A program made the position numbers and the translations under genes. Shown in pieces: positions 1 through 64,000 of a stretch of DNA of 64,000 nucleotides. The notes beneath the pieces are model-generated. The model was not told the origin of the DNA and did no database searches. It worked only from the letters and a program-made list of their open reading frames with translations. The DNA is from Chitinophagaceae bacterium. Its GTDB lineage: Bacteria; Bacteroidota; Bacteroidia; Chitinophagales; Chitinophagaceae. Where the stretch lies: contig JACMLY010000137.1 of NCBI GenBank assembly GCA_014379345.1, positions 62,001 to 126,000 of the forward strand. Direction: 5' to 3'. Position 1 is the stretch's first letter. Every line of letters begins with the position of its first letter.

Positions 1-1
1 T

Positions 2-163
2 GATGAAAATCTTGTGGCACAATCTCCATTTGTGGAGCAGCACAACGAACTGCAAATAGTTCTGCCTTCGAATTTTAGTATTGGTATAAATCTCTTTTTT
101 ACTTCTTATAAGTTCCTGCATCAATTCTTTTTTGAGTTAAGAGGCCCGCCCTCCTTCGCATAG
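2..163 (+). CDS. C-terminal end of an unidentified protein (partial)
   Basis: An open frame runs from the left edge to a TAG stop and encodes about 53 residues, including a stretch reading LPSNFSIGINLFF. That segment resembles the last beta-strand of an outer-membrane barrel, but the frame continues for about 20 more residues instead of ending at an aromatic residue. A frameshift or a chance open frame is therefore possible. The next gene lies about 115 bases downstream on the same strand. The start is outside the window and no family can be named. Confidence 0.3.
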   Translation, partial: DENLVAQSPFVEQHNELQIVLPSNFSIGINLFFTSYKFLHQFFFELRGPPSFA

Positions 164-277
164 TTTGTTGGTTTACGAAAACAAACGGTGTTTTCCATTT
201 TCTATTTCTATATGTTTTCGGATAACCAGCTTATTTGATAAAAGACTATTGCGAATGAGTATAATTCAAAATATTGT

Positions 278-2701
278 ATGCAAAAGATTTGTCTCCATAT
301 TATTTTTTTACTGGGTTTTGTTTACGGCATAAAAGCGCAGCAATCCTCCCCGGTTGCGGATTCGTCACAAAAAAGGATAAGAACTGGTTTTTCAGGCAGA
401 GTTATCCAGGCCGCATCAGACATGCCCCTGCAGGGGGCCTCAATTTATATAAGCGATATAAAAGCGGGAGTGGCTACTAATAGTGATGGCCGTTTCACAA
501 TGAAAAATATACCTCCCGGCCGTCACCTGGTCGAGATTTCATTTGTTGGATATTCCACCGTCTCTGAATATGTGGACATGCGGGGCGATATTCAAAGAGA
601 GTTTGCATTGTATCCCGAAGTGGCCGAGCGTAATGCGGTAGTAATTACGGGAGTTAGTTCTGCCACCCAGGCTAAACGTATTCCTACACCCATTACAATA
701 ATCAGGAGACAGGATCTGCTCAAAAACGTGTCGGTAAATATTGTGGATGCCATCAGTAAAAGCCCGGGTATTGCACAATTATCTACCGGTCCGGCCATCT
801 CCAAGCCGGTGATCAGAGGCTTAGGATACAACCGCGTGGTTATTCTGAACGACGGTGTGAGACAGGAGGGGCAGCAGTGGGGCGACGAACACGGAATTGA
901 AATTGATGAATACAGCGTTAGCAAAATTGAAATCCTCAAAGGTCCGGCTTCCCTTAGTTATGGAAGTGATGCCATGGCTGGAGTGATCAATATCATTACA
1001 AATGTTCCAGTTCCCGATGGAACCGTGCGTGGTAATATCATATCAAATTATCAGACAAATAACCGCCTGCGCGGCATCGGGGGAAATATTGCCGGCAATC
1101 AGAATGGCTTTAACTGGAATGCTTACGGATCATTGAAAGCAGCAGCTGATTATGAAAACAGATATGACGGAAGGGTTTATAATTCAAAATTCAATGAGAA
1201 GAATTTTGGTGGCTATGTTGGATACAATGGAAACTGGGGTTATACTCATATCCTCTTCAGTCGTTTTCATCAAAGTGTTGGAATTGTAGAAGGCGATCGT
1301 AACGATAATGGACAATTTGTTAAGCCCCTCCCTGGTGGCCTGGAAGGGTTGCCTTCGAAAGCTGACTTTAACAGCACGATTCCTCAGATACCCAGGCAGG
1401 ATATCAAACACTTTAAAATTGCCGGGGATAATAGTTTTAACATCGGCAATGCTCGACTCACCTTTAATGCCGCATATCAACGCAACCAACGCATCGAGTT
1501 TGGTAACGCAGATGATCCGTCGGAGAAGGAGTTGTATTTCGATCTAAAAACGATCACCCTTTCCGGCATTTATCATTTAGCGGAAAAAAATTCTTGGCGA
1601 ACCTCTATTGGGTTGAATGGATTGTCGCAAAACAACAAGAATAAAGGAGAGGAAGTTTTGATCCCTCAGTATTCATTATTCGATATCGGTGCTTTCATGT
1701 ACCTGCAAAAAACATGGGGAAACCTTTCCATGAGTGGAGGCGTACGGTATGATCACCGGAGTTTGAGTTCTAAATCTTTTTTTGAAGGCAGCGATCTGAA
1801 GTTTGTGGCATTCAATAAAAATTTCTCCAATGTTTCCGGCAGTATCGGGTTTACCATCCAACCCTCAAGCATGGTAACGATTAAACTAAATGCAGCAAGG
1901 GGGTTTCGGGCGCCTAATATCCCCGAGTTAGCTTCTAACGGGGCACACGAGGGCTCTAACAGGTATGAGTATGGGGATAAAAATCTTAAATCCGAAACCA
2001 GCTTGCAATTGGACGGCGGTTTTGAACTGAGCTCGGAACATATTTCAATGGAAGCAGGTTTTTTTCACAATGACATCAACAATTTCATTTTTTACAGGAA
2101 ATTGATTTCCTATGCCGGCGGTGATTCTGCGATCGACGTAAACGGTTCGATGACACCCGCATTTCAGTTCGATCAGCGAAAGGCGAAGCTGGCTGGCCTG
2201 GAATTAAAATTTGATATCCATCCGCATCCGTTAGACTGGCTGCATATTGAAAACAGTTTTTCATACGTAAGAGGGGTTTTTAAGAAGTCTGTTGAAGGAA
2301 CAAAAAATATTCCTTTTATCCCGGCTGCAAGATTGATCTCAGAGATCAGAGCCGATTTTTTTCAGCAAGGCAAATTCATCCGCAACCTTTCACTCAAGGC
2401 TGAATTGGATAATACATTCAGGCAAAGTAATGCGTTCACCGGGTATAATACCGAAACGGAAACGGGCGCCTACACCCTGTTCAATGCCGGTATCGGAACG
2501 GATATAATGACGAAAAAAAATAAAGTGGTCGCCAGCATTTATCTAAATGCTTTGAATATTGGCGACGTTGCCTATCAAAATCATTTAAGCCGGTTGAAAT
2601 ATGCAGCCGGGAACATCGTTACAGGAAGGAACGGCGTCTATAACATGGGCAGAAATTTCAGCGTCAAAGTAAATATACCTTTGTCTTTTACACCAAATTG
2701 A
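278..2701 (+). CDS. TonB-dependent outer-membrane receptor
   Basis: An outer-membrane active transporter of 807 residues. A signal peptide of about 20 residues ends in KAQQ. A carboxypeptidase-like regulatory domain spans roughly residues 37-115 (with the GRFTMKNIPPG type of turn), a plug domain about 125-250 (VIRGLGYNRVVILNDGVRQE, then EILKGPASLSYGSDAMAGVI), and the rest is a 22-strand-type barrel. The plug sequence with QQWGDEHGIEIDE is of the kind found in metal or small-cofactor receptors related to ZnuD, but the substrate cannot be read from sequence and no partner SusD lipoprotein lies next to it, so a polysaccharide-utilisation role is unlikely. A strong terminator follows the stop. 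Confidence 0.92.
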   Translation: MQKICLHIIFLLGFVYGIKAQQSSPVADSSQKRIRTGFSGRVIQAASDMPLQGASIYISDIKAGVATNSDGRFTMKNIPPGRHLVEISFVGYSTVSEYVDMRGDIQREFALYPEVAERNAVVITGVSSATQAKRIPTPITIIRRQDLLKNVSVNIVDAISKSPGIAQLSTGPAISKPVIRGLGYNRVVILNDGVRQEGQQWGDEHGIEIDEYSVSKIEILKGPASLSYGSDAMAGVINIITNVPVPDGTVRGNIISNYQTNNRLRGIGGNIAGNQNGFNWNAYGSLKAAADYENRYDGRVYNSKFNEKNFGGYVGYNGNWGYTHILFSRFHQSVGIVEGDRNDNGQFVKPLPGGLEGLPSKADFNSTIPQIPRQDIKHFKIAGDNSFNIGNARLTFNAAYQRNQRIEFGNADDPSEKELYFDLKTITLSGIYHLAEKNSWRTSIGLNGLSQNNKNKGEEVLIPQYSLFDIGAFMYLQKTWGNLSMSGGVRYDHRSLSSKSFFEGSDLKFVAFNKNFSNVSGSIGFTIQPSSMVTIKLNAARGFRAPNIPELASNGAHEGSNRYEYGDKNLKSETSLQLDGGFELSSEHISMEAGFFHNDINNFIFYRKLISYAGGDSAIDVNGSMTPAFQFDQRKAKLAGLELKFDIHPHPLDWLHIENSFSYVRGVFKKSVEGTKNIPFIPAARLISEIRADFFQQGKFIRNLSLKAELDNTFRQSNAFTGYNTETETGAYTLFNAGIGTDIMTKKNKVVASIYLNALNIGDVAYQNHLSRLKYAAGNIVTGRNGVYNMGRNFSVKVNIPLSFTPN

Positions 2702-2768
2702 GCATCTATACTAATCCTGCAATTTTTGCGTTATATGCTTACTAACCTTTATTCATAAAACTACAGCG

Positions 2769-2798
2769 GCCCCGATTTTTCGGGGCTTCTTTTTTTTA
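2769..2798 (+). terminator. Intrinsic terminator after the TonB receptor gene
   Basis: A perfect 7-bp stem (GCCCCGA / TCGGGGC) closes a TTTT loop and is followed by TTC and a run of eight T. It lies 68 bases after the receptor stop codon on the same strand and separates it from the next plus-strand gene. Confidence 0.85.
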
Positions 2799-2828
2799 CC
2801 CGTAATTTTGGCAATAATTTTTTTCTGA

Positions 2829-3287
2829 ATGGAACTATCCATCACCACACCTGCTTTATTATTCCCGGCTATTTCACTATTGATGCTGGCGTATACCAAT
2901 CGTTTTCTTGCGCTGGCAAGTCTTATTCGTAAACTGCATGATAAATACAAACAGGATCCCGATCAAAAGCATATCGTTACGCAAATAAAAAGCCTTCGTG
3001 CCCGTATTCGCTTGATCCGGTCCATGCAGGGCTCCGGTGTGGTAAGTTTTTTATTTTGTGTTGTATGTATGTACTGTATTTTCAGGGGATGGGAACAAGC
3101 CAGCTATTGGATATTTGCATTTAGCATGATGAGTTTCATGTTATCCCTCGTACTCTCATTGGTTGAGATCACTCTTAGTATGCGGGCCCTGGAAGTTGAG
3201 CTGATGGACATGGAGGAATTGACAAAATCAAACTTCTTTGGTGATATTTTGCGGGTACGGGAAGAAAATGAAGGTACTAATCAGTAG
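2829..3287 (+). CDS. DUF2721-type small membrane protein
   Basis: A 152-residue inner-membrane protein with hydrophobic segments near residues 8-27, 72-92 and 98-120. The cytoplasmic loop between the first two is basic and helical (residues 30-68, rich in R and K). The order ALLFPAISLLMLAYTNRFLALASLIR, a helix, then a hairpin of two membrane segments and a short acidic tail (VELMDMEELT) fits the DUF2721 family, whose role is unknown. It converges with the DUF983 gene downstream and the two 3' ends overlap by 11 bases. Confidence 0.7.
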   Translation: MELSITTPALLFPAISLLMLAYTNRFLALASLIRKLHDKYKQDPDQKHIVTQIKSLRARIRLIRSMQGSGVVSFLFCVVCMYCIFRGWEQASYWIFAFSMMSFMLSLVLSLVEITLSMRALEVELMDMEELTKSNFFGDILRVREENEGTNQ

Positions 3288-3756
3288 ATGTTTTCTTGCT
3301 ATATCCTTCCGAGTTGTAGTCGAATGTTTTCACGGAAGTATTTTTATAATTTGAATCGTACTTAACAAAAAAGTGTACATAGATAACCCTGCTCATTCGC
3401 ATTAACCAGGGTTGCAGCACAATCAGCAAGCCGATATTTATTCCCATCCACCAGAAAAAGCGATTGTCCCTCACTGACATTCCAATGAAAATATACCATG
3501 CAACAAAACTGACAATCGTTAGCACAATTGATAGTCCGTAGCTTACAAACCCGGTTCCATACCAAAACCCAACCTCCAGCTCGTAGGGCTGAGCACATTC
3601 GGGGCAACGATCGTACATGGATAAGACCTTCTTTAAATTCCAGGGATTGTTATTTGTAAACATCTTTCCTCTCCGGCACCTCGGGCATTTCATCGTGAAT
3701 ACACTCCAAAAAAAATTTGGCTTGCCCTTCTTTCCGCCTTCTGTATCTGTATTCAT
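3277..3756 (-). CDS. DUF983 zinc-ribbon membrane protein
   Basis: A 159-residue protein with two CxxC pairs, C24/C27 (MKCPRCRRG) and C51/C54 (DRCPECAQPYE), which form a zinc ribbon, followed by two membrane segments at about 70-92 and 102-118. The layout MKCPRCRxGK, then CPxC and FWYGTGFVSYG is characteristic of DUF983, a Bacteroidota and Alphaproteobacteria family of unknown function. Its 3' end overlaps that of the upstream plus-strand gene. No neighbour suggests a pathway. Confidence 0.85.
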   Translation of the reverse strand: MNTDTEGGKKGKPNFFWSVFTMKCPRCRRGKMFTNNNPWNLKKVLSMYDRCPECAQPYELEVGFWYGTGFVSYGLSIVLTIVSFVAWYIFIGMSVRDNRFFWWMGINIGLLIVLQPWLMRMSRVIYVHFFVKYDSNYKNTSVKTFDYNSEGYSKKTSTD

Positions 3757-3797
3757 TCCGCGAAGCTAGTATTTAAGCCTTTATTAATCTTTATACC

Positions 3798-4568
3798 CTA
3801 CCCTGATTTTATTTTCAAGGCGCGTTGAAGGGTCATCAGCTTCGTATGTTTCATAAAAGTAAGATGTGAAATATTTACTGCAACGATAAAGCCGTAGAAC
3901 CCATCAATAAATCCAAGTTTCAGTATATACGATAGCAAAAATGCCCAGGAGGGATGTACAATTACTTTGAACAGGTTGGTACGACGTCCGTTTTTAAACG
4001 ATGTTTCTGCAGAGATGGTGCTGAATTTATTATTCTGCGCAACATGCTCGGCAATGCTGTTAAAAGAGTAATGGAGAATATCGCCACTGAGCTGTTTAAT
4101 TCTTGTGTCGGGTAGCATTTCGATTCTTTCGTGGATCATTTCATTATTCCATTTAGCGATTTTTTTACTGAATAGCCTGATCTTTTTATCGGGATACCAG
4201 GAGCCATGCCGAATGAATTTTCCACAATAGTTTGTACAGCGGTTCATCATATACGCTTCATGCCCTGAAATTCTTTTTTCGGTCTGAATTTCCCGGATCA
4301 GCGTATTGCTAAGGGCTTCGTCTGCATCCAGGCTCAACACCAGGTCGTGACTGGAAAGTTGCAAAGCCGCATTTTTTTGAGGTCCGTAGCCCTGAAATTT
4401 TTGCTGAAATATCACTGCGCCCCTGTTTCTGGCAACTTCAAGGGTATTATCTGTAGAATAGGAATCGAGAATAACGATCTCATCGGCAATTTCTTTTACC
4501 GAATCAATGCATCTTCCTATGTTTTTTTCTTCATTGAAGGTGATGATAATTACAGATAATGCCCGCAT
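3798..4568 (-). CDS. Family 2 glycosyltransferase, LPS-core type
   Basis: A 256-residue GT-A glycosyltransferase. The start SVIIITFNEEKNIGRCIDSV is the nucleotide-sugar binding strand of GT2, and LSLDADEAL carries the metal-binding DxD at D81/D83. The N-terminal pattern (SVIIITFNEE, IVILDSYSTDNT, GYGPQKNAAL) matches the WaaE/KdtX-like group that adds a hexose to LPS inner core. A C-terminal membrane-associated segment near 205-225 fits action at the inner face of the cytoplasmic membrane. It lies 45 bases downstream of the ABC exporter on the same strand, which suggests joint work in glycolipid assembly. The acceptor is not known. Confidence 0.85.
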   Translation of the reverse strand: MRALSVIIITFNEEKNIGRCIDSVKEIADEIVILDSYSTDNTLEVARNRGAVIFQQKFQGYGPQKNAALQLSSHDLVLSLDADEALSNTLIREIQTEKRISGHEAYMMNRCTNYCGKFIRHGSWYPDKKIRLFSKKIAKWNNEMIHERIEMLPDTRIKQLSGDILHYSFNSIAEHVAQNNKFSTISAETSFKNGRRTNLFKVIVHPSWAFLLSYILKLGFIDGFYGFIVAVNISHLTFMKHTKLMTLQRALKIKSG

Positions 4569-4613
4569 GATATTGAATAATTGATCTTCGGCAAAAATGC
4601 TACTGGTTATTAT

Positions 4614-6431
4614 TTAAGAAACCGGTTCTTTTTTATCTGAAACCTGAAGTGTTTGTTCAGGTGGCGTTGCGCTACTACTCTTTCTTTCCCCTATCTGTTG
4701 CCTCCACATAGCGTAATACAAACCTTTTTCCTGTAAAAGGGTGTTGTGCGAACCTGTCTCAACTATTTCTCCCTGTTCCAACACGTATATCCGGTCGGCA
4801 TGCATAATAGTAGACAAACGATGAGCTATAAGAATGGTTATCTGGTTGCGTGAAGAAGAAATCTGCCGGATGGTTGTGGTAATTTCTTCCTCTGTCAAAG
4901 AATCAAGGGCAGAAGTTGCTTCATCAAAAAGAAGCAATCGCGGCTTGCGTAACAACGCCCTGGCAATTGATATCCGTTGTTTTTCTCCGCCCGATAATTT
5001 CAAACCGCCTTCGCCAATGGTTGTGTCAAGTCCTTTTTCGGCCCTCGTAAGAAGGTTCTGGCAGGAGGCTCTGGTCAATGCTTCATTCAGATCTTCATCT
5101 GTGGCGGATGGGTTTACAAAAGTTAAATTTTCCCTGATGGTGCCGGAAAAAAGTTGTGTATCCTGGGTTACAAATCCTATCTGGTTTCGCAGATCATCGA
5201 AGTTGATGGAAGTTTCATCAATGCCGTTGTACAATATTTTACCTTGTTGCGGGCGATACAATCCAACAAGCAATTTCATTAAAGTAGTTTTTCCCGAACC
5301 GGAAGGACCTACAAAGGCAATTGTTTCACCGATGTCTACAGAAAAATCGATATTATCAATGGCTTTTTGCTGGGCAGTCTGGTGTTTGAAACCAACCTGT
5401 ACAAATTCAAGTGTTTTTATTTCACCGAGGTGTTTGGGATGAACAGGTTGTAACTCGGGAGGCTTTGTCATCAGGTTATTAAAATTATTGAGAGATGCTT
5501 CCGCTTCACGATAAGATAAAAGTATATTCCCTATTTCCTGCAATGGTCCAAATACAAAGAAGGAGAAAATCTGCATGGTGACCAGTTCTTCGGCCGGCAT
5601 CACATTTCTATATACCAGCCACATTAAAATAAAAAGGATAACCTGTCTCAACGTATTAATAAAAGTTCCCTGTATAAAACTGATGCTCCGGATCTTTTTC
5701 ACCTTGGTGAGCTCAAAACCTAATATTTTAAAAGTGTTTTTATTTAAGCGATTCACCTCCTGGTTAGTCAATCCTAAACTTTTTACCAATTCTATATTGC
5801 GCAATGATTCGGTAGTCGATCCTGCAAGGGCAGTTGTTTGTTTTACAATTGTTTTCTGAATGATCTTTATTTTTTTGCTAAGCAAATTGGTGATGATGAC
5901 GAGCATAATGATCCCCCCGAAATAAACCAACGGAAGGGTGGGATGGATGCTTGCTGCATACACAGAAATGAACACCACGCCTATAATGATACCGAATAAC
6001 ACGTTGATGCAATAGCTCATGAATTTCTCTGTATCGCTGCGTACTTTGGTTAAAACACTCAAAGTTTCTCCGCTCCGTTGATCTTCAAATTCCTGGTAGG
6101 GCAATTTCATGGCATGTTTCAATCCGTCGGTGAAAACATTAGCGCCGAATTTTTGTATGATCACGTTTAAAAAATAGTCCTGGAAGTTTTTGGCTATCCG
6201 GCTTACCATGGCTACCCCGATAGAAGCCAACAACAACATCAGTAAGGTCGAGAGAAAATTAGGCCATGTATAAGAGCCGGCAGGTGTTTTTTGATGATCG
6301 TAGGCAAGCTTTACGAGTTTTCCGAATATAATGGGATCGACAAGGGAGAAACCCGTATTTATAGCAGCAAGAGACAGTGTTAATACCACCATCCATTTAT
6401 ATGGTTTCAGATAGGTGAACAGTATTTTCAT
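4614..6431 (-). CDS. ABC exporter, fused membrane and ATPase domains
   Basis: A 605-residue half-transporter of the MsbA/type IV exporter class. Six membrane segments lie within residues 15-310. The nucleotide-binding domain has Walker A GPSGSGKTT (375-383), a Q-loop (VTQDTQ near 421), signature LSGGEKQR (479-486), Walker B LLLFDEATS (499-507) and an H-loop histidine in IAHRLST near 536. It should act as a homodimer that moves a lipid, glycolipid or drug outward using ATP. Its place beside LPS-type glycosyltransferases favours a lipid-linked sugar substrate, but the sequence alone does not separate this from a multidrug exporter. Confidence 0.92.
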   Translation of the reverse strand: MKILFTYLKPYKWMVVLTLSLAAINTGFSLVDPIIFGKLVKLAYDHQKTPAGSYTWPNFLSTLLMLLLASIGVAMVSRIAKNFQDYFLNVIIQKFGANVFTDGLKHAMKLPYQEFEDQRSGETLSVLTKVRSDTEKFMSYCINVLFGIIIGVVFISVYAASIHPTLPLVYFGGIIMLVIITNLLSKKIKIIQKTIVKQTTALAGSTTESLRNIELVKSLGLTNQEVNRLNKNTFKILGFELTKVKKIRSISFIQGTFINTLRQVILFILMWLVYRNVMPAEELVTMQIFSFFVFGPLQEIGNILLSYREAEASLNNFNNLMTKPPELQPVHPKHLGEIKTLEFVQVGFKHQTAQQKAIDNIDFSVDIGETIAFVGPSGSGKTTLMKLLVGLYRPQQGKILYNGIDETSINFDDLRNQIGFVTQDTQLFSGTIRENLTFVNPSATDEDLNEALTRASCQNLLTRAEKGLDTTIGEGGLKLSGGEKQRISIARALLRKPRLLLFDEATSALDSLTEEEITTTIRQISSSRNQITILIAHRLSTIMHADRIYVLEQGEIVETGSHNTLLQEKGLYYAMWRQQIGERKSSSATPPEQTLQVSDKKEPVS

Positions 6432-6509
6432 AACGTAATTTAATAACTTCTGGATTAAACAATAAGTTATACTCTCAGTAACAAAGGAAGCCTATTGAAG
6501 AATAACTCT

Positions 6510-7484
6510 TTAATTCCTTATCATCCAGAAAGATCCTGGTTCATCGTCGGGTATTTTTGCAGTGTTGGGACATTTTGCGCCCAATTCTTTTGGATGGTTA
6601 TGTTTCAGAAAATTCACTGCTCCAAGTATGCGGAATTGTTGATTAAAACTTAAAAATGCTTCCAGTAAATATTGCTCATTCCACAAGCAGTGTTTATCAA
6701 TGACCCACTCCTTCGGATAATCGCGCGGAGTAAAAATATCATGAATATGAACAAGAACTCCTTGTTTTAAAACAGGGAGTATTTCAAGGAATTCGAATAA
6801 TACATCGCCCTGTGGCCTTATCATATGTGAGGAATCAATAAAGAGAATATCGTTTGCTTCCAGAGTAGAGAAAAATCCAACATCAATATCCTCAACCTTT
6901 TTTCTGATAACTTCAACAGGTAGTTTTTCGAGCCAGGGCATTTCATAGGGTTCTACACAAATATGTTTTGCAGGTGCAGAACCTGTTTGTTCGTTTTTCT
7001 TTTCTGCCTGCATGCAAATGAGGGTCGAATAGCCGCAACCGATTTCGATGATCATGCCGGGTTTGAAATGTCTGATAATATTGTAGCAATAATCACCGTC
7101 TCCTGCCAGAAATGAAGGATTATTTAAATAGTATTGATGTTCCGCAGCATCTTTTCTATCCCGGGGTAGCAGGGATAGCTCTTCCACGAACTGAAAATGA
7201 TTGAGCAGATCCAGTTGTTCATTAATATTCCATTGAATTCCTTTAAGATTTCGCTTCTCGCCCAATTCCCGGGTAAGTGTTTTGGAAGGGTTTACCAAAG
7301 GTTGATAATAATGATCATTTACCGGGAGCACACCCACTTTCATAAAGATTTGCTCGCTGAGGGGCATTTGTTGTCTCGTAGTGCTCCTGATATATTTAAA
7401 CCACACTGCGCTAAGGAGTGTAATTGGACTTAAAAGCAAATCACTGACTCTTCGAACTACGATGTTATTTAGAACCTGTTTCAT
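6510..7484 (-). CDS. Class I SAM-dependent methyltransferase
   Basis: About 324 residues from the ATG at 7484; a TTG eight codons earlier is the alternative start. The SAM-binding motif I reads GMIIEIGCGYSTL near residue 150, followed by an acidic strand end (HICVEPYE) and ILFIDSSHM, where an aspartate and a histidine could hold a metal or acceptor. VHIHDIF is the next conserved strand. The roughly 140 residues before the methyltransferase fold are unassigned. Placement between the ABC exporter and a divergent glycosyltransferase suggests a sugar or lipid acceptor. The true substrate is unknown. Confidence 0.75.
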   Translation of the reverse strand: MKQVLNNIVVRRVSDLLLSPITLLSAVWFKYIRSTTRQQMPLSEQIFMKVGVLPVNDHYYQPLVNPSKTLTRELGEKRNLKGIQWNINEQLDLLNHFQFVEELSLLPRDRKDAAEHQYYLNNPSFLAGDGDYCYNIIRHFKPGMIIEIGCGYSTLICMQAEKKNEQTGSAPAKHICVEPYEMPWLEKLPVEVIRKKVEDIDVGFFSTLEANDILFIDSSHMIRPQGDVLFEFLEILPVLKQGVLVHIHDIFTPRDYPKEWVIDKHCLWNEQYLLEAFLSFNQQFRILGAVNFLKHNHPKELGAKCPNTAKIPDDEPGSFWMIRN

Positions 7485-7619
7485 ACATATTGTTCTGAAT
7501 GGCTGCAAAATAAATAAATAATACTGAAACCCGCATTCATTCAGATTTGGGTCACGTATGTGATCAAATAGATGTTATTGCTGAGAATAATTAATTTGCA
7601 GGCAATTTTGCAAAACACC

Positions 7620-8417
7620 ATGATTCAGCCATTGGTATCAATAATCACGATCGTCTATAACGGAGAAAAATATGTCGAGCAGGCTATATTGAGTGTGCTT
7701 CATCAAAGCTATCGGAATATCGAATACATTATTGTTGATGGAGGCTCAACAGATAATACAATTTCCATTATCAATCATTACCGCGAAAAGGTGCATAAGT
7801 TCATTTCTGAAAAAGACAGGGGGATCAGTGACGCATTTAACAAAGGTATCAAAATGGCAAGCGGCACATTTATCGGAATTTTGAATGCCGACGACTGGTA
7901 TGAAAAAAATGCTATTGAAATGGTGATAGCAAATGGTAACCAGGCGGATATTATATATGGCGATTTGAGATTATGGAATAATGATGAAGTAGATTTTATC
8001 GTGAAAGGTGATCATGCATTGCTTGAGCATGAAATGACGCTCAATCATCCTACTGTTTTTGTAAGAAAAACATGTTACGAGAATTTAGGCCTCTTCGATG
8101 AATCTTTTAAATGCGCGATGGACTATGATATGTTATTGCGCTTAAAAGTAAATGGCAGCAGGTTTGTACATGTGCCACATGTATTGGCCAATATGAGGTG
8201 GGGAGGGTTTAGTGATGCTAAATGGATGATGGGTGTGAAGGAAACCCTTGCTATAAAGAACAAATACCTCGCAAACCAAAAATTTCTGAACCAGTTGTAT
8301 TTTTATAAACACATTCTGGCCATTGCAATTCCAAAATTTCTTACCCGTATTCGTCTGCATTTTATAGTTAAAATGTATCGCTCCCGGTTCTCCAAAATGA
8401 AGAAGTCATATCATTGA
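7620..8417 (+). CDS. Family 2 glycosyltransferase
   Basis: A 265-residue GT-A enzyme. PLVSIITIVYNGEKYVEQAI is the typical GT2 opening, IIVDGGSTDNT follows, and GILNADDWYEKNA holds the metal-binding DD. A later MDYDMLLRLK is the usual acceptor-side motif of WcaA/WcaE-like transferases. The ATG at 7620 places the conserved strand three residues in; an in-frame start at 7572 would add an unconserved extension. A TAATTTG-like box at 7592-7598 would be a suitable -7 element for this start. The gene converges with the O-antigen ligase gene and the ends overlap by 7 bases. Confidence 0.85.
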   Translation: MIQPLVSIITIVYNGEKYVEQAILSVLHQSYRNIEYIIVDGGSTDNTISIINHYREKVHKFISEKDRGISDAFNKGIKMASGTFIGILNADDWYEKNAIEMVIANGNQADIIYGDLRLWNNDEVDFIVKGDHALLEHEMTLNHPTVFVRKTCYENLGLFDESFKCAMDYDMLLRLKVNGSRFVHVPHVLANMRWGGFSDAKWMMGVKETLAIKNKYLANQKFLNQLYFYKHILAIAIPKFLTRIRLHFIVKMYRSRFSKMKKSYH

Positions 8418-9685
8418 GATTTTTGGTTCACGGGTTTTGTCGTGTACAGATACATTAAAGGAAAAAGCGTGGTCAGGATCATTCCGTATTGTCGTTCAAA
8501 TACAGATTCAATAAAAAAGAAGGCAAAAATGATGATGGTCATCCAGGATAGGACCGCTTGTTTTTTGCGTATCACTTTTTGAATAAATATCCAGCACCAA
8601 CCGATGAAAACGAGTAGTCCGGGAATTCCTGATTCAAGGAATGACTGCAGAAATTGATTGTGGCAGTTGAAATCCAGGTATCCACGGTCGCCACGGCTGG
8701 CGAGGCCACCGTACAATCCCATATCGAGATATTTCTTTTGAAGAGCTGCCTGATCGTTTGAAGGACCCACGCCCGTTATCCATGCTTTGCGGTCACGAAT
8801 AATTTCATACGTAAACCGCCAGAGCAATAAACGGAATTGCCATCCATTGAAATACATCGCGTCATTGTATTCGTTTAATGACAACAATTCAATATCACCT
8901 TTCAGATCAGCAAATCTTTTTTTCACAGGGTTGTCAGTTACTGAAATCGCCACCACGATCAGTAGTATCGAAATGCCGGCAATAAGATTTCTTGAAAATC
9001 TGCTTTTAATGTGTGTTTCTGACCGGATGAACCAATAAATAAGGTACAAGGCTGTCACCAATAAAACCATTTTGGATGACAGAAAGAATATAAACAGCAG
9101 GTAAAACAGGATCCAGAGAACATGCAGAAATCGATTCTTTTTAAGCCAGGAGGAATCTGCCAGATCAGCCATCACAAAAACCAGGCTGATAAACATGTAC
9201 ACGCTAAAATATACAGCGTGATGGTCTAAGGGACTCACCAGCTCATGATAAAAAAATACAATTGTATCCTGAGAAGCAGCATACCGCAAAGCGGCTGCAC
9301 AAATACAAAACAGTGCGGCGATAGTCAGGCTAATGCTAAAAACAAGCATTACCTTTTTTCGCATGTCTCTATCAACAAAACCGCTCGAGCAAAATACCAA
9401 AGGCAGGGCAATAAAACCCAGTTTACTTTCCAAATCCTTCCACCCATCCTTAAAATTTTCGCTCATGGTAATTCCTGCTAACTGAATAACCAGAAAAAGG
9501 GTATAGGCAATGAAGAGCTTATCTTTTTTTAACGACCTCCACCTGGATTTGAAATTGCCTTCTATAAGCCAGGTGAGAATTAACAACACAATACAGATGC
9601 TGTTGAGGTTCAACTTTGAGATTACGATGGTAATCACTATCGCGTAAAGTAAAAACAGTCTTATGGTATTGATAAATGGGATCAT
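8411..9685 (-). CDS. O-antigen ligase/polymerase family membrane protein
   Basis: A 424-residue polytopic protein with about 11-12 membrane segments and one large periplasmic loop (about residues 280-350) containing WRFTYEIIRDRKAWITGVGP and the motif CHNQFLQSFLESGIPGLL. The arrangement of a G-x-G turn, then HNxFLQ, then a GIPGLL membrane helix is that of the PF04932 Wzy/WaaL family. A second protein of the same kind is encoded at 11871-13160, so one probably polymerises repeat units and the other ligates the chain. Which does which is not resolved, but the clearer HNQFLQ motif makes this one a reasonable ligase candidate. Confidence 0.8.
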   Translation of the reverse strand: MIPFINTIRLFLLYAIVITIVISKLNLNSICIVLLILTWLIEGNFKSRWRSLKKDKLFIAYTLFLVIQLAGITMSENFKDGWKDLESKLGFIALPLVFCSSGFVDRDMRKKVMLVFSISLTIAALFCICAAALRYAASQDTIVFFYHELVSPLDHHAVYFSVYMFISLVFVMADLADSSWLKKNRFLHVLWILFYLLFIFFLSSKMVLLVTALYLIYWFIRSETHIKSRFSRNLIAGISILLIVVAISVTDNPVKKRFADLKGDIELLSLNEYNDAMYFNGWQFRLLLWRFTYEIIRDRKAWITGVGPSNDQAALQKKYLDMGLYGGLASRGDRGYLDFNCHNQFLQSFLESGIPGLLVFIGWCWIFIQKVIRKKQAVLSWMTIIIFAFFFIESVFERQYGMILTTLFPLMYLYTTKPVNQKSQ

Positions 9686-9694
9686 TTCATTAAA

Positions 9695-10789
9695 TCAATG
9701 ATGAATCGTGGCGTCCTTAAGACTTTTTTCAAGTAGATCTGTTATATATTCCCATGAATAAAGATCCCTGATCTTTTCCCTGTTCCGTTCTATAAAACTC
9801 TTATAACTGTCTTTCTGAACATCAGTGTTTAGAATTTTCGTGATATCATCCGGGGTTGAAAAATAAAACGCATCCTCTTCCAGAACAGCGCGATTGAAAA
9901 CGTTGTCATTGGCAATAATCAATGCATTTGACGCCATCGCTTCAAGCAGAGATGGATTAGTTCCGCCCACTGAATGGCCATGAAAATAAAAGTGCGAAAA
10001 ATGACGCAGATCATTCAATTGATCAAGGTCATAAACAGGGCCCAGAAACCTGATCCGTTCATTCTGGTACTGTTGTTTTAATTGAGTGCCAAAAGAGTTT
10101 GAATGATTTCCAACCAGTAGCAGAACTTCTCTGACAGATGATTGGCGGAATCCTTTCAATATCGTTTCAATATTATTTTCCGGTTCCATCCTTGCTATTA
10201 AAAGGTTATAAGAATAGGGATCAACTCCATATTTTCCAGGTACTGATTCGTTTGGATCATTGAATAGACTGGCGCCATAAGCAATAAAATCTGAATGTTT
10301 GCGATATTTTTCCAAAAGATAATCCTGAATTCCTTTTGAGTCTGCAATTAGCTTGTCACTATAAAAAGCCGCCCATTTTTCTGCTTTTTTCAGGAACTGT
10401 TGTACCGGTTTTGAATATTTGCTTCGTTTCCATTCCAATCCATCCATATTGGTTACTACAACCGTTCTTTTGGGAAAAAGAAATGACCAAATGCTGCTAC
10501 TTGTGTACCCGAGTTGTAAGATCACGTCGAAATTTCTCTTCCGGGCATCAAGAATGCAATTCAGATCGTATATAAATTGTCCGACCGTACCGATCCTGTT
10601 TTCAGGATCACTACAAGGAATCAGATGAACTCCTTTCCATGAATTTTCTTTGTAGGGATGAAGGGAGGAATTGTAAACATACATGTCATGTCCTCGTTTC
10701 ACGAGGGCAGGAGCAATAAATTCAGTGAATTGCTCAAATCCCCCATATTGATTGGGTATGCCTCTTGTACCTATGATTCCGATTTTCAT
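9695..10789 (-). CDS. Glycosyltransferase with DUF1972 N-terminal domain
   Basis: A 364-residue GT-B enzyme. The N-terminal half opens with KIGIIGTRGIPNQYGGFEQF, diagnostic of DUF1972, found at the N terminus of many rhamnosyl- and other deoxyhexosyltransferases. The C-terminal half is GT4-like, with ARMEPENNIETILKGF, FLGPVYD, and HSVGGTNPSLLEAMA, where the glutamate contacts the nucleotide sugar. It overlaps the upstream gene by 4 bases, which implies translational coupling. The family suggests transfer of a dTDP- or GDP-deoxysugar, in keeping with the FdtA/FdtB pair in the same run. The sugar itself is an inference. Confidence 0.88.
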   Translation of the reverse strand: MKIGIIGTRGIPNQYGGFEQFTEFIAPALVKRGHDMYVYNSSLHPYKENSWKGVHLIPCSDPENRIGTVGQFIYDLNCILDARKRNFDVILQLGYTSSSIWSFLFPKRTVVVTNMDGLEWKRSKYSKPVQQFLKKAEKWAAFYSDKLIADSKGIQDYLLEKYRKHSDFIAYGASLFNDPNESVPGKYGVDPYSYNLLIARMEPENNIETILKGFRQSSVREVLLLVGNHSNSFGTQLKQQYQNERIRFLGPVYDLDQLNDLRHFSHFYFHGHSVGGTNPSLLEAMASNALIIANDNVFNRAVLEEDAFYFSTPDDITKILNTDVQKDSYKSFIERNREKIRDLYSWEYITDLLEKSLKDATIHH

Positions 10790-11874
10790 GAATTCCTTTG
10801 CATTATTTCCTGATAGGCTGCTTTGGTTTTAGCCGCGGCTTGTAACCAGGTATACCGAGTAAAGATTTTATGTCTCAGAGCTTCGTCGTACGGCGCCAAC
10901 GAAGCTTTTTCAATGGCCTCAAAGATAGAATGCACTGAATCCGGCTCACAATAAAAAGCATAATTTTCAAAATATTCTACCGTATCTCCCTTAGGGGTTA
11001 CTACAATATTACAACCCATGGCAGCAGCTTCCAGGCTGCTCAACCCGGTTGTTTCAAACCAGCTCGGCAACACATGAACTTTTGCACGCTGGTAATAGCT
11101 GATCAGTTCCTGCTGCGGCAAGTTGCCAACGAATGAAACGTTAGATCCGGCAGCTTCTTTACAAGCCTCGAAATATGTTGACTGATTGGGTGAAGCCGAG
11201 CCAATAATAACCAATTTGAAGCGGGTATTGTGCAAGGCTTTAATGAGATTGAGTTGATTTTTCCTTCCTTCTATCCGGCCGGCGCAAATTATTAAATCAG
11301 GATCATGCAACCACGATCCGGAATCGCTGCTAAACAATACCGGATCAACAGCATTCGGGATTACTTCAAAACGGGTTTTTATTTTATAATGGCTCACCAG
11401 TCTTCGATATTCATTTGCCGAATTAGGTAATAACATGGCAGCCTCCCTCATGATCTTTTTAATTGATCTGCTTTGTCCTAATAAAATGTACGAGGGACTT
11501 ATAATTCTTTCTCCATTCACCAGAAATCTTGCGATCACTTTTGTATACTCGATCGCATCACCTGGAACCATCTTAAATAAAAGTCCCGAAATACCCTGCC
11601 TCGCTTTCTTTTCATATTCGGAATAGTCAACATAGATCGTCGATACCACATAAGGTTTTTTAGATTGCTCTATGTGGCGAAGGATATCTGCCGGCCTGAT
11701 AATATTAAAAAAATGGATCAGATCATATATAGCATAATCAATTTGCTCATTACAGAGCCTGATGTCAACTTCAACATCGATTTTTCTAAGATAGCTGGCA
11801 GTATTTTGAACCTGAACGGTGTCGCCGCCTTTATCTTTAAACAAGGTGGACCGTGATATAAAAAGAATTTTCAC
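10786..11874 (-). CDS. Family 4 glycosyltransferase
   Basis: A 362-residue GT-B enzyme with N-terminal KILFISRSTLFKDKGGDTVQ (the GG that binds the sugar donor) and C-terminal IICAGRIEGRKNQLNLIKAL, FVGNLPQQELISYY and ETTGLSSLEAAAMGC, the EX7E-type donor-binding segment of GT4. The start is GTG at 11874, overlapping the stop of the preceding polymerase-like gene as GTGA, so translation is likely coupled. It lies in the middle of the polysaccharide run. Donor and acceptor are unknown. Confidence 0.87.
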   Translation of the reverse strand: MKILFISRSTLFKDKGGDTVQVQNTASYLRKIDVEVDIRLCNEQIDYAIYDLIHFFNIIRPADILRHIEQSKKPYVVSTIYVDYSEYEKKARQGISGLLFKMVPGDAIEYTKVIARFLVNGERIISPSYILLGQSRSIKKIMREAAMLLPNSANEYRRLVSHYKIKTRFEVIPNAVDPVLFSSDSGSWLHDPDLIICAGRIEGRKNQLNLIKALHNTRFKLVIIGSASPNQSTYFEACKEAAGSNVSFVGNLPQQELISYYQRAKVHVLPSWFETTGLSSLEAAAMGCNIVVTPKGDTVEYFENYAFYCEPDSVHSIFEAIEKASLAPYDEALRHKIFTRYTWLQAAAKTKAAYQEIMQRNS

Positions 11875-13160
11875 GATTGCGGATCTTTTCGGGATATTGA
11901 AATGCTGTTTACTTTAAAAGCAACTTTATCAAATTCGGTGAAAAGACCTCGATGAAATGCGAGTATCCAGATAACATACTCAGCTATATTAGTAAGATAG
12001 CTTCCGGTAAATTGATAAATGAAAATAAAAAGGAACAGACTCAATCTGTAATAATTCGACCAGACCCTGGTTTTAAAAAATAAATAGACTTCTGCGAACA
12101 TACGGATCGCTACTCCAATAATGCCGAATGTTGCCAGTGTATCGCCTAGTGAGTTTGGGATTCTTACATTTTCCCGCAGAAAGGCATCATAATCATAAAA
12201 ATCACGAAATATATCCAGGCCTACTTCCTTCACCTGGCCGGGACCGACTCCAAACCACAGGTTTTTTAGGCTCGCCACTTCAAAACCCAGGAAAAATGAA
12301 TCTGTTGTTCTTCCTCTAAATGATGTGTCAGTACCAGCCAATACATTATTTAAACGTTGAACCAAAACATTTCCGGGAAACAATTGAACAAATGTGATGA
12401 AGAGGACGATCAGAATAATTCCGGAGATTATAATATATACCGGTAAATTTTTATTAGGAAAAAAAGTCCTGAAACCGGCCAGCAATGTTAATAATAGTGA
12501 AAGTGCTAAAGCTAACAGCACTCCGAATGACAGAGAGAGTATCAATGGCACGGACAGTAGAAATGCAACTATATACGGATTGGGAAGTTTTAGGATTATT
12601 AATTTAAGATAATAATACAGGGCCACGGGTGCTAAGAGAGTGGAATAATAAGAAGCTTCATAAGTAAGTAATTTCAGCCTTTTCATACTCTCAATACCAC
12701 TGGAAATTGATCCTATATGCCAAAAGGCAGACGTAAGAAAAGGAATAACCAGTGCGATCAAAGCCATGATCACACATGCTGAATTAATAACCAGAATATT
12801 TCGGTAGATGCTTCTTAATGAGTTGCACTCTTTTAGAAAGCGATGAAAAGCAACGGCAAATACATATACAGAAAACAGCAGGAAAAATGATATGGCGTAG
12901 GACTTAATATTTACCCCGTTAATCAAATGCACCGTTACAAATAGTGCGATAAAAGGAAAAAAATACCACACATACTTAAAGGAAGGATATTTATACAGCC
13001 AGATAATAAATACCGGTGTTAGCAGCGTTGTATACAGCAATCCATGCGGCAGTAAAAAACTATTCAGGAAAAAATACAGGATAGCAACCGGCAGGTATTT
13101 ATTGAACCTGATCGCAGGATCAATACTGATTTCTGTATTTGGAGAGTTTGCGGGATACAC
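11871..13160 (-). CDS. Wzy-like polysaccharide polymerase candidate
   Basis: A 429-residue protein with about 11 membrane segments and a larger periplasmic loop around 285-345 (RGRTTDSFFLGFEVASLKNL, then FGVGPGQVKEVG). GVGPGQ resembles the glycine turn of O-antigen polymerases and ligases, although the whole sequence is more diverged than the homologous gene at 8411. Lacking nearby relatives is normal for Wzy, which varies with the repeat unit. The only start is GTG at 13160, as no ATG occurs in the first 100 codons. Flanked by a glycosyltransferase and an aminotransferase, it most likely polymerises the lipid-linked repeat units. Confidence 0.7.
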   Translation of the reverse strand: MYPANSPNTEISIDPAIRFNKYLPVAILYFFLNSFLLPHGLLYTTLLTPVFIIWLYKYPSFKYVWYFFPFIALFVTVHLINGVNIKSYAISFFLLFSVYVFAVAFHRFLKECNSLRSIYRNILVINSACVIMALIALVIPFLTSAFWHIGSISSGIESMKRLKLLTYEASYYSTLLAPVALYYYLKLIILKLPNPYIVAFLLSVPLILSLSFGVLLALALSLLLTLLAGFRTFFPNKNLPVYIIISGIILIVLFITFVQLFPGNVLVQRLNNVLAGTDTSFRGRTTDSFFLGFEVASLKNLWFGVGPGQVKEVGLDIFRDFYDYDAFLRENVRIPNSLGDTLATFGIIGVAIRMFAEVYLFFKTRVWSNYYRLSLFLFIFIYQFTGSYLTNIAEYVIWILAFHRGLFTEFDKVAFKVNSISISRKDPQS

Positions 13161-13191
13161 AACTGGAAATTAGTAATCTGCCTGAATGATA

Positions 13192-14277
13192 TCAAAATTT
13201 GTTCATAATGTCAATGATGGATACTATATCTGCCTCAGAATGAAAATAGGATATCGGGAGACTTAATGTAGTATCATGGATTTCCTGGGCTATGGGTGTT
13301 GGCTGACGATCCAGGATGCCTATCATTGCCTTTTGCCTGTTCGGAGCAACCGGGTAGTGAATTTCAGTTTTAATGCCATGCCTAAGCAGGTATTCCTTTA
13401 GTTCATCACGTTTCGGGTGACGGATATTATATATATGATAAACGTCATAATAGTCGGAATGAATGTGCGGTTTAATAAAATCATCCTTTAATTCCTGTTG
13501 GTAATGCTTTGCCAGTTTTCTTTTATGTTCTGTCAAAACATCCAACCGTTTTAGTTTTACAGATAACAAGGCAGCCTGTAATTCATCCAGCCTTGAATTG
13601 AAACCGATCTGCTCATTATAATATTTTTTTTGAGAGCCGTAGTTGCGCAAAGTAAGTATGTTCTCATGTAATGCCGGGTCATTGCTTGTTAACGCTCCTG
13701 CATCGCCGATAGCACCCAGGTTTTTTGTGGGATAAAAACTAAAGGCTCCAAAATGTCCGAAATTTCCTGTACGTATATTCTTGTAAGTTGCTCCGTGCGA
13801 TTGCGCACAGTCTTCAACTACCTTTAAATGGTATTGATTGGCGATTGACATGATAGTATCCATTTCACAGCTTTTCCCGTATAAATGAACCACCATAATT
13901 GCCTTTGTCCGAGGAGTTATTTTTTCCTGGATCTTTACAGGATCGATATTATAGGTACGGATATCTGGCTCTACTAATACCGGCTTTAGCTGGTTGTGTA
14001 AAATGGACAAAATGGTAGCGATATAAGTGTTTGAAGGAACCAGCACCTCATCATCCTTTTCAAATTGAAAAGTTTTTAATGCCAGTATCAACGCATCCAG
14101 GCCATTTGCTACCCCGGCACAAAATCGACTCTGGTTATACTGGGCAAATTCGTTCTCAAATTGCTTTACTGCATTTCCTAAAATATACCAACCACTTTCG
14201 AGTACCTTGTTGAAAGCCTCCCGGTACTCATCAAATAATACATGATTTGCTCTGCCTAAATTTTCGTAATCAATCAT
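13192..14277 (-). CDS. DegT/DnrJ/EryC1 family sugar aminotransferase, FdtB/QdtB-like
   Basis: A 361-residue PLP-dependent enzyme that would convert a keto-sugar nucleotide to an amino sugar. The PLP lysine is K185 in [16 protein letters not shown], with [11 protein letters not shown] (D156 pairs with the PLP nitrogen) before it and [13 protein letters not shown] near 81. The start overlaps the stop of the cupin isomerase gene (14274), so the two products are probably made together. That pair is the FdtA-FdtB or QdtA-QdtB order, giving dTDP-3-amino-3,6-dideoxyhexose from dTDP-4-keto-6-deoxyglucose. The reaction is known for the families; the exact sugar stereochemistry is not visible here. Confidence 0.9.
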
Positions 14278-14642
14278 TGTTTGTAGGGTTCAAATATGTA
14301 ATCTTTTTCATCAAAATAGTGCGATGCCAATACCATCAGAATTGCATCTTTTGAAAAATGATCCATTGTATGCCAATCCTGCGGTTCAAGTATCAGGCAC
14401 TTATTAGGTTGATCCAGCACAAAAAGACTTTTTTCCTTACCGTCGTTACTATGGATATAACAGGTTCCCTGTATGCAAATAGCAGCCTGAATAGTTATAT
14501 GATGGCGGTGCCCACCGCGTATAGAATCATCCACACCGTAGATGTAAAATATTCTCTTTATTTGAAAGGGAACTACTTTTTCAATAACCGTAAGATTACC
14601 TCTTTTGTCTGTAAAAGTCTTAAGATCTATCTGGTAAGCCAT
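14274..14642 (-). CDS. FdtA/QdtA-type sugar 3,4-ketoisomerase (cupin)
   Basis: A 122-residue single cupin. The motif [12 protein letters not shown] (H45, H47, H48) corresponds to the RGxHAHK active site of dTDP-4-keto-6-deoxyglucose 3,4-ketoisomerases, and [15 protein letters not shown] is the second cupin motif. The enzyme shifts the keto group from C4 to C3, supplying the substrate of the aminotransferase encoded immediately downstream with a 4-base overlap. Neither rmlA nor rmlB, which make the precursor, lies in the window. FdtA and QdtA differ in product configuration at C4, and the short sequence does not let me choose. Confidence 0.88.
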
Positions 14643-14645
14643 ATT

Positions 14646-15689
14646 CTATTTGAAAAGATTTGTGTTGTAAAGATGGTGATGTTTTTTAAAATTATAGTAT
14701 TTCAGAAAGAAGGGTGAAGCCTTACCCTTGAGCACAAGAATGGCAAAGAATTTAAGGTATTCCATAAAAACATTCCACTTAGATGGCGCCGGGCTTCTGG
14801 CGCCACTTGTATTGAATAAGACTCCATTATTTTTTAATTGTGCTTCTATGCCGATCAGTTTTTTAATGTAGGGGAAGTAAATTAGTTTTCTAACATCCTC
14901 GTCCATTTCATACAGGGGTCCGCTTAATGAAACAGTGTGATCCGAATAGAATTTCAGGCCATGGAAATGAAAAAAAATGAGCGGATTCGATTTGCCGGTT
15001 TTTTTCTCTGTAACAACAATCCGGGCATTATCACTCGTAAACATGAATTGCTGAACATTCCAGGGTGCTAGTCCACCCCCTTGATGTTGCAGAACATGTA
15101 CTCCTTTAAATCTCGCGGTCCAGTCATCGAGATATTTCTGGTCGCCGAATTTTCCATCTTCCGGGTAACTGTAACACCACTCGAGGCAACGCTCACGCCA
15201 CCATTGTAAAGCTTCGATACCCGCTCGGTCATTTTTGAAAAACATGAATTGAACGCAATATGTTCCATGCGTGGCACTCTGATCATATTCTTTTGAATAC
15301 CTGTGTTCACTGATCAATATTGACGCAGTTCCCATTTCATCCAGCAATAACCGGGGATCATCATAAAAGATCATGTCTGCATCCACGTACGTGCAGGAGG
15401 GCAGATTAAATTTCTTCAGACAGAATAAAATAACCGAAGGCGTACATGTCCAGCAGTATTCAGCCGCAGAGCGTGTTTGTTTTATCTGCAATAACTCTTC
15501 ATCTTCAAATTCTTTCAGTGAAATTGGAGTAATATGCCTAATGCCGGAATTTTTCAGGTAATGGTAACAATCATCATTAAATGCAATCACGAATAAATGA
15601 AAGGAAGGGCAGGATTTTTCAAGTGATTCGTACAGTGCCAATCCACGGGTTAGGTAATTCGAATCAAATAAACTGCAAAAATTAGTCAT
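14646..15689 (-). CDS. Putative glycosyltransferase with a DxD motif (GT8-like fold)
   Basis: A 347-residue protein from the ATG at 15689; a TTG one codon earlier is also possible. TNFCSLFDSNYLTRGLALYESL, SCTYVDADMIFYDDPRLLL with the DxD, and later FFHFHGLKFY are typical of a widespread group annotated as glycosyltransferases near capsule and O-antigen genes, with the fold of GT8-type nucleotide-sugar transferases. The C-terminal 60 residues are basic and hydrophobic, which could bind membrane. Its 5' end overlaps the FkbM-type gene by 8 bases. No experimental role is known to me. Confidence 0.72.
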   Translation of the reverse strand: MTNFCSLFDSNYLTRGLALYESLEKSCPSFHLFVIAFNDDCYHYLKNSGIRHITPISLKEFEDEELLQIKQTRSAAEYCWTCTPSVILFCLKKFNLPSCTYVDADMIFYDDPRLLLDEMGTASILISEHRYSKEYDQSATHGTYCVQFMFFKNDRAGIEALQWWRERCLEWCYSYPEDGKFGDQKYLDDWTARFKGVHVLQHQGGGLAPWNVQQFMFTSDNARIVVTEKKTGKSNPLIFFHFHGLKFYSDHTVSLSGPLYEMDEDVRKLIYFPYIKKLIGIEAQLKNNGVLFNTSGARSPAPSKWNVFMEYLKFFAILVLKGKASPFFLKYYNFKKHHHLYNTNLFK

Positions 15690-16623
15690 CAATGCCTGGT
15701 AGGATTTTTTTTACCTGTCTTTTGAAAATGATAAATGGAATCTTCCATCTGTCTGATTTTATTTTTTTTAAGACCGTATTCCGGCAGTCTTGGAAAATAT
15801 TATCCGGAAATTTCTCCAGTGCTTTGTCTGCAACTTCTAAAGCGAAACCATATTGCCGTTCGATCAATGCAAAGATGTAAAGCATTAAGAATTGCCGTTG
15901 AGCGATCACTATTGGCAGGCGAAGGTAAGTTACTTCGGCCCAGCCTGGGGATTTTCTGATGACCCTTTTTATAGTTCCCATTCCAAGCTCCTTTGCATAA
16001 TTGCTTTTCAGTCGTTGAACACCTTTCACCTCCATCGAAGACAACCAGAAATCATTTTTATGCATTTCCTGCATAACCTGGAAAAGCTTGTCCTCACCCG
16101 CATAGGCGTCCATAATACCAGGTTCAAATTCGGCTGCCAGTATCTGTGCAGAAACTCCCTGAGGAAGGGTATTGTATAGTCGCAAGTCAGTTCCCTGTGT
16201 GTCGGTTTTGAACCAGTCTATATAATTAATATTCACTTTTGTCAATGCTTCAGCAAGCGTTATAGTCGCAAGGGACGTACTGCGTTCAACTTTGAACAGG
16301 TCACTGAATATCCATGGCTCAAGCTTTTCACTTTGAGGAACCAGCAAACTGGAACAATAGGGAGAGGCGGTAAGATAAAAGGTAGCTTTATCTGCTGGTT
16401 CGCTGGTGACGATGCGATTGAAAGAAATCAGTTTTTTATATTCTTTATTGGTTTGCTCGGTAACATGAAATTCCCGGTCGTCGGCATCAAATGCAATACA
16501 AATAGAATATGGAGCAATCCATTTCCATTTTTGATTGATTTCACCTGAAGCGCCTATATCAATTAAAACGGGAGGCCGGTTGCTAAAAAATGCCGATTCT
16601 AGAATTTTTTTGATAATCTCCAT
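15682..16623 (-). CDS. FkbM family methyltransferase
   Basis: A 313-residue protein. PVLIDIGASGEINQKW is SAM motif I, CIAFDADDREF the acidic second strand, INYIDWFKTDTQGTDLRLYN the FkbM hallmark (usually KxDxEGxE, here KTDTQGTD), and ILAAEFEPGIMDAY continues the fold. FkbM proteins O-methylate sugars or polyketides. In this locus a sugar hydroxyl is the likely acceptor, perhaps as a capping or tailoring step. The replacement of the usual DxEG by DTQG is worth noting. The basic C-terminal tail is rich in K and R. Confidence 0.82.
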   Translation of the reverse strand: MEIIKKILESAFFSNRPPVLIDIGASGEINQKWKWIAPYSICIAFDADDREFHVTEQTNKEYKKLISFNRIVTSEPADKATFYLTASPYCSSLLVPQSEKLEPWIFSDLFKVERSTSLATITLAEALTKVNINYIDWFKTDTQGTDLRLYNTLPQGVSAQILAAEFEPGIMDAYAGEDKLFQVMQEMHKNDFWLSSMEVKGVQRLKSNYAKELGMGTIKRVIRKSPGWAEVTYLRLPIVIAQRQFLMLYIFALIERQYGFALEVADKALEKFPDNIFQDCRNTVLKKIKSDRWKIPFIIFKRQVKKILPGIDD

Positions 16624-16631
16624 GATACAAA

Positions 16632-17423
16632 CTATTTGAGCAAGGCCATTATTCCCTGGTATTGGACCTTGTGTCCATCCAGATAAATATAAAGTTCATT
16701 TTGATATTCGTATAAAATAGAATATTCATTACCGATTGTCAGCTTCACTTTATCATAATCTAAAAACCAACAGGGATACGAGGCCGGATAGATGGAGGGA
16801 TGAATTTTCTGTATTGTTAATCTGTCTTGATTCCGAAAATTAAAAGGAGTGTTATCGATGATAAGATAAGGTATTTTATACCGCTTTAATTCCTTCATGA
16901 ATTCGTAAGGTTGTTCCAGGTACGGAAGCGTACAGGAGATCAACAATATATCAGGGATACCTAGTGAAGTAATGCATTCTTCTATAGAAAAAAAGAATTG
17001 TAGAACGGGATCCTGAATATGTTGCTGACCTATGTCCACAAAATTTGATTGTTCAATAATACTCCAGCGTATGTTCTCCAATCCGTCAAGAAATTTTTTA
17101 TTTTGAAAGTAAGAGCTACCAAGCGACCCTCCAAAATCAATTACTGATAAACTGCCCTTTTTTTTTGCCGCTATCCACATGAGCGATGTTAAAAGCGGCC
17201 AGGAATATTCAATCTTATCGAATAATACTGAATCGCGCTCATACTCTGCCTCACCGCTTTTAACCTTTATAGTTGCCTTCTTCACTTTTTCCAATATTTT
17301 CTGCTCATCATAGCCGTTGCTTTGAATACGGGCGTCATTCCAGTTTTTATAATCACCAAACCACCCGTATCGGGATGGAAGTAATCTATGCTTTATAAGT
17401 TTTGTTTTTTCAAGCCAATTCAT
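16632..17423 (-). CDS. TIGR04325-type putative methyltransferase
   Basis: A 263-residue protein of the LIC12133-like family found in O-antigen and capsule loci. Features seen are GWFGDYKNWNDA near residue 20, GYDEQKILEKVKKA, SVIDFGGSLGSSYFQN as the presumed SAM motif I, and ILLISCTLPYLEQPYEFMKE. The 3' half contains NTPFNFRNQDRLTIQKIHPS, also conserved in the family. Family function is unproven; the glycine-rich motif argues for methyl transfer to a sugar. It overlaps the next upstream gene by 4 bases and sits between the FkbM methyltransferase and a glycosyltransferase. Confidence 0.8.
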   Translation of the reverse strand: MNWLEKTKLIKHRLLPSRYGWFGDYKNWNDARIQSNGYDEQKILEKVKKATIKVKSGEAEYERDSVLFDKIEYSWPLLTSLMWIAAKKKGSLSVIDFGGSLGSSYFQNKKFLDGLENIRWSIIEQSNFVDIGQQHIQDPVLQFFFSIEECITSLGIPDILLISCTLPYLEQPYEFMKELKRYKIPYLIIDNTPFNFRNQDRLTIQKIHPSIYPASYPCWFLDYDKVKLTIGNEYSILYEYQNELYIYLDGHKVQYQGIMALLK

Positions 17424-18316
17424 CTCAATGCACGGATTATTTTAATGAATCTATTTTTTAACGATAGGTTACGGGTTAAGCGTTCAATGATCAATTTTTT
17501 TGCCATACACGATTCAACTACCGGAATATCTTTTAAAATGATTTTGTCTGTTTTGAGTATCGTTTTGGTGTGTTCCTCGTTCTGGGAGTGCGTTCCGCTT
17601 CCATCTCCTCCTATATTTTGTACCAGGGATTTACCGGGGTACAAAGTTAATTTATTCTGTAGGTACGCCGACGCATGCCATCTGATTGCCCATGAGTCTA
17701 CCTTCCCTCTAATTTGATAATTCAGCATTTTCGTGTATGGATACGAACCGTTGAGATCAAATTGATATTGCAATTTTTTATCCTTGAGCTGGGCCATCAG
17801 TAACTGACTATCCGGATTAAAAAGATCCCATCCTCTTCTCCATGTTCCCCATCCCCAGCAATCAGCTCCTTTTAATAAGAAAACCGGTTCAGGATAATCA
17901 ATGGGTAAACAATAACCATGAATAGAAATTACATTTTCAATATCCTGATATTTTTCGAGCGCTTCATTCATGAATTCAAGAAAGTGTGGCGATAATATCA
18001 TGTCATCTTCCAGAACAATGATACGGTCATATGTTTTTAAAGTTTCTGAAACGCCATCTATAATCGAGTTAGATAATCCCTTGTTCTTTGTAGAAATATT
18101 TACCGTTAGTTTTTTGCACCAGGTTTGTTTCTGAACCAGCTCTCTTACTAGAAGAATGTTTTTTATATTGTCCTCCGGGGCATTCGGTTTCGGTCCGTCA
18201 ACATAAATGATTAGTTCAGATTCGTTGCTAAGAAGGTTATCCGCTAAAGACCGAAGCGTTTGTGCAGTATGCCATGGTCGATTATACGTAAACAGCACAA
18301 TGGGTGCAAGATTCAT
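17420..18316 (-). CDS. GT-A glycosyltransferase
   Basis: A 298-residue protein beginning NLAPIVLFTYNRPWHTAQTL, the opening of a GT2-like group, with LIIYVDGPKPNAP and IIVLEDDMILSPHFLEFMNEAL, where EDDM is the metal-binding site, as in GnT-I-like enzymes. KGADCWGWGTWRRGWDLF is a recognisable motif of the group and probably shapes the acceptor site. The C-terminal LVQNIGGDGSGTHS matches the typical end. It overlaps the downstream TIGR04325 gene by 4 bases. The sugar is unknown. Confidence 0.83.
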   Translation of the reverse strand: MNLAPIVLFTYNRPWHTAQTLRSLADNLLSNESELIIYVDGPKPNAPEDNIKNILLVRELVQKQTWCKKLTVNISTKNKGLSNSIIDGVSETLKTYDRIIVLEDDMILSPHFLEFMNEALEKYQDIENVISIHGYCLPIDYPEPVFLLKGADCWGWGTWRRGWDLFNPDSQLLMAQLKDKKLQYQFDLNGSYPYTKMLNYQIRGKVDSWAIRWHASAYLQNKLTLYPGKSLVQNIGGDGSGTHSQNEEHTKTILKTDKIILKDIPVVESCMAKKLIIERLTRNLSLKNRFIKIIRALR

Positions 18317-18319
18317 AGT

Positions 18320-19033
18320 TCATATCTTTTGTAGGATGGAGGTTTGTGTAAACCCATAGGTAAATGGAGCAGGACCATAATGATCCCATTGTTTCCAGTT
18401 TTTTGCCCCGAATTGAAAAGGCTTTAAATAATATTCCCGGTCTGAATTATCTATAATTAAATGACCTTTTGGTTTTAATTTTGGAATTGAATGAAGGATA
18501 CATGATGGCCTGGCACGCCCGTCTATTACAATCACATCGAGAGATTGATCCGGAAGTTCATCTATCTTTTTAACATATTGCTCGAAGTCTTTTCCCGAGT
18601 ATAATTCATCGCCTGAAGAATAATCTGCAGGATTGAGGAAATCTTTTCGCAACAACTTCGGATTGTTAACCGCTTCAATTAGATAATAATCAACATTGGT
18701 AATTCCGGCGTTTGAAATTTCATTTTTCATTTTCTCATGCCAGAGCTTATCGTGTTCAATACTGATAACATGCTTAACCCGCGAAGCCCAGAATAGAGTG
18801 GATCCTCCGGAACCGAATTCGAATAACGTCATATCGGCCGTGATAATATTCTTAATATGTTCAATAGCCGAAAAACTAAGCCAGGGCATACGTTCTGATA
18901 CAGAATTAACCGAAGGGCTATTGTACCGATGCCACGATCTTGAGTGTTGTATAATATTAGAGATAGTGGATACCCCTGGACGCTTCAGCAAAGCTTTGAC
19001 GGATAATTTTATGTAGATAAACGTCTTTCGCAT
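18320..19033 (-). CDS. Class I SAM-dependent methyltransferase
   Basis: About 237 residues from the ATG at 19033. A TTG three codons earlier would overlap the flippase gene and is less likely. MTLFEFGSGGSTLFWASRVK is SAM motif I, ISIEHDKLWHEKM the acidic second strand and LDVIVIDGRARPSCI the fourth. The combination FGSGGSTL and DGRAR occurs in a group of small methyltransferases found with O-antigen genes. It is the third methyltransferase in this part of the run, which suggests a methylated repeat unit or terminal cap. The acceptor is not known. Confidence 0.72.
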   Translation of the reverse strand: MRKTFIYIKLSVKALLKRPGVSTISNIIQHSRSWHRYNSPSVNSVSERMPWLSFSAIEHIKNIITADMTLFEFGSGGSTLFWASRVKHVISIEHDKLWHEKMKNEISNAGITNVDYYLIEAVNNPKLLRKDFLNPADYSSGDELYSGKDFEQYVKKIDELPDQSLDVIVIDGRARPSCILHSIPKLKPKGHLIIDNSDREYYLKPFQFGAKNWKQWDHYGPAPFTYGFTQTSILQKI

Positions 19034-19038
19034 AAAGA

Positions 19039-20361
19039 TCAAATTCTCGGATTATTTGTAGCCGATAAATGCCTTCTTGAAAGGCTCCTGATTATAAAAT
19101 AATACGCAATTAAATAGGTTAAATTCGACATGACCGACACAAATCCGGCACCATATACCCCAAACTTTGGAATCAGCAGTATACTCACAGTGAAGATGAT
19201 AATGCAAATAAAAAAGCCAACTAACGAAACGATATATGTTTTTTCAAAATAAATGAGATAGTTCGTATATAGCGGAACTAACGCGGCAATGATCTGTGAA
19301 ACAAGCAATATGGGGAGAATATAAATTATTTCCTGGTATTTCATCGGAATGATTCTGGTATAAAGTAGAATTTGCACAAAAATAACCATTGCCAGCGAAA
19401 GGAAGGAAAACAGGAACACCAGCTTGCCAATCATCTTTTTAGTCCTGATGAAATTTTTGGCAATATCTTTCTCTTTAAGAAATGATGGCAACCACGCATT
19501 CTGAAGAGAAGTAAAAATCATGGGAATTACGGCAGCGCAGGAAGCGGCAAGATAATAATTAGAGAGGTCTGTGAAATCGCCGTATTTCTCCAGGAAAAAT
19601 TTATCACTGAAGTTGATCACAATTCCAAATATGGCCGATAACATTACCGGTGCCCCAAGCTTCAAGGAAGCTATCGCAATTTTTAGATCAAAAGCGGGCC
19701 TTATTTCTCTGTACACAAAAAAAGAAAAGAGTATTAACAGAGCCGCTTCGATAATATAGGTACTCTTTAATCTTGCTTCCACTGTGTCTCCGGCATGAAA
19801 AAAGTACAGAAATCCAAGAGTGATTCCATTAATGAAAATGATCCTGGCAATATTGTATTTTTTTATGGCATGGATCTTCTCACTGGCAAAGAAATAATTC
19901 GTCAACATAAAGTTGAGCACCGTAACAATAATAGCCAACATAATGGCCTCCCGATAATTATTGTAATTGACCGGGTTTTTGAAAAGAATATTTACAATTT
20001 GGAAGTCGAGTCTAAAAAAATAGATGATAAAAACGATCAATGAGAGAATGGTAAACAATAAACTAAAGATGGTAAATATCAGTTTGCCCCTCTTACCGGG
20101 TTCACTATAGTCATGATAAAATTTGCTCAGAGGAATATACAATCCGAAATTCAATACTAAAGAAAAGGTAAGGACAATCGAAACAAGATAACTATATAAG
20201 CCATATTCTTCCTGGGTCATTAGGTGTAGATACACGGGTAAAAGGATGATCCCTGAAATCTTTACCAGTATGTCAATGCCAAGTACGGAAAACAATCTGC
20301 CAAGAAGAACATCCTCCCTGTATTTTCTGAACCATGCATTGACCAATTGCGGAGCTTTCAT
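19039..20361 (-). CDS. Wzx-type oligosaccharide flippase
   Basis: A 440-residue polytopic protein with 12-14 membrane segments, few long loops, and the usual Wzx/PST opening (VLGIDILVKISGIILLPVYL, then EEYGLYSYLVS). It should flip undecaprenyl-pyrophosphate-linked repeat units to the periplasm. It is second in the long run, after the Wzz-like gene and before the sugar-modifying genes, and pairs naturally with the polymerase-like proteins encoded downstream. Basic residues cluster in the cytoplasmic loop near FIRTKKMIGK. Family assignment rests on topology and the N-terminal motif. Confidence 0.85.
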   Translation of the reverse strand: MKAPQLVNAWFRKYREDVLLGRLFSVLGIDILVKISGIILLPVYLHLMTQEEYGLYSYLVSIVLTFSLVLNFGLYIPLSKFYHDYSEPGKRGKLIFTIFSLLFTILSLIVFIIYFFRLDFQIVNILFKNPVNYNNYREAIMLAIIVTVLNFMLTNYFFASEKIHAIKKYNIARIIFINGITLGFLYFFHAGDTVEARLKSTYIIEAALLILFSFFVYREIRPAFDLKIAIASLKLGAPVMLSAIFGIVINFSDKFFLEKYGDFTDLSNYYLAASCAAVIPMIFTSLQNAWLPSFLKEKDIAKNFIRTKKMIGKLVFLFSFLSLAMVIFVQILLYTRIIPMKYQEIIYILPILLVSQIIAALVPLYTNYLIYFEKTYIVSLVGFFICIIIFTVSILLIPKFGVYGAGFVSVMSNLTYLIAYYFIIRSLSRRHLSATNNPRI

Positions 20362-20379
20362 CTGAAATTATTTCTTGAA

Positions 20380-21276
20380 CTAAGCGCCGCTGACTTTTTT
20401 CTTTGTTTCTCTCATGAATCCGATTAGATAGGCGATCAGGAAACCCACTCCTCCCAATATGAGTAATGACTTAAACAATGAAATCGATTGGGGAGAGTTA
20501 GCGGCTTTAAAGCCGTCGATCATGGATACCGCTGTATTATCTATCATCAGCCATCGCATGGCTATTTCTCTTTGGTTAGCAAGGGCATTTGATTGAACAT
20601 ATATTTCCGCCGGATTAAATGCATTGTTATAAAAGGTCGCTGCATTGGGACGGGCCAGAAAACGGTTATACTCCAGCTTAAGGGAATCCAACTTCTGCAG
20701 TTCGCTCGTAATGAAGGATAGCTTTTCGGACCAGATTTTTCTTTGCTCCTGCTTCACTTTTTTCAGGAGTGGACTATTATTAAGATAACTGACAAAAGCA
20801 CCTTGCAAGGTATCCGAAATCGTATTATCTCTCAGTCCTACAATTATTTTAAAAGGTTGCCATCTGCGTGTAGATGTATCCGACTCCAAAGGATCATCAT
20901 TGATATTCCGGGACTCAATAAAAGAAATATTTCTCGCTACATCTTCTGAAACCTGTAATTGATTTGCGAGTAATTTGTTTGATCCCGAGCCGGCGAGTTT
21001 GTTCAGTTGATCAAGCATTTCGGCATACGTCTTTTTAGATAGTTCGCTGTATTCAACGATCATGGAAACCCTGTAATAGATGGGTCTGCTTATAAAGTAC
21101 AGGTACCCCAGTAAAAGGCCGGTTACCAGGCCTATCAATATGATATATCTGCTTTTTACAAAAACAAAGCTCAGGTAAGACAAAAACCAGAAAAAAGTGC
21201 GCAAAATTTGTCTCATACCTTTTCCAAATCCCGATAAGGAAATGTAGTCTTCAGATAAATGGTTTTTTTCGGGCAT
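20380..21276 (-). CDS. Wzz-like chain-length determinant
   Basis: About 298 residues from the ATG at 21276; a TTG at 21312 is less likely. Two membrane segments, one near residues 38-60 (YIILIGLVTGLLLGYLYFI) and one at the C terminus (LLILGGVGFLIAYLIGFM), bracket a periplasmic domain with helical stretches (KQEQRKIWSEKLSFITSELQKLDSLK), the layout of polysaccharide co-polymerases. There is no C-terminal tyrosine-kinase domain. It is the first gene of the minus-strand run, opposite the priming transferase. The periplasmic sequence is diverged, so the family call rests mainly on topology and context. Confidence 0.7.
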   Translation of the reverse strand: MPEKNHLSEDYISLSGFGKGMRQILRTFFWFLSYLSFVFVKSRYIILIGLVTGLLLGYLYFISRPIYYRVSMIVEYSELSKKTYAEMLDQLNKLAGSGSNKLLANQLQVSEDVARNISFIESRNINDDPLESDTSTRRWQPFKIIVGLRDNTISDTLQGAFVSYLNNSPLLKKVKQEQRKIWSEKLSFITSELQKLDSLKLEYNRFLARPNAATFYNNAFNPAEIYVQSNALANQREIAMRWLMIDNTAVSMIDGFKAANSPQSISLFKSLLILGGVGFLIAYLIGFMRETKKKVSGA

Positions 21277-21594
21277 AATAGAGTTATTGAGGATATAATT
21301 TGCCGATTGCAATATTAGGAAGTTAAATGCATATTGCTTTATAAGGGCCTTTTCAGGCAGACTGCGAATGAGCCCGGTTTAAAAGTTTTGGAAAAATGCA
21401 TAATTGGAAAATAATTTGCTGTATGCAACGTTAAGGGACCGAATGTTGTCAAACATTTCGTGTCGTTATTAGGTGTAATTGTTTATTTGACAAAATTTTA
21501 TGATGATTACCAGGTAGCGCTACCCGATTTCAAAATATTTTAATTTTCTTTGCAGCCAAACCGATTCCTATTTCTAAGATCAAAAGATCCATTA
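21277..21594. promoter_or_regulatory. Divergent promoter region of the polysaccharide locus
   Basis: This 318-base gap separates the first gene of the minus-strand run from the divergent priming transferase. It contains a perfect 12-bp palindrome, GGTAGCGCTACC, at 21513-21524, and a TAATTTTC box at 21541-21548 that could be the -7 element for the plus-strand gene with ATG at 21595. The palindrome is well placed for an operator acting on either side. No coding sequence is evident in the gap. Confidence 0.45.
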
Positions 21595-22347
21595 ATGAGT
21601 ACCAATACCAGAATCCTATCTTTGAAAAGAGAAGTGGTTACCACGGAAACAGTGTTTTTTCGACAATATGTAGATCAACGGAAAACCTTTTTTCTCTTTA
21701 AAAGAATCATAGACGTCCTTATTTCCTCTTTCATAGCGGTATTTGTACTTAGCTGGCTGGTTCCTCTTTGCATCGTGTTGATTAAAATGGATTCGAAGGG
21801 TCCGGTTTTCTTCATCCAGCGAAGGGTTGGCCGCGGTGGGAGATCGTTTAAATGCCTGAAATTCCGGACAATGATCGTGAACCGCGATGCGAACAGAAAG
21901 CAGGCGCAGGAGAATGATTCCCGTATCACCCCTATCGGCTCTTTTTTAAGAAAATCTAATCTGGATGAGTTTCCACAATTCCTGAATGTTCTGATCGGGG
22001 ATATGAGTATCGTCGGTCCCCGCCCGCATATGCACGTTGATTGTAATAAATTTTCCAGCCTGGTGCCTGAATATAAATTCAGAAACATGGTAAGACCCGG
22101 AATTACAGGTCTGGCCCAGGTTAAAGGGTATCGCGGACCTACGAAGGATTTTGAAAGCATTTTCCACCGTTACCAGTTCGATGCTTTTTATATAAGAAAT
22201 GCAAATATCTTGCTCGACATGAGGATTGTACGTCAAACTGCTGTTCAAACGCTGAATTCTTTATTGTCCCGTCTAGCCCAGCCCTCCGATAATACCAGGT
22301 CTGTGTATCGCAGATGGGCCATGTCCTTCCGAAGCCTTATTATCTAA
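21595..22347 (+). CDS. Priming phosphoglycosyltransferase (WcaJ/PglC-type sugar transferase)
   Basis: About 250 residues from the ATG at 21595; an in-frame TTG at 21550 would add 15 unconserved residues. The membrane segment near 35-60 (VLISSFIAVFVLSWLVPLCI) precedes the catalytic core: GPVFFIQRRVGRGGRSFKCLKFRTM, FLRKSNLDEFPQFLNVLIGDMSIVGPRPH and RPGITGLAQVKGYRG, all hallmarks of the bacterial sugar transferase family. It transfers a sugar phosphate to undecaprenyl phosphate and so starts repeat-unit synthesis. It lacks the long N-terminal multi-helix domain of full WbaP/WcaJ enzymes. It is transcribed away from the Wzz-Wzx run. Confidence 0.9.
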   Translation: MSTNTRILSLKREVVTTETVFFRQYVDQRKTFFLFKRIIDVLISSFIAVFVLSWLVPLCIVLIKMDSKGPVFFIQRRVGRGGRSFKCLKFRTMIVNRDANRKQAQENDSRITPIGSFLRKSNLDEFPQFLNVLIGDMSIVGPRPHMHVDCNKFSSLVPEYKFRNMVRPGITGLAQVKGYRGPTKDFESIFHRYQFDAFYIRNANILLDMRIVRQTAVQTLNSLLSRLAQPSDNTRSVYRRWAMSFRSLII

Positions 22348-22352
22348 CATCA

Positions 22353-23894
22353 CTATCCTGCCCATCCTTCACGGTCTAAACTGCGGTATTGTATGGCCTC
22401 GGCAATATGTTCGGGTTTAATAGCCGCGCTTTGTGAAAGATCAGCAATGGTTCTGCTCACCTTTAAGATACGGTCGTAAGCCCTTGCAGAAAGGTTCAAT
22501 TTATTCATGGCCGCCTTCAAAAGGTTTTGACTCACAATATCTATTACACAAATTTCTTTTAGCATTTTGCTACTGATCTGCGCATTGGAGTAAATGCCGG
22601 GGTGATCCTTATACCTTTCAGCCTGTATTTCTCTAGCCCGGATAACACGGGTGCGTATTGAAGAGGAGTCTTCCCCATTTTCCTGCGAAGAAAGTTCTGA
22701 AAACGCTACAGGAGTTACTTCCACATGCAGATCGATCCTGTCGAGCAGTGGGCCCGAAACCTTATTCAGGTATTTTTGTACACCACCAGGCGGACAGGTA
22801 CATTCTTTTTCCGGATGGTTGTAAAAACCGCAGGGGCATGGATTCATAGAGGCTATTAGCATGAAACTCGTCGGAAAGTCCACCGCTACTTTTGCGCGGG
22901 AAATACTGACACGCCTTTCTTCCATCGGTTGCCTCATCACCTCCAGAACAGTGCGTTTAAATTCGGGCAATTCATCTAAGAACAGCACGCCGTTATGCGC
23001 CAGTGAAATTTCGCCGGGTTGTGGAATTCCCCCGCCTCCAACCAGTGCCACATCGCTGATGGTATGATGCGGGGAGCGAAATGGCCTCTTAGAAATCAGG
23101 GTTGCATTTTCGGGGAGCTTTCCGGCTACGGAGTGGATCTTGGTTGTTTCTAAAGCCTCTTGCAAACTCAGGGGTGGCAGAATGGTAGGTAATCTTTTTG
23201 CCAGCATTGTTTTCCCCGCTCCCGGCGGTCCGATGAGAATGGCATTATGACCTCCGGCCGCAGCGATCTCCAGTGCGCGCTTAATATTTTTTTGTCCTTT
23301 TACATCGCTGAAATCAATATCAAAATCACTTTGGGCATTAAAAAATTCATCCCTGGTATCTACAATGATCGGTTGCAACGAATTTTCGTCCCGGAAAAAT
23401 TCGATCACTTCATTCATATGACTCACCCCATATACATTCAGGTTATTGACCATGCCTGCTTCTCTTGAATTTTGCTTTGGCAGGATCAATCCTTTGAACC
23501 CTTCTTTACGCGCGGTGATCGCGATCGGCAAAGCGCCTTTTATTGGCTGAATGGTTCCATCAAGATTCAGTTCGCCCATAATGATGTAATCGGCTAGGCG
23601 TTCGGGATGATGAAGTTGCTCAGTGGCGCCCAATGTACCTATTGCGATCGCAAGGTCGAAAGCAGACCCGCTTTTTTTAATATCGGCGGGAGCAAGATTT
23701 ACTACTAATTTGGTACGGGGCATGAAGTATTCATTTGTTTTAATAGCGCTCTCCACTCGCTGAATACTTTCTTTGACTGCATTATCCGGTAGTCCCACGA
23801 TATAATAAAATTTTCCCGGCATTACATTCACTTCCACGGAAATGGTAATGGCTTCTACCCCATACACGGCGCTACCAAAAGTTTTAACCATCAT
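22353..23894 (-). CDS. YifB/ComM-family Mg-chelatase-like AAA+ ATPase
   Basis: About 513 residues from the ATG at 23894 (or the adjacent ATG at 23891); a longer frame to 24014 adds 40 unconserved residues. MVKTFGSAVYGVEAITI is the canonical family start. The N-terminal Lon-like domain (VGLPDNAVKES, MGELNLDG) is followed by the AAA+ core with Walker A GPPGAGKTMLAKRLP, the HTISDVALVGGGGIPQPGE insert, Walker B GVLFLDELPEF, and the C-terminal domain with a cysteine set (MNPCPCGFYNHPEKECTCPP). ComM-type relatives act as branch-migration helicases in recombination of incoming DNA. It is transcribed alone and is unrelated to the polysaccharide genes. Confidence 0.93.
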   Translation of the reverse strand: MMVKTFGSAVYGVEAITISVEVNVMPGKFYYIVGLPDNAVKESIQRVESAIKTNEYFMPRTKLVVNLAPADIKKSGSAFDLAIAIGTLGATEQLHHPERLADYIIMGELNLDGTIQPIKGALPIAITARKEGFKGLILPKQNSREAGMVNNLNVYGVSHMNEVIEFFRDENSLQPIIVDTRDEFFNAQSDFDIDFSDVKGQKNIKRALEIAAAGGHNAILIGPPGAGKTMLAKRLPTILPPLSLQEALETTKIHSVAGKLPENATLISKRPFRSPHHTISDVALVGGGGIPQPGEISLAHNGVLFLDELPEFKRTVLEVMRQPMEERRVSISRAKVAVDFPTSFMLIASMNPCPCGFYNHPEKECTCPPGGVQKYLNKVSGPLLDRIDLHVEVTPVAFSELSSQENGEDSSSIRTRVIRAREIQAERYKDHPGIYSNAQISSKMLKEICVIDIVSQNLLKAAMNKLNLSARAYDRILKVSRTIADLSQSAAIKPEHIAEAIQYRSLDREGWAG

Positions 23895-24228
23895 GAAATC
23901 GGTATCGGAATTGTGAGGGCGGGAAATTAGAGAAAAATATTGATTTTTGTTTTTCGGGCGGCAGGGGCTTCGATCCAGCTTTGCTTGCGACGCTCCGTTC
24001 ATCGTTCGGTTCATTGTGCAGCTTGTGCATTCAATGGTATCGCATGCAAAATCATTGAGCGGTCAAATGCAATGCCAGCCTGTATCCGGAAGAAAAAATT
24101 ATTTTCGTGGATCAGAGTTCCGGATATACCGGCGATCCGTGTTTGAAAAGCCAGGGTAACCTAAAGCAATTCACAAACGTTAAAACAACAAAAAATAAGA
24201 AGAAAAAACATTTACGGAGGCTATCTGT
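23895..24228. other. Non-coding gap between yifB and the acetyltransferase gene
   Basis: This 334-base stretch has two short plus-strand open frames (23940-24146 and 23947-24159) with cysteine- and arginine-rich, low-complexity translations that resemble no family. Its first half has more G and C than the flanking intergenic DNA. No hairpin, promoter box or repeat stood out. It may hold the remains of a lost gene. Confidence 0.4.
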
Positions 24229-24813
24229 TTAGTCCGTGTCTTTCCTTACAATATTGTTTTCTAAAATATATTGCTCGCCACTTTCTTCACATATGGCCCG
24301 TCCATCTTCATCAAAATCTAGCCGGTGACCGTATTCGCTCATCCATCCGATCTGCCGCGACGGATTGCCGACAACCAGCGCATATGCCGGAACGTTACGG
24401 GTAATAACGGCGCCAGCACCTACAAAGGCATACTCACCTATTTCGTTACCACAGACGATAGTCGAGTTGGCGCCAATGGATGCTCCTTTACGCACCAGGG
24501 TCTGCATAAATTCATGTTTGCGGCTGATAGCACTCCGTGGATTGATCACATTTGTAAAAACCATGGAAGGACCTAAAAAAACATCATCCTCACAGATCAC
24601 GCCTTCATAAATAGAAACATTATTCTGTACGCGCACATTTTTACCTAAAATAACTTTTGGTGAAACGACAACGTTTTGACCAAGACTGCAGCCATCGCCA
24701 ATTTTGCAGGCCGGCATAACATGACTAAAATGCCAGATCTTAACGTTCTCGCCGATCTCACAACCATCATCAATGATTGCCGTAGGATGAGCATAGTATT
24801 GTGTAGGGTTCAT
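24229..24813 (-). CDS. Sugar-nucleotide N-acetyltransferase, WbpD/WlbB-like (left-handed beta helix)
   Basis: A 194-residue hexapeptide-repeat protein. The ATG at 24813 gives the family start YYAHPTAIIDDGCEIGENVK; a frame open to 24921 would add 36 unconserved residues, and a -7 promoter box lies in that extension. Repeats (IGDGCSLGQNV, LGKNVRVQNNVSIYEGV, IGANSTIVCG, IGEYAFVGAGAVI) build the beta helix, with PSMVFTNVINPRS and VGNPSRQIGWMSEYG as conserved WbpD/WlbB motifs. These enzymes acetylate a 3-amino sugar nucleotide. It could act on the product of the FdtA/FdtB pair or on a UDP-linked uronic acid; WbpD-like features favour the latter. Confidence 0.88.
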   Translation of the reverse strand: MNPTQYYAHPTAIIDDGCEIGENVKIWHFSHVMPACKIGDGCSLGQNVVVSPKVILGKNVRVQNNVSIYEGVICEDDVFLGPSMVFTNVINPRSAISRKHEFMQTLVRKGASIGANSTIVCGNEIGEYAFVGAGAVITRNVPAYALVVGNPSRQIGWMSEYGHRLDFDEDGRAICEESGEQYILENNIVRKDTD

Positions 24814-24833
24814 TTTTATCGTATTAAAACGCG

Positions 24834-24841
24834 CAAAGATA
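24834..24841 (-). promoter_or_regulatory. Candidate -7 promoter box for the acetyltransferase gene
   Basis: On the minus strand this reads TATCTTTG, an exact match to the Bacteroidota TAnnTTTG element, 20 bases before the ATG at 24813. A clear -33 TTTG is not seen at the usual distance. The location supports the shorter gene start. Confidence 0.5.
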
Positions 24842-25103
24842 AGTAAGTGTTCCGGGCTACAGTGGGAAGAGAAAATATCGACTTCGTTGTGGCAATAAAT
24901 TGACGGGAGGTTTAAAATCACATCTTACATATCAACGAAGAATGCCGGGGTGCCTGAATTTATTGATTGATAAGGAGAGGTTGTGAAATTTTTTTCATTT
25001 TTGGAGAGAAAAAAGACGTCTATGCCTGGCGACTTAGAGTCGCAGTTTATCTGTAAGTAAATGGATCAGATTATTTTGGCGAACAAACTTTGACGAGTTG
25101 TTC

Positions 25104-25295
25104 TCAGTAATTTTCTTCCATCTTTTTTCCCCTATACATCTTTAACCAATCTTCATCAGTTGCATCGGGTATGCCTATTTCATCAGGCTCATCGTGATGC
25201 ATGTTTTCGTCGGTTATTTCTCGGGGACCTGGCATTTCGTATCTGTTCACCGGTGCCTGTTGAACAGAAGGTTTGGGATCGTAAGCAATCGTCAT
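25104..25295 (-). CDS. Small acidic hypothetical protein
   Basis: A 63-residue open frame, strongly acidic in its middle (TDENMHHDEPDEIG, then DATDEDWLKMYRG), without a signal peptide or membrane segment. I recognise no family. The balanced charged composition and ATG start make it a plausible gene rather than a chance frame. It lies at the edge of a decayed region, with about 500 non-coding bases upstream of it. Confidence 0.45.
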   Translation of the reverse strand: MTIAYDPKPSVQQAPVNRYEMPGPREITDENMHHDEPDEIGIPDATDEDWLKMYRGKKMEENY

Positions 25296-25800
25296 AACTG
25301 TGGTTATTAATAGTTTAATACAATCGTTTCAGTTTCTTTTTGTGTGGCGTTTCACAGAAAGCATATATGGCATCGGGCAAAACGGGGTAAGCAAGTTAAA
25401 TGAATTTTAGTTACATCCTGCATTTATAAGATTAGGTAATTGTTATGTGCTTGTAAGTCCCGATAAATCAACGAGGTTGCTTTACCACGGCTTCATAAAA
25501 TAAATGAATAGGTGTGTAAATGACCATTTTTTGGCTTCCGGTTAGGCCAGATTATTAAACCGAAAGTAGAGTAGATGGCAGACTATGATCGGACTGTGAC
25601 TTCAGGCCTAAAGTCATAATCTTCTGCTAGTATAAATGAATACAATCGTCGGTTCATCAAATAGGATCGAAAGAAAAATTATCTTGTTCGGATATGATAA
25701 CGCGTATCAGTTTTTGAAAATCGGGGAGAAGCTAATCCGCAATTTTTGTGGGGTCACAAAATATCTGTTTAAATACCTAGAAGAAATTATTGTGTTACCA
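25296..25800. other. Non-coding stretch next to a pseudogene
   Basis: About 500 bases without a convincing gene. A plus-strand open frame starting at 25636 leads into the pseudogene, but its first part resembles no known protein. The base composition is A+T rich. No repeat or hairpin of note was seen. Confidence 0.4.
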
Positions 25801-26513
25801 GCAAACAGTCTGACTTTTTACCACATAGTCATTATTCTTTTTTTAGTTAACTGTGGGTTCATGAAGATGACAAATTACCTATAAACAAAGAATTAGGTGG
25901 GTATTTAAAAAGTAAAAAACATGGCAATTGGATAGGTTACTTTTCTAATAACAACAAGGCATACGAAGGCTTTTATAAATTTGGTTCAAAAGATAGTGTA
26001 TGGAAATCTTATTATGAAAGCGGAAGATTACAAACGGTAGAATACTATAAGAATGAAAAAAAAAAATAGGAAGGCTACAATTTATGGCGAAAATGGTTAT
26101 GTAGCATATCTTGTGAATAGAGAGAAAGATACATTTCATATTGAATATGGTTCAAGAGGCATAATTAATAACCTTTATGAAATAAGCCCGTCTGTTTTTT
26201 CCTTAGATAGAAAAAGTGAACTGATAAAACAGTTGGGTAAGGAACCTGATCCCGAGGAGGTGCTATTTTCCGAATATCCAGAAGAAGATGATGGGAAATT
26301 TTTTTTTGATAAAGATTATTTTATGTATGATACCATTAATCATATTATTGTTAAAATTATTCAGCCAAAAAAATAGGAAATGGAATTACTGGATTATACG
26401 TTCCGAAGCTGAAAGATGGAAACAGTTTTAGTATTTACGCAAATAATCTCGATAGCACGGCTCATCAAGAAGCGCTTCGGATGTTTAGAACGATTATATA
26501 TAAACAAAAATAG
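25801..26513 (+). pseudogene. Frameshifted lipoprotein-like gene with YwqK/MORN-like repeats
   Basis: Three reading frames join into one plausible protein. Frame one ends in IVIILFLVNCGF, a lipoprotein-type signal. A shift near 25860 leads to HEDDKLPINKELGGYLKSKK and then HGNWIGYFSNNNKAYEGFYK and VWKSYYESGRLQTVEYYKNE, the repeat style of YwqK/MORN proteins. A run of eleven A (26056-26066) breaks the frame; ten A would continue it into ATIYGENGYVAYLVNREKDT. A run of seven A (26367-26373) breaks it again; eight A would continue to GLYVPKLKDGNSFSIYANN and the stop at 26511. No good start codon remains. Alternatives are assembly errors in the homopolymers or slippage that restores the frame. Confidence 0.7.
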
Positions 26514-26915
26514 ATGAAGAGTTTCATCCCGTACTTGATCAGAGTATGTCCATTAATTAAAAATGAAACGGAAACCTGGCGCGAGATTGAGGCGTGGGCA
26601 ATGTGCGATAGCATCTCGTGCCTGCACTAAAGGAAATTACGATGAGTTTCCTTACGCTTGTACATCCAGCGATCATGAGAAATACAAAAACGGAATAGTC
26701 GCCTCCGGCATATCAGCAGATTATTTGTACAGCGGCAGCATAATTTATTCAATGGTAATGGAGTTGATTGAATATTATTATCAGAGCTTCTGCTCGGCAA
26801 GAGGCACGAGTACGCCACCACACAAGGCCTGGCGGCATACTCGCGCCAGGGTTAGCCTTGCACCTCGTGCCTTCACCACAGAAATTTACAACAAGTACTT
26901 CCAAGCGCTAATACC
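26514..26915. other. Decayed intergenic stretch with a long imperfect hairpin
   Basis: Directly after the pseudogene stop a 38-codon frame (MKSFIPYLIRVCPLIKNETE onward) runs to 26630 but shows no family. A long imperfect hairpin occupies 26802-26872: outer arms AGGCACGAG / CTCGTGCCT, and inner pairs CAAGGC / GCCTTG and CTGGCG / CGCCAG. The arm sequence CTCGTGCCT recurs at 26615-26623. This looks like repeat-rich remnant DNA. Confidence 0.45.
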
Positions 26916-28520
26916 TCATCGAATTTCCTTCACCCCACCTTCATAAAATAAATGAACAGCCGGATCAATCACAATTTTTAAGGGTTTTCCGGGTAAAGAC
27001 ATCGTAATCGTAGTTTGTTTGTCTTTAATGAGAACTGATTTGGTGACAAGTTTGCTATCTGCGGCAGTAATATTCATTTCTAAGGGAAATTCAAATTCTT
27101 TTGGTTGTTGTTGGATAATTGTTACAGTTAGCAATTTCGTCATGGCATCGTATTTCCAACGGATATCCATTTGCGGATGGTCGGGAGTATAAAGCCATTG
27201 CTGAAAAAATTTTTCGAGATCTTTCCCGGAGACTTTTTCCATCACTTTTCGAAAATCTTCTGTAACTGCATTTTTTCCGGCATATTGTGCATAGTAACTA
27301 CGGATGCCTTTCCAGAAAATAGAATCACCCAACTGATGGTGCAGCATATGCAGTATCCATCCGCCTTTCTGGTACGAATTGGGATTTAATAACTCCAGGT
27401 AATTTGTAGTAGAAGAATCCACCATCGACGCCGATCGCTGTTTTGAAAAAGCAAGTGCCTGCTCACGGTCTTCCACGCGCATTTTCATGGCTCTATCCTG
27501 TCCATATTTATTTTCTATCCAGAGTATGGCCATATAGGTTACAAAACCCTCACTGAGCCAAACATGCGCGAAATCGGCTTCCGTGGCCATATTGCCAAAC
27601 CATTGATGAGCAATTTCATGAGCTATCAACACTTCCTCACTCCGCTTGCCGGTTATGGATTTTTCGGCATAGAATATTGCACCGGCATTTTCCATTCCAC
27701 CAAAAACGGTCCTGGACTGTACGTTCGCTAATTTTTTATAAGGGTAAGGGCCTATGTTCTTAATGAAATAGGGTAATATATCAATGGCCAATTTATAATC
27801 GTAAAAACCTTTTACCCGGTCTTCCGGGAATACCCAACTTGATACGGGTATGTTCCCAACCGGTTCTTCATTTCGAACGGCAAAGTCGGCCACGCCGATC
27901 GCGGCAACCTTCATGGGTAAAGCCCTGTCTTCCTGGTAATGAAAGAATTTCCGGTTGTCGCTGATATTTGTTTCTTCAATCAAAACACCGTTTGAAATAA
28001 CCTGGTAATGCCCGGGTGCGGTAACCATAAATTCAACAGCAGCCTTATCGGATGGATGATCAACACAAGCCAGCCAGTTACGGGCCCGGTCAGGCCAGTG
28101 GTCTGCAAAAAAAGTTCGATGATTGTATTTATTTTTTGCGATGATCAATCCATCAGCCGGTATGCCGCGGTATTTTATTTCAATCGTCTTTTCGTCGTTT
28201 GTTTTACCCGGCGTTGAAAACCCTATACGGATAATATCCTTTGCATGTTCATAGTTCAGGGGCATCCCCTTATCAGTAACCGAAATGATCTTCATCCCTT
28301 TTCCATCTGGTCTTAGTGAGATAAGATCCAGTAAAATATTTTCCGTATTCTGCAACCATTTGAATTGGATGGTTGCTGTACATGAAACGGAATCGTTTTT
28401 ATCATTGATATGTACATTGAATATGTAACGCTGAACATCTATCGCCGATCCTTTTTTCTGAGCTACCACGTCACTCTTCAGGCAAACAATGCCAGCGATA
28501 AGGCTAATAAAAACTTTCAT
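26916..28520 (-). CDS. M1 family zinc aminopeptidase, secreted
   Basis: About 534 residues from the ATG at 28520, which gives a signal peptide (MKVFISLIAGIVCLKSDVVAQ); a longer in-frame start at 28571 would bury it. GGMENAGAIFY is the substrate-binding GxMEN, and HEIAHQWFGN with the downstream E in WLSEGFVTY is the HExxH-x18-E zinc site. The protein is shorter than classical aminopeptidase N (about 850 residues) and ends soon after the catalytic and a small beta domain, as in Bacteroidota short forms. It should trim peptides in the periplasm or outside. The MutS-like gene lies upstream on the same strand, 37 bases away. Confidence 0.92.
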   Translation of the reverse strand: MKVFISLIAGIVCLKSDVVAQKKGSAIDVQRYIFNVHINDKNDSVSCTATIQFKWLQNTENILLDLISLRPDGKGMKIISVTDKGMPLNYEHAKDIIRIGFSTPGKTNDEKTIEIKYRGIPADGLIIAKNKYNHRTFFADHWPDRARNWLACVDHPSDKAAVEFMVTAPGHYQVISNGVLIEETNISDNRKFFHYQEDRALPMKVAAIGVADFAVRNEEPVGNIPVSSWVFPEDRVKGFYDYKLAIDILPYFIKNIGPYPYKKLANVQSRTVFGGMENAGAIFYAEKSITGKRSEEVLIAHEIAHQWFGNMATEADFAHVWLSEGFVTYMAILWIENKYGQDRAMKMRVEDREQALAFSKQRSASMVDSSTTNYLELLNPNSYQKGGWILHMLHHQLGDSIFWKGIRSYYAQYAGKNAVTEDFRKVMEKVSGKDLEKFFQQWLYTPDHPQMDIRWKYDAMTKLLTVTIIQQQPKEFEFPLEMNITAADSKLVTKSVLIKDKQTTITMSLPGKPLKIVIDPAVHLFYEGGVKEIR

Positions 28521-28557
28521 ATTAAAACTTCTTTTTGTAAGTATGTGCCGGATAATG

Positions 28558-29874
28558 TTATAATTTTTCAAGTAAGTCGACTACTTTTTCCCGTTTCAGT
28601 ATCAGGTATCCCAACCGGTCATTACTGATCCCTTCTTTTAGAAGATAACTGAATTCGAGTTGGTCATCTTTTACGGCAGTTTCAAAATATTTAAAAGATA
28701 TGTTCGGATAATCTTTCAGTTCTTCCCCTATTTCGTACAGATGTGTAGAAAGAATAAACAGCGAATTTTTAATCCTGATCAATCCTTTAATAACGGTGGA
28801 GGAACATTTCATTGCATCCTGTACATTGGTGCCCTTAAACAGTTCGTCAATCAGTACAAGCCATTTTTTACCATTGTTGATTTTAAGAATGGTGTTTTTC
28901 ACCCTTTGTACCTCGTTAAAAAAATAGCTTTCACCTTTCACGATATTATCTACCACATTGATATTACTGAGTAAACCATCGAACAAGGTCAATTTCATAT
29001 TGCCGGCGGGAACGCCCATTCCCAGGTGGGCCAGAAAAACAGATGTGCCGACTGATTTGATAAAAGTGCTTTTGCCGGCCATGTTAGCACCGGTCAAAAA
29101 AAGAAAATTGCTTTCCTTGCTCATATGCACATCATAAGGTACAGGGGTTGGCAATAAGATATGATACAGCTGCTGTGCATCGATCAAAGGCTGCGACTGA
29201 TTCACGAAAACCGGGAAGCTTAAATTGAATTTCTTAATAGAGAACGCCATGGAATACCAGGCATCCAGCCGCCCATAAATATTGATCAGGTCCTGGGTTG
29301 AATGTTTGAAATGATCTTTGATATAATTGCCAAAATGAACGATCTCGTTCCAGCTAAACTGTTTCAAAGCCTCCCGCCTTGAAAGTTCGATGATTATTGG
29401 CTTATTCATCAGGTCTTTTGCCCGGTGCAAAAACGAACGCAAAAGCAGCGGCGAACCTTCTTTATCGAACATTTCTATGATCTGGTACATGCCGCGAAAA
29501 AAATCTGCAAAATGCGAAAGTGAATATCGCACCAAAGAAAAATCTGCCGTATGAAATAGTTTGTAACTAACTGTATTCAGAAAATTAGAATTTGAGGGGA
29601 TCGAATCCAGCTGGCTATCATAAAATTTTTCCATTACCATCATGGTGCCATTGCTGATGCTTACAGGCCATTCGTTGATACGTTGTAAGATGGACTGTAA
29701 TATCTCCTGTGTTTCACTGATCTGTTTCTGATCACTAAAAGGATTGCTGAAGAACTTCACCAGCCAGGCCCTGCCATCCACCGTTCGGGTAAAGTTCAGT
29801 TTATTAAATACCGAAAATTCTTCTTCGTGATGAAAAATATTCAGATCGTTATATGAAGTGTTATCAATATCCAT
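28558..29874 (-). CDS. MutS-like ATPase lacking the mismatch-recognition domain
   Basis: A 438-residue protein carrying only the helical lever/clamp and ATPase parts of MutS. Walker A is TGANMAGKSTFIKS, Walker B WLVLIDELFKGTN, and STHLYEIGEEL is the conserved C-terminal switch. There is no N-terminal domain I with the Phe-x-Glu mismatch motif and no Smr nuclease domain, so it is neither MutS nor MutS2. Such short proteins are common in Bacteroidota and have no settled role; a DNA-structure-binding ATPase is a fair guess. Repeat DNA of the CCTCTCCC family lies directly upstream. Confidence 0.88.
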   Translation of the reverse strand: MDIDNTSYNDLNIFHHEEEFSVFNKLNFTRTVDGRAWLVKFFSNPFSDQKQISETQEILQSILQRINEWPVSISNGTMMVMEKFYDSQLDSIPSNSNFLNTVSYKLFHTADFSLVRYSLSHFADFFRGMYQIIEMFDKEGSPLLLRSFLHRAKDLMNKPIIIELSRREALKQFSWNEIVHFGNYIKDHFKHSTQDLINIYGRLDAWYSMAFSIKKFNLSFPVFVNQSQPLIDAQQLYHILLPTPVPYDVHMSKESNFLFLTGANMAGKSTFIKSVGTSVFLAHLGMGVPAGNMKLTLFDGLLSNINVVDNIVKGESYFFNEVQRVKNTILKINNGKKWLVLIDELFKGTNVQDAMKCSSTVIKGLIRIKNSLFILSTHLYEIGEELKDYPNISFKYFETAVKDDQLEFSYLLKEGISNDRLGYLILKREKVVDLLEKL

Positions 29875-29880
29875 TACACC

Positions 29881-29998
29881 CTCCCAACCTCTCCCTAAAG
29901 AGAGGGCTTATTTGTAAAACATTATTTTTTCTTTTTAAAATCAATTCCATTTTTAATCTTCTATAAGTTCCCCATTTAGGGGGATTTAGGGAGCCTTA
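29881..29998. repeat. Palindromic C/G-rich intergenic repeats
   Basis: Two units lie here: CCTCTCCC-TAAA-GAGAGGGCTT at 29888-29910, a 6-bp hairpin, and CCCCATTTAGGGGGATTTAGGG at 29969-29990, which contains another hairpin. The second unit includes the TAA stop codon of the dihydroorotase gene. Units of the same design flank atpC (57978-57993 and 58104-58116). Confidence 0.7.
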
Positions 29999-31371
29999 AA
30001 TTCCAGGCGTTGCCCCATTTGTGATTCATTCCATTGACCGTTTCCATACACCATGCTTCCATTGACGAATGTATGTGTAACAACCGCCGGCATGGTAAAA
30101 CTTTCCAGCGGACTCCATCCGCATTTATATAATATATTTTCTTTATTGATCAGTGTTTGTTGGTTGAGATCAACAATGACCATATCTGCATGATACCCCT
30201 CGCGGATAAAACCCCTGTCTGCAATTTGAAAACAGGTGGCAACAGAATGGCTCATTTTTTCAACAACCTTCTCAATGGTGATCCTCCCTTCTTTTACATA
30301 GTGCAGCATTAATAATAGGGAATGCTGTCCCAGGGGAAGACCGGCGTGCGATTTTTCATAGGGGTTACCTGCCGTTTGGGATAGAGATCCATCGGGATTT
30401 CTTTGAAATCCTTTTTCTTCCAACGTATGAGGGGCATGATCAGTTGCGATTACATCCAGCCGGTCATCTAGTAAAGCATTCCATAAGGCCTGTTTATTGA
30501 GGGGCGCTTTAATGGCCGGATTGCATTTTATCCGGTTCCCCAATATGTCGTAATCAAAGGCCGTGAAGTGAAGATGATGAACGCATACCTCAGCCGTTAT
30601 CCTTTTTTGATCGAGAGGAACCATATTGCTGAAAAGCTGCAATTCTTTTTCGGTGGATATATGCAGGATATGTAAACGGGTATTGTATTTTTTTGCAAAC
30701 TGGATCGCTACCAGCGAGGATTCAAAGCAGGCATTTTCATCGCGTATCAACGGATGATCTGATGGCAGCAAAATATCTTTCTCTTTTTTCAGGCGGTCGT
30801 AATTGGCTCTAATGATCTTTTCATCTTCGCAATGTGTTGCGATCAGCACTTCAGATTCACGGAAAATTTTGTCGAGTGTAATATAATTGTCAACCAATAA
30901 GCCGCCGGTTGATGAACCCATGAAAATTTTAATACCACATACGTTTCTTCTTTTATCATTTGTTCTTAGGGCTTCATCCGGATTCTCATTAGAAGTTCCC
31001 ATATAAAAAGAATAATTGGCCAATGAAGTGCGGGCAGCTATTGCATACTTTTCTTCCAGCAGTTCTTGTGTAAATACCGGTGGAATTGTATTGGGCATTT
31101 CCATGAACGAGGTGGTGCCGCCGGCTATAGCTGCTTTTGCCTCGGAGTAAATGGTGGCTTTATGAGTTAGCCCGGGTTCGCGAAAATGCACCTGGTCGTC
31201 AATAACACCAGGCAGCAGGTTTTTTCCTTCGCCATTAATTTCCTGAGCATCGGGATCAGCGTTGATGGTGCGATCAATTTTTTCAATACGGCCATTTTTG
31301 ATCAGTACATCTCTCACCGATGAAAGGCCTTCATTGACAACCGTTATATTCTTAATCAGGTATTTTTGCAT
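29986..31371 (-). CDS. pyrC: Dihydroorotase
   Basis: A 461-residue amidohydrolase that closes carbamoyl-aspartate to dihydroorotate in pyrimidine synthesis. GVIDDQVHFREPGLTHK is the first metal motif, GIKIFMGSSTGG carries the candidate carbamylated lysine, ATHCEDEKII, LHILHISTEKE and DVIATDHAPHTLEEK supply further ligands and the catalytic aspartate. The first histidine of the usual DxHxH is glutamine (DDQVH), as in other Bacteroidota enzymes of this type as far as I recall. The product is a stand-alone enzyme without carbamoyltransferase fusion. Its start lies only 28 bases from that of the divergent Wzi-like gene, and its stop falls in repeat DNA. Confidence 0.9.
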   Translation of the reverse strand: MQKYLIKNITVVNEGLSSVRDVLIKNGRIEKIDRTINADPDAQEINGEGKNLLPGVIDDQVHFREPGLTHKATIYSEAKAAIAGGTTSFMEMPNTIPPVFTQELLEEKYAIAARTSLANYSFYMGTSNENPDEALRTNDKRRNVCGIKIFMGSSTGGLLVDNYITLDKIFRESEVLIATHCEDEKIIRANYDRLKKEKDILLPSDHPLIRDENACFESSLVAIQFAKKYNTRLHILHISTEKELQLFSNMVPLDQKRITAEVCVHHLHFTAFDYDILGNRIKCNPAIKAPLNKQALWNALLDDRLDVIATDHAPHTLEEKGFQRNPDGSLSQTAGNPYEKSHAGLPLGQHSLLLMLHYVKEGRITIEKVVEKMSHSVATCFQIADRGFIREGYHADMVIVDLNQQTLINKENILYKCGWSPLESFTMPAVVTHTFVNGSMVYGNGQWNESQMGQRLEFKAP

Positions 31372-31399
31372 AACTTGAAAACCTCTTTAATCACATACT

Positions 31400-33088
31400 A
31401 TGCAATATATTATAAAAACCTTTGCAAGGATTTTGATTTTATCCGTACCCTGTTTTGCCAACGCACAATCTACTTATTTACCACAAACACATAAACATCA
31501 GCAACTGTTGGAGAGACTGGAGATATTGTTGCAAAAAAATCCGGACCTGAATGTCGCCACTGTAAAACCGTTAAGCCGGAAAATTGCCGTAAGGATAGGC
31601 GAATATGCCGATTCCGTTCAGGATGCGTCTGGCAATACATTGTCGATGGTAGACCAACACAATCTGCAGAGCTTATATATGAATAATTCAGAATGGATAG
31701 GGGGTGATAAGACTGATTTTGCGAGCAGGAAAAATTTATGGAATACTTTTTATAAAACGAAAGCCCATTTGCTGGAAGTAGATGAAAACGATTTTTTTCT
31801 CGCAGTAAACCCGGTTATCCAGCAACAGCAATCTATCGAGAATGACAACGACCAGCGCATCTTTCTCAATTCAAAAGGGTTAACGATGCGGGGGATGATC
31901 GCAGGAAAAATAGGATTCTCCGCTTATCTTACCGATAACCAGGAAAGAGCTCCGCTGTTTGTACAGGATCGCATCAATAGAACACAGGCTGTACCCGGTG
32001 CCGGTTATTATAAAGCCTTTAAAACAACCGCTACCGATTATTTTGATGCCAGGGGATCTATTGATTTCACCGTAGCAAAATACGTTGATGTGCAGTTTGG
32101 CTACGATAAGAATTTTATAGGTAATGGTTACCGCAGTTTGTACCTGAGCGATTTTGGAAACAGTTACCTGTTCCTAAAACTGAATACACGGATCTGGAAG
32201 ATCAACTATCAGAACTTGTATATGGAATTGGCTCCGCAATTCGTAAAAAGTGGTGCAGATAATCTGCTTGATAAGAAGTATGCTACCATGCATCATCTCA
32301 GTATCAATGCTACAAAATGGCTGAATATCGGTTTGTTTGAGGCCGTCATTTTTGGCCGTAAGAATCGTTTTGAATTCGGGTATCTCAACCCGGTCATTTT
32401 TTTAAGATCGGCCGAACGGAACAATGGCAGTGCGGATAACGGCATTGCCGGACTCGATTTTAAAGCAAACATCGCTAAAAAACTTCAGCTCTACGGGACC
32501 TGGATGTTGGATGAATTTTTTTTAAAGGAAGTGAGGGCAGGAAGGGGATGGTGGGGAAATAAATTCGGTGTTCAGTTAGGTGGAAAATATATAGATGTAC
32601 TGAAAATAAAGAACCTGGATATACAGGGAGAATTGAATTGGGTAAGACCTTTTTCTTACTCGCATTACGACTCCGTTTCAAACTATACACATTATAACCA
32701 GCCACTGGCTCATCCATTGGGAGCAAATTTTATGGAAGCGATCGGCATTATCCGTTACCAGCCGCATCCAAAATGGACAACTTCGGCAAGATTGATTGTG
32801 TGGAAGCAGGGGCTGGATACTGCCGGCTTTAATTTTGGTGGGAATATTTTTAAACTCAATGGCACCCGGTCGGTGGAGTATGGATATACCATACCCAGTG
32901 GAGTAAGCGCTACAGGGATCAATGCACAGTTACTGGTTTCCTACGAGCCAAAGGAAAATGTCTTTTTGGATGTTTCTTTACTCATTCGCCGCTGGAAAGC
33001 AACAGAGCTACCCTCTGTGAACAGAAATACCAGTTTAATTACTGCAGGATTGCGGATGAATATGTTTAGGAGAGAATATGAGTATTGA
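31400..33088 (+). CDS. Wzi/RemB-like outer-membrane beta-barrel protein
   Basis: A 562-residue protein with a signal peptide (ILILSVPCFANAQS) and a predicted barrel of alternating strands through to the C-terminal RREYEY. KYVDVQFGYDKNFIGNGYRSLYLSDFGNSYLFLKL and FEFGYLNPVIFLRS match the capsule-assembly Wzi family (PF14052) in the form found in Bacteroidota, where Flavobacterium RemB, a gliding-motility surface protein, is a relative. The N-terminal 70 residues are charged and helical. It could anchor surface polysaccharide, though it lies 9 kb from the locus above. Divergent from the dihydroorotase gene with almost no spacer. Confidence 0.75.
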   Translation: MQYIIKTFARILILSVPCFANAQSTYLPQTHKHQQLLERLEILLQKNPDLNVATVKPLSRKIAVRIGEYADSVQDASGNTLSMVDQHNLQSLYMNNSEWIGGDKTDFASRKNLWNTFYKTKAHLLEVDENDFFLAVNPVIQQQQSIENDNDQRIFLNSKGLTMRGMIAGKIGFSAYLTDNQERAPLFVQDRINRTQAVPGAGYYKAFKTTATDYFDARGSIDFTVAKYVDVQFGYDKNFIGNGYRSLYLSDFGNSYLFLKLNTRIWKINYQNLYMELAPQFVKSGADNLLDKKYATMHHLSINATKWLNIGLFEAVIFGRKNRFEFGYLNPVIFLRSAERNNGSADNGIAGLDFKANIAKKLQLYGTWMLDEFFLKEVRAGRGWWGNKFGVQLGGKYIDVLKIKNLDIQGELNWVRPFSYSHYDSVSNYTHYNQPLAHPLGANFMEAIGIIRYQPHPKWTTSARLIVWKQGLDTAGFNFGGNIFKLNGTRSVEYGYTIPSGVSATGINAQLLVSYEPKENVFLDVSLLIRRWKATELPSVNRNTSLITAGLRMNMFRREYEY

Positions 33089-33090
33089 GG

Positions 33091-33253
33091 TACGAAGTTA
33101 GAAGTACGAAGTGTAGATAGGGTCTCCCCTATAATTTTAATATTTTCGTGAAGAAATAGTCAGCAATTAAAAAAATTTTTGCTGCCGCGTTTAGCTCATT
33201 TTTATAAATTTCCGGCCTTTAAGTACTTCCAACTTCGTACTTCTAACTTCGTA
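33091..33253. repeat. Perfect 22-bp inverted repeat enclosing 119 bases
   Basis: The left arm (33091-33112, TACGAAGTTAGAAG...) and the right arm (33232-33253) are exact reverse complements over 22 bases. Each arm is itself built from the words TACGAAGT and TAGAAG. The loop contains a smaller hairpin (CAGCAA...TTGCTG, about 33160-33183). It lies between the convergent ends of the Wzi-like and porT genes. Confidence 0.8.
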
Positions 33254-33260
33254 CTTAATA

Positions 33261-34004
33261 TTATCCTTCAAATATCAACGAAAACACCACCATGCGGGAA
33301 TTGAGTTTGTCGATGGAGCTGGAGAATTTTAGATTCTGATCACGGCTATGGCTGTTGATGAGCCCATTGCTGATCTTTATTTCGGGAGATAGAATAAATA
33401 CAGGGAAATAGAAATTAAATCCGATGCCGGCTTCCACCCCCATATCAATTTTTTTGAGCTTCACCAGTTCTTCGGCCCTTTTGGCCCGGGCATTCGAGGC
33501 GAGGTCGTATTCAAACTTCACTCCGCCAAACATGTATACACGGAAGTTTTCAATGCGATCAGAACGGAATTTAAGATGGATGGGTAAACCCACCAGAATG
33601 GATTCTACTCTTTTCGTCATTAACGGTGTCTCATCCCTTGAGTCATCGGGGTACTTTAAACTATAGGTGATGTTTTTATAGGCAAACATTAACTGGGGAA
33701 ATATTGCCCTTACTTCAAACCTCGGTGAGAGGCGGTACGTATGCATTCCGGCCAGGCCAAAACCACCGCTATTCTCGGGGCTTGTTACCAGAACACTGTC
33801 GTTTTCTAAAAAAACCGGCGCCTGGCTTACCTGGAAACGGGCAGTGTTGTAAAGAAGGCCTATTCCGAGATAATACTTTTTATCGTCATGATCGGGTAGA
33901 TGAATGACACGTTGTTGCGCAGCCAGAGGTTTTCCTGCTAAAATAATGAGGGTTACTGCGAAGGTTATCAACCTGGTTTTTTTCTGCCACAATAGATTGT
34001 ACAT
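33261..34004 (-). CDS. porT: PorT-like outer-membrane protein, type IX secretion
   Basis: A 247-residue protein with a signal peptide (LITFAVTLIILAGKPLAAQQ) and a small barrel. YYLGIGLLYNTARFQVSQAP, GFGLAGMHTYRLSPRFEVRAIFP, VGLPIHLKFRSDRIENFRVYMFGGVKFEYDL and the terminal VVFSLIFEG fit PorT/SprT, an outer-membrane component required for the type IX system that exports proteins with a C-terminal sorting domain. It overlaps the upstream ubiE gene by 37 bases, a ubiE-porT order seen widely in Bacteroidota. A likely cargo, the metalloprotease at 36319-37899, lies 2.3 kb away. Confidence 0.85.
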   Translation of the reverse strand: MYNLLWQKKTRLITFAVTLIILAGKPLAAQQRVIHLPDHDDKKYYLGIGLLYNTARFQVSQAPVFLENDSVLVTSPENSGGFGLAGMHTYRLSPRFEVRAIFPQLMFAYKNITYSLKYPDDSRDETPLMTKRVESILVGLPIHLKFRSDRIENFRVYMFGGVKFEYDLASNARAKRAEELVKLKKIDMGVEAGIGFNFYFPVFILSPEIKISNGLINSHSRDQNLKFSSSIDKLNSRMVVFSLIFEG

Positions 34005-34720
34005 ATTCCTAAGCTCAGCCTTTTTAAAGAGGTTTCTGAAAATCCAACTTGTTGTAAAATGGGTAGAAATGTTTCGCCTTCCGGAAATGCTTTTACTGAG
34101 TTATGTAAATATTGGTATGCTTCTCGATTTTTAGTTAACCATCTGCCAATGCCCGGACAGATAATTTTCATGTACACATTATACAGTCCCTTAAAAACCA
34201 ACTGTTTCGGTTTAGAAAACTCCAGGATCACCAATTTGCCACCCGGCCTCAACACTCTGTACATTTCCCGAAGGCCCTGTTCAAGATTCTGGAAATTCCT
34301 TACACCAAAGGCAACAGTTATTGCATCAAACGTATCATCTGGAAAACTTATTGCTTCACTATCGCCTTGTTTTAGCTCTATGTAGTTACTTAACAACAAC
34401 TTGGCAATTTTCTCCCTTCCTAAACGAAGCATCCCTTCTGAAATATCTATGCCAATTATTTTTTTAGGACGAAGATATTTCCAACTCATGATGGCAACAT
34501 CTGCCGTTCCTGTGGCAACATCCAGGATTATTTCGGGTTGAAGCTGTTTTAATTCTCTGATTGCCCGTTTTCTCCAGAAAATATCAATCCCCCCTGAAAG
34601 AAACCGATTAAGAAGATCATAGCGGAATGCGATCTGGTCGAACATTCCCGCTACCTGCTCTTTTTTACTCTGGGCTGAATCCTGGTAAGGAACGACGGTA
34701 TCATGCGAGTATTTAGACAT
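33968..34720 (-). CDS. ubiE: Demethylmenaquinone/ubiquinone C-methyltransferase
   Basis: A 250-residue SAM methyltransferase that makes menaquinone from demethylmenaquinone in a menaquinone-using bacterium. FDQIAFRYDLLNRFLSGGIDIFWRKRAI is the family's N-terminal signature, ILDVATGTADVAI SAM motif I, KIIGIDISEGML the second strand, and DAITVAFGVRNFQNLEQGLREMYRVLRPGGKLVILEFSKP the C-terminal conserved block. The protein is full length. Its 3' end overlaps the start of porT by 37 bases, so porT is probably translated from the same message. Confidence 0.95.
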   Translation of the reverse strand: MSKYSHDTVVPYQDSAQSKKEQVAGMFDQIAFRYDLLNRFLSGGIDIFWRKRAIRELKQLQPEIILDVATGTADVAIMSWKYLRPKKIIGIDISEGMLRLGREKIAKLLLSNYIELKQGDSEAISFPDDTFDAITVAFGVRNFQNLEQGLREMYRVLRPGGKLVILEFSKPKQLVFKGLYNVYMKIICPGIGRWLTKNREAYQYLHNSVKAFPEGETFLPILQQVGFSETSLKRLSLGICTIYCGRKKPG

Positions 34721-34853
34721 GGGATGCGAAGGTAAGCCAGATATGCAGGAGGCAGATGACAGCTTTCAGTTATTAAGAAAATTTTTTATCGGCTCTCAGA
34801 TTCTGAGAGATTCTGTTCCTTATTGTTATTTGTAAAAGTCTTATCGCCGCGCC

Positions 34854-34932
34854 GGTCAGACGGAGACCGTCAGACCTGTGATATTGGTCTGACGGTCTCC
34901 GTCTGACCAATATTACAGGTCTGACTTCTTAG
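34854..34932. repeat. Inverted repeat built on a 23-base motif
   Basis: A 23-base word (34854-34876, beginning GGTCAGACGGAGACC) is followed by nine bases and its exact reverse complement (34886-34908). A second overlapping pairing joins 34869-34893 with 34901-34925 at two mismatches. The same 23-mer recurs exactly at 52807-52829. The element lies just upstream of the engB start. Confidence 0.85.
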
Positions 34933-34946
34933 TTTATCTTGCATCC

Positions 34947-35585
34947 ATGATCATTAAATCGGCAAAATATGTTATCAGTAGCCCCGACTATACCAAGTGC
35001 CCCAAGCCAGACAGGCCCGAGTATGCTTTTATTGGACGGAGTAATGTAGGCAAATCTTCACTGATTAACATGCTAGTCGATAACCATAAGCTGGCAAAAA
35101 CTTCCGGTACACCGGGGAAAACACAACTCATTAATCATTTTGAGATTGAAACTGCATTGGCTGCGGCTTCAGGCAAAGCAGTTCAATGGTACCTGGTAGA
35201 TCTGCCCGGCTATGGATTTGCTAAAGTATCGCAGAATGCCCGGAACCGATGGGAGCAAATGATCGAAAATTATCTTCGGAAACGCGAAAATCTGATGAAC
35301 GTTTTTGTACTCATCGACAGCAGGCACGAACCCCAGAAAATAGATCTTGAATTCGTGAATCAATTGGGAAAATGGCAGATACCGTTTTGCCTGGCTTTTA
35401 CCAAAGCCGACAAGGAAAGCCAGAAAATAGTCAGTAAAAACGTGAAGGATTTTTTAGATACAATGCGCAAAACCTGGCAGTTTTTGCCACAGCATTTCGT
35501 AACAAGTGCCGTGAAAAAACAGGGAAGGGATAAAATGCACCAGTTTATTGAAGAATGCAATCAGGAATTTGATACCAGATCCTAG
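34947..35585 (+). CDS. engB: Ribosome-biogenesis GTPase EngB/YihA
   Basis: A 212-residue TRAFAC-class GTPase needed for assembly of the large ribosomal subunit. G1 GRSNVGKSS near residue 31, G2 SGTPGKTQ, G3 DLPGYGFAKVS, G4 FTKADKE and G5 TSAVKKQG are all present. A box reading TATCTTG at 34935-34941 is so close to the ATG that a transcript from it would be almost leaderless; the transcript might instead begin within or before the repeat element upstream. It converges with the YkuK-like gene across a repeat-rich spacer. Confidence 0.95.
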   Translation: MIIKSAKYVISSPDYTKCPKPDRPEYAFIGRSNVGKSSLINMLVDNHKLAKTSGTPGKTQLINHFEIETALAAASGKAVQWYLVDLPGYGFAKVSQNARNRWEQMIENYLRKRENLMNVFVLIDSRHEPQKIDLEFVNQLGKWQIPFCLAFTKADKESQKIVSKNVKDFLDTMRKTWQFLPQHFVTSAVKKQGRDKMHQFIEECNQEFDTRS

Positions 35586-35789
35586 ATACTGGCTCCAGTA
35601 TCCAGTGCCGTGTTAACCTTACTTTGATGGGTTTAAAGTTTAAGTGTCTGAAGTTTAAAGTTTTTGCTCAACTAAAAAAAATGGTTTAAAATAAAGATTT
35701 TCACACTAAAGAACTTTAAACCTTAAACAATTAAACTTTAAACTGATAAGACATAATATCCTTAACATAACACTGGTATCCAACATCTA
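35582..35789. repeat. Nested inverted repeats between engB and the ykuK-like gene
   Basis: Outer pair: CTAGATACTGG at 35582-35592 with a diverged CTGGTATCC...ATCTAG at 35771-35789, which reaches into the 3' end of the YkuK-like gene. A perfect hairpin GATACTGG-CT-CCAGTATC sits at 35585-35602. Inner pair: GTTTAAAGTTTAAG words at 35631-35663 against CTTTAAACCTTAAAC words at 35713-35743. The TTTAAGG word family returns at 58521-58548. Confidence 0.7.
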
Positions 35790-36302
35790 GTTCACAACCT
35801 TGTTGGCGCAACTACTACTTGCAAAAGCTTCGGGCTTGGCTTTAAAGGCAAAGCCCATACCCAGAATATATCCCATGGCTTCTTTGAGTGCATCATTGCT
35901 TTTGAAATGCGGATTTGTGTTGATATCGGCATGAACTTCCATATCAACATCATACAGTGTAAACAGGTTGCAGAGCTCATAAGCAATTTCTATGCTTTTT
36001 GCTACTTCAACCAGCATGCGTTCTTTGATACTGTAAGTGTGTCTGGTCTTTTCGTTGTGAATAAACATGAAGCCGCCATGGCCCTCACGCAAAAAAACAA
36101 TAACAGTGGCAAATTCTGTTTCGGCTCCCTTTACCTGTGAGTCAGTACCGATACAAACTTTGAGGCGATAACCTTTTTCGGTTTCGCGTTTGATCGCGTT
36201 TTCAACTGCTTGAATAATGGGCAATTCAATCGGGTCGCCATTAAATTTTCTCCATAACATAGACAATGGGTTTTTCGAATTTAACGAAAAACAACTTTTC
36301 AT
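35787..36302 (-). CDS. YkuK-type RNase H-like fold protein (DUF458)
   Basis: Up to 171 residues; an internal ATG at 36260 (MLWRKFNGDPIELP) corresponds better to the usual family start. KVCIGTDSQVKGAETEFATVIVFLREG holds the DxQ of the RNase H-like fold, TRHTYSIKERMLVEVAKSIEIAYEL the central helix, and DVDMEVHADINTNPHFKSNDALKEAMGYILGMGF the later acidic pair (D, D). These fit Bacillus YkuK and relatives, whose activity is uncertain. The stop lies in repeat DNA that it shares with the convergent engB end. Confidence 0.8.
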   Translation of the reverse strand: MKSCFSLNSKNPLSMLWRKFNGDPIELPIIQAVENAIKRETEKGYRLKVCIGTDSQVKGAETEFATVIVFLREGHGGFMFIHNEKTRHTYSIKERMLVEVAKSIEIAYELCNLFTLYDVDMEVHADINTNPHFKSNDALKEAMGYILGMGFAFKAKPEAFASSSCANKVVN

Positions 36303-36318
36303 CCAAATAGCGGGTGGA

Positions 36319-37899
36319 TTATCGCTTTATGAACTTTTCGGTATATGTTTCAGTACTGTGCTGTAATCGCAAAAACAGTACACCTTTTTTTATGGTTGAA
36401 GCAGGTATTTGATTCGAGCCCCGTTGCAGTGTTCCGCGCTGAAGTAAACGCCCTGTTTCATCAAATAACTGGTAAGAGAAACTTTTTTCTGCATTGATAT
36501 TGATATGATCGGTCACGATGCGGTTGATCACATCAACCGGTTTCCCGGAGTTTGACAGTCTTAATACGATGATGTTTGAGTAATACGCTCTCTGATCTGC
36601 GGCTGTAATCACTTTAACGCGGTAATGGATGGAGTTATCGAGCGGTTTCCAGGCAAATGACCTGGTATCTGCAGTAAGCCGGTTAAGGAAATTGAAATGA
36701 ATGCCATCTTTCGATGATTCAATATGAATTTCTTTTATAGTTTCATCCGCAAAATAATTCCAGTGAAGTTCATGATCCCCGGCTTTCATCCGGCCTGTTA
36801 ATGACAAACGATGAACGGGCAGGGCATTGAGTAAAGAAGCCGACAGTGTGTAAAAGCCTATGCTTCCATAGTCGGAAAGATTCGCATTTCCAACACCGTC
36901 AACAACCAGGTAGTAGGTTCCACTGTTAAGATTGGTGTCGATACCTACATTCAAAAGATCTGCAGGATTGTACCTCCCGATTGTATCGGCCGATTGATCA
37001 AGCAAAGCCACCTTAATATCGACATTGGCACCGGCATTCCCAGAACCTACATTTTGTGGTATCGCACTCAACCGGAAATTATTTGTAGAAACAATATCGA
37101 ATTTAAAAACGTCCCTGTCGGTTTCATTATTGATTATACCAGTTGCGGAAGTAGCAATGCCGATATTGATGGTAGATGCTCCCGTATGGTTATCCAGGTG
37201 ATCATCATTGCGCAATCCGAAATTGTTTGTGATCCCCGCAATAACATTGATATCGCTTTGATACGCGGCGCATCCCATTGCGCTGGTTCCATAATGCCAG
37301 GTCGTAAGATTTTTGGAATAGCCAATGCCCATAATCGGTGCCCATCCTATTTCACCGGAACCCTGACCTCCGGAATATTCCGTGACCTTATTGCAGCTGC
37401 CATCAAATATACTCTGATGTTGCAAACCCAATGTATGTCCAACTTCATGTGCTATGGCTTCGGAAATATTTTTTACGTTATTTCCTAATAAAGAACTGAA
37501 TACCCAGGCCGGAGTATTATTTCCCCATATAAACGAGCCCACGAATGAAACACCTCCTGCAGGTCCATACCATGAAGAAGTCGCTGTAACGATCACACGT
37601 ATTCTTTGTGAAGGAGGGGCCGAAAGATAAGCGGTAGAATCCGTTGTAAGATTGAGATTAAAAATGCCATAGTCCTCAGCTACCCGGTGGTAAATTTCGG
37701 TGATCTGTGCAGTTGTCAACACCGCAGGTTGTGCATCGATCGGCCCGCCCCAGTTCCACGACGTTCCTGCAACATACTGACCATCAAAATCGAGAAACAC
37801 AGTTGCCTGTGCACTTGGATAACTATTCAAAACAGGCACCTGCGCCTGTGCGACCAGTGAAATAATAACTGCAAGGAATAGCGATAGAAAAGGTTTCAT
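36319..37899 (-). CDS. Secreted zinc metalloprotease with type IX sorting domain
   Basis: About 526 residues from the ATG at 37899, which begins a signal peptide (MKPFLSLFLAVIISLVAQAQ). HEVGHTLGLQH is the extended zinc site of metzincins, and PIMGIGYSKN is the probable Met-turn. A beta-rich middle (residues 230-340) resembles a pre-peptidase C-terminal domain (FKFDIVSTNNFRLSAIP, GTYYLVVDGVGN). The last 75 residues (SYQLFDETGRLLQRGTLQRG, KKGVLFLRLQ, EKFIKR) are a type IX C-terminal sorting domain. The protease should be exported to the surface or medium. A small secreted protein is encoded 35 bases upstream. Confidence 0.88.
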   Translation of the reverse strand: MKPFLSLFLAVIISLVAQAQVPVLNSYPSAQATVFLDFDGQYVAGTSWNWGGPIDAQPAVLTTAQITEIYHRVAEDYGIFNLNLTTDSTAYLSAPPSQRIRVIVTATSSWYGPAGGVSFVGSFIWGNNTPAWVFSSLLGNNVKNISEAIAHEVGHTLGLQHQSIFDGSCNKVTEYSGGQGSGEIGWAPIMGIGYSKNLTTWHYGTSAMGCAAYQSDINVIAGITNNFGLRNDDHLDNHTGASTINIGIATSATGIINNETDRDVFKFDIVSTNNFRLSAIPQNVGSGNAGANVDIKVALLDQSADTIGRYNPADLLNVGIDTNLNSGTYYLVVDGVGNANLSDYGSIGFYTLSASLLNALPVHRLSLTGRMKAGDHELHWNYFADETIKEIHIESSKDGIHFNFLNRLTADTRSFAWKPLDNSIHYRVKVITAADQRAYYSNIIVLRLSNSGKPVDVINRIVTDHININAEKSFSYQLFDETGRLLQRGTLQRGSNQIPASTIKKGVLFLRLQHSTETYTEKFIKR

Positions 37900-37934
37900 A
37901 GGACAATTGGATTTTGGAATAAACATCTGGGGCA

Positions 37935-38393
37935 CTATTCTACCATGAAAAACTCCATTTTCTGTTTGGTGATATAATATTTACCGTTCTCCTCAGTGAT
38001 TACGAGCGCATCACCATGCTTTGGATGAATAATTCTTCCGATGATCTTCGTTGTATTATCTGGTTGAGTTAGTATCGACACGTTCAGCAGCGCATTCCCA
38101 AAATTGGAAAGCCGGATATTCATGTTCTGTATTCCGGGTGCGCTTTCAATTCTTTCTATAACCTCGCCTGAAAGCAACAGATTATCACTGAGCTTAATAG
38201 AAACCTTGTCAGATTTTGAGGAATGAGAAAGTTTTTCCAGTTCCAATCTATTGCACGCCAGTTTTTGGGGAAGGCTTGCGAAGAGTAAAGACTTCTGAGC
38301 GCTTTTATCTTTAGAGAGCGGTTCCTGCGCAATTGCTGTAAATGCTGTGCAAATGCATAATAGCAGGAAACCCATGAAGAACTGGTGTTTCAT
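37935..38393 (-). CDS. Small secreted hypothetical protein
   Basis: A 152-residue protein with a signal peptide (MGFLLLCICTAFTAIAQEP). The mature part has an alternation of strands (SIKLSDNLLLSGEVIERIES, LLNVSILTQPDNTTKIIGRI, KYYITKQKMEFFMVE) and no cysteine pair of note. No family is recognised. It precedes the secreted metalloprotease on the same strand with a 35-base gap, so the two are probably co-transcribed. A chaperone or inhibitor-like propeptide role for the protease is conceivable but only inferred from position and size. Confidence 0.65.
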   Translation of the reverse strand: MKHQFFMGFLLLCICTAFTAIAQEPLSKDKSAQKSLLFASLPQKLACNRLELEKLSHSSKSDKVSIKLSDNLLLSGEVIERIESAPGIQNMNIRLSNFGNALLNVSILTQPDNTTKIIGRIIHPKHGDALVITEENGKYYITKQKMEFFMVE

Positions 38394-38531
38394 TGGATAT
38401 ATTTGGATATTAAAAGTTATTCGAAGGGTCAGATCAATAACGAAAGCCGTGATCGATCAAATAACGCCGAACAGGATTGAATATTTTGCGGATAACGCCG
38501 GCTTTTTAATATTAGAGGGTTATACTTACGA

Positions 38532-38897
38532 TTAATACTGACCGGTGCTCAGTAAAACAAGGGTACAGGCCTCCATTGTCTGAATATTATTTTTCCTGGC
38601 GAGATCATACAATTCTTCATTCTCAGTGCCGGGATTGAAAATGATTCGCTTAGGTTTCAATGAAATGATATAATCGTAGTATTCTTTTTGATTATTAGGA
38701 TTCAGGTATAATGTTACTGTATCCACATTCTCAAATCCCTTTTTCTCTTTGTCGATCTCAACACCGGCAACCGCCGTTTTTTTTCGCCCCACAGCCACAA
38801 CTGGATGACCTTTGCTGACCAATCGATTGAGAGCTAAATAACTATAACGCGAGGGATTGTCGGAAGCGCCTAAGACCAATGTTTTTTTATTTTGCAT
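38532..38897 (-). CDS. CoA-binding domain protein (Rossmann type)
   Basis: A 121-residue protein with the CoA-binding fold of succinyl-CoA synthetase alpha-like proteins. KTLVLGASDNPSRYSYLAL is the nucleotide loop, HPVVAVGRKKTAVAGVEI the second strand, KRIIFNPGTENEELYDLA the conserved NPG motif, and NIQTMEACTLVLLSTGQY the end with the conserved cysteine. Small stand-alone proteins of this type (YccU-like) have no firm role. The gene stands alone between short spacers. Confidence 0.88.
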   Translation of the reverse strand: MQNKKTLVLGASDNPSRYSYLALNRLVSKGHPVVAVGRKKTAVAGVEIDKEKKGFENVDTVTLYLNPNNQKEYYDYIISLKPKRIIFNPGTENEELYDLARKNNIQTMEACTLVLLSTGQY

Positions 38898-39017
38898 ATG
38901 CCTTTCTTTACTTCAACTAATTGTAACAAAATTATGCCAGATCATTGAACATTATGCCGGATATAAGAGTGGTTAATAGCTCATCGGGTTTTTTACCGGC
39001 CATTTGGACTGACAAGA

Positions 39018-39731
39018 TCACATTAATGATCGGGGACTTGAAATTTCCGTAAAGGACCCATCCATCAAAAAACTTACTAATGGTTTTCGGTCAAGTGTTT
39101 CATGAAGCCCCTTCACTTTGAAAACTTCCGCGTTCAGATCGTTTTTAAAATGAATGGCAGGATATATCTTCCAGGGGCTATGAGTGACCTCAAACACCAG
39201 GGATCTTCCGGCATTTAATTTTGTGAATGCAATGTATTGGTCTGAAATAAAGGATTCGATGGAGTTCTCCTTTACTTCTACGGATTTAATTCCCGATGTT
39301 AATTCCATACAATTCCATTTGTTTTGCTTTTTCCATGCATAACGATCATACCTTTCTTTGTCATTGGACAGATTGACATTTTTTATCGGGATGCTTATAA
39401 AACTTTCGTGATAAAGAAGTTTGGCAGTGAGTCCGATCCAGATCGAAGGAGATATTTCTCTTATGAACACAACACCTGTTCTCCACTGGGATTTATATTT
39501 CGCTTTCACATAAAATCTCAGATTTATTTCAGGGAAGCATTTAAACAGGGGCATACGGAAACCCATGACTGCAGGATTACGAAACATGAATCCAACAATG
39601 CTTAATAAATATTTCCCATTCCAATCATTTAATTCTGTTTTACAGGGAAGAAATTTTTGCAATATATTTTTATCAACCTCATAGGTTGCAACCAAAAGAT
39701 TTGTCCACTCAGCAGTGAGGAAAGTTTTCAT
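39018..39731 (-). CDS. DUF2071 (YqjF-like) protein
   Basis: A 237-residue soluble protein without signal or membrane segments. TAEWTNLLVATYEVDKNILQKFLP at the start, GKYLLSIVGFMFRNPAVMGF, INLRFYVKAKYKSQWRTGVVFI and the later ISDQYIAFTKLNAGRSLVFEVTHSPWKIYPA follow the DUF2071 pattern, a family related to acetoacetate decarboxylase-like folds. It lies 8 bases downstream of the TIGR01777 oxidoreductase on the same strand, so the two are probably in one transcript. The function of the family is not established. Confidence 0.8.
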   Translation of the reverse strand: MKTFLTAEWTNLLVATYEVDKNILQKFLPCKTELNDWNGKYLLSIVGFMFRNPAVMGFRMPLFKCFPEINLRFYVKAKYKSQWRTGVVFIREISPSIWIGLTAKLLYHESFISIPIKNVNLSNDKERYDRYAWKKQNKWNCMELTSGIKSVEVKENSIESFISDQYIAFTKLNAGRSLVFEVTHSPWKIYPAIHFKNDLNAEVFKVKGLHETLDRKPLVSFLMDGSFTEISSPRSLM

Positions 39732-39739
39732 AAGCCGAA

Positions 39740-40726
39740 TTAAAAAAGGTGATATTTTTTTCTCGGTGTTTCCTGAATGAGGGCTTTTATTGCCGCATCG
39801 AGATCGGCATACTTAAACTGAAAGCCGGACTCCAGCAATTTTTTAGGCAGCACCCAGCGGCTTTTTAAAATCAATTCTTTTTCGGTGCCGATCAGCGCGG
39901 CGCCAATTTTTAATATTGGAGAAAAAGCGGGTAAACCAAATGTATGCTGGGTGATTTTTCGCAAAGTGCTCATAAATATTTTATTGGTCACGGGCTGGGG
40001 TGATGAACAATTGAACACTCCTTCAGCATCCGGATTATTGAACATCCAATCAATTGTTCTGCAAACATCATCTACATGAACCCAGCTGTACATTTGTTTT
40101 CCGTTACCCTGGTAGCCGCCTAATCCGAATTTGAGAAGATTGAAATAAGGAATCATGACGCCACCGGTCCCCAGGGTGATGGCCATACGAAGAGCTACTT
40201 TCCTTGTAAAAGGAGTACGTTGATCGAAGAATGCCTTTTCCCAGCGTTTGCAAACCTGTACAGAAAAATCATCTTGATATTCTCCGTTATATTCGTCTTG
40301 CGGTTTGTCGTCGGCGTGCCTGTAAATGGTCGCCGAGCTTGCGTTGATCCATAGTTTCGGAGGATTCACGGCCATCCTGACGGCCTCCCCGATCACGTTG
40401 GTGGAATTGATCCTGCTATCGAAAATTTCTTTTTTATTCTGTGCAGTGTACCGGCAGTTCACCGATTTACCTGCAAGGTTGATTACGAGGTCGGCTCCAT
40501 CTATCTCACAGGCCCAGTGTTTTTCTACATGTTCTCCATCCCATCTCCAGTAGGTAATATTATAATCCTGTGATGCTTTAATAAGACGACGGTTTAATAC
40601 ATTTCTGTGTCCATTTATGGATTGACGCGAAAGAATGACAATATGATTTTCTTTTCCAAAAAATTTTGCAATTGCCTGGCCGATAAACCCGCTTCCTCCT
40701 GCTATTACAATTTTGCTATTTTTCAT
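39740..40726 (-). CDS. TIGR01777 family NAD(P)-dependent epimerase-like protein
   Basis: A 328-residue extended short-chain dehydrogenase relative. IVIAGGSGFIGQAIAKFFG is the GxxGxxG nucleotide loop, DLVINLAGKSVNCRYT and the lysine pair in YTAQNKKEIFDSRINSTN follow, and ALRMAITLGTGGVMIPYF with MYSWVHVDDVCRTIDWM are family motifs. The C-terminal DUF1731 domain (LPAFSPILKIGAALIG, SRWVLPKKLLESGFQFKY) confirms the group. SulA-like or YfcH proteins belong here; the substrate is unknown. It shares a strand with DUF2071, the membrane protein and the GbsR-type regulator. Confidence 0.92.
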   Translation of the reverse strand: MKNSKIVIAGGSGFIGQAIAKFFGKENHIVILSRQSINGHRNVLNRRLIKASQDYNITYWRWDGEHVEKHWACEIDGADLVINLAGKSVNCRYTAQNKKEIFDSRINSTNVIGEAVRMAVNPPKLWINASSATIYRHADDKPQDEYNGEYQDDFSVQVCKRWEKAFFDQRTPFTRKVALRMAITLGTGGVMIPYFNLLKFGLGGYQGNGKQMYSWVHVDDVCRTIDWMFNNPDAEGVFNCSSPQPVTNKIFMSTLRKITQHTFGLPAFSPILKIGAALIGTEKELILKSRWVLPKKLLESGFQFKYADLDAAIKALIQETPRKKYHLF

Positions 40727-40847
40727 ATAAATTAATTTGAACGAGGTGTTAAGAAATAGATATCCCGCTCTTGAAGAATTAAGACTGGTTTCAGGATGGT
40801 ATTCGTAGTTTTTAAATTTTCAGAAAAAAATGAAATTTTATGATCAA

Positions 40848-40874
40848 TAAAAACCCGCTTTACCGGGATTTATC
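40848..40874 (-). terminator. Weak candidate terminator
   Basis: On the minus strand, 11 bases after the stop of the small membrane-protein gene, CCCG-GTAAAG-CGGG is followed by five T, then A and TT. The stem is only four pairs, extended by a mismatch and a few A-T pairs, so termination may be partial. Confidence 0.4.
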
Positions 40875-40885
40875 AATGCTGAAAT

Positions 40886-41254
40886 TTAATGTACTACCTG
40901 TGTGGTCATATTTTTTGTTTCAATAATACTTGTAATCAAATATAATGTCGCCATCGCCGGACTAAAAAAAAGCAACGCGATCAGGTAATAAATAATGATA
41001 TAATACAGTGCAAAACTAATAATAGCCAGTACAGTCACTACCGCAAGAATCTGTAAATAAATTTTTCGCAGCCTGCTTTTGTATTCTATTTTATTTGCCA
41101 AATGAACAAAAACACTAATGAGTTGCCATCCACCCACAACAAAATAATACAGGAAGTACAGGTCTCTTGTTTGCCTGGATGCAATAACCATTACCAAAGC
41201 TGCAATGATCAAAAATACCTGTATCATCCAGTCGATTTTCTTAAAGGTTATCAT
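40886..41254 (-). CDS. Small hypothetical membrane protein
   Basis: A 122-residue protein with four hydrophobic segments at roughly 9-26, 31-50, 65-85 and 87-108, and positively charged residues at 58-66 (EYKSRLRKIY). No family is recognised with certainty. The stop is followed by a weak terminator and the gene lies 25 bases after the GbsR-type regulator gene on the same strand, so the regulator and this protein probably share a transcript. Confidence 0.6.
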   Translation of the reverse strand: MITFKKIDWMIQVFLIIAALVMVIASRQTRDLYFLYYFVVGGWQLISVFVHLANKIEYKSRLRKIYLQILAVVTVLAIISFALYYIIIYYLIALLFFSPAMATLYLITSIIETKNMTTQVVH

Positions 41255-41279
41255 ATTGCCTGGTTTAACATTCCCGTTT

Positions 41280-41786
41280 TCATTTGAATAATTTCAACAT
41301 ATTTCCCCAAAACCAATTTTCATCTGCCTTGATCATAATATCAAGGGTTCTATCTGCCTGCTGTGCAAATTTTTGAATACCTGCCACTGTATCTATAAAT
41401 TGTTTTATTTCTTTATCGCGCTTGTCTCCTTCGATATCCTGTAGTTGCTCCAGCGTTTTGATAAGGGGATCCAGCTCCCTTTTTTTTCTTTCCTTTATAA
41501 CCTGCCGGGCAACTTTCCAGACATCTTTTTCCGCAGTAAAGAATTCCTTGCGTTCACCCGGAAGTATTACCCTTTCCACCAAACCCCAATTGATCAATTC
41601 ACGAATGTTCATGTTCACGTTACCCCTGCTGATGCTCAGCTGATCCATGATCTCATCCTGATTTAACGGGCCAGGAGTAGCCATCAGCAATGCATGCACC
41701 TGTGCCATGGTCTTGTTGATTCCCCACTGGGTAGCCAATGAGCCCCAGGACTGGATAAACTGTTGTTTTGCCTCTGCTAGTTTCAT
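41280..41786 (-). CDS. GbsR/MarR-type transcriptional regulator
   Basis: About 168 residues from the ATG at 41786; an in-frame TTG at 41804 is less likely. EAKQQFIQSWGSLATQWGINKTMAQVHALLM and DEIMDQLSISRGNVNMNIRELINWGLVERV form the winged helix of the GbsR branch of MarR proteins, with the recognition helix at SRGNVNMNIREL. The C-terminal half is helical, for dimer formation. It may control itself and the downstream genes for the membrane protein and oxidoreductase. The ligand is unknown. Repeat DNA lies upstream of it. Confidence 0.85.
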   Translation of the reverse strand: MKLAEAKQQFIQSWGSLATQWGINKTMAQVHALLMATPGPLNQDEIMDQLSISRGNVNMNIRELINWGLVERVILPGERKEFFTAEKDVWKVARQVIKERKKRELDPLIKTLEQLQDIEGDKRDKEIKQFIDTVAGIQKFAQQADRTLDIMIKADENWFWGNMLKLFK

Positions 41787-41863
41787 AATAAAAGGTTGGA
41801 TCAAAAATAGACGTTATTTCTGAATTTTCAAAATATATTGAAAATATAATTATCTGGAGTCTC

Positions 41864-41950
41864 TCGACTCCGCTCGATGCTTTGGAGGGTGGTTCGACTT
41901 CGCTCACCACTGACTTCGCTCACCACTGACTTCGCTGACGTTGCTCACCA
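41864..41950. repeat. Tandem 16-base repeats of the TGAGCGxAGTCGAA family
   Basis: GACTTCGCTCACCACT occurs twice in tandem (41896-41911 and 41912-41927) with a third partial unit (41928-41940); GACTCCGCTCGATGC at 41866-41880 is a diverged unit. Reverse complemented, the word reads GTGAGCGAAGTC. The array reaches into the 3' end of the DUF5723 gene, whose TGA stop is part of a unit. Related words occur at 48009-48035 and inside pdhC at 49742-49799. Confidence 0.8.
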
Positions 41951-43390
41951 TACTGAAGGCGGGCAATCCATGTTTTTTATTCGTCTTGTTTTTTCTGAGG
42001 AGGAAAAGAAATTTCGTACGACAATGGCAATGTAAGCACCTCCATTAAAAGCCCTGTTCTTGCTAAAGAGCCATCTCCAGTCATGAATGCCCATTAATAA
42101 AGGCCCGGCTTTAAAAGCACTACCCACCCACAATTGGCCCTGGGTATTTAGCTGAACAGGAAGATATAATCCCAACAACGAAGTTTCCCATCGGGGAGTA
42201 ACTGTTAAAAGGTTGAGTTCCCTAGTATGGAGATGCTCTTTATTTTGAGTGGAAAAAAAATTAATACTGAGTTCTCCGTTTATATAGAAGTGGTCGATGA
42301 TCGGCTTGTCTACATTAACCACCAGCCGGGTAGGTTGCCAGATGTAAAAATCGGGTCCTGAAGATTGTAATTGTTGAACAACGGTTTGAAGGCTATCATA
42401 AAAATCTTCAATGTCATCAGGTGAGGAGAATTTGTTTTCGAGATCTTCTTCGGAGACATCTGTAAGCACACCATTGAATTGCCGACTAAATTTTCCATGT
42501 TTGAAAAGATTTTTTCCGAGATCCAGCATTGAAACGCCTATTTTCCAATTGTACTCGAATTTTTCGACATCGTCATACTGTGGTGCGTAATCGTTTTTAA
42601 GTAAATATTCTACTCCAAGATCAATGCCCAGGCTTCCCTGGGTATATTTCAAAAAGTCTTTTCGATTTTTATCAGATGAATTATTATCCTGCAGCTTATC
42701 ATAGTTTGAAGAATATCCATACCTGCCGTTTGGGTCGGTTACAACGAATGTTGATGCCGATCCTGGTTGCGTTATTTCGGTAAACTGCATTTTATCCAAC
42801 TGGAGATAAAGTCCCGAAATACCCCGCACACCCTTGAGCGTTATACCCGCGCTTAACTGATCAAGATTAGAATTCCAGAGTATTTCACTGTAAGAGACAT
42901 ATATTTCAGCCCAACTATTATTTATCACCCTGCCACCCATTGAAGGAGCCGGCCTGTTAAATTGCAGGAAGCTGTTGATACTGGAAATGGTATCAATAAA
43001 TTTGAAAGGTTTAGATTTTATGTGTACGTAGTTTCGGGCGTTGAATCCAAAAGCAACGGCCCTGCGTGAATTTAATTTAAACCTGGTGTTTAATACGTGA
43101 AGATCCTGGCTTAGATGAACAAAGCGTTGTTTGTCTCCATTCGATAAATAAACATTCGCATCCGGAAGTCTGATCAGCGGCTCGGTTGAGCTAAAAGCAT
43201 TTGTACTGGATTTCAATTGAACGCTGAAAAGAGTGATATCCCAGTTGTAATGAGAATGATTTCCGGAAGCTGGATTATTATATATTCCGAGGCTACCCGC
43301 ATACGGGGAACCGTGAATGGCCTGGTAATTCTGGGCCCCGGAAATAGTGAACAAGCAAACTAATGCGCCTACAAAAACTGTCTTCTTCAT
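41945..43390 (-). CDS. DUF5723 family secreted or outer-membrane protein
   Basis: About 481 residues from the ATG at 43390; a TTG three codons earlier would overlap the neighbouring gene. A signal peptide (MKKTVFVGALVCLFTISGAQ) is followed by GSPYAGSLGIYNNPASGNH, VYLSNGDKQRFVHLSQDL, RRAVAFGFNARNY and many alternating strands (LPVQLNTQGQLWVGSAFKAGPLLMGIHDWRW), as in DUF5723 barrel-like proteins of Bacteroidota. The last residues (CPPSVW) and stop come from repeat DNA. It lies 5 bases after the FAD oxidoreductase stop on the same strand, so it may be co-expressed with the polyketide gene set. Confidence 0.75.
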   Translation of the reverse strand: MKKTVFVGALVCLFTISGAQNYQAIHGSPYAGSLGIYNNPASGNHSHYNWDITLFSVQLKSSTNAFSSTEPLIRLPDANVYLSNGDKQRFVHLSQDLHVLNTRFKLNSRRAVAFGFNARNYVHIKSKPFKFIDTISSINSFLQFNRPAPSMGGRVINNSWAEIYVSYSEILWNSNLDQLSAGITLKGVRGISGLYLQLDKMQFTEITQPGSASTFVVTDPNGRYGYSSNYDKLQDNNSSDKNRKDFLKYTQGSLGIDLGVEYLLKNDYAPQYDDVEKFEYNWKIGVSMLDLGKNLFKHGKFSRQFNGVLTDVSEEDLENKFSSPDDIEDFYDSLQTVVQQLQSSGPDFYIWQPTRLVVNVDKPIIDHFYINGELSINFFSTQNKEHLHTRELNLLTVTPRWETSLLGLYLPVQLNTQGQLWVGSAFKAGPLLMGIHDWRWLFSKNRAFNGGAYIAIVVRNFFSSSEKTRRIKNMDCPPSVW

Positions 43391-43395
43391 ATTTG

Positions 43396-44529
43396 TCAAA
43401 AGGGTTGGCCATGTGTTTGGCGTATCAAATATGTGATAAATTTTGGAAAGGGTTTAATAGATGTTATCAAAAAATTCGATAAAGTTTCGTCTCCAAAGAA
43501 TCTTTGTATAATCCTTCCAGCCTGAAGCCGGCTACCAAAATATTTTTCCCATTGCTGTGAGTACTGGGTTTCTAATTCAAAGCGGGTTGTTTTTTTGTGC
43601 AGAAACTGAGTAATTTCATCAAAAGCCAGCTTTGATCCATGAAGGGCCATGCTCATTCCATTTCCACAAAGAGGGGTGATCATGCCGGCCGCATCTCCCA
43701 TCATCAACACATGATTTTCCACCTGTGATTTTTTATTGAATGATATTCTTGAGATGGTCAGCGGCGCTTCGTATAAAAATTCGGATTCGGAAAATATCTT
43801 TCGGAGAAACGGATTTTTCATCAGAATAGTTTCCTCCATTAGCCTGATATTATTGTGGCTGCGTTTGATGTTTTCACCTTTGGTAAGATAGCAGAGGCAA
43901 TATTTTCCATCTTCGATTCTTGAAATGCCGCAGTAGCCATTTTCGAAGTTGTGCAGCGCGATCATGTCTTCCGGAAATGATGTTTTTACATGGTATTTTA
44001 CTCCCAGGTAATGATTTAGCTTGTTTGGCTTTACCTGCGTAAAATGTCGTTTCCATTTTACGTCCAGGTTGCTGCGCTTGCCAAAAGCGCCTGCAGCCAC
44101 TGTGGTTTCCGTTTCTCCAGCCGATGAAAAGATCACGAATGAATTATTGCGATAAATAATATCAGCCACTTTTGTTTCTTCAGCCAATACAACGCCTTCT
44201 TTACGGGCTATGCGTGCTAAAATATTGTCTAAACTAAACCGGCTGATACCAAATCCTCCCAAAGGAAGTGGATGTTCTATATATTTTCCGTTTGGTGCAC
44301 TGATCATCACACGATTGATTTGTGGAAGCTCCATATCGCTCAAAGGCACTCCAAGTTCCTGTAAAAAATTCCAGCTTTCAAGGCTGATATATTCACCGCA
44401 AACTTTATGGAACGGGTATTTTTCTTTCTCTAAAACAATGGTGCTATAACCGGCCCTGACGCATTGTATTGAAAGTGCCAGACCGGCTAGCCCCCCGCCT
44501 ATAACTGCAACGTCGTATGTGGATGAAAT
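43396..44529 (-). CDS. FAD-dependent oxidoreductase/monooxygenase (non-ATG start)
   Basis: About 377 residues if translation begins at the ATT at 44529; CTG at 44535 is the other choice, and the frame is open back to a TAG just beyond. The usual ATG/GTG search finds a GTG at 44349 that would remove the FAD site. The in-frame upstream part reads TYDVAVIGGGLAGLALSIQ, then GYSTIVLEKEKYPFHKVCGE, a complete dinucleotide loop and adjoining strand of the geranylgeranyl reductase/hydroxylase class. Downstream GDAAGMITPLCGNGMSMAL is the second FAD motif. It follows the methyltransferase gene with its stop overlapping the putative start. A hydroxylase or reductase acting on the polyketide or prenyl chain is likely. 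Confidence 0.75.
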   Translation of the reverse strand: MSSTYDVAVIGGGLAGLALSIQCVRAGYSTIVLEKEKYPFHKVCGEYISLESWNFLQELGVPLSDMELPQINRVMISAPNGKYIEHPLPLGGFGISRFSLDNILARIARKEGVVLAEETKVADIIYRNNSFVIFSSAGETETTVAAGAFGKRSNLDVKWKRHFTQVKPNKLNHYLGVKYHVKTSFPEDMIALHNFENGYCGISRIEDGKYCLCYLTKGENIKRSHNNIRLMEETILMKNPFLRKIFSESEFLYEAPLTISRISFNKKSQVENHVLMMGDAAGMITPLCGNGMSMALHGSKLAFDEITQFLHKKTTRFELETQYSQQWEKYFGSRLQAGRIIQRFFGDETLSNFLITSIKPFPKFITYLIRQTHGQPF

Positions 44530-44531
44530 GT

Positions 44532-45284
44532 TCAGTGGGAGCTATGTTGAGATTGAAAATCTAAAGAAACCGGTTCAGGCTCATGTATCGCAACTATCAA
44601 CCAGCGGAAAGCCCATTTCCAATAGATCGAGAACTGCCGGATTTCAGCTGCATGAAGTAAAGCCATCCATTCCTGTTTGGCAAATCCTCTTGCTACAGAT
44701 AATGGAGCATCATTTTTTACCAGGTAACTTTTTGAAAAGATCCGCGATAACCATTTAATCGAATGATAAGCTACAATATGCCTGTGCAGATCATTTATAA
44801 AAAAACCTGCAGTGGCATTTGTTCTCATCCATTGTAACATATCAACAAGTTCTTCATTGCTGAAATGATGACAAAATAAAGATGAAAAAATAATTCCCGG
44901 TTTTTTCTCAAAATTCACCTTTTTGTAATCAGAGTGAATAAATCTGGCTTTAAGGTCTCTGCACATATCATTGGCTACCTCTATGCAGTCGCCATTTATA
45001 TCTATGCCAATGAAAGATGCATGGATATTATTTTTTTTGCACCAGCCTGCAATTGCTTTCAAATTATCTCCCCCTCCGCATCCTATCTCGCAAATTAGAA
45101 TCTCCGGCAAACCTGCCGGCTTGCCGTGGCGAATTATTTTCTTCAGTCCGCTAACGGTTATCTGATGCCCGCCTAAATAGGTATTGATGAAATTCAATTC
45201 CTGCATATTCCTCCTGATATCAGCAAAAGGAATATCATTGCGATCAAGCAATTCTTTGTGGTATGAACGCCGCGAGAGATCCAT
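44532..45284 (-). CDS. SAM-dependent methyltransferase
   Basis: A 250-residue class I methyltransferase. LICEIGCGGGDNLKAIAGWCK is SAM motif I, ASFIGIDINGDCIEVAND the second strand, IIFSSLFCHHFSNEELVDMLQWM a motif typical of aromatic-compound methyltransferases, and ATAGFFINDLHRHIVAY follows. It lies 1 base after the type III polyketide synthase stop and directly before the FAD oxidoreductase, like the PKS-methyltransferase-hydroxylase set known to make methylated phenolic lipids in Streptomyces (srsABC type). Methylation of a resorcinol or quinol oxygen or ring carbon is inferred. Confidence 0.88.
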   Translation of the reverse strand: MDLSRRSYHKELLDRNDIPFADIRRNMQELNFINTYLGGHQITVSGLKKIIRHGKPAGLPEILICEIGCGGGDNLKAIAGWCKKNNIHASFIGIDINGDCIEVANDMCRDLKARFIHSDYKKVNFEKKPGIIFSSLFCHHFSNEELVDMLQWMRTNATAGFFINDLHRHIVAYHSIKWLSRIFSKSYLVKNDAPLSVARGFAKQEWMALLHAAEIRQFSIYWKWAFRWLIVAIHEPEPVSLDFQSQHSSH

Positions 45285-45285
45285 T

Positions 45286-46380
45286 TTACATGGAAGCTAC
45301 AAAAGTTTCCATTGTAAGCCCCGGGCCAAAGGCTGCCCCGTATACAGTTGCATTTTCTGTGTGTTGATGCACGAATTCGTCCATCATTTCCTTTAGTACA
45401 AATAGAATGGTGGGAGAGGACATATTTCCGTAACGACGTAACACATCGTATGAATTTCTTAATTCACCATTTTTGAACTGAAGGCTTTTATGGATTGCTT
45501 CCAGTATTTTTTTTCCACCCGGGTGAACGCACCAATGTGTTATTTTATCAGGTGAAATAGCGGTATTTTGTAATGAGCGTTTAACAAGTGGCTCAAAATC
45601 TTCTTCGATCAGTTCCGGCACATATCCGCTAAGGGTCATTAAGAATCCTGTAGAAGATAGTTCCCAGGCCATATCTTTTTTGCCCTTGGGGATCACCTCC
45701 GAATAGAAATTGTTCAAATGCAATCCCCGGAGTTTGTGTTCGTCTGGTGTTACGAGCACCGCGGCGCTACCATCTCCGAATAGCAAGCTCGAAGCAATGT
45801 TATCGATGGTTGCCTCACGTTGAAAATGAAGCGTACATAACTCAGTGCAAACGATCAATACTTTTGCCGATGTGTTTGTATTGCAAATGGCGTCTGCCAT
45901 CTTTAGCGCATGGATAGCAGCATAGCAACCCATAAAATTAACAGATGTGCGATAAATGGTTTTTGGAAGATCCAGTAATTCCATCACCTGTAAATCTAAT
46001 CCCGGAGCGCTCATGCCTGTACAACTTACGGTAATGAGATGTGTAATTTCTTTGTCGCGTATTTTCCCTTCCAGACAATTCCTGATGGCATCTACAGATA
46101 ACGGGCCCGCATAGCGCTGATAATATACCATTCGCTGTTCAAGCGAAGGGAATGGATCAAGGTTTTCGGCCTGCGGATAAAATCTCCATTCAGGTAATGG
46201 GCGACTGTAGTCTGATATCACTGAATAACGGGCATCAATACTACTTTGGTTATATAAGAACCTTAATTTACGCTTATCACCTTCATTGAAAGCATAAATA
46301 CGTTGCATGAAGTGCAAAATGGAAGACTGTTCATGTCTGAATCCCGGAACTGCAGTGCCTATTGATACGATCTTACTCAA
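45286..46380 (-). CDS. Type III polyketide synthase (chalcone/stilbene synthase family)
   Basis: A 364-residue homodimeric ketosynthase that extends an acyl-CoA starter with malonyl-CoA. The catalytic triad is complete: C120 in VSCTGMSAPGLDL, H286 in WCVHPGGKK and N319 in YGNMSSPTILF. FGDGSAAVLV and the GAAFGPGLT end complete the family set. It groups by sequence style with bacterial alkylresorcinol/alkylpyrone synthases rather than plant enzymes. The start is TTG at 46380 (SKIVSIGTAVPG follows), overlapping the UbiA stop as TTGA. Flanking genes for prenyl transfer, methylation and oxidation imply an aromatic lipid product. The starter and chain length are not visible. Confidence 0.95.
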   Translation of the reverse strand: MSKIVSIGTAVPGFRHEQSSILHFMQRIYAFNEGDKRKLRFLYNQSSIDARYSVISDYSRPLPEWRFYPQAENLDPFPSLEQRMVYYQRYAGPLSVDAIRNCLEGKIRDKEITHLITVSCTGMSAPGLDLQVMELLDLPKTIYRTSVNFMGCYAAIHALKMADAICNTNTSAKVLIVCTELCTLHFQREATIDNIASSLLFGDGSAAVLVTPDEHKLRGLHLNNFYSEVIPKGKKDMAWELSSTGFLMTLSGYVPELIEEDFEPLVKRSLQNTAISPDKITHWCVHPGGKKILEAIHKSLQFKNGELRNSYDVLRRYGNMSSPTILFVLKEMMDEFVHQHTENATVYGAAFGPGLTMETFVASM

Positions 46381-47237
46381 ATTAACCTCCCTGTTAGTAT
46401 AATGAGAAATGCAATATTTGTACAGCTGGAAGCTATGATATTCATTCGCATGGTATGTTTATAATCAGCGGCGCCGGTATTCTTCCATACCTGTATTGCC
46501 CAGTTGAAAAAATATACGAGAATTGGCAACATGGCAGTTGCTATAACAAAGAATTTATTTTCTTCAGATCTGCTACTGAAATAATAAAATAATGTACACA
46601 TTGCCATCAAATAGATAATAGCCGTAAAAATAAAGGTGCCCCTGTATCCCAACATATAACTCAGTGTTATAACCTTATCGCGTTTATCAGCCTCATGTTG
46701 ATAGATCTGGGTAAGCGGATAAAATCCTCCGATCAGCAAACTGCTGACTATCAAACCCAATAGTGGTACTGACAATGTTTTTTCCGTACTGGATCCATGA
46801 TACACCAGAAAGAACGTTAAGCCTCCCTGAAAAATGATCACCGTCAAATAACCGATAACAGGATATTTTTTTAGCCTGATCCTCCTGTAACTGTAGGCCC
46901 TGGAGGCAAGTATATAGGCCACCACACCTGCAACAAGCCAAACACTTATCACAAAACTTAGGGCCACCGCCAATATATCCATTACAACACTTGTCCAAAA
47001 TAATTGTTTAGTGGGCTGCAAAGGATTTTTTATTCCTCCAATGCTCCCCTCATCCCTGTCCATATACGAATTGTATCCGTTGCTCGATGGATAGACAACA
47101 AAATGTAACAGAAAAAATATGAAAATGGCGTGCCAGCTGTTTATATGCGGAACCTGGCTCAGGGCAAAAAGATAGACTGGAAGTAAAAACAAAGAAAAAT
47201 GAAACCGGAGTAGCTGTATAGTAGATTTTTTCAACAC
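46377..47237 (-). CDS. UbiA family prenyltransferase
   Basis: A 286-residue membrane enzyme with about eight membrane segments. The first aspartate-rich motif is NSYMDRDEGSIGGIKNP (N56, D60, D62 region) and the second QIYQHEADKRDKVITLS. Both bind magnesium-diphosphate of the isoprenyl donor. The start is GTG at 47237, with TTG in the next codon. It is the first gene of the set UbiA-PKS-methyltransferase-FAD oxidoreductase and overlaps the PKS start by 4 bases. It may prenylate the polyketide-derived ring. A housekeeping menaquinone or heme role (MenA, CtaB) is unlikely given the company and diverged motif spacing. Confidence 0.88.
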   Translation of the reverse strand: MLKKSTIQLLRFHFSLFLLPVYLFALSQVPHINSWHAIFIFFLLHFVVYPSSNGYNSYMDRDEGSIGGIKNPLQPTKQLFWTSVVMDILAVALSFVISVWLVAGVVAYILASRAYSYRRIRLKKYPVIGYLTVIIFQGGLTFFLVYHGSSTEKTLSVPLLGLIVSSLLIGGFYPLTQIYQHEADKRDKVITLSYMLGYRGTFIFTAIIYLMAMCTLFYYFSSRSEENKFFVIATAMLPILVYFFNWAIQVWKNTGAADYKHTMRMNIIASSCTNIAFLIILTGRLI

Positions 47238-47346
47238 TTTCTTAAACGAAAAATTTATGCAGGCAACTGCAGTTTTTATCAGAATCTAAAACGTAGTCAG
47301 ATCTGCATTTTTTCAACTTCATGCACCAACCATTCAGTCTGGATCT

Positions 47347-47617
47347 TTACACAATGCGATAAATCACTGCATTGCATGCAGTGCTACGCGATTTCTTTCT
47401 GTATCCAGCACCAATGCCCAAAATCCCAGTTGTTGTGGGGGTGAAATTTCTTTTTAGCTTGTAAAATTCTGCCCTCGAATAATAAGAATTCCTTTCTCGC
47501 TTGTCCCATTTGGTTTTCGGGCATCTGATAGTTAAAAATCGTTTCGTAAAATTTCCTTGCGCGGTCAAAATCCGCTACGGGAATTTCAAACCAGTTGATC
47601 GCATTACCAATTTCCAT
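47347..47617 (-). pseudogene. Frameshifted and truncated VOC (glyoxalase-like) protein gene
   Basis: The first frame (47617 to 47384) gives EIGNAINWFEIPVADFDRARKF, a typical VOC start, with YQMPENQMGQ, but then turns to non-family sequence. Shifting one base near 47450, in AAAAAGAAATTT, recovers FTPTTTGILGIGAGY, matching the family's PSTTGxLxYxxxG strand. The C-terminal half of the roughly 125-residue fold is missing. A 19-base hairpin (CACTGCA-TTGCA-TGCAGTG, 47365-47383) lies at the break. A sequencing error would explain the shift but not the truncation. Confidence 0.65.
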
Positions 47618-47693
47618 AACCAGGGTGTAATTAAATAATTATTACTGGTTAAGGTAATGAAAATTGTTAAACGACCGCCTTGGGTAAGAGAGG

Positions 47694-47858
47694 TCAGCGA
47701 CGGAATCTGCTCACTAACCAGATAATTACCGCAATAATGGCAACAACAATGATTATTCCGGTCCACAGCCCCACCTTAAAAATTCCTTCAATCGCTTCGC
47801 AAGCACTCAGGGATATCATAAGAAATGCGAGAACAGACAACAATAGATTATTCTTCAT
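47694..47858 (-). CDS. Small lipoprotein-like membrane protein
   Basis: A 54-residue protein. The N terminus MKNNLLLSVLAFLMISLSAC ends in a lipobox-like LSAC, and one membrane helix (GLWTGIIIVVAIIAVIIWLVS) precedes a basic RFRR tail. The plan of a signal-type segment, CEAIEGIFKVG and a single helix is familiar from small Bacteroidota envelope proteins, though no role is known. It was found by reading the minus strand from the ATG at 47858. It lies next to a decayed VOC gene. Confidence 0.65.
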   Translation of the reverse strand: MKNNLLLSVLAFLMISLSACEAIEGIFKVGLWTGIIIVVAIIAVIIWLVSRFRR

Positions 47859-47996
47859 TGTAATGAGGTTTACAGGAACTATGCAAAAACCTTACCCTCA
47901 TAGATCAAGCGAGGCGTTCGATCGTCGCGGGACGATAGTTCACTTAAGACGGGGTTCGGCCATAGGTAAGCGCGCATCAGTGATGGGTAGTCGGTC

Positions 47997-48035
47997 GACG
48001 GTTCGACAGTGGACGGTTCGACATTTCGCTCAGGG
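47997..48035. repeat. Repeats of the GACGGTTCGACA / TGAGCGAAATGTCGAAC family
   Basis: GACGGTTCGACA occurs at 47997-48008 and 48012-48023. The second runs into ACATTTCGCTCAGGG, whose complement CCCTGAGCGAAATGTCGAAC is a variant of the words at 41896-41940 and 49742-49799. The TGA of this unit is the stop codon of the adjoining minus-strand lipoprotein gene. Confidence 0.7.
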
Positions 48036-48905
48036 ATAATATTCAAAAAAGGCAACTTGTTTGTAGGAAGTGCCCTGATAAGTGGCCACTGCAATAGAAG
48101 GATATTGATCCTGGTCGTATGAATATTGAATACTGGTTTGAATCACTCCATTCAAGCTGTACCCCGAGCAATTATTCTCGCTAAAGCCGATGTATCGTGT
48201 AAGACCCGGCCCCAGGAACCCGTATCCTACAGAAGAATTTGTAAATAAGAAAGATTCACTGATGTTGATCTTGTTAAAAGGATTAATACTATTGTCATAA
48301 CTATATTCAGCTACCTGGTAGTCATGGTTACCGGCCTGTTTGAAGATCTTACTGCGGATAAGGTTAATATTGTTATTACCGATGATCAACGTATCAAAAT
48401 TGCTATTATCCATACTTAGGTTTACATATTGTGGCGTAGTAATGATCTTATTCCCCGATCGGTTGATATGAATGACCCTTTCCGAAAACTGATTCTGTGA
48501 GATCGCTATTCTTACCGAATCTTTCAATTTCTTACCCTGGTTATCGAACTGGAAATAAAAAGGCCTGGGCACGTTTGGAAATGAATTTGGCGTCCGGCGC
48601 TCCATGTAAGCTGGATTCTTATTGATACCCGTGTAGTAAAAAGTATAGGATATATTAACTGAAAAAGAGGGAGCCGTAGCATTCGAATCGATAATGCCGG
48701 TTTCAATTTTGATGCACCGCTTGGACTGGTCATAATAAAAAGCCTGCACGTTATACAGCCCTGATATAAAAGGATCCGGATATACAACCTTTGAGAGCAG
48801 TTTGCCATCGGCCTTACCACAATTCTGGCAGGAATACTCCTGCGTTTTCTTGCAGGCAATAAACATGAACAAAATGCTTGAAAGCAACAAAAATCTTTGA
48901 CGCAT
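48030..48905 (-). CDS. Hypothetical lipoprotein
   Basis: A 291-residue protein with a lipoprotein signal (LLLSSILFMFIACKKTQEYSC; lipid cysteine near 18) and a CxxC-like pair just behind it (SCQNCGKADG). The mature part has repeated aromatic strands (YNVQAFYYDQSKRCIKIETG, YSYDNSINPFNKINISESF, SYDQDQYPSIAVATY) in the style of RHS/YD-like or DUF4595-type lipoproteins. I cannot assign a family with confidence. The C-terminal tyrosine-proline and stop codon derive from a repeat unit. It stands alone, in front of the pdhC terminator. Confidence 0.7.
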   Translation of the reverse strand: MRQRFLLLSSILFMFIACKKTQEYSCQNCGKADGKLLSKVVYPDPFISGLYNVQAFYYDQSKRCIKIETGIIDSNATAPSFSVNISYTFYYTGINKNPAYMERRTPNSFPNVPRPFYFQFDNQGKKLKDSVRIAISQNQFSERVIHINRSGNKIITTPQYVNLSMDNSNFDTLIIGNNNINLIRSKIFKQAGNHDYQVAEYSYDNSINPFNKINISESFLFTNSSVGYGFLGPGLTRYIGFSENNCSGYSLNGVIQTSIQYSYDQDQYPSIAVATYQGTSYKQVAFFEYYP

Positions 48906-48988
48906 GTCTTAGGGTTGAAGATTATATAAGCAGAATGCCGGGTCCCGAATCTGGAAAAATAAACGATAAATGATTACAATTATTGCCC

Positions 48989-49020
48989 AAAAAAAATCCT
49001 GCTCATATGAACAGGATTTA
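48989..49020 (-). terminator. Intrinsic terminator after pdhC
   Basis: On the minus strand AAATCCTG-TTCATATGAG-CAGGATTT is followed by more T, giving an 8-bp stem whose loop itself contains the palindrome TCATATGA. It lies 22 bases after the pdhC stop. Confidence 0.8.
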
Positions 49021-49041
49021 AAATCTTAAGCATTGTGCATG

Positions 49042-50715
49042 CTATACCAGCATTCTCAATGGCTCTTCCAATAAACCTTTCAGGGTTTGAAGGAATGCTG
49101 AACCAGTTGCCCCATCCACTACCCGGTGATCGCAACTGAGCGTCACTTTCATTACATTTCCAACAACCACTGCTCCATTTTTAACCACCGGTATTTGCTG
49201 AATGGCTCCCACCGCAAGTATGCAGGCATCGGGCGGATTAATGATTGCCGTAAATTCGTCAATGCCAAACATCCCCAGATTAGAAATAGTGAATGTATTC
49301 CCTTCCCAGTCTGCAGGTTGCAGCTTTTTATCTTTTGCTTTTTGTGCGTATTCTTTTACTTCGGTGGCAATTTGTGATAATGATTTGCCATCTGCAAAAC
49401 GTACAACGGGTACCAGTAGGCCTTCTTCAACGGCAACAGCAACACCAATATTTATATGGTGATTATAACGGATCTTATCACCGAGCCAACTGCTGTTTAC
49501 CTTAGGGTGCTGCTTTAAAGCGACGGCGCATGCTTTCAGCACCATATCATTGAAAGATATTTTTACTTTACTTACTTCATTGAGTTTAACCCTGCTCTCA
49601 ACGGCTTTGTCCATATCAATGCTCATGGTAAGATAAAAGTGTGGAGCACTGAATTTACTTTCTGCCAGGCGCTTGGCAATGATCTTACGCATTTGTGAAA
49701 CAGGAACCTCATCGAAGCTCACCTGCCCAGCGGAATCGGCGCTTCGACTGCGCTCAGTGCCTGCGGCAGCTTCGCCGCCGGTTCGACTGCGCTCACCGCT
49801 AATGGAAGCGGGTACAAAATTGTCAATATCTTTTTTTACTATTCTTCCACCATCGCCACTGCCTGGCACTTTTGCAATATCAATTCCTTTTTCTTCTGCT
49901 AATTTTTTTGCCAGTGGAGAGGCTTTGACGCGTCCATTATCGCTTGATGGTTGAGGCTGTTCGACAGCCGGGGTTGAACCTGCGGGTTGCTGTGCTGTAT
50001 TTTCTTTGACCCCTTCGGCAGTGAGTGGCGTTGAAACAGATGCACTGATAATTTTTTGAACATCTACTTTTTTTGCGTCCCCAATAATTGCGAGCAACTC
50101 ATTGACCGCTATTTTTTCGCCATTCTGCGCACCTATGTGAAGCAATGTTCCTTCTTTATAACTTTCTAATTCCATCGTAGCTTTGTCAGTCTCAATATCT
50201 GCAAGTACATCGCCTTTCTTTACTGCATCTCCTACTTTTTTATGCCAGGAAGAAATAACTCCTTCCGTCATCGTATCGCTCAGTCTTGGCATCAGGATCA
50301 CTTCTTCCATTTTTGAAACATCAACTGCTTTTTCAGACGATTGAGGAGTGGCAGTCTCCTTTTTTTCTGTTTTTTCCGCTTTCGCTGCCGTATTCTCTTT
50401 CGGTTGTACCCCTGCCATTTCAATGTTGACAGGCGCATTTTCCCCTGAACCTTTAACCAATCCGGAGATATCTTCTCCTTCGGTGCCAATAATTGCAAGC
50501 AGATCATTTACCTGAAGCTTGCCACCTTGGTCGGTACCTATATGTAACAGTGTTCCATCTTTATAACTTTCCAGTTCCATGGTAGCTTTATCGGTCTCTA
50601 CTTCGGCAAGCAGATCTCCTTTTTTTACCGGATCTCCTACTTTTTTGTGCCAGGCAGCAATTACACCCTCGGTCATGGTATCGCTCAGTCGCGGCATTAA
50701 AATCACTTCAGCCAT
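49042..50715 (-). CDS. pdhC: Pyruvate dehydrogenase complex E2, dihydrolipoyl acetyltransferase
   Basis: A 557-residue E2 that passes the acetyl group to CoA. Two lipoyl domains lie at about 1-75 and 135-210, each with ETDKATMELESYK (lipoyl-lysine K in DKA). The peripheral-subunit-binding domain is about 262-300 (KASPLAKKLAEEKGIDIAKVPGSG), and the catalytic domain from about 335 ends in DHRVVDGATGSAFLQ, with the HxxxD active site. Between them, residues ~306-325 are encoded by two copies of a repeat word that elsewhere is intergenic, giving a linker rich in R, S, G and E. The gene stands alone; E1 genes are not in the window. Confidence 0.95.
   Translation of the reverse strand: MAEVILMPRLSDTMTEGVIAAWHKKVGDPVKKGDLLAEVETDKATMELESYKDGTLLHIGTDQGGKLQVNDLLAIIGTEGEDISGLVKGSGENAPVNIEMAGVQPKENTAAKAEKTEKKETATPQSSEKAVDVSKMEEVILMPRLSDTMTEGVISSWHKKVGDAVKKGDVLADIETDKATMELESYKEGTLLHIGAQNGEKIAVNELLAIIGDAKKVDVQKIISASVSTPLTAEGVKENTAQQPAGSTPAVEQPQPSSDNGRVKASPLAKKLAEEKGIDIAKVPGSGDGGRIVKKDIDNFVPASISGERSRTGGEAAAGTERSRSADSAGQVSFDEVPVSQMRKIIAKRLAESKFSAPHFYLTMSIDMDKAVESRVKLNEVSKVKISFNDMVLKACAVALKQHPKVNSSWLGDKIRYNHHINIGVAVAVEEGLLVPVVRFADGKSLSQIATEVKEYAQKAKDKKLQPADWEGNTFTISNLGMFGIDEFTAIINPPDACILAVGAIQQIPVVKNGAVVVGNVMKVTLSCDHRVVDGATGSAFLQTLKGLLEEPLRMLV
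49742..49799. repeat. Intergenic-type repeat inserted in frame inside pdhC
   Basis: CTTCGACTGCGCTCAGTGC (49742-49760) and GTTCGACTGCGCTCACCGC (49781-49799) are two direct copies of the same word; complements read GCACTGAGCGCAGTCGAAG and the like. The 20 bases between them are G+C rich. The 58 bases encode part of the pdhC linker without breaking the frame. Confidence 0.8.
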
Positions 50716-50867
50716 TTCTATTGCAGATTTAAGAATTAAGACGCCGAAATTAAGTCAAAATGAGGAAATCCAAAGGCTAAGAGATAAATGAGGAAAAAGA
50801 GTTATTAGAATTCCTCGATAATGATCCATTTCGGGGCCATGTGGTGCTCCTGCGGTGCACAACCCAA

Positions 50868-52709
50868 TTAATAATCCAATTCCATTCGCAGCCGGTCTTT
50901 TAAATCTTTTACCAAAGGATATTGTTCGATTATCTTTTGATACTGATCTCTTTTGCTTAAATGCTTTTCATCGGGTGTATACGTGTCGGGATTTTCCTTG
51001 ATCTTTATAGACAGCGTCAACGTCTTGTTGCGGAAAAGTTGCTGCAGGTATTCACATAGTTTTCGTTTTTCCTGTTCAATAAAGCGTTGCTCGAGATTAT
51101 TATTCGTAACTACATCGAAACGACCATCACTCACAATCTCGAGGCCTGCCATTTGAAAGCTCTGTGCGGCAGGGTTTTTTTTCTCTTTTAATTGATCCGT
51201 GAACGTTTTCCAGGCTTCCTGTAATTTCTCAGAACTCAACGGAATGATGACCTCCGCATCTCCCAATGATTTCTTTGCAAATTTGTCACGGATATTCTGA
51301 AGTCTTCCAAGCTTCGGTAAAATGGAATCGCCCTTCGTTGACTTGGACAAGGAGTCGTCAGCATACACACTCTCCCCGACCATCGCCAGTTCATTTTCTG
51401 CAGGTGTTTCGATGATCAGTTTTGCTTTTTCAGGCACAGGCGGTTGAGAAACGGCAGTTTCTGTTTTCTCGTTTTTTGATTTTATAGGAATTTTTGCCCC
51501 CGGAAAAGAAGGCGCTGCCAGATGGACGACCGGGATGTTGCGGTAAGCGACCGGCCTGGCAGTATCAGTTATTTTTTTTTTACCAGTGTTTTCATTACCT
51601 GAGGATAATTCAAGGGCCTGCTGCAGATAGGTTAGTTTAATAAGGGCGAGCTCTACATGCAATCGTTTGTTTCGGGCAGCCTTGTAATTGATCTCCGCTT
51701 CGTTCAAAACATTCAGTGCGCTGATCAGGTACGAGATCGAAATTTTCTTTCCGGTGATTATGTATTTTTCTTTGAAACTTTCCACTACTTCCAGCAGGTT
51801 TGCAACTCTCTCATCTTTACACACCAGTAAATTACGGATGAATTCGGCAAAACCGTTTAATACAAGATCACCTTCAAAACCTTTGCGATTGATATCGTCA
51901 TATAATAACATGGCACCAGCGAGATCCTGCCTCTGCATGCAATCGATCATTTTGAAATAGTAATCGTCGTCGAGTATATTAAGGTGTTCGAGCGTGTTTT
52001 TATAAGTGAGTTCGCCATTGGTAAAACTTACAATTTTATCCATGATGCTCAGTGCATCGCGCATGCAACCTTCGCTTTTTTGAGCGATGATCTGCAGGGC
52101 AGCTTTTTCTGCCAGAACGGATTCCTTTTCACAGATCTCCTGTAAATGCTCTACGGTATCGTTGGTGGTGATCCTTTTGAAATCGAATATCTGGCAACGG
52201 CTTAAAATAGTTGGGAGGATCTTATGTTTTTCCGTTGTGGCTAAAATAAAAATTGCATACGGCGGTGGTTCTTCCAGCGTTTTTAAAAATGCATTGAAAG
52301 CCGAGGAACTGAGCATGTGTACCTCGTCAATAATATACACTTTGTACTTACCGGCCTGCGGTGCAAAACGCACCTGCTCAACAAGCGTTCTTATATCGTC
52401 CACCGAATTGTTGCTGGCAGCATCGAGTTCATGGATATTCATCGAAGTCCCTTCATTAAAGGAGACACACGAGTTACACGTGTTGCAGGCTTCCCCATCA
52501 GTCGTTTGATTCAGACAATTGATCGTCTTTGCGAGGATCCTTGCACAGGTTGTTTTTCCAACGCCACGAGGCCCGCAAAACAAAAAAGCATGCGCTAACT
52601 GCTGGTTCTTAATTGCATTTTTCAGCGTTGTTGTAATATGACTTTGCCCCACTACGGTATCGAAAGTCTGGGGCCGGTACTTGCGCGCAGAAACGATAAA
52701 CTTCTCCAT
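50868..52709 (-). CDS. dnaX: DNA polymerase III subunits gamma and tau
   Basis: About 613 residues from the ATG at 52709 (FIVSARKYRPQTFDTVVGQ is the family start). Walker A GPRGVGKTT at 46-54, a zinc module with C65, C75, C78 and C81, Walker B region VYIIDEVHML at 125-134, and sensor I ATTEKHKI are present. Domain III, the clamp-loader collar, ends near residue 370. A run of ten A follows at codons 377-380; in either shifted frame a stop codon lies within a few codons, so slippage would give a short gamma of 379-381 residues while the full product is tau. The tau tail (about 230 residues) ends in DLKDRLRMELDY. Confidence 0.96.
   Translation of the reverse strand: MEKFIVSARKYRPQTFDTVVGQSHITTTLKNAIKNQQLAHAFLFCGPRGVGKTTCARILAKTINCLNQTTDGEACNTCNSCVSFNEGTSMNIHELDAASNNSVDDIRTLVEQVRFAPQAGKYKVYIIDEVHMLSSSAFNAFLKTLEEPPPYAIFILATTEKHKILPTILSRCQIFDFKRITTNDTVEHLQEICEKESVLAEKAALQIIAQKSEGCMRDALSIMDKIVSFTNGELTYKNTLEHLNILDDDYYFKMIDCMQRQDLAGAMLLYDDINRKGFEGDLVLNGFAEFIRNLLVCKDERVANLLEVVESFKEKYIITGKKISISYLISALNVLNEAEINYKAARNKRLHVELALIKLTYLQQALELSSGNENTGKKKITDTARPVAYRNIPVVHLAAPSFPGAKIPIKSKNEKTETAVSQPPVPEKAKLIIETPAENELAMVGESVYADDSLSKSTKGDSILPKLGRLQNIRDKFAKKSLGDAEVIIPLSSEKLQEAWKTFTDQLKEKKNPAAQSFQMAGLEIVSDGRFDVVTNNNLEQRFIEQEKRKLCEYLQQLFRNKTLTLSIKIKENPDTYTPDEKHLSKRDQYQKIIEQYPLVKDLKDRLRMELDY
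51572..51581 (-). promoter_or_regulatory. Candidate slippage site in dnaX (ten A)
   Basis: The coding strand reads GGT-A10-TAACTGAT. In frame this is Gly-Lys-Lys-Lys-Ile-Thr-Asp. With nine A the frame reads AAA AAA AAA TAA, and with eleven it reads AAA AAA AAA AAT AAC TGA, so both shifts end translation at once. The position, codon 377-380, is just past the expected end of domain III. Confidence 0.6.
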
Positions 52710-52775
52710 TGCAGCGAAAATAAGCAAGCTATTTTATATTCGGATTGACGGGATTATTTTGTGAAGAAAAAGCCG

Positions 52776-52844
52776 GGACGGTCAGACCGGGAGACCAGAC
52801 TGAGACGGTCAGACGGAGACCGTCAGACCGGAAGACCAGACCGG
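52776..52844. repeat. Repeat cluster with the shared 23-base motif
   Basis: GGTCAGACCGGGAGACCAGAC (52780-52800) and a near copy (52822-52841) flank and overlap the 23-mer at 52807-52829, which is identical to 34854-34876. It fills the spacer between dnaX and the downstream end of the GNAT-like gene. Confidence 0.85.
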
Positions 52845-52847
52845 GAA

Positions 52848-54008
52848 CTACAAGATCGGGTGCGGCCTGAACTCTTTGGTTCTGTCGAACAGGTAACGGT
52901 AAGTCGTTAATTTCCGGCTGCGGTAAGTACCGAGATTTTCTGCAATGTTGACCATTTTCGGATTGAATTCACCGATCCATTGCATTTCATAATCATCATA
53001 TAAGTGTTGTCCCTGAATGACTTTGGCCGCTTCCATGATAATATACGAATCCACACCTTTTCCCTGCCATTCGGGAACAATTCCAAATACAACGCCAACA
53101 AATTTCGTACATCTGGTAGTTGCTTTGATCCATAAAAATTTGAGCTTTCCAAACCAGTCGAAGCGACCATTTAGATGTTTAAACCATTGATTCAGGTCAG
53201 GAATATTCGTCCATACGGCAATCGGTTCATCTTTATAATAAGCATACCAGATAATCTTTTCATCCATGATCGGCTTCATTTGCCTGAACATTTTCATCAC
53301 CACGGCATTATTCATTTCCTTTAAACCACCATGGCCTGCCCAGGCTTTATTATAGACGGTGGTAAAATCTTTGGCAAATTTTTCTAATTGATTTTTTTTA
53401 ATATGGCAGGCGCTGAAGTCTGGATCATTTGCAACCATTGCATGGCGATCATAAAATTTTTGTTGCACCTGATCTTTCACTTTTAATGAAAAGCATATCT
53501 GGTTGAAGAATGGCCTGAATCCGTAAGTCTCCAACAGATCTTTATAGTAGGGAGGATTGAAATTTAAGCAGTAGAGTGGGGGATCAAATCCTTCAACAAG
53601 AAGTCCCCACCAGCGATCGCGTTCGCCGAAATTGATCGGTCCGTCCATGGCTTCCATGCCATTTTGAAGCAGCCAGTGTTTGGCCACATCGAATAACATG
53701 TCCGCAACCTGCGGGTCGTTGATGCAATCAAAAAAACCAACTCCGCCAACGGGTATATCGTCTCCTTTGTTTTTATATTTTTTGTTAACAAAAGCAGCAA
53801 TCCGCCCAACAGATTTTCCATCATCATTTTTGGCAATCCAGCGAATGCATTCGCCATGCCTGAAGGTTTTATTTTTCTTAGGATCGAATACATCGTTAAT
53901 ATCCTTATCCAGCGGACGAATATAATGGGGGTTAAATTGATTGAGTTCAATATTTACACGAATAAATTCTTCGGCCTGCCGGGGATTTAGTACTTCAATC
54001 AACTGCAT
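52848..54008 (-). CDS. GNAT-fold hypothetical protein
   Basis: About 386 residues from the ATG at 54008; a GTG two codons earlier is also in frame. QLIEVLNPRQAEEFIRVNIELNQFNPHYIRPLDKD, GKSVGRIAAFVNKKYK, GVGFFDCINDPQVADMLFDVAKHWLLQ, MDGPINFGERDRWWGLLVEGF and the C-terminal GVVFGIVPEWQGKGVDSYIIMEAAKVI (an acetyl-CoA-type Q/G-x-G-x-G loop) belong to a group with a GNAT core annotated YghO-like. The acceptor is unknown. It lies between repeat clusters on both sides and probably forms its own transcript. Confidence 0.8.
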   Translation of the reverse strand: MQLIEVLNPRQAEEFIRVNIELNQFNPHYIRPLDKDINDVFDPKKNKTFRHGECIRWIAKNDDGKSVGRIAAFVNKKYKNKGDDIPVGGVGFFDCINDPQVADMLFDVAKHWLLQNGMEAMDGPINFGERDRWWGLLVEGFDPPLYCLNFNPPYYKDLLETYGFRPFFNQICFSLKVKDQVQQKFYDRHAMVANDPDFSACHIKKNQLEKFAKDFTTVYNKAWAGHGGLKEMNNAVVMKMFRQMKPIMDEKIIWYAYYKDEPIAVWTNIPDLNQWFKHLNGRFDWFGKLKFLWIKATTRCTKFVGVVFGIVPEWQGKGVDSYIIMEAAKVIQGQHLYDDYEMQWIGEFNPKMVNIAENLGTYRSRKLTTYRYLFDRTKEFRPHPIL

Positions 54009-54042
54009 ACTCACAAAAAAATTTCAGCAAATGTAGGGAAAG

Positions 54043-54191
54043 GCGATTAGCCGATTTAATACACCAGACAATTAGCCGATGTGATGATTAGCCGATTAGC
54101 CGATTTAATGCCCCAATCATCCCATCAACCAATCAGCTAATTGGTAATCTGCTAATCGGCTAATTGGCTAATCAGCTACTCGGCTAATTGA
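54043..54191. repeat. Array of ATTAGCCGATT words in both orientations
   Basis: Left part: GATTAGCCGATTTAAT at 54045-54060, ATTAGCCGAT at 54071-54080, GATTAGCCGATTAGCCGATTTAAT at 54086-54109. Right part, inverted: CTAATCGGCTAATTGGCTAATCAG and CGGCTAATTGAG at 54152-54192. The words can pair to form a long imperfect hairpin. The right end contains the TAG stop of the S9 peptidase gene. Confidence 0.75.
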
Positions 54192-56109
54192 GTTTAGTAT
54201 TTTGTGCATTCCCTTTCAAATGTGTATCCAGGAATTTAAGAATTTGCCCATATCCCTTGATCTCATTTTCTTTTTTATTAAAACCATGTCCTTCATCCGG
54301 AAAAAGAACGTATTCAACCGGTACATTATTTTTCTTCACAGCCGCTACAATTTCATCACTTTCTTTTTGTAAAACTCTTGGATCATTAGCCCCTTGCAAA
54401 ACCATCAATGGTTTTTTAATATTTGAAGCATGCAATAAGGGAGAATATTTTTGCAACCTTACTGAATCTGCGGTATTCGGATCACCGAGTTCTTCGTACA
54501 AAGCCTTACGGAATGATTCCCAGTAAGGTGGAATTTCTTTCAGGGTTCTCGGCCAGTTCACCACACCAAAAAGATCCACTCCGGTTTTGAATTCATCGGG
54601 GTGAAAACACAAGGCAGCCACAGTCATATATCCGCCATAAGATCCACCGAGGATCCCGATTTTGGAAGAGTCAATGTATGGTAGTGATGCCAGGTATTTC
54701 TTTCCCCATACAACGTCATTCAAATCTTTGTCCCCATGATTGCGGTTATCCATTTTAAAGAAAGTTTTACCATACCCGCTGCTTCCCCGGTTATTGACAT
54801 CCATCACCGCATATCCATGATTAACCAGGTATTGGATCAATGAAAAATAAAAAAGACCCGCTTGTCCGCCCGGACCGCCATGTACAAAAACAACTGCCGG
54901 GGCTTTATTATCCTTGTCGGCCTGGTGCGGTTTATAATATATGGCGGGTATTTCCAATCCATCGAATGATTTATACCGCACTACTTTTCCACTTACCAGG
55001 TCATCTTCTTTTATTTCAGGATTCAGGGTATTTGTCAGTTTCTTCAATTCTTTTGTATTAAAATCATATACGTACATATTATTCGGTGCTTTAGAACTGC
55101 CGACAGTTAAACGCATTTTATTTTCACTGCGCGATATTCCTACACCGAGGATGCTTGCATCGTCGATCTTTGGAAATTTAAGTTCTTTGCCTGTCTGGTG
55201 ATCAAATAAATGCAAGGTATTTTTTCCATCTTCATTGACGTATACAACACGATATTTTTCATTAAATGATAGAGCCATATAAGCTACGTCCCAATTGGTT
55301 TCATAAACCTTTTCTTTTTTACCGCTTGCGATATCATATTTAACAGCGTACATAAATTCACTTCCGTCATCAGTAACAAGGTACAGGCTGTTGTTATCTT
55401 TTGAAAAGGACAGGGGGTAACTATTTGTTTCCACACTATCGGGATTGATTTTTTTTGTTTGCTTGGTTTGCTGGTCTACAAGGTAAATATTGTTTGATGA
55501 AGTGGTAAGGTTTTCTGTGAGTACGAGGTATCTTTCATTGTCTGATACTGCTGCAACATCGAAACCATTATCGTTTTTATAGATCATTACCGGGGTCCAG
55601 GTAGCTGTATCCATTTTATAGTGGTCAAAGTATTGGGGGTTTCTCTTATTGCTGCCATAGTACATAAATTTTCCATCGCGGCTCCATCTGTCGAAATTTG
55701 CTTTTTCTTTTTCTCCAGGTGTAAGATCTTTTGCCACCGTGTCTTTTTTCAGATAGAGATGCGAAACTTCATTACCGCCTTTATCCGAACTGTAAATAAA
55801 ATGATGTGTTCCCGGTACATAAGAAGCTGCGAAAACCGATTCTTTTGTTGAATTGGTTAAAGGCGTTTTTTGCCCGCTGGCAATATCGATCTCATGTGCG
55901 TTGTAAATGCCGGTTTCATTGCTTGTGACCAGTAATTTAGAATCATCCGTTGTAAATGCCCCACCAAAAACTTCTGAGCTCTTGTAAAATTGTTCAATCG
56001 TGTATTGCGCAACTGCCCGGGCAGGAGGCTCTTCATTTATTGTCTTGGATTGTTCCTGGCAGGCAAAAATGAAAAATAAAACAATTGAAAAAATCAGTAG
56101 ATGTTTCAT
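54184..56109 (-). CDS. S9 family prolyl oligopeptidase-like lipoprotein
   Basis: A 641-residue protein with a lipoprotein signal (LLIFSIVLFFIFACQEQ). A beta-propeller occupies roughly residues 45-370 (repeated strands such as DDSKLLVTSNETG, DRWSRDGKFMYYGSNKRN). The alpha/beta hydrolase domain follows: VFVHGGPGGQA, the nucleophile in GILGGSYGGYMT, the aspartate in LQGANDPRVLQ and the histidine in DEGHGFNKKEN. It cleaves short peptides, here on the periplasmic or outer surface. The stop codon lies in repeat DNA. No partner gene is adjacent. Confidence 0.93.
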   Translation of the reverse strand: MKHLLIFSIVLFFIFACQEQSKTINEEPPARAVAQYTIEQFYKSSEVFGGAFTTDDSKLLVTSNETGIYNAHEIDIASGQKTPLTNSTKESVFAASYVPGTHHFIYSSDKGGNEVSHLYLKKDTVAKDLTPGEKEKANFDRWSRDGKFMYYGSNKRNPQYFDHYKMDTATWTPVMIYKNDNGFDVAAVSDNERYLVLTENLTTSSNNIYLVDQQTKQTKKINPDSVETNSYPLSFSKDNNSLYLVTDDGSEFMYAVKYDIASGKKEKVYETNWDVAYMALSFNEKYRVVYVNEDGKNTLHLFDHQTGKELKFPKIDDASILGVGISRSENKMRLTVGSSKAPNNMYVYDFNTKELKKLTNTLNPEIKEDDLVSGKVVRYKSFDGLEIPAIYYKPHQADKDNKAPAVVFVHGGPGGQAGLFYFSLIQYLVNHGYAVMDVNNRGSSGYGKTFFKMDNRNHGDKDLNDVVWGKKYLASLPYIDSSKIGILGGSYGGYMTVAALCFHPDEFKTGVDLFGVVNWPRTLKEIPPYWESFRKALYEELGDPNTADSVRLQKYSPLLHASNIKKPLMVLQGANDPRVLQKESDEIVAAVKKNNVPVEYVLFPDEGHGFNKKENEIKGYGQILKFLDTHLKGNAQNTKLN

Positions 56110-57963
<1,854 letters not shown>

Positions 57964-57970
57964 GGGCGGA

Positions 57971-58132
57971 GCGGCTTCCCCAAACCCCTCCCATGGAGGG
58001 GCTTACAGGAATCGTTCACGGCATAGCTCTTCAACGATCAGTTCTTGATTCAACATTTTTAAATGACGATCCTAACGCAAATAGTTAGGGTTATAAAAAA
58101 CCTTCCCCCACCCGGGGGAGTCGGAGGGGCCC
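57971..58132. repeat. C/G-rich palindromic repeats between atpD and atpC
   Basis: CCCCTCC-CAT-GGAGGGG at 57977-57993 forms a 7-bp hairpin just after atpD. CCCCCACCCGGGGGAG at 58104-58119 forms another, and GGAGGGGCCC ends directly at the atpC ATG. The units resemble those at 29881-29998. The last one also places a Shine-Dalgarno-like GGAGGGG 3-9 bases before the start codon. Confidence 0.75.
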
Positions 58133-58399
58133 ATGAATGTAGAAATCTTAACACCGGAACGCAAACTTTTTAGTGGGGAAGTGTATGGTGTACAATTGCC
58201 TGGCGTAGTAGGATCATTTGAAGTACTCGATAGGCATGCCCCGTTGGTAGCTGCATTGAAAGCAGGACGTTTAAAGATCCTGAAAGATCGAAATCAGCAT
58301 GTGAGTTTTTTTGAGATCCAAAGTGGTTTTGTAGAAGTCATCAATAATAAGGCGACCGTATTGGTTGAAGGCGCGGTACCTGTTGAAGCAGCGCCTTAA
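58133..58399 (+). CDS. atpC: F1Fo ATP synthase subunit epsilon
   Basis: An 88-residue protein with the N-terminal beta-sandwich of the family: NVEILTPERKLFSGEVYGVQLPGVVGSFEVLDRHAPLVAALKAG and VVFF-like ending FVEVINNKATVLVEGAVP. It lacks the C-terminal pair of helices (residues 90-138 in Escherichia coli) that inhibits ATP hydrolysis, as is common in Bacteroidota, so regulation by that arm is absent. It follows atpD on the same strand. The repeat just before the ATG supplies a GGAGGGG that could aid initiation. Confidence 0.93.
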   Translation: MNVEILTPERKLFSGEVYGVQLPGVVGSFEVLDRHAPLVAALKAGRLKILKDRNQHVSFFEIQSGFVEVINNKATVLVEGAVPVEAAP

Positions 58400-58520
58400 T
58401 GCGCAGATTTCGTATCCATTCCCCGAAGTATTGCGCAGTGCGAAGTATCGAAGTGATACGGACCATCATCCGCGAAAAATTATCTTAGTTGGCCTCCGGC
58501 GAAAGTTGGGGGTTTTTTTT

Positions 58521-58611
58521 AAAGTTTAAGGTTTAAGGTTAACGTTTACAATATGAGTCTGTGCGGACGTAAACACCTATCAAGAAATTATGAACCACAA
58601 ACCACAAACCA
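58521..58611. repeat. TTTAAGG and ACCACAA tandem words after atpC
   Basis: AAAGTTTAAGGTTTAAGG... at 58521-58548 is tandem TTTAAGG, the same word family as 35631-35663. ACCACAA repeats at 58593-58611. They lie between the convergent atpC and yqgE/algH genes, together with a weak CCTCC...GGGGG hairpin followed by eight T at 58492-58520 that may terminate atpC. Confidence 0.55.
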
Positions 58612-58621
58612 AAATTATTAA

Positions 58622-59173
58622 CTAGTTTAATTGCGGATCTATCGGGAAGTTGGTCATCATTTCATAATCGCCGCCAAGATGCCTGAGTGCATCCTTCCAT
58701 ATTTCATCTGCTTTTTTGTGAAAAACCAGTTTACGGGTGGCTTCGGCAGTAAGCCATGATTTTTCTTTCAATTCATCAACAAGTTGCCCCGTGCCCCATC
58801 CGGAGTATCCGATATAGAAACGGATTCTATTGGTATCGATCTGTCCCCCTTTAATAAGATTTAGCGCCGTTTCAAATTCTCCACCCCAGTAAATACCATT
58901 CAAGACCTCATAACTGCCGGGAATCTTATCAGGATACTGGTGCAAAAAATGGATCGTATCCATCTGAACGGGCCCCCCATAAAATACAGGTATCTTCAGG
59001 TCTTCAGCATTATTCATTAATTCATCCAATGTATGTTTATAAGCTCTGTTTATGACAAAACCAAAGCTGCCCTCTTCCTGGTGGTCGCAAAGAAATACAA
59101 CTGTACGCATAAAGTTAGGATCCTTCAAAAAAGGTTCAGCAATCAGTAGTATGCCTGGCCCTGGTTCTATCAT
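58622..59173 (-). CDS. YqgE/AlgH family protein
   Basis: A 183-residue cytoplasmic protein. PGPGILLIAEPFLKDPNFMRTVVFLCDHQEEGSFGFVINRAY is the family signature at the N terminus, and VFYGGPVQMDTIHFLHQYP, IRFYIGYSGWGTGQLVDELKEKSWLTAEA follow. The family fold is known but its role is not; AlgH was first linked to alginate regulation in Pseudomonas. It is divergent from the histidine kinase gene and convergent with atpC. Nothing nearby explains its job. Confidence 0.93.
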   Translation of the reverse strand: MIEPGPGILLIAEPFLKDPNFMRTVVFLCDHQEEGSFGFVINRAYKHTLDELMNNAEDLKIPVFYGGPVQMDTIHFLHQYPDKIPGSYEVLNGIYWGGEFETALNLIKGGQIDTNRIRFYIGYSGWGTGQLVDELKEKSWLTAEATRKLVFHKKADEIWKDALRHLGGDYEMMTNFPIDPQLN

Positions 59174-59301
59174 ATTTCTAAATTAGTACATAAATCCTTC
59201 CGGCAAAATGAATTATTTGGAATAAAACGGCTTTAAAATTCTGTAATGGAGGCTGGCGTGACTTTGTAAATCTTAGTTAAATCAAAACCTCTTACATTCG
59301 T

Positions 59302-59335
59302 ATTGCATGAGTTCCTGATCTGTTTATTAAATTTG
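59302..59335 (+). promoter_or_regulatory. Candidate promoter of the histidine kinase gene
   Basis: TAAATTTG at 59328-59335 matches the TAnnTTTG -7 element exactly, with ATTG at 59302-59305 as the -33 box, 22 bases apart. A start of transcription near 59342 would give a leader of about 70 bases before the GTG start. The gap to the divergent yqgE/algH gene (240 bases) shows nothing else. Confidence 0.5.
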
Positions 59336-59413
59336 CCGACTGTGTACTTGCTCAAAAAAAGTGGTATCAACGAAATAAGCAGAACATTGAGGCATCTAAA
59401 CCATTAGCCCCAG

Positions 59414-60799
59414 GTGAAAAAAATATTTCCAATCATTATTGTGTTGATCAGTTTGTCACTGATAGGTACTATTTACATTCAATACAATTGGTTGCGCACA
59501 ATGCTTGTAAATAAACACGATGAGCTAGAGTTTAAAGTTATCAGAACACTTGATGAGGTAGGTAAGGAACTCATAGAGCAGAAGGGCACACTGCCCAGCC
59601 TTAAAAATTATCGTACTAAGCCAGGTTTTAGCCTTCCCTCCGATCAGTTTCAATTGGAGTTAATGAAGCCGGCAACCATTACCCAGAAATTTACAGAATT
59701 TGAGATTAATGAAAAGCTTGTGAATGCCTTTCGCAGGCAGGGACTAAAAGATATCAAGTTTGAATTTGCAGTCACCGGTGATATTTCTTCTCCTTCAACT
59801 GATTTCGAAATTAAATCCAATAACTTTTTACAGCAGGTTGAGGATACGGTTAGTAATCTGCAACTCCAATATGCTCTACAACCACCAGGTGGAAGCGACT
59901 TTGAAAACCTGATGCCCGTTCAGATCATTGTGCTGATCATTCCCAACGTAAAAAAACTTGTGCTGGAACAAATGCAGTGGATGATCATTGGTGCAATATT
60001 TTTTACACTGATGATCATCAGCGCATTTTATATTACCGTAAGCGCACTGCTTCGCCAGAAAAAGCTTAGTGAAATAAAGAATGATTTCATTAACAACATG
60101 ACTCACGAGCTTAAAACTCCACTCGCAACAATATCGTTAGCCATCGATGCACTGAAGAACGAAAAAGTGATCCAGGATCGTTCTAAAATGGATTACTTCA
60201 ATGCGATCATTAAAGAAGAAAATAAAAGGATGAATAAGCATGTAGAAACTATTCTGCAGGCTGCGGTAATGGATAGACAGGAAATACAATTGATGAGGCA
60301 ACCTTTACAGGTAAACAGCCTGATTAAAGAGATCCTTGACAATTATGCTTTACAGCTACAGGAAAAAAAGGGTGTTGCTGAATTGCAGTTAAATGCAAAG
60401 CGTGATCTGATCAGCGCAGATCCTGTTCATTTTCGAAATCTCCTTTCGAACCTGATCGATAATGCGGTGAAATACTCAAAAGAAAATTTATTATTGAAAA
60501 TAACCACGAGTAATACAAACAGAAATCTTATCATCCGTTTTGAGGACAATGGGATCGGTATGAGTAAGGAAACAGTAAGAAGGATATTTGAAAAATTTTA
60601 CCGTGCGCATACCGGCAATATCCATAATGTGAAAGGATTTGGCCTTGGACTTAGCTATGTTAAAACCATTATCGATGCCCATAATGGAAAGATAAAGGTT
60701 GATAGCACGCTCGGTCGCGGCTCTACATTTATAATTGAAATCCCATTGTTAAAAGAAAGATTAGTGCCGGAACAACAGGCAGCCATCTCCGTAACTTAG
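59414..60799 (+). CDS. Two-component sensor histidine kinase
   Basis: A 461-residue inner-membrane kinase starting with GTG. Membrane segments lie near 5-26 and 188-212, with a periplasmic sensor domain of about 160 residues that is unlike named sensors. No HAMP or PAS region is evident. The phosphorylated histidine is H231 in NNMTHELKTPLATISLAID, followed by the N box LLSNLIDNAVKYSKENL, G1 FEDNGIGMSKE and G2 GFGLGLSYVKTIID. No response regulator gene is adjacent, so it is an orphan here. Its 3' end overlaps the convergent queA gene by 39 bases. Confidence 0.93.
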   Translation: MKKIFPIIIVLISLSLIGTIYIQYNWLRTMLVNKHDELEFKVIRTLDEVGKELIEQKGTLPSLKNYRTKPGFSLPSDQFQLELMKPATITQKFTEFEINEKLVNAFRRQGLKDIKFEFAVTGDISSPSTDFEIKSNNFLQQVEDTVSNLQLQYALQPPGGSDFENLMPVQIIVLIIPNVKKLVLEQMQWMIIGAIFFTLMIISAFYITVSALLRQKKLSEIKNDFINNMTHELKTPLATISLAIDALKNEKVIQDRSKMDYFNAIIKEENKRMNKHVETILQAAVMDRQEIQLMRQPLQVNSLIKEILDNYALQLQEKKGVAELQLNAKRDLISADPVHFRNLLSNLIDNAVKYSKENLLLKITTSNTNRNLIIRFEDNGIGMSKETVRRIFEKFYRAHTGNIHNVKGFGLGLSYVKTIIDAHNGKIKVDSTLGRGSTFIIEIPLLKERLVPEQQAAISVT

Positions 60800-61990
60800 G
60801 AAGCGAAAATCGTTCTTCAGGCCGTAATCATAAATTTTTCTCCAATCATCGCCAACAAATGCAGCCACCAATAACAGCAAGGTAGACCGGGGCTGGTGAA
60901 AATTTGTAATCAGTGCATTTGCTATTCTCATTGTATATCCCGGTGCAATCAGTATCTGTGTTTTTGTTATTAACCTCGATATTTTGTTCGCCGTCATCCA
61001 GTCTAACAAGGCTTCCAAAGCCTGTGATGGAGTTATATTTTTTGCAGGCAACTCATAAGGTTCCCATTGGCCTATAATCAGATCATGCACCGTGATATTC
61101 ATAGAATGGATCAGTTTAACACCCATCCAATAAAGGCTTTCAATCGTTCTTAAAGACGTCGTTCCCACGGCAGTGATGTGCCCGTTGACACGTTTCAATA
61201 TGTTTTCGACTAACGAGATGTCGACCTCCACAAATTCTGCATGCATATCGTGATGCTCCATGGTAACACTCTTCACCGGTTTAAACGTGCCGGCGCCTAC
61301 ATGAAGTGTTGCCCATGCCGTTTCAATTTTTTTAAGGTGCAGTTTTTCAAAAAGCTCTTTTGTAAAATGAAGTCCTGCCGTAGGAGCAGCTACCGATCCT
61401 TTGGTATTTGCATAAACAGTCTGGTATCTTTCTTCATCAGTTGATTCGGCCTCTCGTTTCAGGTATGGAGGCAATGGGATGTTTCCGGCATAGTGGAGGA
61501 TTTCAGCAAACGACAATTCTGCCGGAGTCCATGAAATCTGCACGGCAAAACTTGCTTTTACCTTATCTACAAATTTTGCTTCAACAACAATTATATAACC
61601 ATCTGCAGTGATTTTTTTTTGGAGGACCTGTCCATGTTTCCATTTCGATACGCCTCCGATCAGGCATAGCCATATAACACTCTGGCGTTGTTGCATGGCA
61701 GTTGTAATGTCAATATCAGGTATGTACGGGTCCAGACAAAAAATTTCAATTGCTGCGCCGGTTTGCTTTTGAAATAGAATTCTCGCTTCGATAACTCTGG
61801 TATTATTTAAGATCAGTAAAGATCCAGGAGGAAGGTATTTATCAATATTTTTATACGATGTGTCTTCAATCCTGCTGTTTTTATATACCAGTAATTTCGA
61901 TGCATCTCTTTGCGCGAGTGGATATTTTGCTATTTTCTCTTCAGGCAATTCATATGTAAAATCATCAATGGAAAGATGTTTGGGATGCAT
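60761..61990 (-). CDS. queA: S-adenosylmethionine:tRNA ribosyltransferase-isomerase
   Basis: A 409-residue enzyme that makes epoxyqueuosine on tRNA using SAM as ribosyl donor. DDFTYELPEEKIAKYPLAQRDASKLL is the family start, LLILNNTRVIEARI and GSVAAPTAGLHFTKELFEKL (the conserved T-AGLHFT) follow, with WATLHVGAGTFKPV and the C-terminal FHQPRSTLLLLVAAFVGDDWR. It is somewhat longer than the Escherichia coli enzyme (356 residues) because of added length around residues 100-160. The overlap with the histidine kinase gene at the 3' end is 39 bases, in opposite orientation. Confidence 0.95.
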   Translation of the reverse strand: MHPKHLSIDDFTYELPEEKIAKYPLAQRDASKLLVYKNSRIEDTSYKNIDKYLPPGSLLILNNTRVIEARILFQKQTGAAIEIFCLDPYIPDIDITTAMQQRQSVIWLCLIGGVSKWKHGQVLQKKITADGYIIVVEAKFVDKVKASFAVQISWTPAELSFAEILHYAGNIPLPPYLKREAESTDEERYQTVYANTKGSVAAPTAGLHFTKELFEKLHLKKIETAWATLHVGAGTFKPVKSVTMEHHDMHAEFVEVDISLVENILKRVNGHITAVGTTSLRTIESLYWMGVKLIHSMNITVHDLIIGQWEPYELPAKNITPSQALEALLDWMTANKISRLITKTQILIAPGYTMRIANALITNFHQPRSTLLLLVAAFVGDDWRKIYDYGLKNDFRFLSYGDGCLLFRH

Positions 61991-62033
61991 AATCGATTGC
62001 AGCTAACTGCCGCAGTTTTAAGAAGTAAAATAA

Positions 62034-62384
62034 TTATCCCATTGATTTGGGAACTACTAATTTCAATCCGCTCCAAACTTCACTGACTGCGCAGACTTTA
62101 ATATCAACCAGTCCATTTGCCAATGCATAATTACGGATCGTATCTTCAGTAATATCTGTAGTTATGCCGGATGATTTTTTATACCAGCTTACCCAAATAA
62201 TTAACCGAAGGTTGGATTGGTAAACCGGTTTTAATTTTTTCATTTCGGTTTCGAATTCTTTACTCGAAACTACAAACAGATGAGCCAGGTCGGGCAGATC
62301 ATTTTTTTTGACCAGCTGGTTTTTGACATTGTGTTCAAGCAATTCAAAATAATTATCCGGAGCATGTAAAAGAAGCAGTTTCAT
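62034..62384 (-). CDS. DUF3052-like small protein
   Basis: A 116-residue cytoplasmic protein without cysteine clusters or membrane segments. The first half has alternating strands and helices (KLLLLHAPDNYFELLEHNVKNQL, HLFVVSSKEFETEMKKL), and the C-terminal half WVSWYKKSSGITTDITEDTIRNYAL, then GLVDIKVCAVSEVWSGLKLV closely follows the C-terminal block of DUF3052 proteins, a family of unknown function. It lies 44 bases upstream of queA on the same strand and may be co-transcribed with it. Confidence 0.7.
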   Translation of the reverse strand: MKLLLLHAPDNYFELLEHNVKNQLVKKNDLPDLAHLFVVSSKEFETEMKKLKPVYQSNLRLIIWVSWYKKSSGITTDITEDTIRNYALANGLVDIKVCAVSEVWSGLKLVVPKSMG

Positions 62385-62706
62385 GTCTTCGCTGATACCT
62401 AATATCTTAATCAGCGGCGTTCCTGAATATCAGGAAGTTGCCATAATAGTCAATACTTTTTTCAGGATAACGGGTAGTAAAAATGAACTTGGTAAAAATC
62501 AATTCACAACTAATCCACACTAATTCACATTGAATTCACGGGCAAATCCATTGTATTCAAAGTTTATCTTAGCAAAGCTTCACCTGACAAGCATTCCAGC
62601 GGAATATAAAATGTGGAAAAAATAAAACTTTCCTCATTTGGTCAAGAAGTGGGAAAAAGTGTTATTTTGTGAAAGTTTATTCAAAATCACACGCAATTCC
62701 CTGTAA
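62385..62706. promoter_or_regulatory. Upstream region of mraZ with candidate promoter and operator
   Basis: No gene is seen in these 322 bases. TTTG at 62637-62640 and TATTTTG at 62663-62669 form a -33/-7 pair 22 bases apart on the plus strand. Between and over them GTG recurs at 62649, 62659 and 62669, at exactly 10-base steps (GTGGGAAAAA, GTGTTATTTT, GTGAAAGTTT), the spacing of known MraZ sites (TGGGN direct repeats every 10 bp). An ATTCACA-rich stretch lies at 62500-62540. Confidence 0.5.
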
Positions 62707-63171
62707 ATGATTGTTTTCCTTGGCGAATATGAGGTCACTTTAGACGCGAAGGGACGCTTTCTTCTTCCGGTCGGCATTAAAAAGCAGTTGCCGGAAGATG
62801 CAAGCGAAGAATTTGTCATTGCAAGGGGTTTCGAAAAATGCCTGACTCTATATCCAAAAAAAAACTGGGATCCGATCATGTCCGAACTGATCAAAGTTAA
62901 TGATTACAAGGCCGAGAACCGGGAGTTCCTGAGATATTTTACCATGGGAGCCGCCGAACTGGAACTCGATACAGCCGGCAGATTATTGTTACCTCCCAAT
63001 CTGAAAGGATATGCGGGTTTGGAAAAAGATGTGGTGTTAGTATCAGTTATCAACAAAATAGAAATCTGGGATAAAAGTAAGTACCAACAGTTCTTTGACT
63101 CTTTTTCACTGGAAAAGTACAGCGATTTGGCAGAGCGCGTAATGGGTGGACGCAACATGACTCAAATGTAG
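62707..63171 (+). CDS. mraZ: Transcriptional regulator MraZ
   Basis: A 154-residue DNA-binding protein with two AbrB-like SpoVT folds. The first is IVFLGEYEVTLDAKGRFLLPVGIKKQL near 1-45; the second is FTMGAAELELDTAGRLLLPPNLKGYAG near 77-105, each with the DxxGRxxxP motif. It normally represses the division and cell-wall operon. The gene is first in the cluster and the next gene, rsmH, begins 3 bases after its stop. Repeated GTG words at 10-base spacing upstream would be its own binding site. Confidence 0.95.
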   Translation: MIVFLGEYEVTLDAKGRFLLPVGIKKQLPEDASEEFVIARGFEKCLTLYPKKNWDPIMSELIKVNDYKAENREFLRYFTMGAAELELDTAGRLLLPPNLKGYAGLEKDVVLVSVINKIEIWDKSKYQQFFDSFSLEKYSDLAERVMGGRNMTQM

Positions 63172-63174
63172 GTT

Positions 63175-64000
63175 ATGGATGAACCAGCATATCATGTTCC
63201 GGTGTTGTTGCAGGAGATGATTTCCGTATTGGATGTTAGACCCGATGGAGTATACGTGGATTGCACATTTGGAGGCGGCGGTCATGCAAAGGAAATTTTA
63301 AAACGGCTGAACGATGATGGAAGGTTGTTTGCATTCGACCAGGATGCAGATGCAAAACAAAATCTACCTGATGATAGTCGGGTAATATTTGTACCACATA
63401 ATTTTCGTCATCTACAGCGTTTTCTCCGGTTGCACAAAACGCCTTTAGTAAATGGCATTCTGGCCGACCTTGGTGTAAGTAGCCATCAGTTTGATGAAGC
63501 GACTCGGGGATTCTCTATTCGTTTTGAAGGCGACATGGATATGCGCATGGACAAACGGCAGGAGACAATGGCATCTGATATTGTGAATACTTACACCGAA
63601 CAACAACTCCATAACCTATTCGGTCAGTATGGCGAGGTAACGAATGCAAAAACACTGGCAAAGACCATCGTTCATGCCCGGGAGACAGTTTCACTCAAAA
63701 CCATTGCGAATTTCAAGAACGCCGTACGATCCGTTGTGAAGGGAAATCCTAACAAGTACTTTGCCCAGGTATTCCAGGCATTGCGCATTGAGGTGAATGA
63801 TGAATTGGGTGCTTTAAAAGAAATGCTGCAGCAAATACCTTCCTCCTTGAAACCTGGTGGCCGCGTTGCGATCATCACGTTTCACTCACTCGAAGACAGG
63901 ATTGTTAAAAATTTTTTCAGGAAAGGAAGTTTTCTGCAAGAAGAAGATACTACAGATCTGTTTGGGCAAAATACCTCTTTATTCCCATTAAAAGTCGTTA
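63175..64000 (+). CDS. rsmH: 16S rRNA (cytosine-1402-N4)-methyltransferase, partial
   Basis: The frame runs off the right edge. From the ATG at 63175 it reads EPAYHVPVLLQEMISVL, then YVDCTFGGGGHAKEILKRL (SAM motif I of RsmH/MraW), GILADLGVSSHQFDEATRGFSIRFEGDMDMRMD (family signature), FAQVFQALRIEVNDELGAL and GRVAIITFHSLEDRIVKNFF. About 275 of the usual 300 residues are present. It follows mraZ by 3 bases, as in the standard mraZ-rsmH-ftsL order, so ftsL is expected beyond the edge. Confidence 0.96.
   Translation, partial: MDEPAYHVPVLLQEMISVLDVRPDGVYVDCTFGGGGHAKEILKRLNDDGRLFAFDQDADAKQNLPDDSRVIFVPHNFRHLQRFLRLHKTPLVNGILADLGVSSHQFDEATRGFSIRFEGDMDMRMDKRQETMASDIVNTYTEQQLHNLFGQYGEVTNAKTLAKTIVHARETVSLKTIANFKNAVRSVVKGNPNKYFAQVFQALRIEVNDELGALKEMLQQIPSSLKPGGRVAIITFHSLEDRIVKNFFRKGSFLQEEDTTDLFGQNTSLFPLKVV

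Follow-up and report, generated by a model that had tools for sequence, protein, structure and literature searches.

A conserved UbiA and type III polyketide synthase operon in Bacteroidota and its probable role in phenolic lipid biosynthesis

Introduction

A compact operon in a Chitinophagaceae genome encodes a UbiA-fold membrane transferase, a type III polyketide synthase (PKS), a methyltransferase (MT) and an FAD-dependent enzyme. Its most probable function, at a probability of roughly 0.6, is the biosynthesis of a membrane phenolic lipid, specifically a prenylated, methylated and hydroxylated alkylresorcinol or quinone. The four genes keep a conserved order among relatives, and the UbiA and PKS genes occur in the same genomes even where they are unlinked. 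The PKS carries a Cys-His-Asn triad and a tryptophan of the resorcinol type, and the transferase has the UbiA fold. The operon lies within the window, here meaning the whole 64,000-nucleotide stretch of DNA that was analyzed.

Organization of the operon

The four genes all lie on the minus strand and are closely joined, as the original prediction held. The UbiA and PKS genes overlap by 4 bases, and 1 base lies between the PKS and MT genes. The genes of the set and the open reading frame that follows are:

46377..47237, minus strand: UbiA-fold membrane transferase, first gene of the operon, 286 aa (PF01040, E 3e-18)
45286..46380, minus strand: type III polyketide synthase, 364 aa (PF00195, E 7.4e-26; PF02797, E 4.5e-26)
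44532..45284, minus strand: class I SAM methyltransferase, 250 aa (PF13649, E 2.5e-10)
43396..44535, minus strand: FAD-dependent, monooxygenase-like enzyme of about 379 aa, probably starting at a CTG (reading frame, alignment of relatives and model)
41945..43399, minus strand: downstream open reading frame, 484 aa, TTG start, weakly associated; 4-base overlap with the FAD stop

The predicted end of the FAD gene at 43396 stands; the predicted start, GTG at 44349, does not, because it leaves out the FAD-binding N-terminal region. About 62 codons of the frame lie upstream of this GTG, running through YDVAVIGGGLAGLALS and containing a Rossmann motif:

44479..44499, minus strand: Rossmann FAD motif GGGLAGL, read in frame upstream of GTG 44349

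The form GGG(L/M)AGL is present in 31 of 32 aligned FAD relatives, and in the 32nd (L103) the matched stretch begins later. No ATG, GTG or TTG start lies upstream of the motif in this frame within the window; translation therefore probably begins at the CTG at 44535, whose CTGA overlaps the stop codon of the MT gene.

The downstream gene had been named a DUF5723 surface protein. This identity found no support: none of 11 proteins, the open reading frame and 10 homologues, had a Pfam match at E<=0.01. The link to the set is also weak, with a homologue directly after it in 16 of 80 loci (the best 80 of 576 relatives).

Gene order among relatives

A UbiA-profile scan of named genomes yielded 576 relatives, of which the best 80 loci were analyzed. 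The order UbiA-PKS-MT-FAD is kept on one strand in 73 of these 80, with the FAD gene cut by the contig in a few; in the remaining 7, the contig ends inside the set or within 114 bases. Carriers among the Chitinophagaceae include Niastella and Segetibacter. Twelve of a further 20 larger loci also have this order. Such conservation, whose absence in relatives the original prediction had named as a refutation, supports the proposal that the genes form a single functional set. The housekeeping genes dnaX and pdhC flank the set in part of the loci. Alignment A3 was built from 50 of the 80 loci and A4 from 32 of the 73 full-set loci, and the PKS profile (A2) has 19 rows.

Other arrangements also occur. 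The UbiA and PKS genes of L036 stand together with the FAD gene about 330 kb away on the same contig, and in L046 UbiA is placed after FAD. The contig of L052 ends in the PKS gene, and in that genome UbiA is found next to a PKS fragment on a different contig. At L047 (genome G049, fetched to base 3300), a divergent UbiA fragment is found just beyond, at the contig end. L048 to L051 are more distant PKS loci from genomes without UbiA. In other families, UbiA is divergent beside PKS or lies between PKS and FAD, and one locus of another family (L177) has the same order as the window.

The PKS of Emticicia (L121), which belongs to a different family, clusters with three rows from Chitinophagaceae (100/99) in a tree of 39 chosen loci and the window. 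Because this locus also keeps the full cassette, the grouping suggests transfer of the operon. The operon is absent from two of the three other genomes of the same genus. No UbiA relatives were found on plasmids at E<=1e-3, and none were confirmed in viral contigs.

Co-occurrence of UbiA and PKS

Among 59 genomes, UbiA and PKS orthologues are present in the same 17, the window's own included (PKS at E<1e-70, with the next match at 2.9e-40; UbiA at E<=1e-10). Presence is patchy, as only 15 of 36 genomes of the own family have both genes. Among 296 Bacteroidota genomes, UbiA (E<=1e-10) is found in 47, and each of these 47 also has a PKS match (E<=1e-60). The corresponding hypergeometric value is 5e-20, which ignores relatedness; the counts in both genome sets are raw, with no correction for phylogeny. 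PKS matches at E<=1e-60 occur in 130 of the 296 genomes overall, not all of which are orthologues, because 3 of the rows in the A2 profile represent a different type of PKS. In 83 of the 296 genomes, there is a PKS match and no UbiA match at E<=1e-10, which counts against the preferred reading.

All 21 genomes with a strong UbiA match (E<1e-70) also have a PKS match, located within the fetched stretch in 16 and elsewhere in the genome in 5. UbiA and PKS are unlinked in at least 5 of the 47 Bacteroidota genomes. MT and FAD lie beside PKS in three of the five unlinked genomes; in the other two, FAD is about 3 kb from PKS (G200) or on another contig (G244). Six genomes, picked because FAD was not seen beside PKS in them, all have a FAD orthologue. 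The 26 weaker UbiA matches all fall in one family (f42), the 9 aligned among them carry the unusual motif described below, and in both f42 genomes with larger surroundings fetched UbiA lies apart from PKS.

A probable resorcinol-type polyketide synthase

The PKS, the only match to itself in its genome, belongs to the type III PKS/chalcone synthase (CHS) superfamily, with both domains and the Cys-His-Asn triad present. The triad, noted in the original prediction, is Cys152, His286 and Asn319, and is found in 78/78, 76/76 and 75/75 loci, respectively, whose alignment reached the residue; here and below, PKS and UbiA residue counts among the 80 loci omit those whose contig or alignment ends before the residue. 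Comparison of the active site with alkylresorcinol synthases, which had been proposed as a check, identified an invariant tryptophan at the site that favors resorcinol formation in ArsB and ArsC:

45664..45666, minus strand: codon of PKS Trp239, equivalent to CHS Gly256 and ArsB Trp281 by alignment and spacing

Trp239 is conserved in 77 of 77 loci reached by the alignment (from the best 80 of 576 relatives), and all 10 of the loci examined that are unlinked or come from f42 have Trp at this position as well. The separate FAD-MT-PKS clusters that lack UbiA carry Phe there. In an alignment to stilbene synthase, read by eye, Trp239 stands opposite CHS Gly256 and Met248 opposite Phe265, and the 9-residue spacing of the pair equals that of ArsC 284/293 and CHS 256/265. 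The mapping to ArsB Trp281 was made through this alignment and spacing, with ArsB itself outside the alignment. As Trp is found at the site corresponding to ArsB 281 and CHS 256, the PKS appears ArsB-like.

A less likely product class, to which a rather small probability was given, is that of alkylpyrones or acylphloroglucinols. The specificity of type III PKSs is hard to infer from sequence, and, in myxobacteria, alkylpyrones are assigned to a conserved type III PKS cluster. Against this stands the invariance of Trp239. The alkylpyrone synthase PKS18 has Leu at this site by alignment. As summarized in a review, ArsC has the pair Gly284/Met293, ArsB has Trp281 at the first site, and the ArsB W281G substitution abolishes alkylresorcinol synthesis and confers alkylpyrone synthesis (PMC6274091). 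Trp239 and Met248 match the ArsB/ArsC pattern, and an alkylresorcinol is the favored product.

Altered metal motifs in the UbiA subfamily

Both the domain search and the AlphaFold model (pLDDT 95.6) place the first protein in the UbiA superfamily. Its best matches among solved structures are archaeal UbiA homologues (VIA Z 21.8-23.3, 257-273 residues; best Z 23.3, rmsd 3.4, 268 aligned). The canonical motifs NxxxDxxxD and DxxxD are replaced by NxxxDxD and QxxxD:

47052..47072, minus strand: first metal motif, N56-SYM-D60-R-D62, third Asp of NxxxDxxxD missing (alignment of 80 loci)
46677..46700, minus strand: second motif, Q180-HEA-D184, with Gln for the first Asp of DxxxD, followed by D187 (alignment)

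N56, D60 and D62 are present in 80 of 80 loci, as are Q180, D184 and D187, while position 64 varies and is Asp in 4 of 80 (all from the best 80 of 576 relatives). Besides the window's own UbiA there were 46 matches; from the best 30, 29 further loci were aligned, and all 29 have Q180 and D184, with D187 frequently missing. In a profile alignment, the residue opposite Q180 in both 4od4 and 4tq3 is Asp. The protein stays below the cut-off of every NCBIfam model; thus, judged by sequence, it represents a subfamily, marked by NxxxDxD...QxxxD in place of the usual metal motifs, for which NCBIfam has no name.

The loss of two canonical metal-binding aspartates counts against the preferred reading, as it makes a prenyl diphosphate donor less than certain. 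It is conceivable, though doubtful, that the PKS, MT and FAD enzyme make an alkylquinone in the manner of pkqABC/srsABC and that UbiA moves a non-prenyl group, such as another diphosphate-activated one, or serves a different partner. In favor of this, the first Asp of DxxxD has become Gln180 in 80 of 80 loci and is likewise Gln in distant relatives, few loci keep the third Asp of NxxxDxxxD, and fold matches include the UbiA-fold phosphoribosyltransferase 8j8j (Z 17.6, rmsd 3.7, 247 aligned). However, the nearest folds, 4tq3 and 4tq4 (Z 23.3), come from UbiA homologues whose structures contain GPP or DMAPP, and N56, D60, D62 and D184 are retained. Transfer of a prenyl group remains the preferred reading.

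The methyltransferase and FAD enzyme

For both remaining proteins a family match stays under its cut-off: the MT scores 106 bits against NCBIfam PRK06202 (cut-off 243), and the geranylgeranyl reductase family gives 93.9 bits for the complete FAD protein (cut-off 158.8). The FAD model (pLDDT 89.3) is nearest to flavin halogenases, followed by monooxygenases and a geranylgeranyl reductase-like protein. This resemblance by profile and fold to geranylgeranyl reductases and halogenases, and to no proven ring hydroxylase, counts against the preferred reading. In two genomes without this UbiA (G004 and G009; loci L048 and L049), FAD and MT adjoin a type III PKS. For this reason both enzymes probably act on the polyketide, and a role of the FAD enzyme as a prenyl-chain reductase is less likely; the simplest reading is that it acts on the aromatic ring. 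No PKS is annotated within 7 kb of the plasmid FAD homologues (42-45%) of Bernardetia and Hymenobacter, which counts against a ring-directed role.

Probable separation from menaquinone and flexirubin synthesis

Menaquinone prenyltransferases fall within the UbiA family, and DarB-type ketosynthases make related resorcinols. Judged by the menaquinone and flexirubin genes of the genome, membership of the operon in menaquinone, flexirubin or carotenoid synthesis is nevertheless very improbable. The original prediction had named membership in such pathways as one way in which it could fail, and for menaquinone and flexirubin the outcome speaks against such membership. The genome has an MqnC and a separate UbiA polyprenyltransferase (L136), each over its cut-off (for L136, that of UbiA_other, with MqnP models matching below their cut-offs), so the operon UbiA is not the sole menaquinone prenyltransferase candidate. 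A StlD/DarB-family gene, also over its cut-off, lies on another contig. Because MqnC, L136 and this gene lie elsewhere, the operon is probably not the menaquinone or flexirubin route. A heme O synthase is also present in the genome.

Comparison with known pathways

The agq cluster reportedly comprises agqA-D, with MT and FAD parts. Like the operon, the agq pathway, which other papers credit to Awakawa 2011, is described as combining a type III PKS, hydroxylation and a membrane prenyltransferase, and its methoxyhydroquinone product implies methylation. At the locus in the window, the agq-type functions (PKS, MT, FAD enzyme and a UbiA-like gene) are likewise found together. In Actinoplanes missouriensis, according to the published accounts, AgqA makes alkylresorcinols that are afterwards prenylated and hydroxylated (PMC10896814), the products are 6-alkyl-4-O-dihydrogeranyl-2-methoxyhydroquinones (PMC3569393), and the prenyltransferase is membrane-bound (PMC4044012). 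The host of agq is an actinobacterium rather than a member of the Bacteroidota, and the comparison is one of described functions.

The proposed kinship with srs-type phenolic-lipid pathways is supported. In Mycobacterium and Streptomyces, pkqABC/srsABC are described as encoding a PKS, a methyltransferase and an oxidoreductase that yield alkylbenzoquinones; these polyketide quinones serve as electron carriers in Mycobacterium and are present in Streptomyces spores (PMC9927152). PkqA is described as having the resorcinol tryptophan, as the operon PKS has. Unlike the operon, these sets have three genes rather than four, and the main text of the pkqABC paper mentions neither "UbiA" nor "prenyl" (PMC9927152). 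The hidABC and Planctomycetota MT-FAD-PKS operons, as described, have the same three core functions; a planctomycetal PKS is reported to make alkylresorcinols in a heterologous host, and the word prenyltransferase is absent from the Planctomycetota paper. One cyanobacterial hierridin-like cluster is described as encoding a prenyltransferase. The loseolamycin locus of Micromonospora endolithica likewise has UbiA and methyltransferase genes near an alkylresorcinol-making type III PKS; unlike the operon, its MT and PKS genes are separated by one for an acyl-CoA dehydrogenase, and the description available gives its UbiA no role.

The claim of an undescribed aromatic-lipid pathway is not supported in the strong sense because the agq pathway of Actinoplanes missouriensis is published. 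Among open-access papers, searched by title and the start of the abstract, none on a UbiA-PKS-MT-FAD set in Bacteroidota was found. The product class is not wholly new, as prenylated methoxyhydroquinones derived from a type III PKS are already described for agq. What is new here is the distribution in Bacteroidota, the UbiA-PKS co-occurrence and the UbiA subfamily with altered metal motifs.

Proposed pathway and implications

The analysis supports a prenylated alkylresorcinol or quinone, the product originally suggested, as the predicted best reading. The PKS would start from a fatty acyl group, extend it by three malonyl units and form a 5-alkylresorcinol by aldol condensation. The methyltransferase and FAD monooxygenase would modify the ring to yield a methoxy- or methyl-hydroquinone or quinone, and UbiA, in the membrane, would attach a prenyl group to a ring carbon or oxygen. 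These substrates, the order of the steps and the prenyl donor are proposals, as is a role of the product as a redox-active or membrane-modifying lipid.

More speculatively, and with rather low confidence, the operon may represent a pathway, spread through the Bacteroidota, to a hybrid polyketide-isoprenoid quinone lipid made by means of a UbiA subfamily with a rewired metal site; alongside menaquinone, this lipid would be an additional membrane quinone for respiration or protection. If the proposed pathway is correct, many Bacteroidota would carry a membrane aromatic lipid for which the open-access papers searched yielded no described gene set. Furthermore, the invariant Gln in place of an expected Asp may offer a route to learning how UbiA membrane enzymes select their donor and acceptor.

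Organization of the operon

At the probable 5ʹ end of the gene for the FAD enzyme, a CTG at 44535 on the minus strand overlaps the preceding TGA as CTGA. Within the reading frame examined in the window, no ATG, GTG or TTG is placed so that it could begin a protein that includes the enzyme's conserved N-terminus, and the start codon seems to be the CTG. Downstream, the product of 41945-43399 matches no Pfam family; its 10 aligned homologues are 34-41% identical to the window copy.

Distribution of the operon and related clusters

The operon is present in a genome of the same genus (G001), with a PKS identity of only 59%, and the window's neighbour genes are absent from the 17 kb examined around it (L041); two further genomes of the genus, G002 and G003, lack the operon. 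Among the best 80 of 576 UbiA relatives, it also occurs in MAGs labelled Williamsia, Sphingobacterium and Flavobacterium (L095, L101 and L128), of which at least the Williamsia label looks like misbinning.

In another Bacteroidota family (f42), the UbiA proteins are distant (L161-L169; 24-30% identity) and share in the alignment the altered second metal motif, QxxxD. UbiA matches of this kind occur in 26 f42 genomes, each of which also has a type III PKS match; in the two genomes whose surroundings were examined, the PKS does not lie beside UbiA.

Distant FAD-MT-PKS clusters of a second type (L048, L049 and L051) occur in genomes without the operon's UbiA. Their PKS carries Phe at the cyclisation site, whereas the operon PKS carries Trp, and forms its own group (support 100/100) in the PKS tree of 39 loci plus the window. 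In the same tree, the PKS of Emticicia (Leadbetterellaceae; L121) clusters with Chitinophagaceae sequences. Emticicia also has the full operon, and together with this placement this makes horizontal transfer likely.
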